Source of the DNA: an uncultured Nocardioidaceae bacterium
GTDB lineage: Bacteria > Actinomycetota > Actinomycetes > Propionibacteriales > Nocardioidaceae
Reading direction: 5' to 3'
Assembly (NCBI GenBank): GCA_902805845.1
Contig: CADCUI010000006.1
Coordinates: 1 to 54,308, forward strand
Length of the DNA stretch: 54,308 nt
Shown here: positions 1-54,308 of the stretch, piece after piece
Numbering within the stretch: the stretch's first letter is position 1
How the letters are laid out: each line of letters begins with the position of its first letter
Notes under the pieces: generated by a model
Seen by the model: the letters and a program-made list of their open reading frames with translations, nothing else
The model's database searches: none
Told to the model about the DNA's origin: nothing
Position numbers and translations under genes: made by a program

Positions 1-397
1 CGAGCGTCCACCAAGCGCTGATGGTGGCCCCGGATGTCGGCGACACCGGAAAGCACGCGATGCGCGAGGACCAGCCTTGGCCGTTCCTTCATGGCTACAG
101 CACACTGAGAGCCAAGACCACCACGAGGGCGTGGCCAGCCTGGCCTCAGGAGTGAGCGCGTGCAAACGAGTCCAAGACATCGCCCCCCAGGGGACGGGGT
201 GTAAGTAGCGCGCGCGAAAACAAGCGAGTACGCCTGTGAGCGGGGCCTGGTAACCAGCTACGACGAGGGAGCAAATCCGACATGTCATCCCTGCCGACCG
301 ACGTCTCCTGCACGTGCGGATATCCCAGTCCTTCGTCCTTGCCGAGTCGTTCTTCGGAGGTGTTCAGTGGTGTGATCGACACCGAGAGGTCGGACTC
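1..397. other. Left edge and upstream region of the sensor-kinase operon; no convincing gene
   Basis: I see no gene I can name here. On the plus strand two short frames run in from the window edge and close at stop codons at 153-155 and 206-208. Either could be the tail of an upstream gene, but neither translation shows a recognisable motif. The rest (about 209-397) probably holds the promoter and leader of the downstream kinase gene; I could not pick a convincing -10/-35 pair. A very long minus-strand frame across this area is the antisense shadow of the kinase. Confidence 0.4.
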
Positions 398-2440
398 ATG
401 TACGGGACCACACCTCAACGACAGGAAGCACGACCGGAGCGCGATGGAGCCGACCAGCCCCAGCTGCCCCGCCTGAGCCGCTGGCTCCAGCCCGCCGTCG
501 ACCTCATCGCACGCATCCCAACCGGCATCCACCGCAAGCTGCTCCTCGGCTTCCTCGGAGGCGCAGGCATGCTGCTGGCGATGGGGCTCCTCAGCCTGCT
601 CGTCATCGGTCGGATGGACGAGCGCATCGACGACCTCAACCGGCACGAGGTGAAGGTCAGCCGCGCGCAGGAGATGTTGTACGCCGTCACGGCCCAGAGC
701 CACTACCGGGCGATGGCGCTGCTCCTCTATGGCACGGACCGTTCCGAGGCCGATCGCTATGACCAGAAGATCGAGCCGGCGAAGCAGGACTTCGCGAGGC
801 TTCTCGGTGCCATGGAGCGCGACGATCCGGATGGGGCCGCGACCTACGCGAGGTTGCGGTCCGCAAACTCCGACTACGCCGTCTCCAGCCGCCTGGTGGA
901 GGAGAGCTACCAACAAGGAGAGGTTGACGACGCCATCCGGCTCCACATCGCCCGGGAGCACACGCAGTCCCACGTGCTCGAGGACGAGCTGAACCCCCTC
1001 ATCGAACGCACGACTCTGCAGATGGTCGCTGCCCGGGACGGGCTGGCGAGCGACCGACGGCTGCTCACCGGAGTGGTGCTGGCGTTCTCGGGAGTGAGCG
1101 TGCTGGCGGCCCTGCTGGTGGGGTTCCTGCTGTCCTGGGCCATCATCCTGCCGGTCAAGAGGATCGACCATGCCTTCGGTCGGATCACTCATGGCGACTT
1201 CACCGGCCGTGTCAGCGTCCCCAACCGGGACGAGCTCGGCCGGCTCGCAGACAACCTCAACCGGACAAGTGACCGGCTCGCGCAGCTCTTCGACACCCAG
1301 CGCCAGCTGAGCGCGCGGCTCTCCGAGACGAACGCCTCGCTCGAGCAGGCGAGCGAGGCCAAGTCGCGCTTCCTCGCGAGCGTCAGCCACGAGCTGCGAA
1401 CCCCGATGAACGCGATCGTGGGGTTCACCGACGCGCTGCTCGCCGGGCTCGATGGTCCCTTGAACCCCGAGCAGCGGACATCGCTCGAGTGGGTCCAGCG
1501 GGGCGGACGAGACCTGTTGGTGCTGATCAACGAGATCCTCGACCTCTCTCGGGTCGAAGCGGGCAAGCTGACGCTGCAGCCGGCCCCGCTCGCGCCGGGG
1601 GACGTCGTGTCCTCCGTGGTGGCGCAGCTGCGGCCGTTGGCGGAGCAGAAGGAGCTCCGGCTGCGCTGCGCGGCGTCGGCCGCCCCTCCCGAGGCCGTGC
1701 TCGACGAGCAGCGACTGCGGCAGATCGTGGGGAACCTCATCGGCAACGCGATCAAGTTCACGGACCAGGGCGAGGTCGTGGTCGACGTCGGCACCACCGG
1801 TGCGAGGGAGCTGCACGTCGCCGTGCATGACACCGGACCTGGCATCCCGGCCGAGAAGCAGGAGGCGATCTTCGACGAGTTCGCGCAGGGAGACGACAGG
1901 GTGGCCGGCACGGGACTGGGGCTCGCCATCAGCCGTCGGCTGGCTCACGCCATGGGAGGCGACGTCACCGTGGACAGTGGACCCGGTCCAGGGGCGACCT
2001 TCCACCTGATCGTGCCGATGGACGCCCGCGCGCCCATGACTGCAGCCCATGGGGACCCTCCAGCCGTCCCGGGCCCCGAACGGGTGCTGCTCAGCATCGA
2101 CGACGACCCCGCCATGGCCCCGCTGCTGCAGAAGATGCTCGCCGACACCGGGTACCGCGTGGTGGCGGCCCAGCACCCGGGCGAGGCCGTGGCCGAGGTC
2201 CGCAGGCTGCGCGCCGACACGGTGCTGCTGGACCTGCTCATGCCGGAACGTGATGGTCACGAGGTGCTCGCTGAGCTCCGCCGTGACCCGGACACCCGCT
2301 CGGTACCGGTCTTGGTGCTCTCCGTGGTGGATCCCACGAACGGCTCGGGGCTGGCCGACGGCTGGCTCACCAAGCCGGTCGACAAGCAGCAGCTGCTCTC
2401 CGCGCTCGACAGGATCGCGGCGCAACGGACGGCGCGGTGA
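398..2440 (+). CDS. Hybrid sensor histidine kinase (HAMP-HisKA-HATPase-REC)
   Basis: Membrane sensor kinase of about 680 aa. Two hydrophobic segments (about residues 47-72 and 224-251) flank an extracytoplasmic, mostly helical sensor region rich in charged residues, like four-helix-bundle sensors. A HAMP linker follows (about 252-302), then the HisKA H-box SVSHELRTPMNAIVGF with the phospho-accepting His at about 331, an N-box (NLIGNAIKF), G-boxes (DTGPGIP, GTGLGLAIS), and a C-terminal receiver domain with DDD, a phospho-acceptor Asp at about 612 (LLDLLMP) and LTKPVD. I chose the ATG at 398 because GAGAGG lies about 12 nt upstream; the frame stays open to 314. The stop overlaps the next gene, so the three signalling genes form one operon. 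The signal sensed is unknown. Confidence 0.9.
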   Translation: MYGTTPQRQEARPERDGADQPQLPRLSRWLQPAVDLIARIPTGIHRKLLLGFLGGAGMLLAMGLLSLLVIGRMDERIDDLNRHEVKVSRAQEMLYAVTAQSHYRAMALLLYGTDRSEADRYDQKIEPAKQDFARLLGAMERDDPDGAATYARLRSANSDYAVSSRLVEESYQQGEVDDAIRLHIAREHTQSHVLEDELNPLIERTTLQMVAARDGLASDRRLLTGVVLAFSGVSVLAALLVGFLLSWAIILPVKRIDHAFGRITHGDFTGRVSVPNRDELGRLADNLNRTSDRLAQLFDTQRQLSARLSETNASLEQASEAKSRFLASVSHELRTPMNAIVGFTDALLAGLDGPLNPEQRTSLEWVQRGGRDLLVLINEILDLSRVEAGKLTLQPAPLAPGDVVSSVVAQLRPLAEQKELRLRCAASAAPPEAVLDEQRLRQIVGNLIGNAIKFTDQGEVVVDVGTTGARELHVAVHDTGPGIPAEKQEAIFDEFAQGDDRVAGTGLGLAISRRLAHAMGGDVTVDSGPGPGATFHLIVPMDARAPMTAAHGDPPAVPGPERVLLSIDDDPAMAPLLQKMLADTGYRVVAAQHPGEAVAEVRRLRADTVLLDLLMPERDGHEVLAELRRDPDTRSVPVLVLSVVDPTNGSGLADGWLTKPVDKQQLLSALDRIAAQRTAR

Positions 2441-2802
2441 TGGCGCGCATCCTGTTGGTCGAGGACATGCCGGCGAACCAGGCGCTGGTCGACAAGCTGC
2501 TGCGCCGCGACGGGCACGAGGTCCTGATCGCTGAGACGGGGGCACGCGGCATCGAGCTCGCGCACGAGGGGCGCCCCGACCTTGTCCTCATGGACATCGC
2601 GCTGCCCGACATGGACGGTTGGCGCGCGCTCGACGTCCTTCGGGGCGAAGCAGGGACCGCATCCCTGCGCGTCGTCGCCTTCACCGCTCACGCGATGCTG
2701 GGTGACCGGTCTCGTGCGCTGTCCGCCGGCTTCGACGGCTACCTCCCGAAACCCGTGGACGTCGCGACCTTCGCCACCACCGTGAGGGAGCTGCTCCCAT
2801 GA
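2440..2802 (+). CDS. Stand-alone response regulator receiver protein
   Basis: Single-domain CheY/DivK-like receiver of 120 aa with no output domain. Visible: acidic pocket ED near the N-terminus, phospho-acceptor Asp in LMDIALPDMDG, the conserved Thr in FTAHAM, and the Lys in YLPKPVD. The start overlaps the kinase stop (GTGATG): either GTG 2437 or ATG 2440 could be used, so translation is coupled. The stop overlaps the next start by four bases (ATGA). Its place between a hybrid kinase and a receiver-cyclase suggests a phosphate shuttle or sink in that relay; this is inferred from position. Confidence 0.9.
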   Translation: MARILLVEDMPANQALVDKLLRRDGHEVLIAETGARGIELAHEGRPDLVLMDIALPDMDGWRALDVLRGEAGTASLRVVAFTAHAMLGDRSRALSAGFDGYLPKPVDVATFATTVRELLP

Positions 2803-3833
2803 GTCGCGATCGAGCTCTGGTTCTCGCGGTCGACGACGAGCCGGCGAACCTGGCCCTCCTACACAAGCTGCTGTCCCACCAGGGCTACGACGTCGTCGAG
2901 GCTCACAACGGTCGGTCCGCCCTCGCTGCCGTGGCCGATCATGCACCGGACCTCGTGTGCCTGGACGTCCTGATGCCTGAGATGGACGGCATCGAGGTCT
3001 GTCAGCGGCTGCGCGCGCAACCGGCGTACGTCGGTCTGCCGATCTTGCTGGTGACGGCCCTGAACCGTTCGCAGGACAAGGTCCGCGGGCTCGAGGCCGG
3101 CGCGAACGACTTCCTCACGAAGCCGTTCGACGAGAGTGAGCTCAAGGCACGGGTCCGCTCATTGCTGCGAGTCAAGGCGCTTCAGGACCGGCTCGCCGAT
3201 CTGCTGGGCCGCTACGTGAGCGACAGCATTGCCGCCGAAGTCCTTCGCGCGCCGTTCGGTGTGCAGCTGGGTGGGGACCGGCGGCACGTGACGACGCTCT
3301 TCGCCGACATCCGCGGTTATACCGCTCTCGCGGCTGAACACGAACCTGAGCAGGCGCTCGACCTGCTGAACTGCTACCTCGAGGTCACCAGTGACGCCGT
3401 GGAGCGGTTCGGCGGAACGGTCGCAGATCTGCTCGGTGACGGCGTCTTCGCGTTCTTCGGCGCGCCGGTCATGCACGCGGACGACCCCTGGCGCACGGTT
3501 CGGGCGGCATTGGAGATCCAGTCGGCCATCAGGCAGCTGGAGATTCCTTCGCTGCCCGAGGTGCGCCTCCAAGCGGGCGTCGGGATCACCACCGGGGAGG
3601 TGATCGCCGGCAACGTAGGTTCAGCGCGGCGCATGCACTATGCCGTCGTGGGCGACGCGGTCAACGTGGCCGCTCGGCTTCAGGCCACTGCGGGCCCGGG
3701 TCAGATCCTCGTGGACGCCTCCACGCACGCAGCCGTCGACGGCTCGGTGGTCTCCCAGGATCTGGGAACCGTGCGTCTCGCGGGGAAGGGCGAGTGGATT
3801 CCGGTCTTCAGCATCCTCGGCGAACGCAGTTGA
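2799..3833 (+). CDS. Response regulator with class III nucleotidyl cyclase output domain
   Basis: 344 aa. N-terminal receiver (about 5-122; D12/D13, phospho-acceptor D56 in CLDVLMP, K108 in LTKPF), a short helical linker, then a class III cyclase homology domain (about 163-340). Both metal-binding Asp are present (D170 in FADIRGYT, D214 in LLGDGV) and the transition-state pair N289/R293 (VNVAARL). The substrate-specifying positions are unusual: the Lys normally three residues before GD is D210, and the Thr/Asp in the YTVxGD motif is A282 (YAVVGD). Catalysis therefore looks possible but ATP specificity cannot be assumed. The ATGA overlap makes this the third gene of the relay operon, linking phosphotransfer to a cyclic nucleotide signal. 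Confidence 0.9.
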   Translation: MSRDRALVLAVDDEPANLALLHKLLSHQGYDVVEAHNGRSALAAVADHAPDLVCLDVLMPEMDGIEVCQRLRAQPAYVGLPILLVTALNRSQDKVRGLEAGANDFLTKPFDESELKARVRSLLRVKALQDRLADLLGRYVSDSIAAEVLRAPFGVQLGGDRRHVTTLFADIRGYTALAAEHEPEQALDLLNCYLEVTSDAVERFGGTVADLLGDGVFAFFGAPVMHADDPWRTVRAALEIQSAIRQLEIPSLPEVRLQAGVGITTGEVIAGNVGSARRMHYAVVGDAVNVAARLQATAGPGQILVDASTHAAVDGSVVSQDLGTVRLAGKGEWIPVFSILGERS

Positions 3834-4031
3834 CCCGCAGTGGTCCCTGACCGCCGGGGAAGTGCTTCCGCGGAGCTCGACCAGCGCACTCCGTGAGTCA
3901 TAGGAAGGTGTGGCACGACGCGCTCACAAGGTTCCAACGGATCGGTCACCGCTGGTGAGGCACTCGTGGTCTAACCTGACGCGGAGTCTGGGACGGTTCC
4001 TGCGAGAGCAGATCGATAGATCGAGGTTGTC

Positions 4032-5585
4032 ATGCTGCAGCTGCGCAAGAAGATCGCCGGAGCCGCACTGGTGGTTCTCGGGACGGCCTTTCTCACTGCA
4101 TGTGATTCGGGTGAGAGCGTCGACGTCGACGGTTCCGGGTCGGACAGCGGGAGCCAGAGCCAGTCGGGAGGCGTGCTCACTGCTGCGATCGCCGGCGAGC
4201 CGGACAACCTCGACCCGCACAACACGTCGGCCTACTTCAGCTTCCAGGTGCTCGAGAACGTCTACGACACCCTGGTCGAGCCGGACGAGAACCTGGAGAT
4301 GCAGCCCTCGATCGCCGAGGAGTGGGAGACCAGCGAGGACCAGCTGACCTGGACCTTCACGATCCGTCAGGACGTGAAGTTCTCCGACGGATCAGACCTC
4401 ACCGCGGAGGACGTCGCCTACAGCTACAACCGGATCATCGACGAGGAGCTGTCGTCCTCCTACAAGTTCGCCGAGGTCAAGTCGATCAAGGCGCTCGACC
4501 CGCAGACTCTGGAGATTGCGCTCAAGCAGCCCCAGCCCAACCTCCTCGCTGCGGTCGGCGGCTACAAGGGCATGGCGATCGTCTCCAAGAAGAACGTCAC
4601 GTCCGGCGACGTCAAGACGAACCCGGTGGGAAGCGGCCCGTTCAAGCTGGACAGCTTCCGCAGCGGTGACCGCATCGAGCTGGTGCGCAACGAGGAGTAC
4701 TGGGGCGAGAAGCCCGCTCTGAGCGGCGTCACCTTCACCTTCGTCAAGGACCCGACCGTCGCCTTGCAGAACCTCGAGGGTGGCGAGGTGCAGTGGACCG
4801 ACAACCTGCCCCCGCAGCAGGTCTCCACACTCGAGGAGAGCGACGAGGTCGTGGTGGAGTCCGAGCCGACCAGCGACTACTGGTACCTGGCTCTCAACCA
4901 GAATCGCGAGCCGTTCAACGACGAGAACGTCCGTCGCGCCATCGCCTTCGCCATCGACCGCGAGGCGATCGTCAAGGCCGCGAAGTTCGGCAACGCGACG
5001 GTCAACCAGACGGCGATCCCCGAGGCCAGCTCCTGGTACCACGAGTACGCGCCGTACAGCCATGACCCCGACCAGGCCCAGCAGCTGCTCGACGACGCCG
5101 GCGTCAGCGACCTCACCATGGACCTGATGGTGACCAGCGACTACCCGGAGACCGTCAGCGCGGCGCAGGTGATTGCCGACCAGCTGTCCGAGGTCGGCAT
5201 CGAGGTGGAGATCCGCGAGCTCGACTTCAGCACCTGGCTCGCCGAGCAGGGCAAGGGCAACTTCGACATGTTCATGCTCAGCTGGCTCGGCAACATCGAC
5301 CCCGACGAGTTCTACTACGCCCAGCACCACTCCAAGGGTCAGTTCAACTTCCACGGCTACAGCAACCCGGAGGTGGACACGCTGCTCGACGAGGCGAAGG
5401 TCGAGACCGACACCGAGCAGCGCAAGCAGATGTACGACGACGTCTCGGAGCTGATCGTCGACGACGCCAGCTACATCTACCTCTACAACCCCGACATCGC
5501 GCAGGGCTGGATGCCGGAGGTCGAGGGCTACGAGGTGAGGGCCGACCGGGCCACCCGGTTCAAGTCCGTAAGTCTGTCGGAGTAG
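4032..5585 (+). CDS. Peptide/nickel-type ABC transporter substrate-binding lipoprotein (SBP family 5)
   Basis: 517 aa extracytoplasmic solute receptor of the DppA/OppA family. The N-terminus is a lipoprotein signal: two Lys/Arg clusters, a hydrophobic stretch, and the lipobox LTAC, so the mature protein is probably anchored by Cys at about 25, followed by an acidic Ser/Gly-rich tether. Family hallmarks include the early GEPDNLDPHNT segment, the repeated VRRAIAFAIDRE motif and a C-terminal half with YLYNPD. SD GAGG lies six bases before ATG 4032; a possible -10 box TAACCT is at 3972-3977. First gene of a five-gene transporter operon. The ligand (oligo- or dipeptide) cannot be read from sequence. 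Confidence 0.93.
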   Translation: MLQLRKKIAGAALVVLGTAFLTACDSGESVDVDGSGSDSGSQSQSGGVLTAAIAGEPDNLDPHNTSAYFSFQVLENVYDTLVEPDENLEMQPSIAEEWETSEDQLTWTFTIRQDVKFSDGSDLTAEDVAYSYNRIIDEELSSSYKFAEVKSIKALDPQTLEIALKQPQPNLLAAVGGYKGMAIVSKKNVTSGDVKTNPVGSGPFKLDSFRSGDRIELVRNEEYWGEKPALSGVTFTFVKDPTVALQNLEGGEVQWTDNLPPQQVSTLEESDEVVVESEPTSDYWYLALNQNREPFNDENVRRAIAFAIDREAIVKAAKFGNATVNQTAIPEASSWYHEYAPYSHDPDQAQQLLDDAGVSDLTMDLMVTSDYPETVSAAQVIADQLSEVGIEVEIRELDFSTWLAEQGKGNFDMFMLSWLGNIDPDEFYYAQHHSKGQFNFHGYSNPEVDTLLDEAKVETDTEQRKQMYDDVSELIVDDASYIYLYNPDIAQGWMPEVEGYEVRADRATRFKSVSLSE

Positions 5586-5607
5586 CTCGACCGGAGGCAC
5601 CGAGCCG

Positions 5608-6552
5608 ATGACCCGCTTCGTCCTGACCCGCCTCGCCCAGTCGGCCGTGGTGCTGCTGGGGGTGACGCTCGTGGTCTTCCTCCTGCTGCAGCTCGTGCCC
5701 GGCGACCCGGTACGGGTCGCCCTGGGCACACGGTTCGACCAGGAGACGTACGACGCGCTGCGCGAGCGGGCGGGCCTCAACCGGCCACTGCCGATCCAGT
5801 ACCTCGACTACGTCGGCAGCGCACTCGTCGGCGACCTGGGGGTCAGCTTCCGCAGCGGCGAACCCGTCACCCAGATCGTGATCGAGCGGCTCCCGGCCAC
5901 CGCCGCACTTGCTCTCTTCGCGGTCGTCTTCGCCCTGCTGGTCGCCTTCCCGCTGGGGCTGATCTCCGCGGTGAAGAACGGCTCGCCCGTCGACCACGCG
6001 ACCCGCGTGTTCAGCCAGTTCGGCGTCTCGGTGCCCGACTTCTGGATGGGAATCATGGGGATCATCGTGTTCGCCGGCATGCTCGGGTGGCTGCCGCCGT
6101 CGGGATACACCAGCTTCGGTGAGGACCCCTGGGAGTGGTTCCTGCATCTCCTCATGCCCAGCGTCACCGTGGGACTCGTGACGGCCGCGATCCTCACGCG
6201 CTTCATCCGCTCCTCGGTGCTCGAGGCGATGTCCCAGGACTACGTCCGCACCGCGGAGGGCAAGGGGCTGATGCCGCGCCGGGTGGTGACGCGACACGTG
6301 CTTCGCAACGCGCTCATCCCGGTCGTGACCGTGGCCGCCGTCCAGCTGGCCAGCCTCCTGGGCGGCGTGATCGTCATCGAGGTGCTGTTCGCCTGGCCGG
6401 GGCTCGGCCGACTGACCTACGACGCGGTGCAGGCGCGCGACTACCCCGTCCTCCAGGGCGCGGTGCTCCTCGTCGCGGCGCTCTTCCTGCTGGTCAACCT
6501 GCTCGTGGACGTCCTCTACGCCAAGCTCGACCCGAGGATCTCGGTCACGTGA
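5608..6552 (+). CDS. ABC transporter permease, DppB type
   Basis: 314 aa integral membrane permease of the peptide/opine/nickel importer family. Six hydrophobic segments are visible, starting with the N-terminal VVLLGVTLVVFLLLQLVP helix that is followed by GDPV, typical of DppB/OppB. The cytoplasmic EAA-type loop is in the SQDYVRTAEGKGL stretch, the contact for the ATPases. It follows the binding-protein gene by 22 nt with a GGAGG SD and overlaps dppC by four bases (GTGA), so it is translated as part of the transporter operon. Confidence 0.93.
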   Translation: MTRFVLTRLAQSAVVLLGVTLVVFLLLQLVPGDPVRVALGTRFDQETYDALRERAGLNRPLPIQYLDYVGSALVGDLGVSFRSGEPVTQIVIERLPATAALALFAVVFALLVAFPLGLISAVKNGSPVDHATRVFSQFGVSVPDFWMGIMGIIVFAGMLGWLPPSGYTSFGEDPWEWFLHLLMPSVTVGLVTAAILTRFIRSSVLEAMSQDYVRTAEGKGLMPRRVVTRHVLRNALIPVVTVAAVQLASLLGGVIVIEVLFAWPGLGRLTYDAVQARDYPVLQGAVLLVAALFLLVNLLVDVLYAKLDPRISVT

Positions 6553-7475
6553 GCAGCCACGACCTGGGTCCGACAGCAGCCGAGACCGACCACAGCCACG
6601 GCGAGCCGCTTCCCGCCGACCGCAACCGCGTCTGGACCGCTCTGCGGAGCAACATCCCGGCCGCGGTCGGCATGGTGATCCTGGCCGTCCTCGTCGTCGT
6701 CGGTGTCCTGGGGGACCTCATCGCCCCCTACGGCGTCAACGAGGTCAACGTCGACCAGATGCTGCAGGCCCCCACCTGGAGCCACCCCTTCGGCACCGAC
6801 GAGCTGGGGCGTGACGTGCTCAGCCGCGTCATGGTGGCTGCTCGGGTGTCGCTGATGGTGGGTGCGGTCAGCGTCGGGCTCGCGCTGCTCGCCGGGGTGA
6901 CCCTCGGCCTGGTCGCGGGCTACTACGGCGGCATCGTCGACAACGTCCTCATGCGATGCATGGACGTGCTCTTCGCCTTCCCGGTGCTCCTGCTGGCCGT
7001 GGCGATCGTGGCGGTCCTCGGCCCCGGGCTCGTGACGGCGATGGTGGCGATCGGGGTCGTGTACGCGCCGATCTTCGCGCGCGTGACCCGCGCCAGCGTG
7101 CTGTCGGTGCGCGAGCAGGTCTTCGTGCAGGCGGCGGTGTCCGTCGGCGCGTCGGACGGCCGGATCATGCGGCGTCACGTGCTGCCGAACATCGCGGCGC
7201 CGCTCATCGTGCAGACCTCCCTCTCCCTGGCGTTTGCGATCCTGTCCGAAGCCGCGCTTTCGTTCCTCGGGCTGGGGATCCAGCCACCGAAGCCGTCCTG
7301 GGGCCGGATGCTCTACGACGGCCGCGGGTTCGTGCAGGACGCCTGGTGGCTGGGGCTCTTCCCGGGGCTGGCGATCTTCGTGACCGTGCTGGCCTTCAAC
7401 GTCGTCGGCGACGCGCTCCGCGACGTCCTCGACCCGCGGCAGCTGAGCCAGGACGAAGCGAGAAGGGCGTCATGA
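6549..7475 (+). CDS. ABC transporter permease, DppC type
   Basis: 308 aa permease partner of the DppB-like subunit. The GTG start overlaps the preceding stop (GTGA). A hydrophilic His/Glu-rich N-terminus is followed by the first membrane helix at about residue 35, then HPFGTDELGRDVLSR, the signature segment of the OppC N-terminal region. The permease core follows, with an EAA loop (FVQAAVSVGASDGRIMRRHVLPN) and the conserved AALSFLGLGIQPP. The first ~35 residues are longer than in many homologues but show no added domain. The 3' end overlaps the first ATPase gene by four bases. Confidence 0.92.
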   Translation: MSSHDLGPTAAETDHSHGEPLPADRNRVWTALRSNIPAAVGMVILAVLVVVGVLGDLIAPYGVNEVNVDQMLQAPTWSHPFGTDELGRDVLSRVMVAARVSLMVGAVSVGLALLAGVTLGLVAGYYGGIVDNVLMRCMDVLFAFPVLLLAVAIVAVLGPGLVTAMVAIGVVYAPIFARVTRASVLSVREQVFVQAAVSVGASDGRIMRRHVLPNIAAPLIVQTSLSLAFAILSEAALSFLGLGIQPPKPSWGRMLYDGRGFVQDAWWLGLFPGLAIFVTVLAFNVVGDALRDVLDPRQLSQDEARRAS

Positions 7476-8467
7476 GCGAGCCGGTGCTGAGCATCGAGAA
7501 CCTCTCGGTGAGCTTCTCCTCCCGGCGGGGAGTTGCTCGCGTCGTCGACGGCGTCGACTGGGAGGTGCACCCGGGTCAGACGCTCGCCGTGGTCGGGGAG
7601 TCGGGCAGTGGCAAGAGCATGACCGTCCTGGCGGCGACAGGACTCTCTCCGCGCGGCGCCAAGGTGGGAGGCACCGTGCGCCTCCGTGGCGAGGACCTCG
7701 GCGCGATGTCCGAGGTGGAGCGGCGGCGCGCGCGGGGGCGGCACGTCGGGTTCGTCTACCAGGACCCGATGACCTCGCTGAACCCGGTGATGCCCGTAGG
7801 CCGGCAGGTGACCGAGGCCTCGGAGGAGCACCTGGGCCTTCGCGGCGACGACGCGCGCAGCCGGGCAGTCGAGCTCCTCGACATGGTGGGGATCCCGTCT
7901 CCGGAGCAGCGCGTCGACAACTACCCGCACCAGTTCTCCGGAGGCATGCGCCAGCGTGTCGTCATCGCGATGGCTCTTGCCAACGACCCCGAGCTGCTCA
8001 TCGCCGACGAGGCGACCACGGCGCTGGACGTCACCACGCAGGCGCAGATCCTGGAGCTCGTCGAGTCGCTCCAGGAGCGGCTCGGCACCGCGGTCGTCTG
8101 GATCACCCACGACCTCGGCGTCGTCGCCGGGATCGCCGACCAGGTCGCCGTCATGTACGGCGGCCGCATCCTCGAGCACGGCACGGTCGACCACATCTTC
8201 GGCTCCCCCGGGCATCCCTACACGCAGGCGCTGCTGGCCGCCCGGCCGCAGCCCGGCGTACGGGCGGACCGCCTGGCCACCATCCCCGGGGCGCCACCGG
8301 TGCCGCATCAGCTGCCACCGGGCTGCGCCTTCTATCCGAGGTGCCCGGTGCGCGGGGACGAGCGCTGCCGGACCGAGGAGCCGCCGCTGACGGAGATCGC
8401 TCCGGGGCACCGTGTCCGCACCTTCTACCGAGCGCCCCACTCCGGCATCGAACGGCCGGCCTCATGA
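7472..8467 (+). CDS. ABC transporter ATP-binding protein, DppD type
   Basis: 331 aa ATPase. Walker A is GESGSGKS, the Q-loop is in [11 protein letters not shown], the ABC signature is FSGGMRQR, Walker B ends ADEATTALD (Ala where many homologues have Pro) and the switch His is in [11 protein letters not shown]. The C-terminus carries the oligopeptide-transporter Cys motif (GCAFYPRCP...RC). ATG 7472 overlaps the upstream stop, and the 3' end overlaps the second ATPase gene (ATGA). With that second ATPase it would form the hetero-dimeric motor of the importer. Confidence 0.93.
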
Positions 8468-9492
8468 CCACCGAGCACGGTGCGGTCAAGACCGGGGACG
8501 TGGTCGCCCGGGTCGAGGACCTGCACGTCCACTTCTCGGTGAGCCGGAGCGCGCCGGTGCGGGCGGTGGACGGGGTGAGCCTCGAGGTGCGGCGCGGCGA
8601 GACGCTCGGCCTGGTCGGGGAGTCGGGGAGCGGCAAGTCGACCACCGGGCTCGCGCTGCTGCGACTGGTGGACGCCACCGGCGGTCGCGTCGAGGTAGGC
8701 GGTCAGGACGTGACCGACTGGTCCCGCCGCCGGGTGCGGTCGTTGCGGCGCAGGGTCTCCATGGTGTTCCAGGACCCCGCTGCCTCGCTCGACCCCCGGC
8801 TCACCGTGGGGGCGAGCATCACAGAACCACTGATCGTCCACGACCTGGCGGCGTCGCGGGACGCCCGACGCAGCCGGGTCGCCGAGCTCCTCGAGATGGT
8901 GGGGCTGCGGGCGGACATGGCCGATCGGCGTCCCCATGAGATGTCCGGGGGTCAGAAGCAGCGCGTGGGCATCGCCCGGGCGCTGGCCGGAGAGCCGGAC
9001 CTCATCGTCCTCGATGAGCCGATCGCCTCGCTCGACCTGTCGGTCCAGGCACAGATCATGAACCTCCTCAGGGGGCTGCAGGAGCAGCTCGGGCTCACGT
9101 ACCTGTTCATCTCCCACGACCTCGCGGCCGTCGAGCACATGAGCGACCGGGTGGCCGTGATGTACCTCGGGCGGATCGTGGAGACGGGCACCCCCGAGCA
9201 GATCTACCGCAACCCGGCGCACCCCTACACCGCAGCGCTGCTCTCCGCTGTCCCGACCGCTGATCCCGAGGCCGAACGGCGGAGACGTCGGATCACCTTG
9301 CACGGTGACGTGCCCAGCCCCGTGAACCCACCGTCGGGATGCCGGTTCCGGACGCGGTGCCCCGCCGCCCGCGACAACTGCGCCACGACGGATCCTGAGC
9401 TCTACGAGGTCGAGCCCGGTCATCGTGCGGCCTGCCTCTACGCCGTGGAGGCCGTCGAGGAGATGCGCGCCGGCGCCGCGACGACGCCCTGA
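8464..9492 (+). CDS. ABC transporter ATP-binding protein, DppF type
   Basis: 342 aa ATPase, last intact gene of the transporter operon. Walker [11 protein letters not shown]-loop [11 protein letters not shown], signature [15 protein letters not shown], Walker [10 protein letters not shown] and H-loop [11 protein letters not shown] are all present, and the C-terminal Cys motif (GCRFRTRCP) is retained. It starts inside the dppD-like stop codon. The frameshifted ATPase-domain remnant begins only 17 nt after its stop, so any transcript would run into that remnant. Confidence 0.93.
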
Positions 9493-9509
9493 CTGCGAGG
9501 TGCGCCGAC

Positions 9510-9912
9510 GTGGTCTGTGACTACGCCGGCCCTGCAGGAGACGAGAAGCGGGTGTGCCTCGACGTCGGTGCCATCTCTGAGGTGGGCGACACCCGCACCT
9601 TCACCCGCGACGCCCCTGAGGTTGTGGCAGATGGCCTCGCTGGAGGAGAGCCTGACCTTGCTGGTGTCGGAGATGGTCACCAACGCCCTCATCCACACCG
9701 ACGGCGCGGCCACTCTGGAGCTGAGACGGGACCGCGGACGCGTCCGGGTGATGGTCACCGACACGCACACGCGGGTCCCACGGCCGCAGGAGGAGAACAT
9801 CGAGGCGACCGGTGGTCGAGGCGTGATGCTTGTCGAGGTGCTGGCCGACGCCTGGGGCGTCGAGCCGTCGGGCAGCGGCAAGACCGTGTGGGCTGACGTC
9901 AGCGCCGGCTGA
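9510..9912 (+). pseudogene. Frameshifted RsbW/SpoIIAB-like ATP-binding regulator
   Basis: Two overlapping frames together encode one GHKL-type ATPase domain of the anti-sigma (RsbW-like) family. From GTG 9510 (GAGG 9497-9500 upstream) the first frame gives LDVGAISEVGDTRTFTRDA, the usual N-terminal strand and helix. The rest (LLVSEMVTNALIHTDG with the N-box, VTDTHTRVP, GGRGVMLVE) is in the +1 frame. Removing one C from the CCCC run at 9613-9616 joins them smoothly as RDALRLWQMASLEESLTLL, restoring a product of about 133 aa. As read, the gene is disrupted; a homopolymer sequencing error is the main alternative. Confidence 0.75.
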
Positions 9913-9932
9913 CCGCCACCGGTGACCCCCCG

Positions 9933-10358
9933 TCAGCCGACGTACAGCTCCCGCAAGGGGCTGCCGCCGTCGACCAGGAGCCTGCCCCCGGGCACCAGAA
10001 CGGCCCGGAGCTGTTCGAGCGCCCGCTTGCCGGCTTCGGGGTGCCGGCCGTCGAGGGCGCCGACGCGTACGGCGAAGGCGAGGTCGAAGGGTGGCTCCGC
10101 CGGTTGCAGGACGAAGTCCTCCGCCGAGCAGCAACGGAAGCTGAGGATCCCCGCTGAGATCTCGGCGGCCGAGCCGGCCACGGCCTGGGCGATCGCGGCG
10201 GGCGAGCGGTCGATGCCCAGGACATGACCCGAGCCGACACGGCGGGCGACCTCGCGCGCGGCCGCCCCGGGCCCGCACCCGATCTCCAGCACGCGGATGC
10301 CCTCCCGCAGGGGCAGAGCATCCACGACCGCTTGAAGTCGGTTCGAGAGTTCCGGCAT
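9933..10358 (-). CDS. SAM-dependent methyltransferase, class I
   Basis: Small Rossmann-fold methyltransferase of about 141 aa. Motif I is VLEIGCGPGAAAREVA, followed by an acidic residue after strand 2 (LGIDRSP) and a motif resembling post-II (CCSAEDFVL). It is short, with no substrate-recognition insertion visible, so the substrate is unknown. I chose the ATG at 10358, which has GGAG eight bases upstream; a longer frame reaches 10421. It converges with the frameshifted ATPase gene. Confidence 0.82.
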   Translation of the reverse strand: MPELSNRLQAVVDALPLREGIRVLEIGCGPGAAAREVARRVGSGHVLGIDRSPAAIAQAVAGSAAEISAGILSFRCCSAEDFVLQPAEPPFDLAFAVRVGALDGRHPEAGKRALEQLRAVLVPGGRLLVDGGSPLRELYVG

Positions 10359-10458
10359 TCGAGGCTCCGAGCCCCTCTCTCGCTCCTGGTCAGAATCACC
10401 CAGTACGACGCGGCACCGCAAATCGGCAGAACCAGGACATTCAGGGTAAAGGCCTGCC

Positions 10459-10464
10459 TATAGT
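10459..10464 (+). promoter_or_regulatory. -10 box TATAGT for a leaderless transcript
   Basis: TATAGT lies five bases before ATG 10470, with no Shine-Dalgarno between. Transcription would start at or next to the start codon. No clear -35 is visible. Confidence 0.55.
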
Positions 10465-10469
10465 CCTGT

Positions 10470-11315
10470 ATGCCCCGAATCACCCCGCGACTCGGTTCCA
10501 CGCTCCTGGCCGTCTGCGCCCTCACGGGTGCCGCCCTGGCCGGGACCCAGGTGGGCCACCCTGCCACGGGCGTCGTCGAGGACGACTACCGCCTCGTCCT
10601 CGAGGACAAGCCCACCAACGCCGGCAAGGTGTTCGGGTGGGGCCTGTCGGCCTGGGAGGACGAGTTCCGACCCGAGGTGCGGTTCGACGGCGGGCGCTGG
10701 AAGAGCAACGTCGACGGTCGCGTCGGCCAGCAGATCGGCATGCTCACCCTGCAGGCCGGCACCGAGCCGATGACCTTGCAGACCACCGCGATGGACCACT
10801 TCGCCAGGTACGGCCGCTGGGAGGCGCGGGTGCGGACCCGCGTCTTCGACCGCGGCAACGCGCCGTACCGCGTCTTCTTCGAGCTGGTCCCGGTCGGCGA
10901 GTACCGCTGCGGCGCCAAGAGCCTCGTCATCGGGTCCTACCAGCCCGGCCGCCCCATGGTGGAGGGCTACGTCCGGACCCGGCCGAACAACGAGTTCCAC
11001 TATCAGGTCGACCCGGAGGCGACGACCGAGGAGTTCCACACCTTCGCCATCGAGGTGGCGCCCGACCACGTCACGTGGTTCGTCGACAAGAACGTGATCA
11101 TGACCGAGCGGCGGCCGGAGGCGCTGTCCGGCGTGCGCTACCGGGTCCGCTTCCGGATGGAGGGGAGCCGGGCCCCGCACGAGACCATGAACGAGTCGTG
11201 GCTGCAGATGGACTGGGTCCGCTACTACACCCTCGAGCGCGCCAACGCCCGGCCGATCACCGCGCCGCCGGCGCAGAGGACGACCTACGACGGTGGGTGC
11301 TGGCCCGCGAGCTGA
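10470..11315 (+). CDS. Secreted GH16-fold protein lacking the catalytic motif
   Basis: 281 aa with an N-terminal signal peptide (positively charged MPRITPR, then a hydrophobic Ala/Leu stretch ending near AGTQ). The body shows the concanavalin-like GH16 layout: AWEDEFRPEV, YGRWEARVRTR, FHTFAIEVAPDHVTWFVD and a final LQMDWVRYYTLE. The strand that carries the Glu-x-Asp-x-x-Glu catalytic motif in GH16 reads AKSLVIGSY here, so the nucleophile and acid/base are missing. It is probably a carbohydrate-binding or degenerate homologue rather than a glucanase. A paralogue lies at 15316-16125 on the other strand with the same loss. Confidence 0.82.
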   Translation: MPRITPRLGSTLLAVCALTGAALAGTQVGHPATGVVEDDYRLVLEDKPTNAGKVFGWGLSAWEDEFRPEVRFDGGRWKSNVDGRVGQQIGMLTLQAGTEPMTLQTTAMDHFARYGRWEARVRTRVFDRGNAPYRVFFELVPVGEYRCGAKSLVIGSYQPGRPMVEGYVRTRPNNEFHYQVDPEATTEEFHTFAIEVAPDHVTWFVDKNVIMTERRPEALSGVRYRVRFRMEGSRAPHETMNESWLQMDWVRYYTLERANARPITAPPAQRTTYDGGCWPAS

Positions 11316-11387
11316 GGGGCCGGCAGACCCACTCAGGCCTCCCGGCGTGCGCTCCGGCGCGCTCAGGACAACCCGGAACGGCCCGGG

Positions 11388-11420
11388 GACGGCCTGGAGA
11401 CGGCCTGGAGACGGCCTGGT
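11388..11420 (+). repeat. Tandem repeat, 11-bp unit x3
   Basis: GACGGCCTGGA occurs at 11388-11398, 11399-11409 and 11410-11420 (last base T). It lies in the gap between the GH16-fold gene and the DUF5999 gene, 27 bases before a perfect palindrome. Confidence 0.9.
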
Positions 11421-11446
11421 CGACCTCCACACGGTCACGGCGCTTG

Positions 11447-11466
11447 GATCGATCATATGATCGATC
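11447..11466. promoter_or_regulatory. Perfect 20-bp palindrome upstream of the DUF5999 gene (operator candidate)
   Basis: GATCGATCATATGATCGATC reads identically on both strands and is AT-rich against a >65% GC background. It sits about 80 bp before the DUF5999 start. A dimeric regulator site is the simplest reading. There is no loop, so a terminator hairpin is unlikely. Confidence 0.6.
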
Positions 11467-11545
11467 TAATCTGGAGGGAGCGCCGGGAGTGTTCTGCCCG
11501 GCTCAGCACCTTGCCACCACGCCACGACCATGTTCGAGGAACACA

Positions 11546-11731
11546 ATGTTGTGTACCCACTCCCCGCAGTGCCCTGAGGCCGACGACCCGCACTGCTGCA
11601 GCGCACACGTCGCCTACGACCGGTCCGACCAGGGCTGGTGCCGGCTCTGCAACGGGGTGATCCTGTTCGACGACGGGCTCTACCTGGCCCCCGACGGCCA
11701 CGTGGAGACCGTCCCGCTGCTGAGCGCCTGA
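11546..11731 (+). CDS. DUF5999 family protein
   Basis: 61 aa Cys/His-rich actinobacterial protein of unknown function. The translation follows the family pattern closely: an N-terminal Cys-x-His-x-Pro-x-Cys-Pro-x-Ala-Asp segment, then QGWCRLCNGVILFDDG and a Pro-Asp-Gly turn. Four to six Cys suggest metal binding, which is inference. ATG 11546 has GAGGA five bases upstream. Frames extending further upstream are not homologous to anything I recognise. The 20-bp palindrome and tandem repeat upstream may regulate it. Confidence 0.85.
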   Translation: MLCTHSPQCPEADDPHCCSAHVAYDRSDQGWCRLCNGVILFDDGLYLAPDGHVETVPLLSA

Positions 11732-11789
11732 CCTACCCCGCTCCCGCACGGCGGCGCGGGCGGTTGGATCCGTGCGGGAGACTCGCACG

Positions 11790-12533
11790 GTGAGCCAGCG
11801 AGGCATCGCCGACGTCGTCTCGGCTCTCGAGGACCGGCTCGACGGTCTGCCCGTGGCGCTGGCGCACCGCCGTACCTTCATCGCGACCTACCTGCGGACC
11901 ACCCGAGCCGTGGGCCGGGCCGTGGACGTCGGCCTCTTCGAGGACGGCGACTGGGTCGCGCGGTGGGACGTGGTGTTCGCCGAGCTCTACCTGGTCGCTC
12001 ACGATGCCGAGACCGCAGGCGAGGTCGTCCCCCGACCGTGGCGGGAGACCTTCAACGCCTCACCGCAGCTTCACCCGTTGCAGCACGTCCTGCTGGGGAT
12101 CAACGCGCACATCAACTACGACCTGCCGCAGTCGCTGGTCTCGGTGATCCCCGCGGCGGAGTTCGCCGATCCGGCTGTGCTCGAGCGGCGGCGGCGGGAC
12201 CACGAGCGCATCGACGCTGTCCTCGCCTCGCGAGTCGCGGCTGAGGACGCCGAGCTCCGGACCCTCACCCACGTCGCTCTCGCCGACCGGCTGCTGACCC
12301 CCGTCAACCGCCTCGCCTCGCGTCGACTGCTCCGCGAGTCCCGACGCAAGGTCTGGCACAACACGTTCGCGTTGCACGACGCCCGGAACACCAGTGCCGA
12401 GCTCTACGACGAGCGGCTTCGCGAGCTCGAGGTGCTCAGCGCGTCGCGGATCAGCGACCTGCTCGAACCCGGGCCCGTGCTCCTCAGGCTCGCAGCCGGC
12501 GGGTTCGGGGTCCGGCTGCCGCCGCCCGCCTGA
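11790..12533 (+). CDS. DUF5995 family protein
   Basis: About 247 aa of a mostly helical protein. The diagnostic segment is LQHVLLGINAHINYDLPQSLV, preceded by a PWRETF motif and an FAELY(L)VAHD helix. The conserved His and Asn residues suggest a helical-bundle enzyme, but no activity is established. GTG 11790 is preceded by GGGAG at nine bases; an in-frame GTG at 11772 is an alternative. Nothing in the neighbours indicates a pathway. Confidence 0.82.
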   Translation: MSQRGIADVVSALEDRLDGLPVALAHRRTFIATYLRTTRAVGRAVDVGLFEDGDWVARWDVVFAELYLVAHDAETAGEVVPRPWRETFNASPQLHPLQHVLLGINAHINYDLPQSLVSVIPAAEFADPAVLERRRRDHERIDAVLASRVAAEDAELRTLTHVALADRLLTPVNRLASRRLLRESRRKVWHNTFALHDARNTSAELYDERLRELEVLSASRISDLLEPGPVLLRLAAGGFGVRLPPPA

Positions 12534-12559
12534 CCCGGAGGCAGCACTGGACGGGAATA

Positions 12560-12573
12560 GTTGTGGGTACAAC
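12560..12573. promoter_or_regulatory. Short inverted repeat before the nitroreductase gene
   Basis: GTTGT-gggt-ACAAC, 17 bp before GTG 12590, in an otherwise GC-rich gap. It is a weak operator candidate with arms of only five bases. An alternative start (GTG 12563) would lie inside it. Confidence 0.3.
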
Positions 12574-12589
12574 CTTGGTTGAGCCCCAC

Positions 12590-13228
12590 GTGACCGCACT
12601 GACACTCACCCCCGACGCCCAGGACCTGCTCTTCCGCGAGGCCCGCACCGCCAACCGCTTCACCGACGAGCCGGTGACCGAGGAGCAGGTGCGCGCCGTC
12701 CACGACCTGGTGAAGTACGCGCCCACCGCGATGAACGCCCAGCCGCTGCGCATGGTGCTCGTGCGCGACGGCGAGGAGCGCGAGCGGCTGCTGTCCCACA
12801 TGTCGCCCGGCAACCGCGACAAGACGGCAGGTGCACCACTGGTCGCGATCCTCGCGGCCGACCTCGACTTCCACGAGCAGCTGCCGCGCACCTTCCCGCA
12901 CTTCCCCGGGGCCAGGGCCGCCTTCGCCGACGACGAGGCCCGCGCCCAGGCGGCCGTGTTCAACGCGACCCTGCAGGCGGCGTACTTCCTCCTCGGCGTC
13001 CGCGCTGCCGGACTCGCCGCCGGCCCGATGGGCGGCTTCGACGCCGAGGGCATCGACGCGGAGTTCTTCGCCGACCGCCCCTGGCACGCGATCATGGTCG
13101 TCAACATCGGCACGCCGGCACCCGAGGGCGCATGGTTCGACCGGCTCCCCCGGCTGGAGTACGACGACGTGGCGGTGGAGGCCGCCGACCTCCTCGCCGG
13201 CCGGAGGGCGTCCGACCGCGCCGCCTGA
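12590..13228 (+). CDS. RutE/HadB-like nitroreductase family protein (malonic semialdehyde reductase type)
   Basis: About 212 aa flavin-dependent nitroreductase-fold protein. It tracks RutE along its length: FREARTANRFTDEPV at the N-terminus, a KYAPTAMNAQPLR substrate/FMN loop, SPGNRDKT, HEQLPRTFPH, AAYFLLGVRAAGLAAGPMGGFD and a C-terminal VNIG. RutE reduces malonic semialdehyde or related 3-oxo acids in pyrimidine breakdown. No other rut genes are nearby, so the substrate here is open. GTG 12590 best matches family length; GTG 12563 adds nine residues. No strong SD is visible. Confidence 0.85.
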   Translation: MTALTLTPDAQDLLFREARTANRFTDEPVTEEQVRAVHDLVKYAPTAMNAQPLRMVLVRDGEERERLLSHMSPGNRDKTAGAPLVAILAADLDFHEQLPRTFPHFPGARAAFADDEARAQAAVFNATLQAAYFLLGVRAAGLAAGPMGGFDAEGIDAEFFADRPWHAIMVVNIGTPAPEGAWFDRLPRLEYDDVAVEAADLLAGRRASDRAA

Positions 13229-13349
13229 CGAGCGACCGACCTGACGGTCGACGACCGGCAGTGGACGATCGCACTGGCCGCCACGCTCCGTGACACCTCG
13301 GGCCGTCGGGTGTAAGCCTGGAACCCAGGCCCAGCGGAGGAGACCGTCG

Positions 13350-14816
13350 ATGGCGCAGCAGCTGGAGTACTACAGCGGGAACCGCAAACAGCGCGTGACG
13401 GTGCAGGGGCTGTTCAGCTCACGTCAGAGCAGCAGGAGCCGGACCGGCGAGGTCCAGCCGATGGCCTTCCGGGTCCGCCCGCAGTCCGAGGGCCGACAGG
13501 TGCTGCGACTGCTGGCCGCCCAACCGAGCTCGGTGCTCTCCAGGTTCGCCGTGGTCTCGGAGACCACGACCATGATCCAACCGGTGCAGCCGGGAGACAC
13601 GACGGTGATCCCGACCGACACGATCGCGGTGCTCGGCGCCAAGACCGCCGAGCTGACCTGGGCTCGTCGCGAGTACGGGCTCACCGTCGTGCAGGAGGGC
13701 AGCAACGGCAAGGTCCTCCTCGCCGTGCCCGGCGACGCCGACAGCCCGCCCCTCGTGGGGGCGGAAGCCGCTCGACGGCTCGTCGAGCGCGGCTCGGTCG
13801 AGGGTGCGCACCCGAACTTCCTGCGGCTCGTCCAGCGGCCCGGGCCCGGAACCACGGCAGAGACCGACCAATGGGGCCTGGACAACGACGGTACGCCGGG
13901 CGTGGCCGGCGCCGACGTCGCCGCCGAGGCGGCGTGGACGATCTCGACCGGCGACCCGGCGGTCAAGGTCGCCGTGCTCGACGAGGGGGTGGACACCACG
14001 CACCGCTATCTCCAGGCCGCCGTGAGCGCCGAGCGCGACTTCGTCGACGGCAACCCGACAGCCCAGCCGGACGGCGACGACGCCCACGGCACGGCCTGTG
14101 CCGGCATCATCTGCTCGCGCGGGTCCACGGTGCGAGGGCTGGCGCCTGGCGTCGGGCTCGTCGCGGCGCGCATCGCCAAGAGCGACGGCGGCGACGGCTG
14201 GATCTTCGATGACTTCAACACCGCCGACGCCATCGACTGGTGCTGGCGGGAAGGGGCGGCCGACGTGCTGTCCAACAGCTGGGGCGGCGGCCCGCCGGTC
14301 GACGTGATGACCGCCGCCTTCCGACGCGCACGCACCCGGGGTCGTGGCGGCAAGGGCGCCGTCGTGGTGATCGCCGCCGGCAACCAGCAGGGCCCGGTCT
14401 CGTATCCCGGGACCTTGCCGGAGACCCTCACCGTCGGCGCCTCCAACCAGTGGGACCAGCGGAAGACGACGTCGTCCAAGGACGGCGAGAGCTGGTGGGG
14501 CAGCAACGTCGGCGAGGGGCTCGACGTGATGGCCCCCGGGGTGAGCATCGTGACCACGGACATCTCCGGACGCCGCGGCTACAGCCCTCGGCAGACCACC
14601 CCGAGCTTCAACGGCACCTCGTCGGCCACCCCCTTCGCCGCCGCGGCGGCAGCCCTGGTGCTCTCGGTGCGTCCGGACCTGACCGAGGCGGAGGTGCGAG
14701 AGGTCATCGTCTCCACGACCGACCACATCGGCACCGGCAAGCCCGGGTGGTCGAAGTTCGTCGGGCACGGACGGCTCAACGCCTTCGCCGCGATGCGGGC
14801 AGCACGGCGGCGGTAG
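13350..14816 (+). CDS. S8 (subtilisin) family serine peptidase, no signal peptide
   Basis: 488 aa. N-terminal region of about 165 residues (pro-domain or regulatory part), then a subtilisin catalytic domain with D211 (VAVLDEGVD), H246 (DAHGTACAGI), oxyanion Asn345 (IAAGN) and Ser424 (FNGTSSATP). ATG 13350 is preceded by GGAGGAGA at a good distance. The N-terminus (MAQQLEYYSG) has no signal peptide or membrane helix, so the enzyme is predicted cytoplasmic or exported non-classically. The gene 5 nt downstream encodes a protein resembling this N-terminal region, suggesting a protease with a separate partner. Confidence 0.9.
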   Translation: MAQQLEYYSGNRKQRVTVQGLFSSRQSSRSRTGEVQPMAFRVRPQSEGRQVLRLLAAQPSSVLSRFAVVSETTTMIQPVQPGDTTVIPTDTIAVLGAKTAELTWARREYGLTVVQEGSNGKVLLAVPGDADSPPLVGAEAARRLVERGSVEGAHPNFLRLVQRPGPGTTAETDQWGLDNDGTPGVAGADVAAEAAWTISTGDPAVKVAVLDEGVDTTHRYLQAAVSAERDFVDGNPTAQPDGDDAHGTACAGIICSRGSTVRGLAPGVGLVAARIAKSDGGDGWIFDDFNTADAIDWCWREGAADVLSNSWGGGPPVDVMTAAFRRARTRGRGGKGAVVVIAAGNQQGPVSYPGTLPETLTVGASNQWDQRKTTSSKDGESWWGSNVGEGLDVMAPGVSIVTTDISGRRGYSPRQTTPSFNGTSSATPFAAAAAALVLSVRPDLTEAEVREVIVSTTDHIGTGKPGWSKFVGHGRLNAFAAMRAARRR

Positions 14817-14821
14817 GGCCG

Positions 14822-15313
14822 ATGAGCCCTGACGGCGCCTACTACTGGGCCGGCGGCCGCAGGATCCCCCTCGAGCCGGCCGGCGACGTCGTGGTCGACC
14901 TGGAGTCCGACGCCGCTGTGAAGGCGGCGTCGACGACGCCGTCCCTCCGCGCCGAGGGCAAGGCTCTCAGCACGTCGATGGTGATGGTCTCGAGGGCTGC
15001 GGCCGACCGGGCCCTCGGCGAGGCCGCCGCCTCCGCGGCCGGCGTCCACCCCGTCTATCGCGCCGAGGACGGCACCCTGATCGCCGTCCTCCCCGAGGTT
15101 CGCGTGGAGGGCGACGCGCGGAGCCTGGAGCAGATCCGGCAGTCGCTCGGCGCCGCCCACGTCACCGAGCGGACCGACGAGCGGCTCGTGCTCGCTCCCG
15201 ACAGCGGCCGCGGCGAGGACGCGCTGGCGCTCGCGAACCGGATCGCCGAGACCGGGACGGCCGACGTGGCGCAGGCCCGGTTCATCCGGGTCCTCGCCCG
15301 CCCCGAACCCTGA
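14822..15313 (+). CDS. Stand-alone pro-domain-like partner of the upstream S8 peptidase
   Basis: 163 aa, begins five bases after the peptidase stop, so it is co-translated. It aligns by eye with the peptidase N-terminal region: YYWAGGRRIPLEP against EYYSGNRKQRVTV at the start, and ANRIAETGTADVAQARFI against ARRLVERGSVEGAHPNFL at the end, each followed by R-V/L-x-x-RP. It has no protease catalytic domain and no signal peptide. Subtilisin pro-domains act as folding chaperones and inhibitors, so a trans-acting inhibitor or chaperone is the likely role. This is inference; I know of no named family for it. Confidence 0.72.
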   Translation: MSPDGAYYWAGGRRIPLEPAGDVVVDLESDAAVKAASTTPSLRAEGKALSTSMVMVSRAAADRALGEAAASAAGVHPVYRAEDGTLIAVLPEVRVEGDARSLEQIRQSLGAAHVTERTDERLVLAPDSGRGEDALALANRIAETGTADVAQARFIRVLARPEP

Positions 15314-15315
15314 GG

Positions 15316-16125
15316 TCAGCAGGCCCCGGCGTACGAACCTCGGCGTGCCTGCGGCGCAGCGACCGACCGGGCGTTGGGACGCTCGAGCGTGTAGTAGCGC
15401 ACCCAGTCCATCTGCATCCGGGACGGGTTCATCCGGGCGCCCTTCGCGCCGGCGAGTCGGAAGCGCATCTTGAACCGGGTGCCGGAAAGGGCCGCGTCGC
15501 GGCGCTCGGTCATGACCACGCGGGTGTCGACGAACCAGGAGATGCGCTTCTTGGTGACCTCGACCGCGTACGTGTGCCAGGCGTAGTTGCCGAGGTTGCG
15601 CGCCTTGCTGGCGACGAACTGCCGCCGCGGCGCGGTGCGGATGTAGCTGTTCGCCCGCCCTGATCCCACGGTGAAGTCGGAGATGACGATGCTGCGGCCC
15701 CCGCAGCGGTAGTCACCGGCCGGCACCAGCTCCCAGATGACGTGGTACGGCCGGTGGCCACGACCCCACTGCTGGCCCCGGACACGTGCCTCCCACCGGC
15801 CGTAGCGGTGTGCCCGTCCCTTGACGGTGGCGGTCACGGTGCCGCTCCTGGCGGTCCCGTCGAGGGTCAGCATGCCGTTCTGGTTGCGCACCAGCTTGCG
15901 GTGGTTCACCGCCCAGGCCCGCGAGAGCCGCGGCCGGAACTCGTCCTTCCAGGCGGCGAGCCCCCAGCGGTAGACCTTGCCCGCGTTCGTCGGCGACGAG
16001 CTCGAGACCAGGCGCTGCTGGTTTTCGGACACGGTCGAGGGCCGCTCGACGGCGGTCAGGGCGCCCACCAGGAGGGCGACGATGGTCAGAGCGACGGCGC
16101 TGCGTGCATGTCGAAGCGGGGGCAT
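15316..16125 (-). CDS. Secreted GH16-fold protein lacking the catalytic motif (paralogue)
   Basis: 269 aa paralogue of the 10470-11315 product. The N-terminus (MPPLRHARSA then a long Ala/Val/Leu helix) is a signal peptide. Shared blocks: SPTNAGKVYRWGLAAWKDEF, YGRWEARVRG, ELVPAGDYRCGGRS, WFVDTRVVMTERR and MQMDWVRYYTLERPNARS. The GH16 catalytic strand reads RSIVISDF, without the two Glu and the Asp. ATG 16125 is chosen because a -10 box TACGGT ends seven bases upstream; ATG 16152 is possible. It converges with the pro-domain-like gene with only two bases between stops. Confidence 0.82.
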   Translation of the reverse strand: MPPLRHARSAVALTIVALLVGALTAVERPSTVSENQQRLVSSSSPTNAGKVYRWGLAAWKDEFRPRLSRAWAVNHRKLVRNQNGMLTLDGTARSGTVTATVKGRAHRYGRWEARVRGQQWGRGHRPYHVIWELVPAGDYRCGGRSIVISDFTVGSGRANSYIRTAPRRQFVASKARNLGNYAWHTYAVEVTKKRISWFVDTRVVMTERRDAALSGTRFKMRFRLAGAKGARMNPSRMQMDWVRYYTLERPNARSVAAPQARRGSYAGAC

Positions 16126-16132
16126 GCAGGCC

Positions 16133-16138
16133 ACCGTA
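16133..16138 (-). promoter_or_regulatory. -10 box TACGGT, leaderless start of the GH16-fold gene
   Basis: TACGGT on the minus strand ends seven bases before ATG 16125, with no SD between. The same hexamer precedes two other genes in this window (17506 and 36837). Confidence 0.5.
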
Positions 16139-16397
16139 AGCACGCGAAGCATGACAAGTCGGCAGATTCCGGATTTCCGGGTCCGTGGTCCAGACGGCCC
16201 AAGGTACGTCGCCCGCCCCGGCACTCCGGCGTCACCCCCTCACCGGCACCCGCCGGAGACCTCCCCGTAGCGGGGGCAGGACGGCTCGCCATCCGTGCGG
16301 AGACTCAAACGTGCGTTCCGCGGGCCGTGCACCTGGGTAGGCGTGCTCCGACCGGCACGAGCCCTGCCCGGCACCCTCTCGCCCTAGGACGGAACAG

Positions 16398-17249
16398 ATG
16401 CGACAGCGACGAATCGGCAACCGCAGTGTCGGGGAGATCGGCCTGGGCGCCATGCCCATGTCGGTGCGGGAGCACAACGACGAGGAGTCCGCGATCGCGA
16501 CGGTCAAGGCCGCGCTGGAGGCCGAGGTCACGCTGATCGACACCGCGGATGCCTACAGCCCCGACGAGTCGACCTTCGGTCACAACGAGCTCCTGGTCGC
16601 CAAGGCGATGCGCCAGGCCGGCGTCACCCAGGGCGAGGTGCTGGTCGCCACCAAGGGCGGACACACCCGCAAGGGCACCGACTGGGAGCTGGACGGGCGA
16701 CCGGAGTACCTGCGCCAGGCCTGCGTAGCCTCGCTCGAGCGGCTGGACGTGGAGCAGATCGACCTCTACCAGCACCACCGTCCCGACCCCGCGGTCCCCT
16801 ACGCCGAGACCATCGGAGGGCTGAAGGCGCTCCTCGACGAGGGGCTCATCGCCGCGGCCGGTCTCTCCAACGCAGACCCGGACCAGATCCGCGAGGCCCA
16901 CGGCATCCTCGGCGACGGGCTGGTGTCGGTGCAGAACCAGTTCTCGCCCGCCTTCCGGAGCTCGCTGCCCGAGATCGAGCTCTGCGCCGAGCTCGGGCTG
17001 GCGTTCCTGGCCTGGAGTCCCCTCGGCGGGATGTCCGACGCCGCGGAGCTCGGCGCCAGGTGGAGCGCCTTCGCGGAGGTGGCCCGCAAGCATGGAGTCA
17101 CCCCGCAGCAGGTGTGCCTCGCCTGGGAGCTCTCCCTCTCCGAGGCCGTCGTACCGATTCCCGGCGCCAGCCGACCGCAGTCGATCACCGACTCCGTTCA
17201 GGCCTCCGAGCTGAGGCTCGACGAGGAGGACCTGGCCGCGCTCGGCTGA
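16398..17249 (+). CDS. Aldo/keto reductase
   Basis: 283 aa (beta/alpha)8 NADPH-dependent oxidoreductase. The catalytic tetrad is recognisable: Asp and Tyr in LIDTADAYSPDE, Lys in VATKGG, His in LYQHHRPDP. The cofactor-binding region near the C-terminus reads VPIPGASRPQSI. The extra-long loop after the Tyr helix (SPDESTFGHNE) is common in actinobacterial members. The substrate is not predictable. Just before ATG 16398 there is TAGGAC seven bases upstream, which could be either a weak -10 or part of an AGGAC SD. Confidence 0.9.
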   Translation: MRQRRIGNRSVGEIGLGAMPMSVREHNDEESAIATVKAALEAEVTLIDTADAYSPDESTFGHNELLVAKAMRQAGVTQGEVLVATKGGHTRKGTDWELDGRPEYLRQACVASLERLDVEQIDLYQHHRPDPAVPYAETIGGLKALLDEGLIAAAGLSNADPDQIREAHGILGDGLVSVQNQFSPAFRSSLPEIELCAELGLAFLAWSPLGGMSDAAELGARWSAFAEVARKHGVTPQQVCLAWELSLSEAVVPIPGASRPQSITDSVQASELRLDEEDLAALG

Positions 17250-17294
17250 CGCGCGTTCGATTCGAGCCGCGTCTCATCGCCTCGGCTGTGGCCG

Positions 17295-17330
17295 CCTCAG
17301 CTCGTCCCTCAGCTTGTCCCTCAGCTTGTC
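17295..17330 (+). repeat. Tandem repeat, 12-bp unit x3
   Basis: CCTCAGCTCGTC then two copies of CCTCAGCTTGTC. The third copy covers the stop codon of the small zinc-ribbon gene on the minus strand. Confidence 0.85.
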
Positions 17331-17506
17331 GTGGTGTGCGAGGGACAGTCCGGGTTGGGGCAGAAGTCGACCGCCGCCATCTCGCCCGGCCGCAGCTCGG
17401 GCCGGTCGGCCTTCGCCTCGTCGAAGTCGATCGTCGCCGACTGCAGCTCGGTCCCGCACTCAGGACAGGTCCTCGACCACTCCTGCTCACCCTGCACATC
17501 CGTCAT
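17321..17506 (-). CDS. Small zinc-ribbon-like hypothetical protein
   Basis: 61 aa with two Cys knuckles, CPECG near residue 14 and CPNPDC near the C-terminus, so a zinc ribbon is likely. I do not recognise the family. The acidic middle (DFDEAKADRPEL) has no further motif. ATG 17506 is favoured because TACGGT ends seven bases upstream, the leaderless pattern. It is divergent from the MOSC gene with starts only about 30 bp apart, so the two promoters overlap. Confidence 0.65.
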   Translation of the reverse strand: MTDVQGEQEWSRTCPECGTELQSATIDFDEAKADRPELRPGEMAAVDFCPNPDCPSHTTTS

Positions 17507-17513
17507 GGGCCCC

Positions 17514-17519
17514 ACCGTA
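17514..17519 (-). promoter_or_regulatory. -10 box TACGGT for the zinc-ribbon gene
   Basis: TACGGT on the minus strand, seven bases before ATG 17506, inside the divergent gap with the MOSC gene. Confidence 0.45.
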
Positions 17520-17535
17520 GAGGCCGGCTGGCAGG

Positions 17536-18255
17536 ATGCCTGTCGTGGAGTCGTCGCACGGGCGCGTCGCGCAGCTGTACCGCTACCCGGTCAAGTCGCT
17601 GGCCGGCGAGCGGCTCGACCGCGTCGACATCGATGCCCGAGGGGTCGTGGGCGACCGGCTGTGGTCCGTGCGTGACCCCGACGGCCGGTTCGGCAGCGGC
17701 AAGACCACCCGCCGGTTCCGCCGGATGGACGGGCTGCTGGCCCTGCGGTCGACGTACGACGGGGAGACGCCGGTCGTGGCCTTCCCCGACGGGCGCGCGG
17801 TCCGAGGCGACGACGCCGCCGTCCACGACACGCTCAGCCGCCACGTGGGACGGCCGGTGATGCTGGCGCGCGAGGACGGCGAGTCGCACTTCGACGAGGG
17901 ACCGCTCCACCTGGTGACCGCCGCGTCGCTGCGCTCCGCGGCCACCGCTCACGGCCGCCCCGTCGACGCCCTGCGGCTGCGGCCCAACATCGTCGTCGAC
18001 ACCGGCGAGGACGAGGGCTGTCCGGAGCAGGGGTGGGCCGGGCGGCGGCTCGCCCTCGGACCGCAGGTCGTGCTCGAGGTCGTGGCCGCGATGCCACGGT
18101 GCGTGATGCTCGACCTGCCCCAGGCCGACCTGCCGCCGGACCGAGGCCTGCTGCGCACCGTCTCGCGCGCGTACGACGGGGAGCTGGGGGTGGTGGCCGA
18201 CGTGGTGCGGTCCGGCACCGTGTCGGTCGGCGACGTCGTCGCCCTCACCGGCTGA
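17536..18255 (+). CDS. MOSC domain-containing protein
   Basis: 239 aa. An N-terminal MOSC_N-like beta region (LYRYPVKSLAGERLDRVDID, GVVGDRLWSVRDPDG) is followed by the MOSC domain with FDEGPLHLVTAASL, LRPNIVVDT and the conserved Cys in MPRCVMLDLPQ. In mARC- and YcbX-type proteins that Cys coordinates molybdenum. No separate ferredoxin domain is present, so it needs a redox partner if it is a molybdoenzyme. No Moco genes are nearby. Confidence 0.85.
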   Translation: MPVVESSHGRVAQLYRYPVKSLAGERLDRVDIDARGVVGDRLWSVRDPDGRFGSGKTTRRFRRMDGLLALRSTYDGETPVVAFPDGRAVRGDDAAVHDTLSRHVGRPVMLAREDGESHFDEGPLHLVTAASLRSAATAHGRPVDALRLRPNIVVDTGEDEGCPEQGWAGRRLALGPQVVLEVVAAMPRCVMLDLPQADLPPDRGLLRTVSRAYDGELGVVADVVRSGTVSVGDVVALTG

Positions 18256-18262
18256 CCCGCCG

Positions 18263-19126
18263 CTAGCTGCCGATCGCGGTGCGCACGGCGTACAGCTCGG
18301 GGAAGAAGGTCAGCTCCAGGGCCCTGCGGAGGAACGGGGCGCCGCTCGAGCCCCCGGTCCCGGACTTCATCCCGATGATGCGCTCGACCGTCTTGAGGTG
18401 TCGGAACCGCCACTGCTGGAAGTTCTCCTCGAGGTCCACGAGCTCCTCGCAGGTCTCGTAGACCGCCCAGTGCTTGGCCGGCTCCTCGTAGACCGCGCGG
18501 AACACCGGCACCAGCGAGGGTGTGAACGTCCAGGCCTGGGTGACGTCGCGCTCCAGCACCTCCTGCGGCACGGGGTGGCCGAGGCGGGCGAGATAGCGGA
18601 GGAACTCGTCGTAGAGCGAGGGCTGCTCGAGCGCCCGCCGTACGACGGCGGCGGCCTCGGGGTCGGAGTCGAACACCTGGAGCACCCGGGCGTTCTTGTT
18701 GCCCAGCACGAACTCCACGGCGCGGTACTGCCAGGACTGGAAGCCACTGGCGTTTCCCAGCACCCCCCGGAACTCGGCGTACTCGGACGGGGTCAGCGTC
18801 GCCAGCACCGACCACTGCTCGGTCAGCGTCCGCTGGACGTGCTTGACCCTGGCGACCCCCTTGAGGGCCGGGGCGAGGTCGTCGTTGCGGATCAGGGCGC
18901 AGGCGCCCTCCAGCTCATGGAGGACGAGCTTGAGCCACAGCTCGGTGGTCTGGTGCTGCACGATGAAGAGCAGCTCGTCGTGGTGCTCGGGCCGGCTGAT
19001 GGGCCGCTGCGCGGACAGCAACGTGGGCAGGTCGAGGTAGCCGCTGTAGCTCATCCGGTCGCTGAAGTCGGTGACCACCCCGGCCTCGACGTCCCGGGTG
19101 TTGTCCCGGACCTCCTGTCCCGTCAT
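18263..19126 (-). CDS. kynA: Tryptophan 2,3-dioxygenase
   Basis: 287 aa, full length for bacterial TDO. It opens L-tryptophan to N-formylkynurenine using a b-type haem. Recognisable blocks: YSGYLDLPTLLSAQ, HHDELLFIVQHQTTELWLK (His for substrate deprotonation), ASGFQSWQYR and the haem-ligand His in RFRHLKTVERIIGMK, then GTGGSSGAPFLR at the active-site lid. A kynurenine formamidase or kynureninase gene is not adjacent. ATG 19126 sits six bases after a -10 box, so the transcript is probably leaderless. A 38-bp repeat lies immediately upstream. Confidence 0.93.
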   Translation of the reverse strand: MTGQEVRDNTRDVEAGVVTDFSDRMSYSGYLDLPTLLSAQRPISRPEHHDELLFIVQHQTTELWLKLVLHELEGACALIRNDDLAPALKGVARVKHVQRTLTEQWSVLATLTPSEYAEFRGVLGNASGFQSWQYRAVEFVLGNKNARVLQVFDSDPEAAAVVRRALEQPSLYDEFLRYLARLGHPVPQEVLERDVTQAWTFTPSLVPVFRAVYEEPAKHWAVYETCEELVDLEENFQQWRFRHLKTVERIIGMKSGTGGSSGAPFLRRALELTFFPELYAVRTAIGS

Positions 19127-19132
19127 CCGGTC

Positions 19133-19138
19133 AGCCTA
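19133..19138 (-). promoter_or_regulatory. -10 box TAGGCT of kynA
   Basis: TAGGCT on the minus strand, six bases before ATG 19126. The matching -35 area falls in the first copy of the 38-bp repeat, so the repeat may affect this promoter. Confidence 0.55.
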
Positions 19139-19149
19139 GGCACTCCCGC

Positions 19150-19187
19150 GATCGGTACCCCCGGATGACACCGATCCGGGGACTGCC
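19150..19187. repeat. 38-bp palindromic repeat, left copy flanking the AbiEi/DUF559 gene
   Basis: It matches 20183-20220 at 35 of 38 positions in the same orientation, 1033 bp apart. The conserved right part begins GGATGACACCGATCCGGG. Internal inverted repeats: GATCGGT (19150-19156) with ACCGATC (19170-19176), and CCCCGGAT (19159-19166) with ATCCGGGG (19174-19181), so two alternative hairpins are possible. Confidence 0.85.
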
Positions 19188-19250
19188 GCCTTGTGCACAG
19201 GCTGGGGCGTGCCTGCACCGTTGCGCGCCGAGGCACGGCATCGTCCGCCC

Positions 19251-20201
19251 ATGGAGCTCCGAGACGCCCGTGACCTGCTCGACCGGCAGGCTGGCGTCGT
19301 GGGCCGCCGGCAGCTCCTCGAGCGCGGTGCGTCGACGGCCGACCTGCGCCGGTGGCTCCGACGACGAGAGCTGGTGACCGTCCATCCCGGTGTCTACGTC
19401 AACCACACGGGCCCGCTCACGTGGGCCAACCGGGCCTGGGCCGGGGTCGTCCTCCACTGGCCGGCGGCCCTGAGCCACGAGTCGGCGGTGCACCTCGCCG
19501 GCGAGGTGGTCCACGTCGCCGTGGACGCCAGCCGCACGCCGGTGCTCCGTCGCGGGATCATGCTGCATCTCCTGGCCGATCTCGAGGGCCGCGTGCTGTG
19601 GAACCTCGGCCCGCCGAGGCTGCGGTTCGAGGACGCGCTCATCTCGTTGTGCGCCCAGGCACCGGGTCGCACGGCAGCGCTCGCCCTGGCTTCCGAGGCC
19701 TGCCGGCGCCGGCGTACGACGCCGCAGCGGCTGCTCGGCGAGCTCGAGCACCGTCGCAACGTGCGCCACCGGCGTTGGCTGCGCGACGTGTTCTGCGAGA
19801 CCGCGGAGGGGATCCAGTCCGCGTTGGAGAGCTCGTACCTGCGGAGGGTCGAACGTTCCCACGGGCTGCCCCGACCGCAGCGCCAGCTCCGCGAGCACAC
19901 CGGTGGAGGGGCCGTGGTCTACCGGGACGTCAGCTACGAGCGGTACCGACTGGTCGTGGAGCTCGACGGCCGCATCGGCCACGAGCTCGACGCGGACCGG
20001 TGGCGTGACATGGACCGCGACCTGGACGTGGCGCTCGAGGGCCGGATGACGATCCGCATCGGCTGGCGCCACACCGAGGACCGTCCCTGCGAGACGGCTG
20101 ACCGGCTCGGTCGGGTGCTGCAGCTGCGTGGCTGGCAGGGACGCGTACGCCGTTGCGGCCCCGGCTGCCGCATCGGTCCCCCGATCGGTGCCACGGGATG
20201 A
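19251..20201 (+). CDS. AbiEi-type winged-helix plus DUF559 endonuclease-like protein
   Basis: 316 aa. The N-terminal part (VVGRRQLLERGASTADLRRWL, then LVTVHPGVYVNH) is the winged-helix domain found in AbiEi antitoxins of type IV toxin-antitoxin systems. The middle (ALSHESAVHL) follows AbiEi homologues. The C-terminus has a DUF559/Vsr-like PD-(D/E)XK-type core, with YRLVVELDGRIGHE, a following Asp-rich helix (RDMDRDLDV) and IRIGWRH. No toxin (AbiEii) gene is adjacent. ATG 19251 is the first credible start; SD is poor. The gene is bracketed by near-identical 38-bp repeats, and its stop codon lies inside the right copy. Confidence 0.8.
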   Translation: MELRDARDLLDRQAGVVGRRQLLERGASTADLRRWLRRRELVTVHPGVYVNHTGPLTWANRAWAGVVLHWPAALSHESAVHLAGEVVHVAVDASRTPVLRRGIMLHLLADLEGRVLWNLGPPRLRFEDALISLCAQAPGRTAALALASEACRRRRTTPQRLLGELEHRRNVRHRRWLRDVFCETAEGIQSALESSYLRRVERSHGLPRPQRQLREHTGGGAVVYRDVSYERYRLVVELDGRIGHELDADRWRDMDRDLDVALEGRMTIRIGWRHTEDRPCETADRLGRVLQLRGWQGRVRRCGPGCRIGPPIGATG

Positions 20202-20220
20202 CACCGATCCGGGGACTGCC
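20183..20220. repeat. 38-bp palindromic repeat, right copy
   Basis: It differs from the left copy at three of six central positions only. It carries GATCGGTG (20183-20190) paired with CACCGATC (20202-20209). It overlaps the last 19 bases of the DUF559 gene and precedes the convergent MmcQ gene, so it could also end transcription. Confidence 0.85.
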
Positions 20221-20234
20221 TGGCCGTGGGCGGT

Positions 20235-20537
20235 CTATCGAGCGCCCGCGATCCCGTGCGACTCCACGAGCAGCTCCTCGAGCACCTCGTCGGACACCCG
20301 GTCCAGCCTCACGAGCACCAGCAACGGTGACCGGTCGTGGTGGGGCGTCCAGAAGAACGTCTCGGGGTCGGAGCCGGCCAGGACGTCCCGCTCGCGGCTC
20401 TTGACGGTGAGGACCCCGTCCTCCCACATCCGAGCCATGAGCGTCGTGGCGAACCACGCCGGCTGACCCCAGCTCGGCCGCTCGGTCACGCCAGGCAGTG
20501 AGAGGCAGATGCGGCGTACGTCGTCCTCGGTCGGCAT
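20235..20537 (-). CDS. MmcQ/YjbR family protein
   Basis: 100 aa. It shows the YjbR pattern: an N-terminal helix with CLSLPGVTERPSWGQPAWF, then a beta-hairpin (LTVKS), followed by FFWTPHHDRSPLLVLVRL and a C-terminal helix. The fold resembles a CyaY-like DNA-binding domain; the function is unknown. It starts at ATG 20537 with a G-rich run directly upstream, and converges with the DUF559 gene across the right repeat copy. Confidence 0.85.
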   Translation of the reverse strand: MPTEDDVRRICLSLPGVTERPSWGQPAWFATTLMARMWEDGVLTVKSRERDVLAGSDPETFFWTPHHDRSPLLVLVRLDRVSDEVLEELLVESHGIAGAR

Positions 20538-20547
20538 CCCCCTAGAA

Positions 20548-20958
20548 CTACCCTCCGAGGACCGCCCGGTCCAGCGTGGGCTGACCGTCAGCGACGGGCG
20601 AGGACAGCGGCGGCGCCTCGTCGTCGCCCTTGACCTTGATGGTCCGCTCGGGGACGTCGTCGCGCACGACGATGAGCGAGGCGGCGTACGACGCGGCCAG
20701 CCAGCCGTTGACGACCCACCACTTGGTGTCGAGCTGCGACTGCATGGCCCACGCCAGGTCGGCAGCGACGACGTACGGCGCCACGCAGAAGGGGCACTCG
20801 GCCAGCACCGACCACTCGGTGCCCTCGGTCAGCTCGACGTACTTGTTGCGGACAAAGGCCATCGGAGGCCAGTGGTCCTTGGTCACCAGGCGGGTGAGCC
20901 GGGCCGCGGCCACCACTCCCACCGACGCGGCAGCGGCGACGACGACATCTCTCGGCAT
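20548..20958 (-). CDS. DUF1360 family membrane protein
   Basis: 136 aa. N-terminal hydrophobic segment (VVVAAAASVGVVAAARLTRLVT), the DUF1360 hallmark ECPFCVAPYVVAADLAW with a Cys pair, and a second membrane segment (WWVVNGWLAASYAASLIVV). The tail of about 35 residues is acidic and probably cytoplasmic. SD GGAAGAAGG precedes ATG 20958. It is 10 bp upstream of the MmcQ gene, so they may share a transcript. Function unknown; related to sporulation-associated YqfT-type proteins only by domain name. Confidence 0.78.
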   Translation of the reverse strand: MPRDVVVAAAASVGVVAAARLTRLVTKDHWPPMAFVRNKYVELTEGTEWSVLAECPFCVAPYVVAADLAWAMQSQLDTKWWVVNGWLAASYAASLIVVRDDVPERTIKVKGDDEAPPLSSPVADGQPTLDRAVLGG

Positions 20959-21027
20959 GGGTGCCTTCTTCCTCGAAACGGACCCTGTCGAGATACCCGC
21001 GATCCGCGCGGCATAACCCGACCCGGG

Positions 21028-22560
21028 TCAGGGAGCGGTGGGACCGGTCGCGGCCGGCGGCAGGCGGTCGTAGCGCTCCACGAGGGTCCGGACCCGAGCC
21101 GCCAGGTCGTCGTCGAAGTCGCTGGTCCCGGTCTGCCAGAGCCAGTTGCCCTCCGCCGTACCGGGCGTGTTCATGCGGCTCTCGCTGCCGAGCGCCAGCA
21201 GGTCCTGGGCGGGTACGACGGCGAGCTGCGCGCTCGAGGCCATGGCCAGCCGGACGAGTGCCCACGGCATCAGCTCATCGGGCACCGCGAGGTGCTCGGC
21301 GACCTGCTCGCGGGTGTCGTCGTCGAGCTGCGACCACCAGCCGACGGTGGTGTCGTTGTCGTGGGTGCCGGTGTACACCACGCTGAGGGGCTCGTGGTTC
21401 TCGGGCAGGTAGGCGTTGTCCGCCTCGCCATCGAACGCGAAGTGCAGCACCTTCATGCCGGGCAGGCCGAACCGCAGGCGCAGGTCGTCCACCTCGGCGG
21501 TGATCAACCCGAGGTCCTCGGCCACGAGGGTCCCCGCACCGGAGGTCTCGACGAGGGCGGCCAGCACCTCCGCACCCGGGGTCTTCACCCACTCGCCGTC
21601 GATCGCCGTGGGCGCGTCGGCGGGCACGTGCCAGGAGGACTCGAACCCCCGGAAGTGGTCGATGCGCACCAGGTCGAACAGCTCACGCTGCCGGGCCACG
21701 CGGCCGCGCCACCAGGCGAAGCCGTCACGGGCCATCGCCTTCCAGTCGTAGTGGGGGTTGTTCCACCGCTGCCCCTCCGCGGAGAAGTAGTCCGGCGGCA
21801 CCCCGGTGACGGACGTCGGCCGGCCCTCCTCGTCGAGGAGGAAGAGGTCAGGCGAGCTCCACACGTCGGCGCTGTCGTAGGAGACGAAGATCGGCAGATC
21901 GCCGAAGAGGAGGACGCCGTGGTCGTGGGCGTACCGGTGCACTGCGTCCCACTGCGTGGCGAACAGCCACTGCTCGACCTGGACGGCCGTGAGCTCGTCC
22001 TGCAGGGGCGCGAGCGCCTGCGCGAGGGCCTCTGGTTCGCGGTCCCGGAGCTCCTTCGGCCACGTCGACCAGCCGGTGTTCCCGAGCGAGCGGCGGAGCA
22101 CCACGAACGTGGCGTAGTCCTCGAGCCACGCCTGCTCCGCACACCAGGTCTGCAGCTCACGGCGCGCGTCGGGGTCGGCGTCGGTGCGGGCGAGGACGCG
22201 CTCGACTGCCTTCGTCCGGGCCTCGGCCCTGCTCAACCCGTCCGCCGCCACCGCCACCAGCTCGTCGTCGGTGAGCAGCCCCTGCGCCACGAGCTCGTCG
22301 AGGCTGACCAGCTCCGGGTTGCCCGCCATGGCCGAGGTCGCGTTGTACGGAGAGCCGTCACCTGGGTGCGTCGGGACGAGCGGCAGCACCTGCCACACGG
22401 TGCATCCGGCCGCGGCCAGGAAGTCGACGAAGCGGTAGGCGGCCGGGCCCAGGTCGCCGACGCCGTACGGCGAGGGGAGCGAGGTCGGATGCAGCAGCAC
22501 GCCGGCGCGCCGCGTGTCGAGAGGAGCCGTCCCGGTCGGAGGACTCGCGGCAGCGCACAT
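21028..22560 (-). CDS. malQ: 4-alpha-glucanotransferase (amylomaltase, GH77)
   Basis: 510 aa, normal length for the bacterial amylomaltase type. It transfers alpha-1,4-glucan segments between maltodextrins. Visible: GVLLHPTSLPSPYGVGDLG at the N-terminus, YNATSAMAGNPELVSLDEL, nucleophile Asp in RIDHFRGFE, acid/base Glu in VAEDLGLIT, the third Asp in GTHDNDTT, and GNWLWQ near the C-terminus. ATG 22560 is chosen; frames that extend further upstream only translate the dispersed repeats at 22611-22695. Those repeats occupy its upstream region. Confidence 0.93.
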   Translation of the reverse strand: MCAAASPPTGTAPLDTRRAGVLLHPTSLPSPYGVGDLGPAAYRFVDFLAAAGCTVWQVLPLVPTHPGDGSPYNATSAMAGNPELVSLDELVAQGLLTDDELVAVAADGLSRAEARTKAVERVLARTDADPDARRELQTWCAEQAWLEDYATFVVLRRSLGNTGWSTWPKELRDREPEALAQALAPLQDELTAVQVEQWLFATQWDAVHRYAHDHGVLLFGDLPIFVSYDSADVWSSPDLFLLDEEGRPTSVTGVPPDYFSAEGQRWNNPHYDWKAMARDGFAWWRGRVARQRELFDLVRIDHFRGFESSWHVPADAPTAIDGEWVKTPGAEVLAALVETSGAGTLVAEDLGLITAEVDDLRLRFGLPGMKVLHFAFDGEADNAYLPENHEPLSVVYTGTHDNDTTVGWWSQLDDDTREQVAEHLAVPDELMPWALVRLAMASSAQLAVVPAQDLLALGSESRMNTPGTAEGNWLWQTGTSDFDDDLAARVRTLVERYDRLPPAATGPTAP

Positions 22561-22610
22561 GCCCCACGGTGCCACGTCAGCGTGCCGGGCAAACGTCGTC
22601 GACCCCCCGC

Positions 22611-22695
22611 CGAGTCGGCGCTTGTGCACGCCAGAACCCCGTCCGGTCGGCGCTTGTGCACACCCAAGACCCCCGAGTCGGCGCTTGTGCACGCC
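22611..22695 (+). repeat. Dispersed element cluster A: three direct copies
   Basis: Copies of CGAGTCGGCGCTTGTGCAC-GCC start at 22611, 22643 (variant beginning CCGG, ending ACACC) and 22674, so the period is 31-32 bp. The cluster sits between the 3' end of the NDH-2 gene and the start of malQ. The spacer bases between copies differ (agaaccccgt, caagaccccc). Confidence 0.92.
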
Positions 22696-22715
22696 GAACC
22701 GGACCTGGCCGCTGC

Positions 22716-24203
22716 TCAGACGCCGGAGATCGAGGCGTTGGTGTTGCTGCCGCCGACCTCGGCGCCCACCTTGTCCCGGTTGTGGCCGCGCTCGCCGGAG
22801 TCGGTGAGCCGCGACTCCTCGGCCGCCCGCGCCTCGAGCTCGGCGCGGACGTCACCCCACTCCTCGCGCGGGGAGACGAACTCGGTGGCGCCGTGCTCCA
22901 GCCGTTCGAGCGCGAGCCGCCCGAAGATCTGCTGCTGGGTGGCGACCCGCTCCGAGCGACCGGTGCCGATGAACGTGACCGCCCAGTGGAGGAGCGTGGT
23001 GATGCGGTTCTTGAACCCGGTGAGGTAGACGAGGTGCACGCCGAGCCACATCAACCAGGCGATGAACCCGGTCAGCCGGATCCGGCCGATGAGGGCGACG
23101 GCGCTGAACCGGGAGATGGTGGCCATGCTGCCCTTGTCGAAGTACTTGAAGGGCTTCTGCGGCGGCTTGTTGTCCAGCCGGCGACTGATCTCCTTGCCGG
23201 CGTACTTCGCGCCCTGGATGGCGACCTGCGCGACGCCCGGGAGGTTGTCGAGCGCGATCATGTCGCCCACGACGAACACCTCGGGGTGCCCCGGCAGCGT
23301 GAGGTCGGGGTTGACGCCGATGCGGCCGGCCCGATCCAGCGGCGCGCCGCTCTGCTCGGCGAGTGTCCGGCCGAGCGGGTTGGCCTGGACGCCCGCTGCC
23401 CACACCTTCGTGACGGCCTCGATGCGGGTGCTGGTGCCGTCCTTCTTCTGGACCACGAGCCCGCGCTCGTCGACGTCGGTCACCATCTCACCGACACGGA
23501 TCTCCACGCCCCGCTTCTCCAGTGACTTCGCGGCGCTCGCGCCCAGCTTCGCCCCGAACGGCGCCAGCACCTGCGGAGCCGCGTCGAGGAGGATCACGCG
23601 CGCCTCGCGCGTGCAGATCTTGCTGAAGTCCTTGCTGAGCGTGCGGTGCGCCAGCTCGGCGATCTGGCCGGCCATCTCGACGCCGGTCGGGCCGGCGCCC
23701 ACGACCACGAAGGTCAGCAGCCGCTCGACCTCCTCCTCGGTCTCCGCCAGCTCCGCCAGCTCGAAGGCCCCGAAGATGCGCCCCCGCAGCTCCAGGGCGT
23801 CGTCGATGCTCTTCATCCCGGGCGCGTAGTCCGCGAACTGGTCGTTGCCGAAGTAGGACTGACCTGAGCCGGCGGCGACGATGAGCGAGTCGTACGGCGT
23901 GACGGTGCGGCGGCCGAGCACCTTCGAGACGACGAGCTTGCGCTCGAGGTCGATGTCAGTGACCTCGCCGAGGAGCACCCGTGCGTTGTCCTGGTCCGCG
24001 AGGATCTCGCGCGTCGGAGGCGCGATCTCACCCTGCGACAGGATGCCGGTCGCCACTTGGTAGAGAAGCGGCTGGAAGAGGTGGTGGGTCGTCTTGGCCA
24101 CCACGGTCACATCAGCGTCGGCGCGCCTCAGCGCCTTGGCCCCGAAGAGCCCGCCGAAGCCCGAGCCGATGACGACGACCTGGTGCCGCTGCCCCTCTGC
24201 CAT
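22716..24203 (-). CDS. ndh: Type II NADH dehydrogenase (NAD(P)/FAD-dependent oxidoreductase)
   Basis: 495 aa single-subunit, non-proton-pumping NADH:quinone oxidoreductase. FAD-binding Rossmann motif VVVIGSGFGGLFGAKAL at the N-terminus, NADH-binding motif VVVGAGPTGVEMAGQIAEL in the middle, AAGVQANPLG, VVGDM for the FAD, and a C-terminal amphipathic/hydrophobic part (GFIAWLMWLGVHLVYLTGF) for membrane contact. ATG 24203 has GAGAGG eight bases upstream; a GTG three codons earlier is possible. The Ser/Asn-rich last ~40 residues are not conserved. Confidence 0.92.
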   Translation of the reverse strand: MAEGQRHQVVVIGSGFGGLFGAKALRRADADVTVVAKTTHHLFQPLLYQVATGILSQGEIAPPTREILADQDNARVLLGEVTDIDLERKLVVSKVLGRRTVTPYDSLIVAAGSGQSYFGNDQFADYAPGMKSIDDALELRGRIFGAFELAELAETEEEVERLLTFVVVGAGPTGVEMAGQIAELAHRTLSKDFSKICTREARVILLDAAPQVLAPFGAKLGASAAKSLEKRGVEIRVGEMVTDVDERGLVVQKKDGTSTRIEAVTKVWAAGVQANPLGRTLAEQSGAPLDRAGRIGVNPDLTLPGHPEVFVVGDMIALDNLPGVAQVAIQGAKYAGKEISRRLDNKPPQKPFKYFDKGSMATISRFSAVALIGRIRLTGFIAWLMWLGVHLVYLTGFKNRITTLLHWAVTFIGTGRSERVATQQQIFGRLALERLEHGATEFVSPREEWGDVRAELEARAAEESRLTDSGERGHNRDKVGAEVGGSNTNASISGV

Positions 24204-24441
24204 GCCCTTCACCTCTCTGCCCGGACCACCGTGCGCGGCCCGCCTGTTGTGTCCTTCGTGGGTAGAACACCGGCGCCGTTCGGACCATGCCCGGCCGCGC
24301 CATGCTCTCGCTCACACGCGTCCGCGGGCCACCAGGCAAGGGTTACCCCGAGCGCCCCGGTTCACGCCGTCGTTGCCCTCGCACGGCCGGCCCCACGGAT
24401 CGAGGACGCGACGACCGGGCGCCCGGGCGCAAGGACCGCCC

Positions 24442-24447
24442 TAGGCT
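24442..24447 (+). promoter_or_regulatory. -10 box TAGGCT of the fluoride-channel operon
   Basis: TAGGCT, seven bases before GTG 24455, the leaderless pattern. The intervening GAGGG could instead act as an SD. Confidence 0.45.
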
Positions 24448-24454
24448 GAGGGCC

Positions 24455-24877
24455 GTGAGCACCGCCCCACTGCGCATGTCGGCGCTCGCGGTCGTCTCCC
24501 TCGGCGGTGCAGCCGGAGCGTGCCTGCGGTGGGCCCTGGAAACGACGTACGCCGGTGACGCCGGGTCGTTCCCGTGGACGACGTTCGGGATCAACGTCGC
24601 GGGCTCGGCGGTCCTCGCCCTGCTCCTGGCCGCCTCTGCGGTGCGTCGTCATCCGTTGCTGGCGCCGGCCCTGGGCACGGGCGTCCTCGGTGGCTTCACG
24701 ACCTTGTCGGCCTACTCCGAGGAGGCCCGGCTCCTCCTCGCCGAGGGTCGGGTCGGCCTTGCATCGGCGTACCTCACCGGCACTCTCGCCGCCTGTCTTG
24801 CCGGGGTCGCGCTCGCCGACGTGCTCACCCGCGGTCGTCGCCGAGGCGCCGTCGGAGGCCAGGACGGAGCTCGATGA
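24455..24877 (+). CDS. crcB: Fluoride efflux channel subunit, CrcB/FluC family (first of pair)
   Basis: 140 aa small membrane protein with four hydrophobic segments. FluC signature segments: GAAGACLRWALE at the N-terminus, FGINVAGSAVLALLL (pore Asn), and GVLGGFTTLSAYSEEARLL, the TMH3 break with the Phe-box region. FluC proteins form dual-topology dimers that export F-. Here two different subunits are encoded in tandem (ATGA overlap), as in Gram-positive bacteria with heterodimeric channels. I find no fluoride riboswitch upstream. Confidence 0.9.
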   Translation: MSTAPLRMSALAVVSLGGAAGACLRWALETTYAGDAGSFPWTTFGINVAGSAVLALLLAASAVRRHPLLAPALGTGVLGGFTTLSAYSEEARLLLAEGRVGLASAYLTGTLAACLAGVALADVLTRGRRRGAVGGQDGAR

Positions 24878-25200
24878 CCCCCGTGTACGTCGCCCTCGGC
24901 GCGGCGCTCGGCGCCCCGCTGCGCTACCTGGTGGCCCACTACCTCGACGGCGGGCTGTCCGGCGGCACGGTCCTGGTCAACGTCGTCGGCTCGTTCCTGC
25001 TCGGTCTGGCCACCGGCCTCGGCCTCGGCGGCACCGCCGCCGCCTTCGTCGGGACCGGCTTCTGCGGAGCACTCACGACGTACTCGGCCTTCGCGGTGCA
25101 GACCTTCGACCACGGCGTCCGCCGTGGCGTCGTGATCGTGCTGATGACCATCCCGCCCGCGCTCCTCGCGTGCAGCGCCGGCTACTCCCTCGGGAGCTGA
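24874..25200 (+). CDS. crcB: Fluoride efflux channel subunit, CrcB/FluC family (second of pair)
   Basis: 108 aa, overlaps the first subunit gene by four bases. Same motifs: GAALGAPLRYLVAHYL, LVNVVGSFLLGLATGL (pore Asn) and GFCGALTTYSAFAVQTFD. The pair presumably assembles in opposite orientation to form one channel. It is shorter than its partner at both ends. Confidence 0.9.
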   Translation: MTPVYVALGAALGAPLRYLVAHYLDGGLSGGTVLVNVVGSFLLGLATGLGLGGTAAAFVGTGFCGALTTYSAFAVQTFDHGVRRGVVIVLMTIPPALLACSAGYSLGS

Positions 25201-25205
25201 GCGCG

Positions 25206-25547
25206 TCAGCCGTATCCCAGCTCGTGCAGCCGGTCGTCGTCGATCCCGAAGTGGTGCGCGATCTCGTGCACGACCGTGATCCTGACCTCTTCGACGACGT
25301 CGGCCTCGGTCTCGCAGATCTCGAGGATCGGGCGGCGGAAGATCGTGACCTGGTCCGGCAGCGCCATCGTGTAACCGCTGTCGCGCTCGGTGAGGGGCGT
25401 CCCCAGGTAGAGACCCAGAAGGTGCGGGTCGTCCGGAGGCGGCTCGTCGTCGATCAGCACGACGCAGTTGTCGACGTGCGCGGCGAGCTGCGGTGGCAGT
25501 GAGTCCAGGGCGTCTCGCACGAGGTCCTGGAACCGCTCGACGTCCAT
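25206..25547 (-). CDS. Zincin-like metallopeptidase family protein
   Basis: 113 aa compact HExxH protein of the actinobacterial metallopeptidase family. N-terminal helix (FQDLVRDALDSLPPQL), acidic beta region ending LGLYLGTPLTER, TIFRRPILEICE, and the zinc motif VVHEIAHHFGIDD near the C-terminus. Family members are predicted peptidases of unknown substrate. ATG 25547 was chosen over an in-frame start three codons upstream. It converges with the second fluoride-channel gene (5 nt between stops). Confidence 0.85.
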   Translation of the reverse strand: MDVERFQDLVRDALDSLPPQLAAHVDNCVVLIDDEPPPDDPHLLGLYLGTPLTERDSGYTMALPDQVTIFRRPILEICETEADVVEEVRITVVHEIAHHFGIDDDRLHELGYG

Positions 25548-25664
25548 CGAGATCACCGGGTCATCACGGTCCCATCCTGCCGGTTGCCGCCAGCCCTCAC
25601 TCGGGATGCGGTCGCCGCTCCAGGGTGTGGTGCCCTGATATCGTCCGGTGACTCAGCCGATCAG

Positions 25665-25737
25665 GCCCCCATCGTCTAGCGGCCCAGGACCCCGCCCTTT
25701 CACGGCGGTAGCACGGGTTCGAATCCCGTTGGGGGTG
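25665..25737 (+). tRNA. tRNA-Glu (anticodon TTC)
   Basis: 73-nt cloverleaf. Acceptor GCCCCCA pairs with TGGGGGT (one G-U), the anticodon loop is CTTTCAC, and the T-arm is CGGGTTCGAATCCCG. CCA is not encoded as a full triplet. A strong hairpin follows about 54 nt downstream. Confidence 0.95.
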
Positions 25738-25790
25738 CCCGGCGGGGCTAGGCTGCGACCAGGCGCCAGTTTTCCTGGACCTACCCCGCA

Positions 25791-25823
25791 GCGTCCCCTC
25801 CCACCTCGTGTGGGAGGGGACGC
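25791..25823 (+). terminator. 14-bp hairpin after tRNA-Glu
   Basis: Perfect stem GCGTCCCCTCCCAC / GTGGGAGGGGACGC with a 5-nt loop, followed by CTTCGGTTTCGG. It lacks a long T-run, as is common for high-GC terminators. Confidence 0.8.
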
Positions 25824-25895
25824 CTTCGGTTTCGGATCGGGCAGGGGAGGCTGTTAGAGTTCCCCCGCTGACGCTGTTGCGGCGTCGTTCAGCAT

Positions 25896-25969
25896 GGCCC
25901 CGTAGCGCAGTTGGTTAGCGCGCCGCCCTGTCACGGCGGAGGCCGCGGGTTCGAGTCCCGTCGGGGTCG
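25896..25969 (+). tRNA. tRNA-Asp (anticodon GTC)
   Basis: 74 nt. Acceptor GGCCCCG pairs with CGGGGTC (one G-U), the anticodon loop is CTGTCAC, the T-arm is GCGGGTTCGAGTCCCG, and the discriminator is G. Confidence 0.95.
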
Positions 25970-25995
25970 CCAGCCGGCAGTTCGCTGCCGGCATC

Positions 25996-26069
25996 GGCCA
26001 GGTAGCTCAGTTGGTACGAGCGACCGACTGAAAATCGGTAGGTCGGCGGTTCGACCCCGCCCCTGGCCA
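25996..26069 (+). tRNA. tRNA-Phe (anticodon GAA)
   Basis: Acceptor GGCCAGG pairs with CCTGGCC, the anticodon loop is CTGAAAA, and the T-loop is TTCGACC. Discriminator A is followed by an encoded CCA (26070-26072). It lies 26 nt after tRNA-Asp, so the two are probably one transcript. Confidence 0.95.
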
Positions 26070-26074
26070 CCAGC

Positions 26075-26111
26075 CAGCCGCAGGTCGCGCCCACGGCGCG
26101 ACCTGCGGCTG
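26075..26111 (+). terminator. 17-bp hairpin after tRNA-Phe
   Basis: Perfect stem: the left arm begins CAGCCGCAGGTCGCGCC, the loop is CAC (26092-26094), and the right arm is the exact complement. It ends the tRNA transcript. Confidence 0.85.
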
Positions 26112-26168
26112 TCGGCGTCTGCTCCGTCCGATCACCGTGTTCAGCAGGCCGCTTCACACCGGCGAAGT

Positions 26169-26891
26169 TCAGCCGATGGCTTGACTCAACCCGAGCGCCG
26201 CGACGCCGGCCAGCGCGAGCATCCAGCTGGCGAAGGAGCCGATGAGGAAGTACTCCGTCACGTCGCTGGCGCCCCGGACCTCACGCTGGAGCTCAGGGAA
26301 GCGGAGCAGCCCCTTCGCCGCGACGACCACCGACGCCGCGGTGAAATGGCCACTGGCCCCGAGGCCCACGATCACGAGCCGTTCCATCGGCCCGAGGACG
26401 CGGCCACCCTTGAGCTGCTTCTCGTGCGGAGTCGCGGGCACGCCGACCGCGTCGAGGAGCAGACGCACGACGACGTTGCCGGTGGCGAGCTGCGCGAGCA
26501 GCACGCCCAGCAGCAGGGTCGCCTCCTCGACGCCGAACCGGCCGAGTGGTCCCGGCAGGTGCCGGGTCAGGGGGCCCACCACGTCGGAGCCCAGCAAGCC
26601 GAAGGCCAGCCCTCCCCCCATGCCGACGAAGGCGAGCGTGCGTGCTCCGGACCCGCCGCCGCCCAGCGCCGCCGCCGAGCCCAGCAGCCACAGCAGGAAG
26701 CAGCTTCCCCAGCCGAGCAGGAGGAGGAAGGTCCGGGCCGCCGTGACCTCGACGGCGAGAGCCCCGGCCAGCAGCAGGAGCCCGCCGCCGGTGGCGATGA
26801 GTGCCCGACGTCTCACCGAGGTGATGTCCCGGGCAGCGCGGACGAGGTCGCACACGCCGATCACTGCCAGCCACACCGCCAGCTCGATCAT
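26169..26891 (-). CDS. SatE-like membrane protein next to SatD
   Basis: 240 aa with about six hydrophobic segments. The C-terminal part is the conserved region seen in membrane partners of SatD: GPMERLVIVGLGASGHFTA, VVAAKGLLRFPEL, then SDVTEYFLIGSFASWMLAL. The start overlaps the SatD stop by four bases, so they are translationally coupled. In streptococci satD/satE belong to a secretion and acid tolerance locus; the function here is unknown. Confidence 0.72.
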   Translation of the reverse strand: MIELAVWLAVIGVCDLVRAARDITSVRRRALIATGGGLLLLAGALAVEVTAARTFLLLLGWGSCFLLWLLGSAAALGGGGSGARTLAFVGMGGGLAFGLLGSDVVGPLTRHLPGPLGRFGVEEATLLLGVLLAQLATGNVVVRLLLDAVGVPATPHEKQLKGGRVLGPMERLVIVGLGASGHFTAASVVVAAKGLLRFPELQREVRGASDVTEYFLIGSFASWMLALAGVAALGLSQAIG

Positions 26892-27502
26892 CCGTCACCT
26901 CTCCCCTCTGTCTGCACGAGGAGCGCCTGCGCGTCCCGCACCGCGGCGATGCCACGTGCGAACTGCTGGGACACCGCTGACTTGGTCACGCCCTCTGCCT
27001 CCGCGATGCGCTGCTGCGACTCGCCCTGCAGGGACAGGCGTAGCATCCGCCACCCCCGTTCTCCGAGCCGGTCGACCAAGGCGTCCCGACAGAGAAGGTG
27101 GGCGTTGGCGACCGCAGCGCCCGGACCGACGAACCACGTGCGAAGCCGGGAGCGGCGCGGGGCGGCCAGCCACTCGAGCGCCTCACGCGCTGCCCACCAC
27201 GCCGGCCCGTCCTGCAGCAAGGGCCGTCGGGCCGCGTCGAACACATCGGCCTCCCCGTGCCCGATGCCGATGCGCACGTCCACCTCTGGCAGCAGGCCGA
27301 GCCTCACCAGCAGTGCCGCGCCGCTTGCCTCACCGAGGGTCGAGAAGGCACCCTGGAACTCGTCGCCGACGGTGACCTCGAGCCTTTGCACACCGTGGGA
27401 CCGCTGCTCGACATCGGCGAGGACCGCGTCGACACGTCGCTGAGCGGCCGCCCGGTCAGCCAGCCGGCGGGATCCGACGAGGTCGCCGATGAGCGCGTAC
27501 AC
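26888..27502 (-). CDS. SatD family protein with C-terminal HTH
   Basis: 204 aa. It starts VYALIGDLVGSRRLADRAA, the SatD N-terminus, followed by LEVTVGDEFQGAF and VDVRIGIGHGE, a fold related to nucleotide cyclase/GGDEF-like domains. The C-terminal part (RMLRLSLQGESQQRIAEAEGVTKSAVSQQ, quoted here as two adjacent blocks RMLRLSLQGESQQ and RIAEAEGVTKSAVSQQ) is a sigma-70 region 4-like helix-turn-helix, suggesting DNA binding. GTG 27502 is chosen: a -10 box TATGAT ends six bases upstream, making the mRNA leaderless. The promoter sits in an inverted repeat and is divergent from the large membrane-protein gene. Confidence 0.8.
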   Translation of the reverse strand: MYALIGDLVGSRRLADRAAAQRRVDAVLADVEQRSHGVQRLEVTVGDEFQGAFSTLGEASGAALLVRLGLLPEVDVRIGIGHGEADVFDAARRPLLQDGPAWWAAREALEWLAAPRRSRLRTWFVGPGAAVANAHLLCRDALVDRLGERGWRMLRLSLQGESQQRIAEAEGVTKSAVSQQFARGIAAVRDAQALLVQTEGRGDG

Positions 27503-27521
27503 GTTCAGATCATAGCTGAAC
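27503..27521 (-). promoter_or_regulatory. SatD promoter: TATGAT -10 inside inverted repeat GTTCAG-N7-CTGAAC
   Basis: Plus-strand GTTCAG (27503-27508) and CTGAAC (27516-27521) flank ATCATAG. The minus-strand -10 hexamer TATGAT is 27509-27514, six bases before GTG 27502. Because SatD carries an HTH, self-regulation at this site is a plausible inference. Confidence 0.6.
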
Positions 27522-27680
27522 TCGGCCGTAGTGAAGTCCTGGCCTGAACTTTCCGGCTTCCGAGCAGTCCCGATCCGGCCATGGATGGCCTCTCCCGCGC
27601 ACCTGCTTGAGTACGTGCACTCACGTCGGTTGAGTCCTGACTCGCTCTTCCGCCACCTCCCGCTGTGGCTTGATGAGCAC

Positions 27681-30179
27681 ATGAGGCGATTCGCGGATCC
27701 GCAACGCTGCCCCGACTGCACCTCCCCGTTGCCTGCAGGCGCGAGTCAGTGCCACAGCTGCGGCCTGCTCCTGGCCGGACCGCTCGGCCGGGAGCTGTTC
27801 GCCACACTGACCCGGGCCGACGACCTGCTGCGGCGCATGCGGGAGGCATCTCACGTGCCCCTCACCTCGCCTCTCACCCCGCCCACACCAGTGCCGACGG
27901 CGACGGCGACGGCGACCTCCCGGCCCAGCTCGGTGCCGAAGATCCTGCTGGCGCTGGGCGCGACGTGCCTTCTCGTCGCCGCGCTGGTCTTCCTCGCCGT
28001 CACCTGGTCGAGCCTCGGCATCGCGGGACGCACCCTCACCCTCGTCCTGCTGACCGTCGCGATGGGTGGGATCACCGCCTGGGTGGCGGCCCGGGACCTG
28101 CGGGGGGCGACCGAGGCCCTCGGGCTGGTGACCGTGGGACTGGTCGCCCTTGACCTTGCCGGCGCACGTACGGCCGGATGGCTCGGCGACCCGTCCGAGC
28201 CCACCTTTCTCCTGATCCTGGGGGCACTGCTCCTCACCGGCGGCACAGCCGCGGCGCGGCTGCTGGGACGGACTCCGGTCGGAGCCTTCACCGGTGGCGA
28301 GGCGGCCGCCGTCCTCGGCGCCGCTCTCCTTGCCGTCGGCCTCGCGACGCAGGACTGGGGGAACGCCGGCGCGAGGCTCGCGGTGGCGACCCTCGTCATC
28401 GTCGGAGCCGCCGCCGCGGCATGGACGCTGGCCGGCGCGAGCACCCGTCTCTTCCGGGTCACCGCCTGGGGCACGTCGATCGTCGCCTGCGGGACCTGGT
28501 TGTGCCTGCTCCTCGCAGGCGTCGACCACCTCAGCCTCCACCCCTCGGTCCGGTCGTCCTGGGGGGGTCTCGAGGTGTGGCCGGTCCTCGCCGCAGCGGC
28601 CATCGCACTCGCCCTGGCCGGCGTACCGAAGCTCCACATCACAGTTCGCGTGGCCTGGGCAGGCGCCGGACTGGTCGCCGTCACGGCCGCGATCATCGCT
28701 CCCGCGCTCGACGAGGGGCCGAACACGTCGACCGGCGCCGTCCTGGTCGCTGTCGCTGCGGCCGCCGCCCTGACGCTGCTGACCCGTCGTCCCTGGGCCG
28801 CGGCGGGGCTGGGGGTCACCCTGCTGGGCTCGCTCCACCTCGGCATCCAGGTGCTGGTTCTCGGTGGCGCGGCCGCCGAGCGGTACGTCGATGCCGCGGC
28901 CGCCGCCTGGGCAGGCGACCCCGGCGGCCGCTTCGGTGAGTACGTCGCCTCCCCGGACATCGCCGACCCGTGGCTGCTCCCCGTCTGCGTCGCCGTCCTC
29001 GCGGCCGCCGGAGCAGCCATGTCACGGCTGACCGACGGCGGCCGCACGCAACCGGTGACCGTCCTCGCCGTTCCGGCCGGTGCGGTGCTCGGCGTCGTGG
29101 CGGTCACGACTCTCGTTCTGCATCCGGTGCCGGTGTCGCTGGCGGTCGGCTCGCTCCTCGCGGTCGCGGTCCTGTTCGCCGTGCCCGCGTTGCGGCGCGA
29201 CGATCCGCTGACTGGCCCGCTCGCCGGCGTGTTCCTGGCCGGCGCCCTGGTCCTCGGCGGCTACGACGAGTCCACCACGCTGGCCGCGGTGGTGGTCTCG
29301 CTGGTGCTGGCGGCGCTCGTGCACCTGCGCACCCGCCGCGTGACGACGGCGGTCGGCTCCGGCATCGCCGTGCCGCCACTGGTGGCCGCGCTGGCGTGGA
29401 CGGCCGGGGCGCTGATCGACGTGCCGGGCACGTGGGCTGCGTTCGCCGGGCTGCTCGTTCTCGTCGTGGTCGCCCTGACCCGGGTCTCCGTGCCGACCGC
29501 GGGAGGCTCGGCAGCTGCCCGTCTCAGTGTCGAGGCGACAGCGCTGATCACGGCCGTGCCCCTGGCGGTGGTCGGCGTGGACGCGGCCGCCGCTCCGCGG
29601 GAGGCGACGTGGGCCGCTCTCTACCTCACCGTCGTGGGCGCTGCGGCCAGCGCGATGGCGCTGCTGCGCCGGGACCGGCGAGAAGCCGGCTGGCTGGGCG
29701 GGCTCCTGCTCGCCGCCGCGACCTGGGTGCGGCTGTACGACCTGGGCGTCGAGGCGCCCGAACCCTACACGCTCCCCAGCGCCCTGGCGCTGCTCGTGAT
29801 CGGGTGGCGGCACGTGCGAGGCGACGACCAGTCGTCGACCCACCTGGCCCTGGGCCCGGGGCTGGGGCTGGCGCTCGTGCCGTCGGCGCTGTGGGTGCTC
29901 GAGGATCCGCTCAGCCTCAGGGCGCTGCTGCTCGGCGCGGCCTGCCTGGCGCTGGTGGTCGGCGGTGTGCAGGCACGGTGGTCGGCGCCGCTCGCCTACG
30001 GCGCGGTGGTAGGAGCCGTCGTGGTGCTGCGGGAGGCCGGCCCGTACGTCGGCGACGCGGTCCCCCGCTGGGCGCTCATCGGCGCAGCCGGTGTGCTTCT
30101 CATCGTCATGGGCGTGACCTGGGAACAGCGCCTCCAGCAGGCGCGATCGGCGGCGCGCTACGTGGGCCGACTCCGCTGA
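27681..30179 (+). CDS. Large polytopic membrane protein with N-terminal zinc ribbon (SCO7613 C-terminal-domain type)
   Basis: 832 aa from ATG 27681. N-terminal zinc ribbon: CPDC and CHSC about 17 residues apart, then a low-complexity Pro/Thr/Ala linker. The rest is almost wholly hydrophobic, with some 20 or more membrane segments separated by short loops, e.g. ILLALGATCLLVAALVFLAV. This matches the actinobacterial membrane proteins named for SCO7613; the role is unknown. The frame is open to 27531, and starts at 27585 or 27681 are both possible; I prefer 27681 because homologues usually begin just before the zinc ribbon. It converges with bldC. Confidence 0.75.
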   Translation: MRRFADPQRCPDCTSPLPAGASQCHSCGLLLAGPLGRELFATLTRADDLLRRMREASHVPLTSPLTPPTPVPTATATATSRPSSVPKILLALGATCLLVAALVFLAVTWSSLGIAGRTLTLVLLTVAMGGITAWVAARDLRGATEALGLVTVGLVALDLAGARTAGWLGDPSEPTFLLILGALLLTGGTAAARLLGRTPVGAFTGGEAAAVLGAALLAVGLATQDWGNAGARLAVATLVIVGAAAAAWTLAGASTRLFRVTAWGTSIVACGTWLCLLLAGVDHLSLHPSVRSSWGGLEVWPVLAAAAIALALAGVPKLHITVRVAWAGAGLVAVTAAIIAPALDEGPNTSTGAVLVAVAAAAALTLLTRRPWAAAGLGVTLLGSLHLGIQVLVLGGAAAERYVDAAAAAWAGDPGGRFGEYVASPDIADPWLLPVCVAVLAAAGAAMSRLTDGGRTQPVTVLAVPAGAVLGVVAVTTLVLHPVPVSLAVGSLLAVAVLFAVPALRRDDPLTGPLAGVFLAGALVLGGYDESTTLAAVVVSLVLAALVHLRTRRVTTAVGSGIAVPPLVAALAWTAGALIDVPGTWAAFAGLLVLVVVALTRVSVPTAGGSAAARLSVEATALITAVPLAVVGVDAAAAPREATWAALYLTVVGAAASAMALLRRDRREAGWLGGLLLAAATWVRLYDLGVEAPEPYTLPSALALLVIGWRHVRGDDQSSTHLALGPGLGLALVPSALWVLEDPLSLRALLLGAACLALVVGGVQARWSAPLAYGAVVGAVVVLREAGPYVGDAVPRWALIGAAGVLLIVMGVTWEQRLQQARSAARYVGRLR

Positions 30180-30206
30180 GCGGGCCGACAGGCGTGGTCG
30201 CCAGGG

Positions 30207-30425
30207 TCAGCCGAGTTCCTCGCCGCGGCGCTGCTCGGGCAGCATGCCGCTGAGCAGCTCGCGAACCTCCGACTCCCGGTAGCGACGGTGGCCGCCCAGC
30301 GTGCGGATGGAGCTCAGCTTGCCGGCCTTGGCCCAACGGGTCACGGTCTTCGGATCGACACGGAACATCGACGCGACTTCGGCAGGCGTGAGCAGCGCCT
30401 CTGACTCAGGTGGTCGCGCGTTCAT
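30207..30425 (-). CDS. bldC: BldC-like MerR-family transcriptional regulator
   Basis: 72 aa. It consists of one winged-helix DNA-binding domain: LLTPAEVASMFRVDPKTVTRWA, the recognition segment KAGKLSSIRTLGGHRRYRESEV, and a short tail. (The first block is given as LLTPAEVASMF / RVDPKTVTRWA.) It is near identical to Streptomyces BldC, which binds DNA as asymmetric head-to-tail oligomers on direct repeats and delays development. GGAGGT sits just before ATG 30425. It is divergent from vdh, the arrangement also found in Streptomyces. Confidence 0.93.
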   Translation of the reverse strand: MNARPPESEALLTPAEVASMFRVDPKTVTRWAKAGKLSSIRTLGGHRRYRESEVRELLSGMLPEQRRGEELG

Positions 30426-30491
30426 GGCGAACCTCCGATGTGTATGTGATCCCCAAGTACGTCGCAGCAGCTCCCCCACGACGCCTTGACA

Positions 30492-30521
30492 ATAGTAGGA
30501 CAGAACGGCAATCCCCGACAA
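30492..30521 (-). promoter_or_regulatory. bldC promoter: TTGTCG-N18-TACTAT
   Basis: On the minus strand, -35 TTGTCG (30516-30521) and -10 TACTAT (30492-30497), 18 bp apart. The start point would be near 30485, giving a leader of about 60 nt with SD GGAGGT. Confidence 0.6.
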
Positions 30522-30713
30522 TGGTCCGGTTAGGGACTGATGGGTAAGACAGGACTTAAGCCCCGCGAACCGAACGAAAGTTCCCGGTCCAGTCCTGACC
30601 TCCGCCCCCCCGCGGGCCGGATCGCTAGCCTGTGAGCAGGCCCCCACCACCCCGAGGTCCGACCGTCAGCCCGCACCACCCCCGCGGGTCGTCCTACCGA
30701 GAGGGTCACCCCC

Positions 30714-31835
30714 GTGACCGTAGCGTCGTCGGCGTCCCCCGAACCAGCACCGGGACCAGCAGCAGGACCGGGCGTCTTCTCCCGCATCGCCGGCCACGAG
30801 CAGGTCGTGCACTGCTCCGACGAGAGCACCGGCCTCCGGGCGATCATCGCGATCCACTCCACCGCGCTCGGCCCGGCCCTGGGCGGCACTCGCTTCTACC
30901 CCTATGCCGACGAGCAGGCGGCGCTCGACGACGTGCTCGCGCTGTCGCGGGGCATGTCCTACAAGGCTGCCGCCGCCGGCCTCGACCTGGGCGGGGGCAA
31001 GGCGGTGATCATCGGCGATCCCGCGACGGTGAAGACCGACGTGCTGCTCCGCGCCTACGGCCGGTTCGTGCAGAGCCTCGGCGGGCGCTACTACACCGCC
31101 TGCGACGTCGGCACCTTCAGCACCGACATGGACGTGGTCGCCCGCGAGTGCCGGTTCGTGACCGGTCGTACGACGGGCGCCGGCGGTGCCGGCGACAGCG
31201 CCGTGCTGACGGCGTACGGCGTGTTCCAGGGCATGCGCGCCGCCGCGCAGGTGGCCTGGGGGCAGCCAAGCCTGCGCGGCCGGACGGTCGGGGTCGCCGG
31301 GGTCGGCAAGGTCGGGCGGCACCTCGTGCGCCACCTCGTCGACGACGGCGCCGCCGTGGTCGTCAGCGACGTGAGCGCCGACGCGGTCGCCGCAGTCCGT
31401 GGAGAGCACCCGACGGTGCGGTCCGTGACGTCGAGCGACGACCTGGTCGGGGCGGACCTCGACGTCTATGCACCGTGCGCCCTCGGCGGCGCGCTCGACG
31501 ACGCGGTGGTCGCCGCGCTCCGCGCCCGGATCGTCTGCGGCGCCGCCAACAACCAGCTCGCGCACCCTGGGCTCGACAAGGTGCTCGCCGACCGGGGCGT
31601 GCTCTACGCGCCCGACTACGTGGTCAACGCCGGCGGGCTGATCCAGGTCGCCGACGAGCTGCAGGGCTTCTCGTTCGAGCGGGCCCGTGACCGGGTCACC
31701 CTCATCTACGACTCCACGCTCGAGGTGTTCCGGATCGCCGACGCCGACGGGGTGCCGCCGGCGGCGGCCGCCGACCGGTTGGCTGAGCACCGGATGGCTC
31801 AGGTCGGTCGGGGCCGGGGCATCTGGCTCGGCTGA
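30714..31835 (+). CDS. vdh: Glu/Leu/Phe/Val dehydrogenase, probably valine dehydrogenase
   Basis: 373 aa NAD-dependent amino acid dehydrogenase that oxidatively deaminates branched-chain amino acids. N-terminal catalytic part: [32 protein letters not shown] with the catalytic Lys residues, and the catalytic Asp in YTACDVGT. The NAD-binding Rossmann motif is [17 protein letters not shown], and the C-terminus has CGAANNQLA and [12 protein letters not shown] 30714 follows GAGAGGG. Valine rather than leucine specificity is inferred from its position beside bldC, as for Streptomyces vdh. Its products would feed the 2-oxo-acid dehydrogenase at 49.9-53.7 kb. Confidence 0.88.
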
Positions 31836-31871
31836 CCCACCTCGCGTCCGGTGAGGCGCAGTCGGGCGCGG

Positions 31872-32057
31872 TCACTCGCGCTCTGCGGTGTCCACCCCGT
31901 CGTCGTCGTCGACCACGGGGTCCTCGTTCGGGGGTGGGGGGCTGCCCGACCCTCCGTGCAGCTCCTGCGCCAACGCCCCGAAGTCCGTCTCGTGAGTGCG
32001 GTACTTCAGGTCGCGGGCGACCTTGGTCTGCTTAGCCTTCGCACGGCCGCGCCCCAT
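31872..32057 (-). CDS. DUF3073 family protein
   Basis: 61 aa. It begins MGRGRAKAKQTKVARDLKY, the diagnostic start of the DUF3073 family of small actinobacterial proteins, and ends in an acidic Pro/Asp-rich tail. The basic N-terminus suggests RNA or DNA contact; function unknown. GAGGGGGT precedes ATG 32057. It lies between vdh and purM, a common position in actinobacteria. Confidence 0.9.
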   Translation of the reverse strand: MGRGRAKAKQTKVARDLKYRTHETDFGALAQELHGGSGSPPPPNEDPVVDDDDGVDTAERE

Positions 32058-32241
32058 AGGGTCGACCCCCTCGCACACTTGGCCGGCGTCAGGAAACCTC
32101 GGCCACCCGCCTGTGGATCGAGCGTGGTGCCGAGGAGACATGCGTCCGGTCTGACCAATGATTTGTCTCGTGCGGGCAAGGCTACCTGCCGCTCTCGGCT
32201 CGCGCACACCAAGTCCGGGCGTCGGCGGTGCGAGCCGGCGG

Positions 32242-33318
32242 TCAGTCGGCGTACGTGCCCTGCAGCAGCACCGACGCCGGCTCCCGGCCGGTGGCCTCCA
32301 CCAGGGACACCTCGCCGCAGACCCACGCGGTCACCTCGTGCTCACCCAGCGTGGCCAGCACCCGCCCGAGGTCCTCGGCGTCGACGACCGCGACCATGCC
32401 GACGCCCATGTTGAGGGTGCGCTCGAGATCCGGGAGGGCAACTCCGCCCACGTCCTGCACCAGCCGGAAGACCGGCTGAGGGGCCCACGTGGAGCGGTCG
32501 ATGGTCACCGCCACCTCCTCGGGGAGCACGCGGGCGAGGTTCGCCGCCAAGCCACCACCGGTGACGTGCGACATCGCATGGGTGCGGGTCTCGCGTGCCA
32601 GCGCGAGGCAGGCCTTGGCGTAGACCCGGGTGGGCTCGAGCAGCTCCTCGCCGAGAGTCCGGCCGAGCTCGTCGACGTGGCGTTCCAGCGACCATCCCGC
32701 GCCCTGACCGCCGGCGCCCTCCAGCAGCACGTGCCGCACCAGCGAGTAGCCGTTGCTGTGGAGCCCGCTGCTGCGCATCGCCACGACGAGGTCCCCGGGC
32801 CGGACGCGGCCAGGTCCCAGCAGCCGGGTCGCCTCCACGACACCGGTCGTCGAGCCGGCGAGGTCGTACTCGTCGGGGCCGAGCAGACCTGGATGCTCCG
32901 CGGTCTCGCCTCCGAGCAGCGCGCAGCCGGCCTGCACGCACGCCTCGGCGATGCCCTGCACGATCGCCGCCACCCGCTCGGGCACCACGCGACCGGTGGC
33001 GATGTAGTCGGTGAGGAACAACGGCTCGGCCCCGCAGACGACGAGGTCGTCGACGAGCATGCCCACCAGGTCGAAGCCGATGGTGTGGTGGACGTCCATG
33101 GCCTGCGCGATCGCCACCTTGGTGCCGACGCCGTCCGCGCTCGTCGCGAGCAGCGGACGGTCGAAGCGCTTCAGGTCGCTGGCGTCGAACAGTCCGGCGA
33201 AGCCGCCGATGCCGCCGAGGACCTCCGGCCGCCGGGCCTTCTCGACCCAGACCCGCATGAGCTCCACGGCCCGGTCCCCGGCGTCGATCGACACCCCGGC
33301 CTGCTCGTAGGAGGTCAC
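32242..33318 (-). CDS. purM: Phosphoribosylformylglycinamidine cyclo-ligase (AIR synthetase)
   Basis: 358 aa. It closes FGAM to AIR with ATP, step 5 of purine synthesis. Family blocks: YEQAGVSIDAGDRAV, the ATP site segment SADGVGTKVAIAQ, DLVVCGAEPLFLTDYIATG, GGETAEHPG, GLHSNGYSLVR and MSHVTGGGLAANLARVLP. The GTG start is seven bases after the purF stop, so purF-purM is one operon. Full length. Confidence 0.95.
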   Translation of the reverse strand: MTSYEQAGVSIDAGDRAVELMRVWVEKARRPEVLGGIGGFAGLFDASDLKRFDRPLLATSADGVGTKVAIAQAMDVHHTIGFDLVGMLVDDLVVCGAEPLFLTDYIATGRVVPERVAAIVQGIAEACVQAGCALLGGETAEHPGLLGPDEYDLAGSTTGVVEATRLLGPGRVRPGDLVVAMRSSGLHSNGYSLVRHVLLEGAGGQGAGWSLERHVDELGRTLGEELLEPTRVYAKACLALARETRTHAMSHVTGGGLAANLARVLPEEVAVTIDRSTWAPQPVFRLVQDVGGVALPDLERTLNMGVGMVAVVDAEDLGRVLATLGEHEVTAWVCGEVSLVEATGREPASVLLQGTYAD

Positions 33319-33325
33319 GGCGTGC

Positions 33326-34924
33326 TCAGGGCCGGCTCAGGGCGTCCGCGGCGCCGCCGCCGATCCCCACCGGCACACCTTCGACATCGCGGCGTGCCTG
33401 AGGAAGGGGCACACGGGTCACCTCGGTGAGCGGCAGGGTGCGCTCGAGCAGGTGCTTGTCGACGCCCGCCTCCTCGGTCAGCGGGATCGGGTAGGACCCG
33501 TTGAAGCAGGCCCGGCAGAGCCGCTCCGCGGGCTGACCGGTCGCCTCGATCATGTCGTCCTCCGCCAGGTAGCCGAGGCTGTCGGCGCCGATGCTCGCGC
33601 GGATCTCCTCGACCCCGAGACCGTTCGCGATCAGCTCGGCCCGGGTGGCGAAGTCGATGCCGTAGAAGCACGGCCACTTCACCGGGGGCGCCGAGATCCG
33701 GACGTGCACCTCCCGGGCACCTGCTTCGCGCAGCATCCGCACCTGCGCGCGCTGGGTGTTGCCCCGGACGATGGTGTCGTCCACCACGACGAGCTTCTTG
33801 CCCTTGATGACGTGCTCGAGCGGGTTGAGCTTGAGCCGGATGCCGAGCTGCCGCAGGGTCTGCGACGGCTGGATGAAGGTGCGCCCGACGTAGGCGTTCT
33901 TGACGAACCCCTGTCCGTAGGGGATGCCGCTGGCCTCGGCGTACCCGATGGCGGCGGGGGTGCCGGACTCGGGCACCGGGATGACCAGGTCGGCCTCCAC
34001 CGGGTAGGCGTGCGCGAGCCGTCGGCCCATGTCGACACGCGCCTCGTGCACGCTGCGCCCGGCGATCGTGGCGTCGGGGCGAGCGAGGTAGACGTACTCG
34101 AAGACGCAGCCCTTGGGCGCCGCCGGTGCGAACCGGTGCGTCCGCAGCCCGTCGCCGTCGATGACCACGAGCTCCCCGGGCTCGACCTCGCGGACCACCC
34201 GGGCGCCCACGGTCGCGAGCGCGGCGTCCTCGCTGGCCACCACCCAGCCGTTCTCGAGCCGGCCGAGGACCAGGGGACGGATGCCCTGCGGGTCGCGGGC
34301 GGCGTACAGCGTGCCCTCGTCCATGAAGACGAACGAGAAGGCCCCGCGCACGCTGGGCAGCAGCTCGAGCGCCGACTCCTCGATCGTGCGGTCGGGGTCG
34401 GCCGCGAGCAGGGTCGTCACCAGGCTGGTGTCGTTGGTCGGGATGACGTGGTTGCTGCGCCGTGCCGGGATGTCGAGCTCGCCGGCGACGGACTGCAGCT
34501 CGTCCACCCGCTGCGCGAGGTCGCGGGTGTTGGTCAGGTTGCCGTTGTGGGCCAGCGCGATGGAGCCGTTGGCCGTCGGGCGGAACGTCGGCTGGGCGTT
34601 GTGCCAGGTGCTGGCCCCGGTCGTGGAGTAGCGCGTGTGCCCGAGCGCCACGTGCCCCTTGAGCGACTCCAGCGTCGACTCGTCAAAGGCCTGGGACACG
34701 AGCCCCATTTCCTTGTAGACCAGGATCTGGCGGCCGTTGCTCACCGCGATCCCGGCGGACTCCTGGCCACGATGCTGCAGCGCGTAGAGGCCGAAGTAGG
34801 TCAGCTTGGCGACGTCCTCACCGGGCGCCCACACGCCGAAGACGCCACAGGCGTCCTGGGGTCCCCGCTCCTGCGGATCGAGGTCGTGGGTCAGACGGCC
34901 GTCACCGGGACGAGTACGAGGCAC
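33326..34924 (-). CDS. purF: Amidophosphoribosyltransferase
   Basis: 532 aa. First committed step of purine synthesis: PRPP plus glutamine to phosphoribosylamine. A propeptide of 25 residues precedes the nucleophile Cys26 (QDACGVFG). The glutaminase domain has LGHTRYSTTG and HNGNLTN; the PRTase loop is KKLVVVDDTIVRGNT. Four Cys in the places used by the B. subtilis [4Fe-4S] cluster are present (KGCVFEY, WPCFYG, ERLCRACFNG), so a cluster is predicted. GTG 34924 lies six bases after -10 TAGACT, so the transcript is leaderless. Confidence 0.95.
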   Translation of the reverse strand: MPRTRPGDGRLTHDLDPQERGPQDACGVFGVWAPGEDVAKLTYFGLYALQHRGQESAGIAVSNGRQILVYKEMGLVSQAFDESTLESLKGHVALGHTRYSTTGASTWHNAQPTFRPTANGSIALAHNGNLTNTRDLAQRVDELQSVAGELDIPARRSNHVIPTNDTSLVTTLLAADPDRTIEESALELLPSVRGAFSFVFMDEGTLYAARDPQGIRPLVLGRLENGWVVASEDAALATVGARVVREVEPGELVVIDGDGLRTHRFAPAAPKGCVFEYVYLARPDATIAGRSVHEARVDMGRRLAHAYPVEADLVIPVPESGTPAAIGYAEASGIPYGQGFVKNAYVGRTFIQPSQTLRQLGIRLKLNPLEHVIKGKKLVVVDDTIVRGNTQRAQVRMLREAGAREVHVRISAPPVKWPCFYGIDFATRAELIANGLGVEEIRASIGADSLGYLAEDDMIEATGQPAERLCRACFNGSYPIPLTEEAGVDKHLLERTLPLTEVTRVPLPQARRDVEGVPVGIGGGAADALSRP

Positions 34925-34930
34925 CCGTCG

Positions 34931-34936
34931 AGTCTA
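34931..34936 (-). promoter_or_regulatory. -10 box TAGACT of purF-purM
   Basis: TAGACT on the minus strand, six bases before GTG 34924; no SD. The -35 region is not clear. Confidence 0.55.
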
Positions 34937-34993
34937 CGGGCGAGCACCCGCACCGCCGAATCCTGGACGGCGCGCCGCGGGACCCGATTCGGG

Positions 34994-36322
34994 TCAGCCC
35001 GCGAGGTTGCGCAGCAGCAGCGCCTCGGCGTGGCAGACCCGGGCGAACTCACCGAGGTGCAACCCCTCGTTGGCGCCGTGTGCCCGGGTGTCGGGATCCT
35101 CGACACCGGTCACCAGCACGGCCGCCTCGGGGAACGCCTCGCGGAACGCCGCGATGAACGGGATCGAGCCCCCCACGCCCATGTCCACCGGGGTCGTGCC
35201 GCCCCACGCGTCACGGAAGGCGGCTCGCGCCGCGTCGTACGCCGGACCGGTCGCGTCGATCCTGGTCGGCTCGCCGTGGTCGCCCTCCGTGACCGTCACC
35301 TGAGCGCCCCACGGGGCGTGCGTCTCGAGATGACGCCTCAAGCACGCCATGGCGTTCTCCGTGGTGTCACCCGGCGCGATCCTTCCGGACACCTTCGCCC
35401 GGGCGACGGGGACCAAGGTGTTGCTCGCGTCGTGGATCGACGTCGCGTCCAGGCCGATGACCGCGATCGCCGGCCGGGTCCAGAGCCGCTCCACGAACGA
35501 GCCGTCCCCGATGAGCTCCACACCGTCCAGGACGCCCGCCTCGGCCCGCAGCCGGTCCTCGGGGTAGTCGACGTCGGCGGCCGGCGCTGAGATCAGCCCC
35601 TCGACGGCGACGTTGCCGTCGGCGTCGTGGAGCGTGGCGAGCAGCCGGCACAGCGCCGTCACCGCGTCGGGCACGACACCGCCCCACATCCCCGAGTGCA
35701 CCCCGTGCCGGAGCGTGCGCACCTCGACGACGCAGTCGACGAGGCCACGGAGGCTGGTGGTCAGCGCAGGGGTCCCGATGTCCCAGTTCGCGCTGTCGGC
35801 GATGACGATGACGTCCGCGCGGAGCCGCTCGCGGTGGGCGTCGAGGAAGGACTCGAGCGTCGGCGACCCGATCTCCTCCTCGCCCTCGACGAGCACGGTC
35901 ACCCCGAGGGGAAGGTCACCGTCGAACGCCCTGACCGCCGCCAGGTGGGCGGCGATGCCGGCCTTGTCGTCCGCCGCTCCCCGGGCGAAGAGCCGCTCGC
36001 CGCGCTCGGTGGGCGCGAACGGCTCCGACTCCCAGTCGGCAAGGTCGCCGACCGGCTGCACGTCGTGGTGGGCGTAGAGCAGCACCGTGGGTGCGCCGGC
36101 CGGTCCGGCCCTCGTCGCCAGCACCGCGGGGGCACCGCCGTCGACGGTGAGGATCTCCACCTCGAAACCCTCGGCGGCGAACAGCTCCGCGGTCAGCTGG
36201 GCGGACCGGCGTACGTCGTCGGCGTGGTCGGGCAGTGCGCTCACGGACGGGATGCGCACCAGCCGCTCGAGGTCGGCGCGGACGGAGGGCAGGACGTCGG
36301 TCACCCGCTGTCGGAGATCCAT
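34994..36322 (-). CDS. M20 family dipeptidase
   Basis: 442 aa zinc peptidase, cytoplasmic. Metal ligands: His in LLYAHHDVQP, bridging Asp in RGAADDKAG, catalytic Glu pair in LVEGEEEIGSP, Asp in VIADSANWD and the last His in GANEGLHLGE. The lid/dimerisation domain is inserted in the middle (RHGVHSGMWGG). It resembles the dipeptidase PepV/CNDP group. ATG 36322 lies six bases after -10 TAGGCT, which overlaps the stop codon of the upstream sterol-carrier gene. Confidence 0.9.
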   Translation of the reverse strand: MDLRQRVTDVLPSVRADLERLVRIPSVSALPDHADDVRRSAQLTAELFAAEGFEVEILTVDGGAPAVLATRAGPAGAPTVLLYAHHDVQPVGDLADWESEPFAPTERGERLFARGAADDKAGIAAHLAAVRAFDGDLPLGVTVLVEGEEEIGSPTLESFLDAHRERLRADVIVIADSANWDIGTPALTTSLRGLVDCVVEVRTLRHGVHSGMWGGVVPDAVTALCRLLATLHDADGNVAVEGLISAPAADVDYPEDRLRAEAGVLDGVELIGDGSFVERLWTRPAIAVIGLDATSIHDASNTLVPVARAKVSGRIAPGDTTENAMACLRRHLETHAPWGAQVTVTEGDHGEPTRIDATGPAYDAARAAFRDAWGGTTPVDMGVGGSIPFIAAFREAFPEAAVLVTGVEDPDTRAHGANEGLHLGEFARVCHAEALLLRNLAG

Positions 36323-36328
36323 CCGACC

Positions 36329-36334
36329 AGCCTA
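36329..36334 (-). promoter_or_regulatory. -10 box TAGGCT of the M20 dipeptidase gene
   Basis: On the minus strand, six bases before ATG 36322. The TAG of the -10 box is also the stop codon of the sterol-carrier family gene, so the promoter is partly coding. Confidence 0.5.
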
Positions 36335-36712
36335 GGAGCCCGACTCTGCAGGCGGTCGAAGCGGGAGGTGGGGGGAGAGGTCGGAGCGCTCGCCCGAGGC
36401 GACCAGCCGTCCCGATCGCTCGGCCTCCGACCACGAGAGGTCCCCGAGAGCCAGGGCGACCCAGGTGGGGCCGTCCAGCTCCACCACCGCCGGCGGGGTC
36501 CCGCGGCGGTGCGTCGTACCTCCGACCGCCTGGACCGCGGCGTACGGCGGGACGCGGATCTCGACTGCGGCCCCCGGAGCGACAGCCGTCAGCACGGCCA
36601 GGAAGTGCTTCGTCAGCAGTCGCAGGTCACCGGTGTCGGCGGTGCCGTCGCGGAACCGGTCCACCGCCGGCGCCACGACGGCCACGGGCGCGGTGCGGAG
36701 TCGGACGGGCAC
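36332..36712 (-). CDS. Sterol carrier family protein
   Basis: 126 aa small alpha/beta protein of the actinobacterial 'sterol carrier family' found next to purF. Visible: VPVRLRTAPVAVVAPAVDRF, then AAVEIRVPPYAAVQAVGG, TPPAVVELDGPTWVALALGD and SEAERSGRLVASGERSDL, the last part resembling SCP-2 ligand-binding folds. Function unproved. GTG 36712 is chosen because the -10 box GATAAT ends six bases upstream; the frame is open to 36988 but the extra residues are not conserved. Confidence 0.8.
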   Translation of the reverse strand: MPVRLRTAPVAVVAPAVDRFRDGTADTGDLRLLTKHFLAVLTAVAPGAAVEIRVPPYAAVQAVGGTTHRRGTPPAVVELDGPTWVALALGDLSWSEAERSGRLVASGERSDLSPHLPLRPPAESGS

Positions 36713-36718
36713 CCGGCC

Positions 36719-36724
36719 ATTATC
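36719..36724 (-). promoter_or_regulatory. -10 box GATAAT of the sterol-carrier family gene
   Basis: GATAAT on the minus strand (one mismatch to TATAAT), six bases before GTG 36712; leaderless arrangement. Confidence 0.55.
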
Positions 36725-36801
36725 CGACCCGGCCCCAGCCGACTCACTCCCCCGGTCGTCGTGAGGTCGGGACCGGAGAGTCACGATTGGGTTGCGGCCC
36801 T

Positions 36802-36831
36802 TGTGACTCCTGTGACTGGTGTGACTACGGT
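36802..36831 (+). promoter_or_regulatory. Promoter with three TGTGACT repeats (9-bp period) and -10 TACGGT
   Basis: TGTGACT at 36802, 36811 and 36820. The last T begins -10 TACGGT (36826-36831), five bases before ATG 36837. A matching arrangement precedes the paralogue at 38429. Confidence 0.6.
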
Positions 36832-36836
36832 GCCCG

Positions 36837-38273
36837 ATGCTTCTCTCGGTCCCCGGACCCGCCGGGTCGTCCCGCCGCGCCCTCGTCGGGTGCCTCGGGC
36901 TGGTCGCCGCCGTGCTGGCGCTCGTCCTCCCGCTGCTCACCCCCGCCCACGCCAGGGCGGACACCAGGGTGATGCCGGGGAGCTTCACCGGCTACGCCTT
37001 CGACACCTGCGACGCGCCCAGCCAGCGGCAGATGGACGCCTGGCGACGGCACTCGAAGTTCTGGGGCGTGGGCGTCTACATCACCGGGATGAACCGCGCC
37101 TGCTCCACCCAGAAGCACCTGACCCGGCGCTGGGTCGCCACCCAGTCGCGCAAGGGCTGGCGGATCCTGCCCCTCGTGGTCGGACGTCAGGCGTCGTGCT
37201 CCCCCCAGGGCTACTACCGGGGCCGTCGGATCTCCGCCGACCCCCGGCACGGCTACGCCAAGGCAAGGACGCAGGGGCGCCGGGCGGCCGAGGCGGGCGT
37301 CGCTGCGGCTCGCCGGCTCGGCATCGCCCGGGGCAGTGTGCTGTGGTTCGACCTCGAGCACTTCGACAGCGGACGCCGACACTGCCGCCGCTCCGCGATC
37401 GCGTTCACGGCGGCCTGGACGAACCGGCTGCACCGGCTGCACCACCGCTCCGGCTTCTACTCCAGCGCCTCCTCCGGCATCGCCGTGATGGACGACGTAC
37501 GCCGGCGCGGCACGCACACCGTTCCCGACTACCTCTGGATCGCCGAGTGGAACGGCCGGGACACCGTGAAGTCGGCGTACCTCCCCCGAGCCGGCTGGTG
37601 GCCGCACCGCCGGGTCCACCAGTACCGCGGCGGCCACACCGAGCGTCACGGCGGCGTCCGCCTCAACATCGACAGCAACGTGATGTCCACCGGGCGGGGC
37701 ACCGTGGCGGGCAAGGCGTCCCGGCCCTGCGGCGTCCGGCTGAGCTTCACCTCCTATCCCCGGCTGACCAGGGGCGACCGCGGCGACCGGGTCCGGGCGG
37801 CGCAGTGCCTGCTCCGGCTGCAGAAGCGGTTTCCCGGCAAGATCACCGGACAGTTCGACCGGCGCACCGAGGGGGCGGTCCGGTCGTTCCAGCGGCACCG
37901 CGACACGCTGCCGACCACCGGCGCCCTCAACACCCGCACCTGGACGGCGCTGCTCAGCGCCGGTCGGCGGCCGCTGCTCAAGTTCGGCGCCGGGGGCAAC
38001 GCGGTACGCCGGCTGCAACGAGCGCTCGACGGGGCCAGCAACGCCGGGATCCGCGCCGACGGCACCTTCGGCACCCGGGAGACGAGCCTGGTCCGGCAGC
38101 TGCAGCGGCGCCACGGCCACCCCCGGACCGGCGTCGTCACCCCGAAGACCTGGCGGCTGCTGCAACGGGGCCAGGCCCTCGGGCGGGTCGACCGGTCGCG
38201 GCTCCAGCCCGGGCTGCGCGGACGGGCGCCTGCCGGGGAGATCCCGTTCGGCATCGGCGTCGAACGGCCCTGA
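36837..38273 (+). CDS. Exported DUF1906 glycoside-hydrolase-like protein with two peptidoglycan-binding repeats
   Basis: 478 aa. The N-terminus has SRRALVGCLG and a long hydrophobic stretch ending AHARA, a signal peptide with a possible twin-arginine motif. DUF1906 (Rv2525c-like TIM-barrel) follows: GSFTGYAFDTCDAPS, FWGVGVYITG, GSVLWFDLEHFD with acidic residues at the barrel mouth, GFYSSASSGI and YLWIAEWNG. The last third has two PG_binding_1 repeats (RAAQCLLRLQKRFPGKITGQFD, split here as RAAQCLLRLQ and KRFPGKITGQFD; then RRLQRALDGAS). Probably a cell-wall-associated glycan-binding or lytic protein. The mRNA appears leaderless. Confidence 0.85.
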   Translation: MLLSVPGPAGSSRRALVGCLGLVAAVLALVLPLLTPAHARADTRVMPGSFTGYAFDTCDAPSQRQMDAWRRHSKFWGVGVYITGMNRACSTQKHLTRRWVATQSRKGWRILPLVVGRQASCSPQGYYRGRRISADPRHGYAKARTQGRRAAEAGVAAARRLGIARGSVLWFDLEHFDSGRRHCRRSAIAFTAAWTNRLHRLHHRSGFYSSASSGIAVMDDVRRRGTHTVPDYLWIAEWNGRDTVKSAYLPRAGWWPHRRVHQYRGGHTERHGGVRLNIDSNVMSTGRGTVAGKASRPCGVRLSFTSYPRLTRGDRGDRVRAAQCLLRLQKRFPGKITGQFDRRTEGAVRSFQRHRDTLPTTGALNTRTWTALLSAGRRPLLKFGAGGNAVRRLQRALDGASNAGIRADGTFGTRETSLVRQLQRRHGHPRTGVVTPKTWRLLQRGQALGRVDRSRLQPGLRGRAPAGEIPFGIGVERP

Positions 38274-38378
38274 CGCGGTCTGCCCACCGCGCGACCACTA
38301 CCCGGCCACCACTCGCCCACAGCTCGGCCACCATGCGGCCACGGCCCGGCGTCAGTCTCGTGGTTCCCGGGACACCAG

Positions 38379-38399
38379 TGTGACTGCTGTGCTTAGAGT
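38379..38399 (+). promoter_or_regulatory. Promoter with TGTGACT/TGTGCTT repeats and -10 TAGAGT
   Basis: TGTGACT (38379-38385) and TGTGCTT (38388-38394) with the same 9-bp period as upstream of the 36837 gene. -10 TAGAGT (38394-38399) starts on the last T of the second repeat, exactly as there. Confidence 0.55.
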
Positions 38400-38428
38400 G
38401 ACGTCCCGTTCTTCGAGGAGGCTTCCCC

Positions 38429-39778
38429 ATGTCCCGTGATCCCGGCCTGCCCCGGCGTACCGCACTCCGGCGCCTCGCCCGCGGCGCGGGCGTCGCCCTC
38501 GCCACCGCCGGGCTCGTTGCCTCCACGACCGTCGCCGCCGGCGCCGCGAACCCGGACACCCCCGGCGACTTCACCGGCTACGGCTTCGACCAGTGCCTGG
38601 CCCCGACGCAGAAGGCCATGGACGCCTGGCTCACGAGCTCGCCGTACTGGGCGGTCGGCATCTACATCTCCGGCGACTCCCGAGGCTGCCGCAGCCAACC
38701 GAACCTCACCCCGGAGTGGGTCCGCACCCAGCTGGCCCGAGGCTGGCGGCTGATCCCCATCACCCTCGGTCCGCAGGCCTCGTGCAACCCGAAGTTCCCC
38801 CGCTACGGCAACGACGAGCGCATCGACCCCAGGTCCTCCGACCGCTACCGAGCGGCGCGGCGGCAGGGACGGGCGGAGGCCGAGGACGCCGTCCGGGTGG
38901 CGAAGTCGCTGGGCATCGTCCCCGGCAGCACGCTGTGGTACGACCTCGAGGCCTACAACATCGGCATCACCTCCTGCCGGGAGTCGGCGCTGGCCTTCAC
39001 CTCCGGGTGGACGCGGCGGCTCCACGGTCTCGACTACGTCTCGGGCGTCTACTCCAGCGCCGCCTCCGGCATCAAGGCGATGGATGACGCGCGCGTCAAC
39101 CGGCCCAAGGCCTACACGTTGCCGGACCGGATCTGGATCGCCGACTGGGACCAGGAGGCCAGCACCAGCTCGGAGTACCTCCGCAGCGACGGCTGGCGGC
39201 CGGGTGGACGGATGAAGCAGTACCGGGGCGGCCACAACGAGACCCACGGCGGCGTGACGATCAACATCGACACGAACTGGCTCAACCTGGGTCGCGGGTC
39301 GACGCCCGGTGCGGAGCCGGATCGCTGCGGCGGCGTCGACCTCAGCTACCGGGACTACCCCACCGTGTCCCGGGGCGACACCGACCCGCAGGTCTCCGCC
39401 CTCCAGTGCCTGCTCATCGGCCAGGGGTACCTCGACGGCGAGGTCACCGGGGTCTTCAACAACCGCACCGAGGAGGCGGTCCGGGCCCTGCGTGACCGGC
39501 GTGGCATCGATCCCGGGCGCGCGGCGGGTCCGCGGGTGTGGACCTCGGTGCTCTCGATGGGGTCCAGCCGCCTCATCAAGTACGGCGCCGCGAGTGAACG
39601 TGTCCGCCGGCTGCAGCGGGCCCTCAACGCGGCCACCGACCGGCAGCTGCGGGTCAACGGCATCTTCGAGGGCGACACCACCGCCGCGGTGAAGCGCTAC
39701 CAGTCGATGCGGGGGTACTCGACCACCGGCGTGGTGACGCGCGGCCTCTGGCGGCAGCTCAAGCGCGGCAAGCTCTAG
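38429..39778 (+). CDS. Tat-exported DUF1906 glycoside-hydrolase-like protein with peptidoglycan-binding repeats (paralogue)
   Basis: 449 aa tandem paralogue of the preceding gene. The signal peptide has twin arginines (PRRTALRRLARGAG, then a hydrophobic stretch ending AAGA), consistent with Tat export as known for Rv2525c. DUF1906 core: GDFTGYGFDQC, YWAVGIYISG, GSTLWYDLEAYN, GVYSSAASGI, RIWIADWDQ and KQYRGGHNETHGG. Two C-terminal PG_binding_1 repeats follow (SALQCLLIGQGYLDG; RRLQRALNAAT). SD GGAGG (38417-38421) precedes the ATG, unlike the leaderless first copy. Similar upstream repeats suggest shared control. Confidence 0.87.
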   Translation: MSRDPGLPRRTALRRLARGAGVALATAGLVASTTVAAGAANPDTPGDFTGYGFDQCLAPTQKAMDAWLTSSPYWAVGIYISGDSRGCRSQPNLTPEWVRTQLARGWRLIPITLGPQASCNPKFPRYGNDERIDPRSSDRYRAARRQGRAEAEDAVRVAKSLGIVPGSTLWYDLEAYNIGITSCRESALAFTSGWTRRLHGLDYVSGVYSSAASGIKAMDDARVNRPKAYTLPDRIWIADWDQEASTSSEYLRSDGWRPGGRMKQYRGGHNETHGGVTINIDTNWLNLGRGSTPGAEPDRCGGVDLSYRDYPTVSRGDTDPQVSALQCLLIGQGYLDGEVTGVFNNRTEEAVRALRDRRGIDPGRAAGPRVWTSVLSMGSSRLIKYGAASERVRRLQRALNAATDRQLRVNGIFEGDTTAAVKRYQSMRGYSTTGVVTRGLWRQLKRGKL

Positions 39779-39779
39779 C

Positions 39780-39870
39780 CGAGTCGGCGCTTGTGCACGC
39801 CGAAACCCCGCCGAGTCGGCGCTTGTGCACGGCCGACGGGGCTGGCGCGCGTGCACAAGCGCCGACTCGG
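39780..39870. repeat. Dispersed element cluster B: two direct copies and one inverted copy
   Basis: CGAGTCGGCGCTTGTGCAC at 39780 and 39812 (period 32) and its reverse complement ending at 39870. The third copy can pair with either direct copy to make a long stem. It sits between convergent stops of the DUF1906 gene and purL. Confidence 0.92.
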
Positions 39871-39878
39871 CACAGGGG

Positions 39879-42191
39879 TCAGGCGAAGGCGGCGGGGAGC
39901 GTCCCTGACCAGGACTCGCGGAGCTCGCCGAGAGGCACCTCGAACTGCCCCTCGACCACCAGCGCTGCGTCCTCGCCCCGGCCATGCGTCGTGCCGATGC
40001 CAGTGACGGGCACGGACCGGCCGGCGCACAGCTCGGCGAAGCGTTCCTCGTGCTCGGGGCCGACCGCGACCACCGCCCGGCCGGCCGACTCGGCGAACAG
40101 CCACGTGAAGGGGTCCTCTCCGGCCGGCACCGCGACGCGCGCGCCGACGCCCCGACGCAGGCAGCCCTCGACCAGTGCCTGACCGAGGCCGCCGTCGGAG
40201 AGGTCGTGGGCCGCGGCCAGCACGCCTTCCTGTGACGCCTCCACGAGCACGTCGCCCAGCGCCCGCTCGGCCACCAGGTCCACGTGTGGCGGGAGACCGC
40301 CCAGGTGGCCGTGCACGACGTTGGCCCACTCCGAGCCCGACAGCTCCTCCCGGGTGGTGCCGAGGAGGAACAGCCGCAGGCCCTCGTCCTGCCATCCCAC
40401 CGGTGTACGCCGCGTCACGTCGTCGATGACGCCCAGCACCGCCACCACCGGCGTCGGGAGCACTGCGGTGTCGCCGGTCTGGTTGTAGAGGCTGACGTTG
40501 CCGCCGGTCACCGGGACGCCGAGCTCACGGCAGCCGTCCGCCAGCCCCCGCACCGCCTCCGCGAACTGCCACATCACCTCGGGGTCCTCGGGCGAGCCGA
40601 AGTTGAGGCAGTCGCTGACCGCGAGCGGCCGGGCGCCGGTCGCCGCCACGTTGCGGTAGGCCTCTGCCAGCGCGAGCTGGGCCCCGGCGTACGGGTCGAG
40701 CCTGGCGAACCGCCCGTTGCAGTCGGTCGCCAGCGCCACTCCGAGTCCGGTCTCCTCGTCCACCCGCACCATCCCAGCGTCCTCGGGCTGGGCGAGCACG
40801 GTGTTGCCGAGCACGTACCGGTCGTACTGGTCGGTGATCCACGACCGGTCGCACAGGTTCGGGCTTCCGGACAGCCGGAGCAGCGTCGCGCGCAGGTCTT
40901 CGCCAGTCACGGGTCGAGGCAGCTTCTCGGCCAGGTCAGCCTGCAGGTCGTCCTGCTCCGGGGGTCGCGCGTACGGCCGCTCGTAGACCGGGCCGTCGTG
41001 CGCCACCGTCCGGGGCGGTACGTCGACCACCACCTCGCCCTGCCACTCCACCAGGAGCCGCCCGCCACGCGCCCGCTCGGCCTCGGTGACCTCGGTGACC
41101 TCACCGACGACGGTGGCGTCGACCTCCCACTTGCCGCACACGCCCAGGAACCGCTCGACGTGCTGCGGCTCGACGATCGCCATCATGCGTTCCTGCGACT
41201 CGCTCATGAGGATCTCCTCCGGCGACAGCGTCGAGTCACGAAGCGGCACGCGGTCCAGCCAGACCCGCATCCCACCGTCACCGGCCGAGGCCAGCTCGCT
41301 GGTCGCGCAGGAGAGCCCCGCGCCACCGAGGTCCTGGATGCCGGCGACGAGCCCCTCGGCGAAGACCTCGAGCGTGCACTCGATGAGCAGCTTCTCCATG
41401 AACGGGTCGCCGACCTGCACGCTCGGCCGCTTCGCCGGCCCCCCGGTGCCGTCAGCCGCGCCGTCGAACGTCTCGCTGGCCAGCACCGAGACACCGCCGA
41501 TGCCGTCGCCACCGGTGCGCGCGCCGTACAGGATCACCTTGTTGCCGACGCCGGACGCCTTCGCCAGGTGCAGCTGCTCGTGGCGCATCACCCCGACGCA
41601 CAGGGCATTCACCAGTGGATTGCCGAGGTACGTCGCGTCGAACACCGCCTCGCCGCCGATGTTGGGCAGCCCCAGGCAGTTGCCGTAGCCACCGACTCCC
41701 GCCACGATCCCCGGCAGCACCCGGCGGGTGTCGGGTGCGTCGAGCGGCCCGAACCGCAACGGGTCCATCACGGCGACCGGCCGCGCGCCCATCGAGAGGA
41801 TGTCCCGCACGATGCCCCCGACCCCCGTCGCCGCGCCCTGATAGGGCTCGACGTACGACGGGTGGTTGTGCGACTCGACCTTGAAGGTGACCGCGTAGCC
41901 CTGGCCGATGTCCACCACGCCGGCGTTCTCGCCCATGCCCACCATGAGGTGCTCGCGCATCTCCTCGGTGACCTTCTCGCCGAACTGGCGCAGGTGGACC
42001 TTGGAGGACTTGTAGGAGCAGTGCTCGCTCCACATCACCGAGTACATCGCCAGCTCCGAGCTGGTCGGGCGCCGGCCGAGGATCTCGCGGATGCGGGCGT
42101 ACTCGTCGGTCCTCAGACCCAGCTCGGACCAGGGCTGCTCCCGGTCTGGGTCAGCGACGGCGTGCGCAACGGTGTCGAGTGCAGGGACCAC
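39879..42191 (-). CDS. purL: Phosphoribosylformylglycinamidine synthase subunit PurL
   Basis: 770 aa, the small-PurL type that works with PurQ and PurS to make FGAM from FGAR. Family blocks: [97 protein letters not shown] and [15 protein letters not shown] 42191 gives [15 protein letters not shown], matching actinobacterial PurL starts, and lies seven bases after -10 TAGATT. Longer frames upstream cross the repeat cluster at 42238-42291 and are not credible. Confidence 0.95.
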
Positions 42192-42198
42192 GGCGCTC

Positions 42199-42204
42199 AA
42201 TCTA
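42199..42204 (-). promoter_or_regulatory. -10 box TAGATT of purL
   Basis: TAGATT on the minus strand, seven bases before GTG 42191. Repeat cluster C lies just beyond the expected -35. Confidence 0.55.
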
Positions 42205-42237
42205 CGTTGCCGTCGCCGGCCGCCGGACTGCGCGCCG

Positions 42238-42291
42238 GCGTGCACAGGCGCCGACTCGGCACGATCCCGGCGTGCACAAGCGCCGACTCGG
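42238..42291 (-). repeat. Dispersed element cluster C: two copies between divergent genes
   Basis: Both copies are in minus-strand orientation; plus-strand text GGCGTGCACAGGCGCCGACT and GGCGTGCACAAGCGCCGACT, about 32 bp apart, each followed by CGGCACGATC. It lies between purL and the sugar dehydrogenase gene. Confidence 0.9.
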
Positions 42292-42357
42292 CACGATCTG
42301 GGTGGAGGGCGTGGCAGCATGGCGGTCACCCGGGCAGGGGAGCGCAGGAGGAGAACC

Positions 42358-43410
42358 ATGCTGCATCGCCGTACCGTGCTGTCCTCGGGCCTGGCTGGAG
42401 GCCTTGCTGCGGGAGCCACGTCGACCGCCACGCTGCTCGCGACCGAGGCGTCCGCCGTCACGGTGGGCAAGACCCTCGCCCGTGGCCTCGTCGTGCCGTG
42501 GGGCCTTGCCTTCCTTCCCAACGGCGACGCGCTGGTCACCGAGCGCAGGAGCGGACACGTGCACCGGGTCTTCCGCGAGGGTGGCCGCCGGCAGGTCGGG
42601 ACCATCGACGCCGCCGTCGACTTCGGGGAAGGCGGCCTGCTGGGCGTTGCCGTCGCCCCGACGTTCGCCCGCGACCGCTGGGTGTACTTCTACCTGACCA
42701 CCGCGCGCGACAACCGCATCGTCCGCAAGCGGTTCGTCCGGGGCGAGCTCGGCCGCACGCAGGTGCTCCTCAGCGGCATCGCGCGGTCCAACGGTCAGGG
42801 AAGCGACAACCACCACGGTGGCCGGCTGGCCTTCGGCCCGTCGGGACACCTGTTCGCCACCACCGGTGACGCCGCGCTGTCCTCCCGCTCGCAGGACAAC
42901 AGCTCGCCCAACGGCAAGATCCTGAGGCTCAACGCCGACGGCTCCATCCCGGGAGACAACCCGATCCGCGGCAACCCGATGTGGACCAAGGGCCACCGCA
43001 ACGTGCAGGGCCTGGCATGGGACGGCCGGGGGCGGATGTGGGCCACCGAGCTGGGCCAGGGCACGCGCGACGAGCTGAACATCATCCGGAGGGGACGCAA
43101 CTACGGCTGGCCCGACGTCGAGGGTGGCGACGGGTCGGGGCCCTACAACGACCCCTTCGTGGTCTGGAGTCCGACCTCCACCTGCTCGCCCAGCGGCCTG
43201 GCGATCGCCAAGGGGCGCGCGTGGGTCGGTGCGCTGGCCGGCGAGGCGCTGTTCTCGGTCCGGATCTCCGGGACGCGGTCCCGTCGCAAGGCCCGCCACT
43301 TCCACCAGCGGTTCGGTCGCATCCGCACCGTCGAGCAGGCACCCGACGGCGCGCTGTGGATCACGACCAGCAACGGCAGCGACGACCGGGTGGTCCGGCT
43401 GCTGGTCTGA
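42358..43410 (+). CDS. PQQ-dependent sugar dehydrogenase-like (GSDH) protein, Tat-exported
   Basis: 350 aa six-bladed beta-propeller. The N-terminus [19 protein letters not shown] has a twin-arginine motif and Ala-rich hydrophobic stretch ending EASA. Glucose/sorbosone dehydrogenase blocks: [50 protein letters not shown] with the active-site His, [28 protein letters not shown] and NYGWPDVEG. Closest family behaviour is Ca-dependent soluble aldose sugar dehydrogenase (YliI-like). Substrate unknown. SD AGGAGGAG precedes ATG 42358. Divergent from purL. Confidence 0.87.
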
Positions 43411-43446
43411 CCGTTCGCCCGGGAGCCGGCGCCCACCGCTTCGGCG

Positions 43447-44118
43447 TCAGGCGGTGACGAACGAGCGGATCACCGAGGTGAAGAAGGGCAGCCCGTCGGT
43501 GCCCGCACCGGTCAGCTCCTCCACGGCGTGCTCGGGGTGGGGCATCAGACCCACGACGTTGCCGCGCTCGTTGGCGATCCCGGCGATGTTCCTCGCGGAA
43601 CCGTTCGGGTTGCCCCCCAGGTAGCGCGCCACCACTTGCCCCTCGCCCTCGAGCCGGTCGAGGGTCGGCTCGTCCGCGACGAAACCGCCCTCGCCGTTCT
43701 TGAGGACGATGGTGACCTCGGCTCCCGCGGCGTACCCACTGGTCCAGGCGGTGCTGGTGCTCTCGATGCGCAGCCGCTGGTCGCGGCAGATGAACCGCCG
43801 CTCCTCGTTGCGGATCAGCGCGCCGGGCAGCAGGTGCGCCTCGCACAGGATCTGGAAGCCGTTGCAGATGCCCAGCACCGGCATGCCCTCGAGCGCACCG
43901 GCGACGACCTCGGTCATGACCGGAGCGAAGCTGGCGATCGCGCCGCAGCGGAGGTAGTCGCCGTAGGAGAACCCGCCGGGCAGGATGACGGCGTCGACGC
44001 CCTGCAGCGAGTGGTCCGCGTGCCAGAGCGGGACCGGGTCACCGCCGGCGAGCCGCACCGCCCGGGCGGCGTCGACGTCGTCGAGCGAGCCCGGGAAGGT
44101 GACGACACCGATCCTCAT
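43447..44118 (-). CDS. purQ: Phosphoribosylformylglycinamidine synthase subunit PurQ
   Basis: 223 aa class I glutamine amidotransferase that supplies ammonia to Pur[16 protein letters not shown] at the N-terminus, [18 protein letters not shown], the nucleophile Cys in [10 protein letters not shown], and the His/Glu of the triad in [11 protein letters not shown]. It starts within the purS stop (4-bp overlap), giving a coupled purS-purQ pair, separated from purL by the sugar dehydrogenase gene. Confidence 0.95.
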
Positions 44119-44411
44119 CGAGGAGCCCCGGTGGTCGCGGCAGGCTCGGCCGCGGACGGGGTCTCGACCGGGTCCACCGACACCGCGTAGTTCTCGATGA
44201 CCGGGTTCGACAGGAGCCGCTCGGCCAGGTCGTGGATCTCGGCGAGCCGCGAGTCCGTCACCTCGCCGTCGACCTCGAGCTCGAACCGCTTGCCCTGGCG
44301 TACGTCGGTCACGCCGGTGACGCCGAGCCGGGCCAGGGCGCCGTGGACGGCCTTGCCCTGCGGGTCCAGGATCTCCGGCTTGGGCATGACGCTGACGACG
44401 ACGCGGGGCAC
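44115..44411 (-). CDS. purS: Phosphoribosylformylglycinamidine synthase subunit PurS
   Basis: 98 aa. The PurS core is [19 protein letters not shown] then [20 protein letters not shown] and a helix ending [11 protein letters not shown]; the last 18 residues (Ala/Pro/Thr-rich) are an extra tail. PurS bridges PurL and PurQ in the complex. GTG 44411 lies seven bases after -10 TAGGAT. Confidence 0.93.
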
Positions 44412-44418
44412 GGGCCCG

Positions 44419-44424
44419 ATCCTA
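44419..44424 (-). promoter_or_regulatory. -10 box TAGGAT of purS-purQ
   Basis: TAGGAT on the minus strand, seven bases before GTG 44411; leaderless arrangement. Confidence 0.55.
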
Positions 44425-44489
44425 GCGAGCGCCGCCGGCGGGGCATGGCAGGCCCGGGCGGTCGAGGGTGAACGCCCCGACGCGGGCGG

Positions 44490-45584
44490 CTACTGGTGCA
44501 GCTGGTAGAAGCGGAAGAAGCCGAAGTCCTCGATCGGCAGCACGTCGAGGTGGTCGTAGCCGGCCCTGCGGGCATAACCCTCGAGCACCGACGGACGCAT
44601 GACCGTGCCGGTGCCCGAGCTCCCCGGCGACGACATGCCGTCGGGCAGGCACACCGCCAGGCTGAAGCCGTACATCATCCGCTCCAGCTCGTCCCCGGGC
44701 GCCGTGAACGTCTCCTTGACCGCCTCGTCCATCACCACCACCGGCGCGCCCGGCCTGGCCGCGCGTCGCATGGCTGCGAGCACCTCGACGGGGTGCGGCA
44801 TGTCGTGCACGCACTCGAAGGCGAAGACCGCGTCGTACGCCGCCTGCTCCCCGATCTCCGCCCCACCGACGAGGTGGAAGGAGACGCGGTCGGTGACACC
44901 GGCGGCCTCCGCGTTGCGCGTCGCCATCTCCACCGACGCGGCGTCCACCTCGAAGCCGTCGACGCGGAGGCCGGGGTAGGTGCGGGCGATGCTGATCGAC
45001 GCCCAGCCGCCGCCGAAGCCGACCTCGGCCACGCGCGCCCCCCGGCCGCTGAGTGCCCGGTCGAGGTGCGGGGTCCCCTGCAGGGCGGCGGGGAGGCGCT
45101 GCTCGAACCAGGGCCGGTTCATGGCAGCCTGCGCCTCGCCGGCGGCGAGCCCGAGCTGCTCCCAGCTCACGCCCCCACCCGTCCGGTAGGCGTCCAGGAG
45201 TGCGGAAGGGTTGGCGCACGCGGCGACGAGCATCCGGCCGGCCGGCGCCATGAACGCCAGGCTCGACTCGTCGGTGAGCACCTCGGCCACCGCCTCAGGG
45301 AGGGTGAACCGGCGCCCCCACGCGTCAGCGCCCTCGGCGAGGAGGATCCCCGACACCGCCTGCTGCTCGAGCCACTCCCGGGCGTAGCGCTCGTGGGTGC
45401 CGGTCGCGGCCGCCAGCTCCGTCGAGGTCATCGGCCCCTGGGCCCGCAGGGCGGCGTACCAGCCGAGCCGGTCACCGAGGTAGACGCCGAAGACCTCCAT
45501 GAACCCGAGGACCGACCCGAGCATCCGCTCGGCGAACTCCTCGGCCGTGAGCGCTTTCGGCTTCCCGACGACCGTCGTGCTCAT
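44490..45584 (-). CDS. Class I SAM-dependent methyltransferase with N-terminal winged helix
   Basis: 364 aa. The N-terminal half has a winged-helix dimerisation region (TSTELAAATGTHERYAREWL) as in O-methyltransferases and related actinobacterial enzymes. The C-terminal Rossmann domain has motif I VAEVGFGGGWASISIA, VDGFEVD for ribose binding and FAFECVHDMPHPVEVLAAM. Substrate not known. ATG 45584 has GAGGTGG upstream; longer upstream frames run antisense into the ligase gene end. It shares direction with fadD but about 107 bp separates them. Confidence 0.85.
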   Translation of the reverse strand: MSTTVVGKPKALTAEEFAERMLGSVLGFMEVFGVYLGDRLGWYAALRAQGPMTSTELAAATGTHERYAREWLEQQAVSGILLAEGADAWGRRFTLPEAVAEVLTDESSLAFMAPAGRMLVAACANPSALLDAYRTGGGVSWEQLGLAAGEAQAAMNRPWFEQRLPAALQGTPHLDRALSGRGARVAEVGFGGGWASISIARTYPGLRVDGFEVDAASVEMATRNAEAAGVTDRVSFHLVGGAEIGEQAAYDAVFAFECVHDMPHPVEVLAAMRRAARPGAPVVVMDEAVKETFTAPGDELERMMYGFSLAVCLPDGMSSPGSSGTGTVMRPSVLEGYARRAGYDHLDVLPIEDFGFFRFYQLHQ

Positions 45585-45691
45585 GTGACCACCTCGTTGC
45601 AGCGCTGCACCTGCCGGACGATCCGACTCCGCCACGCTCCTCGTCGCCCGGTGGCGGGGCAAGGGACCTTCGACCGCGTGCCGCCGGAGGT

Positions 45692-47248
45692 TCAGACCAG
45701 CTCGCGCTTGAGGATCTTGCCGGTGGCGGTCATCGGCAGCGAGTCGCGGAACTCCACGACGCGCGGGTACTTGTAGGAGGCCATGGTGTCGCGGGACCAC
45801 GCCACCAGCTCGTCCTCGGTGACGTCGGCCCCCTCGTTCCTGATCACGTAGGCCTTGACCTCCTCGCCGAGCGACTCGTGCGGCACACCGACCACCGCGA
45901 CCAGCGACACCGCCTCATGGGTCAGGAGGACCTCCTCGACCTCGCGCGGGTACACGTTGAAGCCGCCGCGGATGATCATGTCCTTGGCCCGGTCGACGAT
46001 GTAGTAGTAGCCGTCGCTGTCACGCCGTGCGAGGTCCCCGGAGCGGAACCAGCCGTCGCGCATCACCTCGGCGGTCGCGTCCGGACGGTTGTAGTAGCCC
46101 TTCATGACGTTGTGGCCGCGGATCGCGATCTCGCCGACCGTGTCCGGGTCGTCCCCGCCGCCCACCTCGTTCCACTGGTCGTCGATGAGCTTCACCTCGA
46201 CACCCCAGATCGGGTAGCCGATGGACCCTGCCTTGGCCGGCCGGTCCTGCTGGTTGAAGGTCGCGACCGGCGAGGTCTCCGAGAGGCCGTAGCCCTCGAG
46301 GATGCCGACCCCGAACCGGGACTTGAACTCCTTGATGATCTCCACCGGCAGGCTCGCGCCACCGGCGACCGCGATGCGCAGGGTGGCCGCGATCCGCTGC
46401 ACGTCCACCGTGTCGGTGAGCGCACCCAGCAGCCCCCAGTACATCGTCGGCACCCCCGCGAAGAAGGTGATGTCCTCGTTCTGCAGCAGGTCGACGGCCA
46501 CCTGGGGGTCGAAGCGGGGCACCAGGAAGAGCGTCGAGCCGCCGGCGAAGCCGGCGTTCATCTGCACGGTGGAGCCGAAGGAGTGGAAGAGCGGCAGCGT
46601 GAGCAGGTGGCGCTCACCGGTGGGCGAGGCACCGAGCATCCGGTTCGACTCCAGTGCGTTGAGCACCAGGTTGGCGTGGCTGAGCTCGGCACCCTTCGGC
46701 TGTCCCGTCGTACCGCTGGTGTAGAGGATGACGGCTGAGTCGGTCTCGGCCGTGATCGCCGAGGAGTACGTCGGAGCCTGGTCCTTCATGGCCGCCGCCA
46801 TCGTCTCGGTGCCTTCGACCGGCGAGGCAGCGGTCGGGTCCGCGGTGATCATGAGGAAGTGCTCGCAGCCCGGGGTGGCCTCGAACCCGGCGTACCCCTC
46901 GGTGCCCATCGGCAGCTCGGGGGTGCCCTGGAAGCAGAAGTAGGCCTTCGCCTCGCAGTCGTCGAGGTGGTAGGCGATCTCGCGGCCCTTGAGCAGCACG
47001 TTGAGCGGCACCACGACAGCACCGGTCTTGAGGATGCCGTAGTAGACGATCGGGAAGTACGGCACGTTGGGGCACGTCAGCGCCACCGCGTCGCCCTTGC
47101 CGATCCCGCGGGCGCTGAGCGCGTTGGCGACCTGGTTGGCGGCGCCGTTCACCTGCGCGTAGGTGAGCCGCGTCTCGCCGAGCACGACCGCGTCGCGGGT
47201 CGGGTGCTTGCGGGCACCGTCCTCGAGCAGCACGGACAGATTCAGCAC
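45692..47248 (-). CDS. Long-chain fatty-acid-CoA ligase (AMP-binding, FadD type)
   Basis: 518 aa ANL-superfamily enzyme that activates an acyl carboxylate as acyl-AMP and then acyl-CoA. P-loop-like AVILYTSGTTGQPKGAELSH, A5 motif GYGLSETSPVATF, SGDLARRDSDGYYYIVDR with the hinge Asp, and the catalytic Lys in ATGKILKREL at the very C-terminus. GTG 47248 has GGAGG five bases upstream; the in-frame start at 47290 lacks an SD. Chain-length preference is not evident. Confidence 0.9.
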   Translation of the reverse strand: MLNLSVLLEDGARKHPTRDAVVLGETRLTYAQVNGAANQVANALSARGIGKGDAVALTCPNVPYFPIVYYGILKTGAVVVPLNVLLKGREIAYHLDDCEAKAYFCFQGTPELPMGTEGYAGFEATPGCEHFLMITADPTAASPVEGTETMAAAMKDQAPTYSSAITAETDSAVILYTSGTTGQPKGAELSHANLVLNALESNRMLGASPTGERHLLTLPLFHSFGSTVQMNAGFAGGSTLFLVPRFDPQVAVDLLQNEDITFFAGVPTMYWGLLGALTDTVDVQRIAATLRIAVAGGASLPVEIIKEFKSRFGVGILEGYGLSETSPVATFNQQDRPAKAGSIGYPIWGVEVKLIDDQWNEVGGGDDPDTVGEIAIRGHNVMKGYYNRPDATAEVMRDGWFRSGDLARRDSDGYYYIVDRAKDMIIRGGFNVYPREVEEVLLTHEAVSLVAVVGVPHESLGEEVKAYVIRNEGADVTEDELVAWSRDTMASYKYPRVVEFRDSLPMTATGKILKRELV

Positions 47249-47337
47249 GGGCACCTCCGGGGTCGACGACGAGCGGACCGGGTGCGGCACAACCTACGCC
47301 CCGGCGTCGGCCGGGCGAGGGAGAGATCGCGGACCCG

Positions 47338-47802
47338 TCAGCGCCCTTCGAGCGCCCGGACGATCTTCGGGGAGTCCAGCCGCACCAGCGTCGCCATCAG
47401 GCCGGTGGCCGCCCAGCCGAGCGGCTTGGCCGCCTTGGTGCCGCGCACCCGGGCGACGATGCGCACGCAGGTGCCGTCGACCCCGTCGCGGACCTCGTCG
47501 TCGAAGAACAGGGTCACGAACGCCCGGAACGGTCCGACCGTGCCCATCTCCGCCCAGAGCTGGCCGGGCTCCATGCCGATGATCTGCAGCTCGAACGCCG
47601 GACCCACCCGCACGTGGTCGATCCACCGCATCCCGACCCGGGGCTCGCCCTCGTCGAGGAGCTCGACCCTCTCGAGACTGGCCTGCCACTCCGGCCGGTT
47701 GCGCGGGTCCGCCAGGTAGTCGTAGACGTCGGCCCTCGGCGCGGCGACGAAGACAGCGGGGTCCAGGCGGGTCGGCACGACGGCGCCGTAGCTCTCGCTC
47801 AC
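47338..47802 (-). CDS. SRPBCC family protein (polyketide cyclase/START-like)
   Basis: 154 aa helix-grip protein. PAVFVAAPRADVYDYLADPRNRPEW (shown as PAVFVAAPRADVYDYL and ADPRNRPEW) is the usual SRPBCC N-terminal strand and helix; the C-terminal long helix is AKPLGWAATGLMATLVRL. Ligand unknown. The GTG start overlaps the purC stop (GTGA), so it is translationally coupled to purC. Confidence 0.83.
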   Translation of the reverse strand: MSESYGAVVPTRLDPAVFVAAPRADVYDYLADPRNRPEWQASLERVELLDEGEPRVGMRWIDHVRVGPAFELQIIGMEPGQLWAEMGTVGPFRAFVTLFFDDEVRDGVDGTCVRIVARVRGTKAAKPLGWAATGLMATLVRLDSPKIVRALEGR

Positions 47803-48704
47803 GGGGCGAACTCCTCCCCCGTCAGCCGCTCGTAGGCCTCGACGTAGCGCTCCCGGGTCCGCTCGGCCACCTCGGGCGGCAGCGGCGGCGGCGGCTCCCC
47901 GGAGCCGCGGTCCCAGCCGCTGGCGGGCGACGTCAGCCAGTCGCGGACGTACTGCTTGTCGTACGACGGCTGCTGCCGCCCCGGCGTCCACTCGTCGGCC
48001 GGCCAGAACCGGGAGGAGTCCGGGGTGAGCACCTCGTCGCCCAGCACCGTGGTGCCGTCCCGCCGGGCGCCGAACTCCAGCTTGGTGTCGGCCAGGACGA
48101 TGCCGCGGTCGCGGGCGACCGCCTCCGCCCGTCGGTAGACGGCCAGCGTCAGGTCGCGCAGCTCCGCGGCGCGGGGCTCGCCGATCCCGGCGGCCACCTC
48201 GGCGTAGGAGACGTTCTCGTCGTGGTCACCGAGCGCGGCCTTGGTCGCCGGGGTGAAGATCGGGGAGTCGAGCCGGCTGCCGTCCTCCAGCCCCACGGGC
48301 AGGGGTACGCCGCAGACCCGGCCGGTCGCCCGGTAGTCGGTGAGGCCGGAACCGGTGAGGTATCCGCGGGCCACGCACTCGACCGGATACATGTCGAGCG
48401 GCTCGCACACCACGGCCCTGCCGCGCAGCTCGCGAGGCAACCCCACGGGAAGCTCTCCGGACACCACGTGGTGGGGCACGAGGTCGGCGAGCCGCTCGAA
48501 CCACCACAGGGACAGCCGGGTGAGGATCCGGCCCTTGTCCGGGATCGGCGTCTCGAGGACGAAGTCGAACGCCGAGATGCGGTCGCTGGCCACCATGAGC
48601 AGGGACCCGTCGCCGAGACGGTAGAGGTCCCGCACCTTGCCGGAGTGCACATGGGTCGCGCCGTCGATCGTGGGCGCGGTGGGGATCTGGACTCCGGGAG
48701 CCAT
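47799..48704 (-). CDS. purC: Phosphoribosylaminoimidazole-succinocarboxamide synthase (SAICAR synthetase)
   Basis: 301 aa. Joins CAIR and aspartate with ATP. Blocks: GKVRDLYRLGDGSLLMVASDRI, shown as GKVRDLYRLGD / GSLLMVASDRISAFDF; LVPHHVV, VARGYLTGSG, PIFTPATKA, GIVLADTKLEFG and LTPDSSRFWP. Length typical of the longer fungal/actinobacterial type. ATG 48704 lies six bases after -10 TAGGCT. Followed by a coupled SRPBCC gene. Confidence 0.95.
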   Translation of the reverse strand: MAPGVQIPTAPTIDGATHVHSGKVRDLYRLGDGSLLMVASDRISAFDFVLETPIPDKGRILTRLSLWWFERLADLVPHHVVSGELPVGLPRELRGRAVVCEPLDMYPVECVARGYLTGSGLTDYRATGRVCGVPLPVGLEDGSRLDSPIFTPATKAALGDHDENVSYAEVAAGIGEPRAAELRDLTLAVYRRAEAVARDRGIVLADTKLEFGARRDGTTVLGDEVLTPDSSRFWPADEWTPGRQQPSYDKQYVRDWLTSPASGWDRGSGEPPPPLPPEVAERTRERYVEAYERLTGEEFAP

Positions 48705-48710
48705 GCCGGG

Positions 48711-48716
48711 AGCCTA
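48711..48716 (-). promoter_or_regulatory. -10 box TAGGCT of purC
   Basis: TAGGCT on the minus strand, six bases before ATG 48704; no SD between. Confidence 0.55.
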
Positions 48717-48803
48717 CGTCCAGCGCTGGGCGATCAGCGCTGGACGCCCGGGGGTTCTACTGGTCCAGACCGGTTGGAGTGGTTTCAGGCCGCCCAGGGT
48801 CCG

Positions 48804-49166
48804 TCACTGCGTGAACCGTTGCGACGGCACCCGGCCACCGAGGCTCTCGCGCGCGTCGCCGAGCAGGTCAAGCATCGCCTGCATCTCGCCGAGCCCCTCG
48901 GCCTCCGGCGCGGGGCGCTGCCGGCCGACCCGGAGCAGGGCGTACTCCTCGGGGAGCCGCACCCCGAGATGCACCAGGTAGCGCGGGGGCGCCTGGCCGT
49001 CCTGCTCGTCGACCACGGTGCCGGCGAAGTACTCGCCGGTCTGGTCGCGGAGCACCACCTTCTGGCCCGGCACGAGGACCGCCGCGTCGGGCAGTTCTCC
49101 CCGCTCGACGAAAGCCGCGCGGTTGCGACGCTGCAAGGCGGTCAGCCTGACGTCCAGCAGTTCCAT
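48804..49166 (-). CDS. Hypothetical protein
   Basis: About 120 aa; I do not recognise the family. N-terminal basic/hydrophobic stretch (VRLTALQRRNRAAFVERGE), a beta-rich centre (VLVPGQKVVLRDQTGEYFAGTV, shown as VLVPGQKVVL and RDQTGEYFAGTV, then RYLVHLGVRLPEEYALLRVG) that could form a small SH3-like barrel, and a C-terminal helix. No membrane segments or signal. ATG 49166 starts MELLDV; an upstream in-frame start at 49181 has a GGAGG-like stretch. Codon use is normal for the window. Confidence 0.65.
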   Translation of the reverse strand: MELLDVRLTALQRRNRAAFVERGELPDAAVLVPGQKVVLRDQTGEYFAGTVVDEQDGQAPPRYLVHLGVRLPEEYALLRVGRQRPAPEAEGLGEMQAMLDLLGDARESLGGRVPSQRFTQ

Positions 49167-49344
49167 GCAGTCCTCCGTCACCCGAGTGGGCTGGTGAAGT
49201 CACGACTGATGCGACGATCCCCGAACGCATCACCTCAAGGGTAGGCGAACCGGACACCCGATCCGGCTTCGGATTTCGTCGTCTTGGAAAGACTCAGGTG
49301 CGGCCCCGACCTGCCGATGGATGGGGTTGCGGCATGCTGCGGGC

Positions 49345-49845
49345 ATGACCGCTGAGGCGCTGGAGGTCCGGTTGCGGCCGGTCGAGGAAGCAGACCTGCA
49401 GGCGGTCTCCGCCCTCAACGAGGCGCACGTGCCCGAGGTCGCGGCGGCGGACGCGGAGCGGATGTCCTACCTGCGCCGGCTGGCCGACCGCTTCGACGTC
49501 ATCGAGGTCGACGCGGCGGTGGCCGGGCTCGTGGTCACGTTCACCGCCGGGGCGCCGTACGACTCGGCCAACTACCGGTGGTTCTCCGAGCGGTACGGCG
49601 ACGCCCTGTACTACCTCGACCGGGTCGTCGTCGACGCCTCCGTGCGGCGGCGCGGGGTTGCCGGTCGGGTCTACGACGAGCTCGAGTCGGTCGCTGCGCC
49701 GTACGGCCGGATGGCACTGGAGGTCAACCTCGTGCCCCGCAACGACGGTTCACTGGCCTTCCACGCCCAGCGCGGGTACGAAGAGGTGGGCCGGCTCGGT
49801 GACCCCGACCACCTCGTCAGCCTCATGGTCAAGGAGCTGGCATGA
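49345..49845 (+). CDS. GNAT family N-acetyltransferase
   Basis: 166 aa acetyl-CoA-dependent N-acyltransferase fold. LRPVEEADLQAVSALNEAHVP at the N-terminus (shown as LRPVEEADLQ and AVSALNEAHVP), LDRVVVDASVRRRGVAGRVY with the acetyl-CoA P-loop RRRGVAG, then LEVNLVPRNDGSLAFHAQRGY. Substrate unknown. ATG 49345 is chosen; the frame is open upstream to 49321. It converges with the E2 gene (19 bp between stops). Confidence 0.87.
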   Translation: MTAEALEVRLRPVEEADLQAVSALNEAHVPEVAAADAERMSYLRRLADRFDVIEVDAAVAGLVVTFTAGAPYDSANYRWFSERYGDALYYLDRVVVDASVRRRGVAGRVYDELESVAAPYGRMALEVNLVPRNDGSLAFHAQRGYEEVGRLGDPDHLVSLMVKELA

Positions 49846-49864
49846 CCTGAGCCGGCCTTGGCTG

Positions 49865-51466
49865 CTAGTACCGGAGCGCGGTGGCGGGGCGCTCGAGCAG
49901 CGCGGCGACGTCGGCGAGGAACTGCGAGCCCTTGGCGCCGTCGATGAAGCGGTGGTCGAAGGACAGCGCCAGGGTCGTCACGTCGCGGGGCCGGATCTTG
50001 CCCTTGTGCACCCACGGCTGCTTGCGGACGGCCCCGAACGCCAGGATCGCCGACTCCCCCGGGTTGATGATCGGTGTGCCGGCGTCGATGCCGAAGACGC
50101 CCACGTTGGTGATCGTGAAGGTCCCCCCGGCCATCTCGGCGGGCTGCGTGCGCCCTTCCCGCGCGGTGGCGGTGAGCCGTCCGAGCTCCCCGGCCAGCTC
50201 CACGAGCGAGAGCCGGGCGGCGTCCTTGACGTTGGGAACCACCAGGCCCCGGGGGGTCGCCGCCGCGATGCCGATGTTCACCGACCCCGAGTAGACGACC
50301 TCCTGCGCCTCGTCGTCCCAGTGGGCGTTGACCTCCGGCGTACGACGCATCGCGAGGCACACTGCCCGGGCGAGCACCAGCAGCGGGGAGACCTTGACGT
50401 CCATGAACTCCCGGTCCTGCCGCAGCGAGTCGACCAGCTTCATCGTCCGGGTGACATCGACGGTGATCCACTCGGTCACGTGCGGGATGGTGAAGGCCGA
50501 CTCGACCATCGCCTGGCCCATCATCTTCCGCACGCCCTTGATCGGCTCACGGCGATCGGTCAGCCCGGTCGGCCCGGTCGGCGCTGGTGCCAGCCCAGTC
50601 GGCGCTTGTGCACGCTCCGCCCGCCCAGTCGGCGCTTGTGCACGCGCAAGATCTGCCGAGTCGGCGCTTGTGCGCGCTCCTGCGTGGGACTCGACGTCCT
50701 CCTTCGTCACGACCCCGCCCGGACCGGACGGCGTCACCGTGGCGAGGTCGACGCCGAGGTCGCGGGCGAGCTTGCGGACGGGCGGCTTCGCGAGGACTGC
50801 GCCGACCGACCATGCTCCACCGACCCGCTCCGCGCGCCGGGACGACTCCTCGGGGGTCCCGGCGGTGGGGTCGGCGGTGGGCTGGGAAGTCGGCTCACGT
50901 GCTGGGACGGCCGGGACGGGTTCCTCGTCGGCCGGCACGACCTCGCTGGTGTCGACCCGTCCGGGCGCGAAGGAGCCCTGCACCTGCATCTGGGCGGCCG
51001 ACCCGGCCATCGTGGGTGCGGTCGCCGGGCCTCGACGCGCCCGCCGCCTCGCGGCTCCCGACCGGGGTCCGTACCCGACGAGCGTCTGGTTCTCCCCCCC
51101 GCCCGTGGCCGCCGGGTTCGAGAGGTCCATCGCGTGCACTGGCGCCGACTCGGCGGGGGGTGCGGCGTGCGTTGGCGCCGACTCGGCGGGGGGTGCGGCG
51201 TGCGTTGGCGCCGACTCGGCGGGGGTTCCGTCGTTGACGGAGATGATCGGGGTGCCGACCGGGACGGTCTCGCCCTCGGGCACCAGGATCGCCTCGATGG
51301 TCCCGGCGTACGGCGACGGCAGCTCGACCAGCGACTTCGCGGTCTCGATCTCCACCACGACGTCGTTGACCTTGATGACGTCTCCGACCTTCACCCGCCA
51401 GATGACGATCTCGGCCTCGGTGAGCCCCTCGCCGGGGTCGGGGAGCCTGTACTCGTTGACAGCCAC
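49865..51466 (-). CDS. bkdC: Dihydrolipoamide acyltransferase (E2) of 2-oxo-acid dehydrogenase, linkers invaded by repeats
   Basis: 533 aa. Lipoyl domain (1-78) with lipoyl-Lys44 in ETAKSLVEL, peripheral-subunit-binding domain (about 225-262, VRKLARDLGVDLATVTPSG), and catalytic acyltransferase domain with His505 and Asp509 in SFDHRFIDG. One lipoyl domain only. Two linkers are odd: residues 82-112 are three units of PAESAPTHAAP, and residues 265-300 hold RTSADSADLA and two RAQAPTG units. Both arise from copies of the dispersed 20-bp element and are read in different frames. The context with E1 genes and vdh suggests branched-chain substrates; pyruvate cannot be excluded. Confidence 0.9.
   Translation of the reverse strand: MAVNEYRLPDPGEGLTEAEIVIWRVKVGDVIKVNDVVVEIETAKSLVELPSPYAGTIEAILVPEGETVPVGTPIISVNDGTPAESAPTHAAPPAESAPTHAAPPAESAPVHAMDLSNPAATGGGENQTLVGYGPRSGAARRRARRGPATAPTMAGSAAQMQVQGSFAPGRVDTSEVVPADEEPVPAVPAREPTSQPTADPTAGTPEESSRRAERVGGAWSVGAVLAKPPVRKLARDLGVDLATVTPSGPGGVVTKEDVESHAGARTSADSADLARAQAPTGRAERAQAPTGLAPAPTGPTGLTDRREPIKGVRKMMGQAMVESAFTIPHVTEWITVDVTRTMKLVDSLRQDREFMDVKVSPLLVLARAVCLAMRRTPEVNAHWDDEAQEVVYSGSVNIGIAAATPRGLVVPNVKDAARLSLVELAGELGRLTATAREGRTQPAEMAGGTFTITNVGVFGIDAGTPIINPGESAILAFGAVRKQPWVHKGKIRPRDVTTLALSFDHRFIDGAKGSQFLADVAALLERPATALRY
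50574..50677 (+). repeat. Dispersed element cluster D inside the E2 gene (second linker)
   Basis: Copies at about 50574 (degenerate, GGTCGGCGCTGGTGCC), 50595-50615, 50625-50645 and 50656-50677, all plus-strand orientation, antisense to the gene. Core CAGTCGGCGCTTGTGCACGC. Spacing is 30-32 bp. It encodes E2 residues about 265-300. Confidence 0.9.
51132..51220 (-). repeat. Dispersed element cluster E inside the E2 gene (first linker)
   Basis: Three copies, minus-strand CCGAGTCGGCGCC then A/G-rich variants of TGTGCACGC (ending ACGCACGC or AGTGCACGC). Exact 33-bp period, so the reading frame is preserved and yields 11-residue repeats. It encodes E2 residues 82-112. Confidence 0.9.
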
Positions 51467-51514
51467 GGGATACCTCTCAGAGCCGGTCGGTTCGGAAGAC
51501 GGGGCGGTGCGGGG

Positions 51515-52501
51515 TCAGAAGGCCAGTGACCGATCGACCGCGTCGAGCACACGGTCGAGGTCCGGCAGCCACTCCTCCTCCACCCGCGCCGGGGGATACG
51601 GGGTGTCGAAGCCGCCGACCCGCAGCACCGGGGCCTCGAGGGAGTAGAAGCACTCCTCGGTGATCCGGGCGGCCAGCTCGGCGCCGATGCCGAGGTTCAC
51701 GTGCGCCTCGTGGGCGACGACGGCTCGACCGGTCCGGCGTACCGAGTCCAGGACCAGACCCATGTCCAGGGGCGACAGCGTGCGCAGGTCGATCACCTCG
51801 ATGCTGCGGCCCTCACCGGCCGCCGCCTCCGCGGAGGCCAGGCACACCTTGACCATCGGACCGTAGGCCAGCAGCGTCAGCTCGTTGCCGGCGCGGACGA
51901 CGCGGGAGGCGAACAGCGGGTAGACCGCCGAGCTGTCGGCCGCCTCGTCGATCTCGGCCTTGTCGGCGTGGTACTGCCGCTTCGGCTCGAGGAAGATCAC
52001 CGGGTCGTCGGCGGCGATGGCCTGCTGGATCATCCAGTAGCCGTCGATCGGGTTCGAGCACACGACGACCTTGAGCCCCGGTGTGTGCGCGAACTGCGCC
52101 TCCGGGGACTCGCTGTGGTGCTCGACCGCGCCGATGCCGCCGCCGAACGGGATCCGGATGACCATCGGCATCCGCACCTTGCCCTGACTGCGGAAGTGCA
52201 GCTTCGCGACCTGGCTGACGATCTGGTCGTACGCCGGGTAGACGAACCCGTCGAACTGGATCTCGCAGACCGGCCGGTAGCCGCGGATCGCCAGTCCCAC
52301 GGCGGTGCCGATGATCCCCGACTCCGCCAGCGGCGAGTCGATGACGCGGTCCTCGCCGAAGTCCTTCTGCAGCCCGTCGGTGATCCGGAAGACACCGCCG
52401 AGCTTGCCGACGTCCTCGCCCATGATCAGGACCTTGGCGTCGTCCTCCATCGCCCGTCGGAGCCCCGCGTTGAGCGCCTTGGCCAGCGTCATCTTCGTCA
52501 T
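51515..52501 (-). CDS. bkdB: 2-oxo-acid dehydrogenase E1 component, beta subunit
   Basis: 328 aa ThDP-dependent E1 beta (transketolase pyrimidine and C-terminal domains). Blocks: LIMGEDVGKLGGVFRIT with the ThDP-activating Glu, DSPLAESGIIGTAVGLAIRG, EIQFDGFVYPAYDQI, RIPFGGGIGAVEHHSESPEA and a C-terminal VVAHEAHVNLGIGAELAA. Sequence features (EHHSESPEA) are closest to the branched-chain/acetoin group. It overlaps the E1 alpha stop (ATGA) and is 48 bp upstream of E2. Confidence 0.92.
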   Translation of the reverse strand: MTKMTLAKALNAGLRRAMEDDAKVLIMGEDVGKLGGVFRITDGLQKDFGEDRVIDSPLAESGIIGTAVGLAIRGYRPVCEIQFDGFVYPAYDQIVSQVAKLHFRSQGKVRMPMVIRIPFGGGIGAVEHHSESPEAQFAHTPGLKVVVCSNPIDGYWMIQQAIAADDPVIFLEPKRQYHADKAEIDEAADSSAVYPLFASRVVRAGNELTLLAYGPMVKVCLASAEAAAGEGRSIEVIDLRTLSPLDMGLVLDSVRRTGRAVVAHEAHVNLGIGAELAARITEECFYSLEAPVLRVGGFDTPYPPARVEEEWLPDLDRVLDAVDRSLAF

Positions 52502-53724
52502 CGGGACCCCTCCGCGTTCTCCAGCGCACCCGTCGAGGCCGCCGCTGCGGCGTCCTCGAAGCTGTCCAGGTAGTCGGCGTAGGACGACCGCTGGTCGGCC
52601 AGCTCGGGGGTCTGCTCGGCGTACACCGCGTCGAAGACGTCGAGGATGTGCGGGTCGGGCATCGACCGGCAGCCGGCTCGCAGCCGCTCGCCGAGCTCCT
52701 CGGCCTCCGCGTCGACGGCCTCGAGGAACTGCTGGTCGACCAGGCCATTTCTTGTCAGATACACCTTGACGCGCTGGATCGGGTCCTTGAGCTTCCAGTT
52801 CTCGAGGTCCGAGGAGAGCCGGTAGCGGGTCGGGTCGTCAGTGGTGGTGTGGGCACCCATCCGGTAGGTGTAGGCCTCCACGAACGTCGGTCCCTGCCCC
52901 TCACGGGCGCGCTGGAGCGCAGCCTGGGTGACGGCGTAGGTGGCCAGCACGTCGTTGCCGTCGACGCGTACGCCGGGAAAGCCGAAGCCGAGCGCCCTTT
53001 GGTAGAGCGGGATCCTCGACTGTCGCTCGATCGGCTCGGAGATCGCCCACTGGTTGTTCTGGCACAAGAACACCACGGGTGCGTTGTAGGAGGCGGCGAA
53101 GATGAACGCCTCGTTGACGTCGCCCTGGCTGCTGGCCCCGTCCCCGAAGTAGGCGACGACCGCGGCGTCGCGGTCGGGGTCGCCGGTGCCCACGCTGCCG
53201 TCGCGCTGCACCCCCATCGCGTAGCCGGTCGCGTGCAGCGTCTGGGCGCCGATGACGATCGTGTAGAGGCCGAAGTTGTGCTCGTGCGGGTCCCAGGAGC
53301 CTTGGTCCACACCACGGAACAGCCCGATCAGCTGCAACGGGTCGAGCCCCCGGCACCAGGCCACCCCGTGCTCGCGGTAGGTCGGGAACACGAAGTCCTG
53401 CGGCCGGAGCGCGCGGCCCGAGCCGATCTGGGCGGCCTCCTGTCCGAGAAGCTGCGCCCAGATGCCCAGCTCACCGTGGCGCTGCAGCGCGGTGGCCTCG
53501 ACGTCGATGCGCCTGGTCAGCACCATGTCGCGGTAGAAGCCCCGGACGAGCGCCGCCTCCTCGTCGGGGGACATGCCCTCTCCGAACGAGAAGGAGCCGT
53601 GCTCGACGCGCTCCCCCTCCGGCGTCAGCAGCTGCACGAGCTCGGGGCCACCGTCGGCGTCCGACCGCTGCGAGCCCTGCACCAGCTGGGGCCCGAACTG
53701 GCTCGCGATGACGTCACTGCTCAC
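52498..53724 (-). CDS. bkdA: 2-oxo-acid dehydrogenase E1 component, alpha subunit
   Basis: 408 aa. The ThDP-Mg motif runs from GDGASSQGDVNEAFIFAASY to VFLCQNNQWAIS. The upstream region has TRRIDVEATALQRHGELGIW, LLGQEAAQIGSGRAL and FPTYREHGVAWCRG; the phosphorylation-loop region is AYTYRMGAHTTTDDPTRYR. An N-terminal extension of about 60 residues before the fold is of the size usual for actinobacterial BkdA. GTG 53724 has GAGGAG upstream. First gene of the bkd operon. No E3 gene is present here, so a shared lipoamide dehydrogenase elsewhere is expected. Confidence 0.92.
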   Translation of the reverse strand: MSSDVIASQFGPQLVQGSQRSDADGGPELVQLLTPEGERVEHGSFSFGEGMSPDEEAALVRGFYRDMVLTRRIDVEATALQRHGELGIWAQLLGQEAAQIGSGRALRPQDFVFPTYREHGVAWCRGLDPLQLIGLFRGVDQGSWDPHEHNFGLYTIVIGAQTLHATGYAMGVQRDGSVGTGDPDRDAAVVAYFGDGASSQGDVNEAFIFAASYNAPVVFLCQNNQWAISEPIERQSRIPLYQRALGFGFPGVRVDGNDVLATYAVTQAALQRAREGQGPTFVEAYTYRMGAHTTTDDPTRYRLSSDLENWKLKDPIQRVKVYLTRNGLVDQQFLEAVDAEAEELGERLRAGCRSMPDPHILDVFDAVYAEQTPELADQRSSYADYLDSFEDAAAAASTGALENAEGSR

Positions 53725-53960
53725 CCTGCACTCCTCGGTTCGGTCGACGACCGGGATCTCCGGCACCGGCTGGTGGAGCCCTGCCCGGCGACCGGCGCGG
53801 GGGTGGTGCGCGGGCTCACGAGCAGTGTGACCGCTGCCACAGCACCGGCCGCTCACACGGTACCGGAGCGCGGACGAATGCCGCGAGCCGGGCAACGTCC
53901 CCGTCGAGGGCGTGGGAACGACCAGAGGCTGCCCTCGGGCGGCCGCTGCAGAGCGGGCGG

Positions 53961-54308
53961 CTAGCTCCCGTGCAGGGTCATGAACGCCTCGAGGCGGTCG
54001 GCCGACGGCTTCCGCTGGCCGCCGAGCGTGTAGAGCCCGAAGTTGTCGTTGCGGATGTTGCCGTTGTTCTCGTCGCGCACCTGGTAGACGGCCATCCGTT
54101 CGACGTAGGGGTAGCGCCGCATCGTCATCGTGATCATGTCGACGAGGTACGTCGCCTGCTCCTCGTTCGTGACCCCGATCTGGCTGCCGCTGATGCCGGC
54201 GAAGTTGTCATGGGTCGACCAGCCGTACTCGGTGAACCAGACCGGCACCGCCTCGTCACCGTGCGTCGCCATCACGTTGCGGACGAGCCTGACGTTGTCG
54301 GTCCACCC
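53961..54308 (-). CDS. Glycoside hydrolase, clan GH-A-like, C-terminal part (truncated by window edge)
   Basis: The frame is open to the last base of the window, so only the C-terminal ~115 residues are visible (GWTDNVRLVRNV onward). VPVWFTEYGWSTHDN carries a candidate nucleophile Glu at the end of a beta strand, followed by GVTNEEQATYLVDMITMTM and RYPYVERMAVYQVRDENN, the usual last strands of a TIM-barrel glycosidase such as GH5/GH39-type. Family and substrate cannot be set from the fragment. Internal ATG/GTG codons near 54272-54275 are not believable starts. Confidence 0.7.
   Translation of the reverse strand, partial: GWTDNVRLVRNVMATHGDEAVPVWFTEYGWSTHDNFAGISGSQIGVTNEEQATYLVDMITMTMRRYPYVERMAVYQVRDENNGNIRNDNFGLYTLGGQRKPSADRLEAFMTLHGS

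Follow-up and report, generated by a model that had tools for sequence, protein, structure and literature searches.

A REP-like dispersed repeat has probably entered both linkers of a Nocardioidaceae E2 acyltransferase at the DNA level

How does the same short repeat come to be translated in different frames in the two linkers of one dehydrogenase subunit? The gene that raises this question lies in a 54,308-bp stretch of DNA from an uncultured Nocardioidaceae bacterium (the window, that is, the whole stretch analyzed), which is part of a host genome of 3.28 Mb in 91 contigs (G000). It is an intact minus-strand open reading frame of 533 aa (49865-51466), assigned as an E2 acyltransferase from its homologues and its Pfam domains: lipoyl (residues 6-75), E3-binding (224-259), and catalytic 2-oxoacid dehydrogenase (304-531). 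Upstream of E2 on the same strand are the E1 beta gene (51515-52501) and the E1 alpha gene (52498-53766), both named from a reading of their translations rather than a family search, and from this gene neighborhood we infer that the E2 is of the bkdC type. The nearest named E2 sequences are from Nocardioidaceae, and the median length of 42 other extracted E2s is 481 aa, versus 533 aa here. An AlphaFold model of the window E2, computed from a 20-sequence alignment (mean pLDDT 69), has pLDDT values below 50 at residues 83-103, 105-108, 110-222, and 268-300, and the two repeat arrays described below fall almost entirely inside these stretches.

The repeat, designated F1, forms one array in each linker. 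In linker 1 (51134-51220, minus strand, sense to E2; residues 81-111), three units (51134-51154, 51167-51187, and 51200-51220) with middle bases CAGT/CAAC/CAAC follow an exact 33-nt period and encode TPAESAPTHAAPPAESAPTHAAPPAESAPVH. The linker 2 array (50593-50675, plus strand, antisense to E2; residues 264-297) consists of three units with a TTGT middle (50593-50613, 50623-50643, and 50655-50675) at spacings of 30 and 32 nt, which are read in two frames as ARTSADSADLARAQAPTGRAERAQAPTGLAPAPT; next to it, at about 50577-50592 on the plus strand, is a degenerate fourth unit that reads APAPTG and has three mismatches in a 16-mer. An earlier, sequence-only reading of this DNA had reported the element in both linkers, with one linker 2 copy read as SADSAD and two as RAQAPTG and with a period of exactly 33 bp in the E2 cluster. 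Both arrays are indeed present, the linker 2 peptides are confirmed as TSADSA (once) and AQAPTG (twice), and the period holds for the linker 1 units; the residue ranges then given, 82-112 and 265-300, identify the right linkers but are off by one to three residues. What that reading missed is that the arrays have opposite orientations, belong to different F1 sequence subfamilies, and are subject to the frame effect of a 32-nt period.

Three frames of F1 are used in E2 (AESAPTHA, TSADSA, and AQAPTG), and those not used would read PSRRLCT, RVGACA, and VHKRRLG; the consensus unit in tandem is stop-free in all six frames. The natural period of 32 nt alone shifts adjacent units into different frames, and neighboring linker 2 units change frame because of such a 32-nt step. 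Comparison of codon bias inside and outside the insertions, which the earlier reading had suggested, reveals a GC3 of 46/65 codons (0.71) in the F1 units versus 437/468 (0.93) in the rest of E2 (p = 6e-7) and versus 93/108 in the remaining linker codons (p = 0.018). In the window as a whole, 14 matches to an F1 16-mer are observed at three or fewer mismatches, versus 1.66 expected.

F1 is a 22-nt core, GCCGAGTCGGCGC-TTGT-GCACG, that recurs with a period of about 32 nt. The core (GCCGAGTCGGCGCTTGTGCACG) is near invariant except for four middle bases and, to a lesser degree, the first four, and harbors an 11-nt near-palindrome; the 10-nt spacer between cores varies around CCCAAACCCC. The host genome contains 156 copies at two or fewer mismatches, with zero in the reversed control. 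To describe these copies, we assembled a sample of 260,044 bases (the window plus 40 stretches of the host genome), chosen from the matches listed, which were mostly exact; about 14 of the 156 units fall outside it. At four or fewer mismatches, the sample contains 160 units, 87 of them exact (reversed control, 0), and adjacent units in the same orientation are spaced by 32 nt in 72 of 82 pairs; a 33-nt spacing is found in only three of the 82, two of which are in E2. All but one of the 50 clusters consist of plus units followed by minus units, and just one cluster has a single unit. The commonest middles among the 160 units are TTGT (130), TTAC (7), CAAC (5), and CAAT (4). We considered whether the CAAC middle in linker 1 is a coding adaptation, in which TTGT is replaced by CAAC and Leu-Val by Pro-Thr; CAAC units are also present in two intergenic stretches (L102 and L107), so the Pro-Thr reading derives from the subfamily and the adaptation is rejected.

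The distribution of F1 with respect to genes, as called by an in-house codon-model gene caller, is highly skewed. In the sample, 48 of the 50 clusters are intergenic although ≈90% of these bases are coding, and the other two are the E2 linkers; single units overlap called genes at L087 913, L089 2575 (gene edges), and L108 2683 (four mismatches). For same-strand arrays, the nearest upstream gene end is a same-sense stop in 54 of 78 cases (52 of 76 excluding E2). Over the 46 intergenic clusters with a called gene on both sides, a stop is faced in sense orientation by 49 ends and in antisense by 13 (p = 5e-6). The distance to the stop is 7 nt or less, overlaps included, for 34 sense ends; random placement of the clusters in these gaps, repeated 5000 times, gives a mean of 17.3 and a maximum of 25. 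Convergent gaps account for 21 of 46 gaps with F1 versus 24 of 187 without.

The intergenic clusters in the window include a plus-strand +++ cluster (22609-22692), a ++- cluster with units on both strands (39778-39871) between convergent genes (gap 39779-39878), the first G of which supplies the last base of the left gene's TAG stop, and a minus-strand -- pair (42240-42292) between divergent genes (gap 42192-42357). At the convergent gap, two same-genus genomes (G003 and G004) have a different sequence with hairpins discernible by eye, and a third (G002) has a different neighboring gene. The -- pair is missing in all three of these relatives, with an 11-nt partial match in G002, and its flanks are too diverged across the three for a target-site duplication to be read. 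Two further repeats occur in the window. One is a 44-nt direct repeat (19144-19187 and 20177-20220; 91% identical) with an 8-bp stem (CCCCGGAT / ATCCGGGG), the second copy of which reaches into the 3′ end of the intervening gene; this is possibly another stop-proximal hairpin repeat. The other is an 86-nt inverted repeat (11187-11272 and 15347-15432) whose arms, separated by about 4 kb, are 84% complementary and each lie in a called gene near its end.

Among relatives, F1 is sporadic. When the middle bases are left free, 15 of the 245 other genomes examined from the order contain the pattern, 11 of them only once; G198, G137, G036, and G162 contain 23, 19, 9, and 6 such copies, respectively, with a frequent ATCT middle, and four same-genus genomes together contain a single copy. 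G032 has 67 matches, with a variant ending in GTGTCC frequent. Alignment with other E2s, another comparison that the sequence-only reading had called for, finds no full unit in the 42 others, same-genus species included: none contains a free-middle unit at one or fewer mismatches, a TTGT unit at three or fewer mismatches is absent from loci L009-L064, and by inspection F1 is absent from the aligned linkers of the four same-genus E2s (76-80% identity). The 13-nt core GCCGAGTCGGCGC occurs exactly in linker 1 of L024 (E2 residue 78) and L028 (E2 residue 73), on opposite strands and standing alone without the remainder of the unit, and may be either a relic or a chance match. When the other 42 E2 loci are scanned with free middle bases at three or fewer mismatches, 14 matches appear versus 9 in the reversed control, which is background level, and thus only these exact 13-nt matches are noted.

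We consider it probable that a REP-like F1 element entered E2 at the DNA level and that the linkers of this gene are a recurrent landing site in the Nocardioidaceae. F1 would be a REP-like short dispersed repeat that usually sits in sense orientation within a few bases after a stop codon, organized mostly in arrays of two to six units, each comprising a 22-nt core and a spacer of about 10 nt. Two arrays differing in subfamily and orientation were presumably inserted into E2 separately and would have survived because the linkers are disordered and tandem F1 is stop-free in all six frames. The unusual spacings (33 nt in linker 1; 30 and 32 nt in linker 2) appear to have kept the reading frame open, and only Ala/Pro/Ser-rich frames are seen, which suggests filtering for a harmless peptide. 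Arrival at the DNA level followed by such filtering would account for both orientations, the several frames, the foreign codons, the two subfamilies, and the lack of full units in relatives. The earlier proposal of an origin at the DNA level is supported by a high-copy, mostly intergenic repeat with two orientations, three frames, and foreign codon usage in E2 and by the lack of a full unit in the 42 other E2s, and its companion, tolerance in disordered linkers, by the low pLDDT over nearly all of both arrays. Neither excision nor a duplicated target site was observed, nor was a transposase found.

That these linkers are a repeated landing site is suggested by other repeat families, F2, F5, and F6, which occupy the corresponding linkers in E2s from other species. 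F2 is a 44-nt palindrome starting ACGTCATACGAA, F5 has the form GGTTTCGAGAC-hairpin-CCTCAACC, and F6 is GGTCGAGCCTGTCGAGACC. A generic inverted-repeat scan of 35 E2s (those other than the window E2) is weak, with p ≤0.02 reached in linker 2 of 5/35, linker 1 of 1/35, and neither the middle segment nor the E3-binding domain of any; we therefore used family-specific covariance models of F2 and F5, built after reading the linker DNA of relatives. The F5 model comprises 15 distinct copies in which 5 of 13 pairs change on both sides, a score equally high in 5 of 500 shuffles, with some inner pairs broken in four to six copies. Searching 43 sources at E values up to 0.05 gives F5 matches in the E2s of L011, L014, L028 (twice), L029, L030, L040, L056, and L158 and F2 matches in those of L016, L017, L019, L025, L027, L155 (twice), and L156. 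All in-E2 matches fall in linkers, aligning with residues 82-103, 150-217, or 263-302 of the window E2; the weak F5 matches in L056, L014, L158, and L170 (E 0.006-0.024) could be chance. The L155 (G055) E2 holds an F2-like variant twice, ATSSPPAAGATARDDV and ATSSPPVAGATARDDV, at positions that align with window residues 191-217 and 289-297. In four species (L175 of G198, L011, L028, and L019), the stop codon of E2 itself is followed after about 9-17 nt by an F1, F2, or F5 element.

Genome-wide counts cover F2, F3, F5, and F6 in genomes other than that of L024. F2 has 34 exact arms in G106 (the genome of L017, Marmoricola sp. URHB0036) and is matched in 11 of 33 genomes; F5 has 59 copies in G128 (the genome of L040, Nocardioides lianchengensis), 71 in G107, and 0 in G000, and matches in 15 of 23 genomes; F6 has 28 copies in G002, one inside its E2 linker 1, and matches in 12 of 17 genomes, with reversed controls of 0 for all three families. 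F3 is low copy, with two strict places in its genome, and F4 was found in L020. In stretches of G106 (L129-L148), F2 appears as a near-palindrome of 44-50 nt, GGGACGTCATACGAA...TTCGTATGACGTCCC, and accounts for those 34 exact arms in one genome; in those of G128 (L109-L128), the ends of F5 are constant and its stems vary by compensatory change, and copies close to gene ends give C-terminal tails bearing VVEEVAQ(Q/R)PSRNP in L114 and L115. Both families are largely intergenic in these samples: 27 of 34 F5 copies, with seven in called genes (four at the ends of genes and three deep in the interior of two, namely one in L123, where the site is a Gly/Ser-rich stretch, and one in L124, which may be two genes fused by the gene caller), and 18 of 21 F2 copies, with three in called genes, one being E2 itself and two being other genes. 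E2 is not the sole coding target of F2, F5, and single F1 units.

The 34 loci fetched solely by E2 similarity (240,315 bases, 92.6% called coding) allow E2 to be compared with its neighbors. F2 and F5 occupy 25 places in them: 12 intergenic, a class that allows up to 20 nt of overlap with a gene end, 13 in E2 (12 of 34 genes), and none in other genes; non-domain E2 DNA makes up 15.1 kb, or 6.8%, of the coding DNA. Since F2 and F5 were picked after being seen in E2 linkers, their density in E2 is conditional on that choice. Matches in 12 of 34 E2s make F1 in the window E2 one case of a recurrent process. Among PF00198 genes at 30 loci from 10 genomes, in-frame matches are found in 5 of 10 E2s of the window type and in 0 of 20 others; one of the five is weak (E 0.023), several of the 10 genomes were chosen for known E2 matches, and contig ends truncate some of the loci. 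A 40-member E2 tree, built from domain columns only (leaving out L150 and L154, with aligned linkers equal to those of L009 and L010, and the distant L157-L159), places different families in sister E2s: F5 in L014 and F2 in L017, F5 in L040 and F2 in L156, and F6 in L024 and F5 in L030. Likewise, F1 of the window and F6 of G002 fall in one small clade. Seven changes are needed for each of F2 and F5 (in each case at least five forced by strong branches among the labeled rows) and 11 for any element, and family labels cluster no more than shuffled labels. Part of F2 may have been inherited from an ancestor and lost in some lineages, as several species have it at a similar position and with a similar peptide. 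In L026 and L056, the called E2 start is too far upstream; trimmed sequences were used for the non-domain length and untrimmed ones for the median length.

The repeated targeting of E2, with neighboring genes spared, would reflect either unusually tolerant linkers, the reading that we prefer, or insertions that are favored. The boldest form of the latter holds that E2 linkers throughout the Nocardioidaceae act as an adaptive landing pad, repeatedly capturing active repeats that lengthen and retune the swinging arm; we regard this as unlikely, and if true it would mean that unrelated selfish DNA is repeatedly made into protein at a single site. That individual insertions were selected, beyond being tolerated, for giving longer or stiffer swinging-arm linkers we hold to be quite unlikely as well. 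An insertion density in non-domain E2 DNA (13 per 15.1 kb) at least as high as in intergenic DNA (12 per 17.8 kb) across the 34 loci, at least 11 presence changes on the E2 tree, and the restriction of in-frame matches to this E2 type among the 30 loci of 2-oxoacid dehydrogenase genes are consistent with such selection, but 19 of 34 E2s have no recognized element, the families and in part the 10 genomes were picked for E2 matches, and some of the loci are truncated.

It is very improbable that the E2 arrays are kept as RNA elements for processing, attenuation, or termination. The sense placement of F1 behind stop codons, the folding of an inverted F1 pair into a hairpin of -53.9 kcal/mol and of a three-unit TTGT array better than shuffles (z = -3.4), and the compensatory changes in F5 stems fit such a role; however, the linker 2 array is antisense, the linker 1 array folds just modestly better than shuffles (z = -2.1), a terminator within an open reading frame would be harmful, and the repeat family changes between species. 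Rfam returns nothing in the window above the gathering score except three tRNAs, and four sub-threshold matches are in L128, L132, L024, and L106. Equally remote is a protein-level origin, in which an Ala/Pro-rich peptide was duplicated in tandem, lengthening the linker, and the resemblance of its DNA to an intergenic repeat is secondary: linker 1 is a clean 33-nt tandem of near-identical units, as expected from local duplication, and relatives have Ala/Pro-rich linkers of variable length, one of which (L024) includes AESAP, yet the units correspond to a repeat that has 156 copies in the genome, mostly between genes; they occur in both orientations and are read in three frames, have the deviant GC3 noted above, and are absent from same-genus E2s. 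The same repeat peptides encoded by unrelated DNA in distant E2s, named in the sequence-only reading as evidence for such an origin, were not found, with the caveat that AESAP in L024 is read from its exact 13-nt core match. Local duplication in linker 1 after arrival at the DNA level is compatible with the DNA-level reading, and likely.

On the preferred reading of DNA-level arrival in tolerant linkers, the E2 linkers constitute a natural, repeatable experiment in which noncoding repeats become protein in one gene, in dozens of species, and from several repeats, with the untouched E2s of close relatives as a control. Repeat insertion would help explain why the linker peptides of close relatives look unrelated, and it carries a warning that peptides such as VVEEVAQRPSRNP, VEPVET, and AESAPTHA come from repeats and should not be taken for motifs. 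F1, F2, and F5 add dispersed-repeat families to those of the Actinobacteria, and the sense, stop-proximal placement of F1 makes it a candidate 3′-end element.

How does F1 compare with known systems? A literature search, mostly of papers outside subscription, returned no account of F1, F2, F5, or repeats in E2 linkers. The GTAG/CGTC-tagged REPs, as described by Di Nocera et al. 2013 (PMC3733652), are short stem-loops that are mostly intergenic, lie close to 3′ ends, and are frequent in convergent gaps; some form inverted pairs, and some are intragenic; the main text of that paper uses neither of the words Nocardioides and Actinobacteria. Like REPs, F1 is short, high copy, mostly intergenic, and close to gene 3′ ends; unlike the tagged REPs, its 22-nt units form same-strand arrays with a 32-nt period, have no GTAG or CGTC tag at the core ends as read from the sequence, and come with no Y1 transposase (PF01797) found in G000, G032, or G036, an absence that is less than certain given that G000 is 96% complete. 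REPINs, which are mobilized by RAYTs, are characterized in part of PMC3116915 as inverted pairs of a conserved short unit, with high copy number and variants. F1 shares these features, but it occurs mostly as head-to-tail arrays (82 same-orientation pairs) with inverted pairs a minority, and with no PF01797 protein in the same three genomes an assignment of F1 to RAYT/REPIN is rejected. By description only, F1 can also be likened to the small dispersed repeats of cyanobacteria, which have very short units and mobile-like behavior. These repeats are named in a section of PMC3116915.

Intragenic insertions of REP-like elements are already known, and a recurrent E2-linker target is not found in the literature searched. 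The authors of PMC3733652 report that two Xanthomonas species carry REPs at nearly one position in recB and suggest that flexible linkers may render intragenic insertions neutral. The same source, as far as it covers the Rickettsia elements, describes RPE-1, RPE-4, and RPE-6 as dispersed repeats found in frame in protein genes that are likely still functional, with RPE-4 and RPE-6 being CGTC-tagged and present in many genes. As with the RPEs, the same F1 DNA is both intergenic and in frame within a gene, where its translation is predicted. Unlike RPE-4 and RPE-6, F1 has neither tag, and in the sample whole F1 clusters are inside one gene only; and unlike the RPEs, it is here different repeat families in different species that have settled on the same gene.
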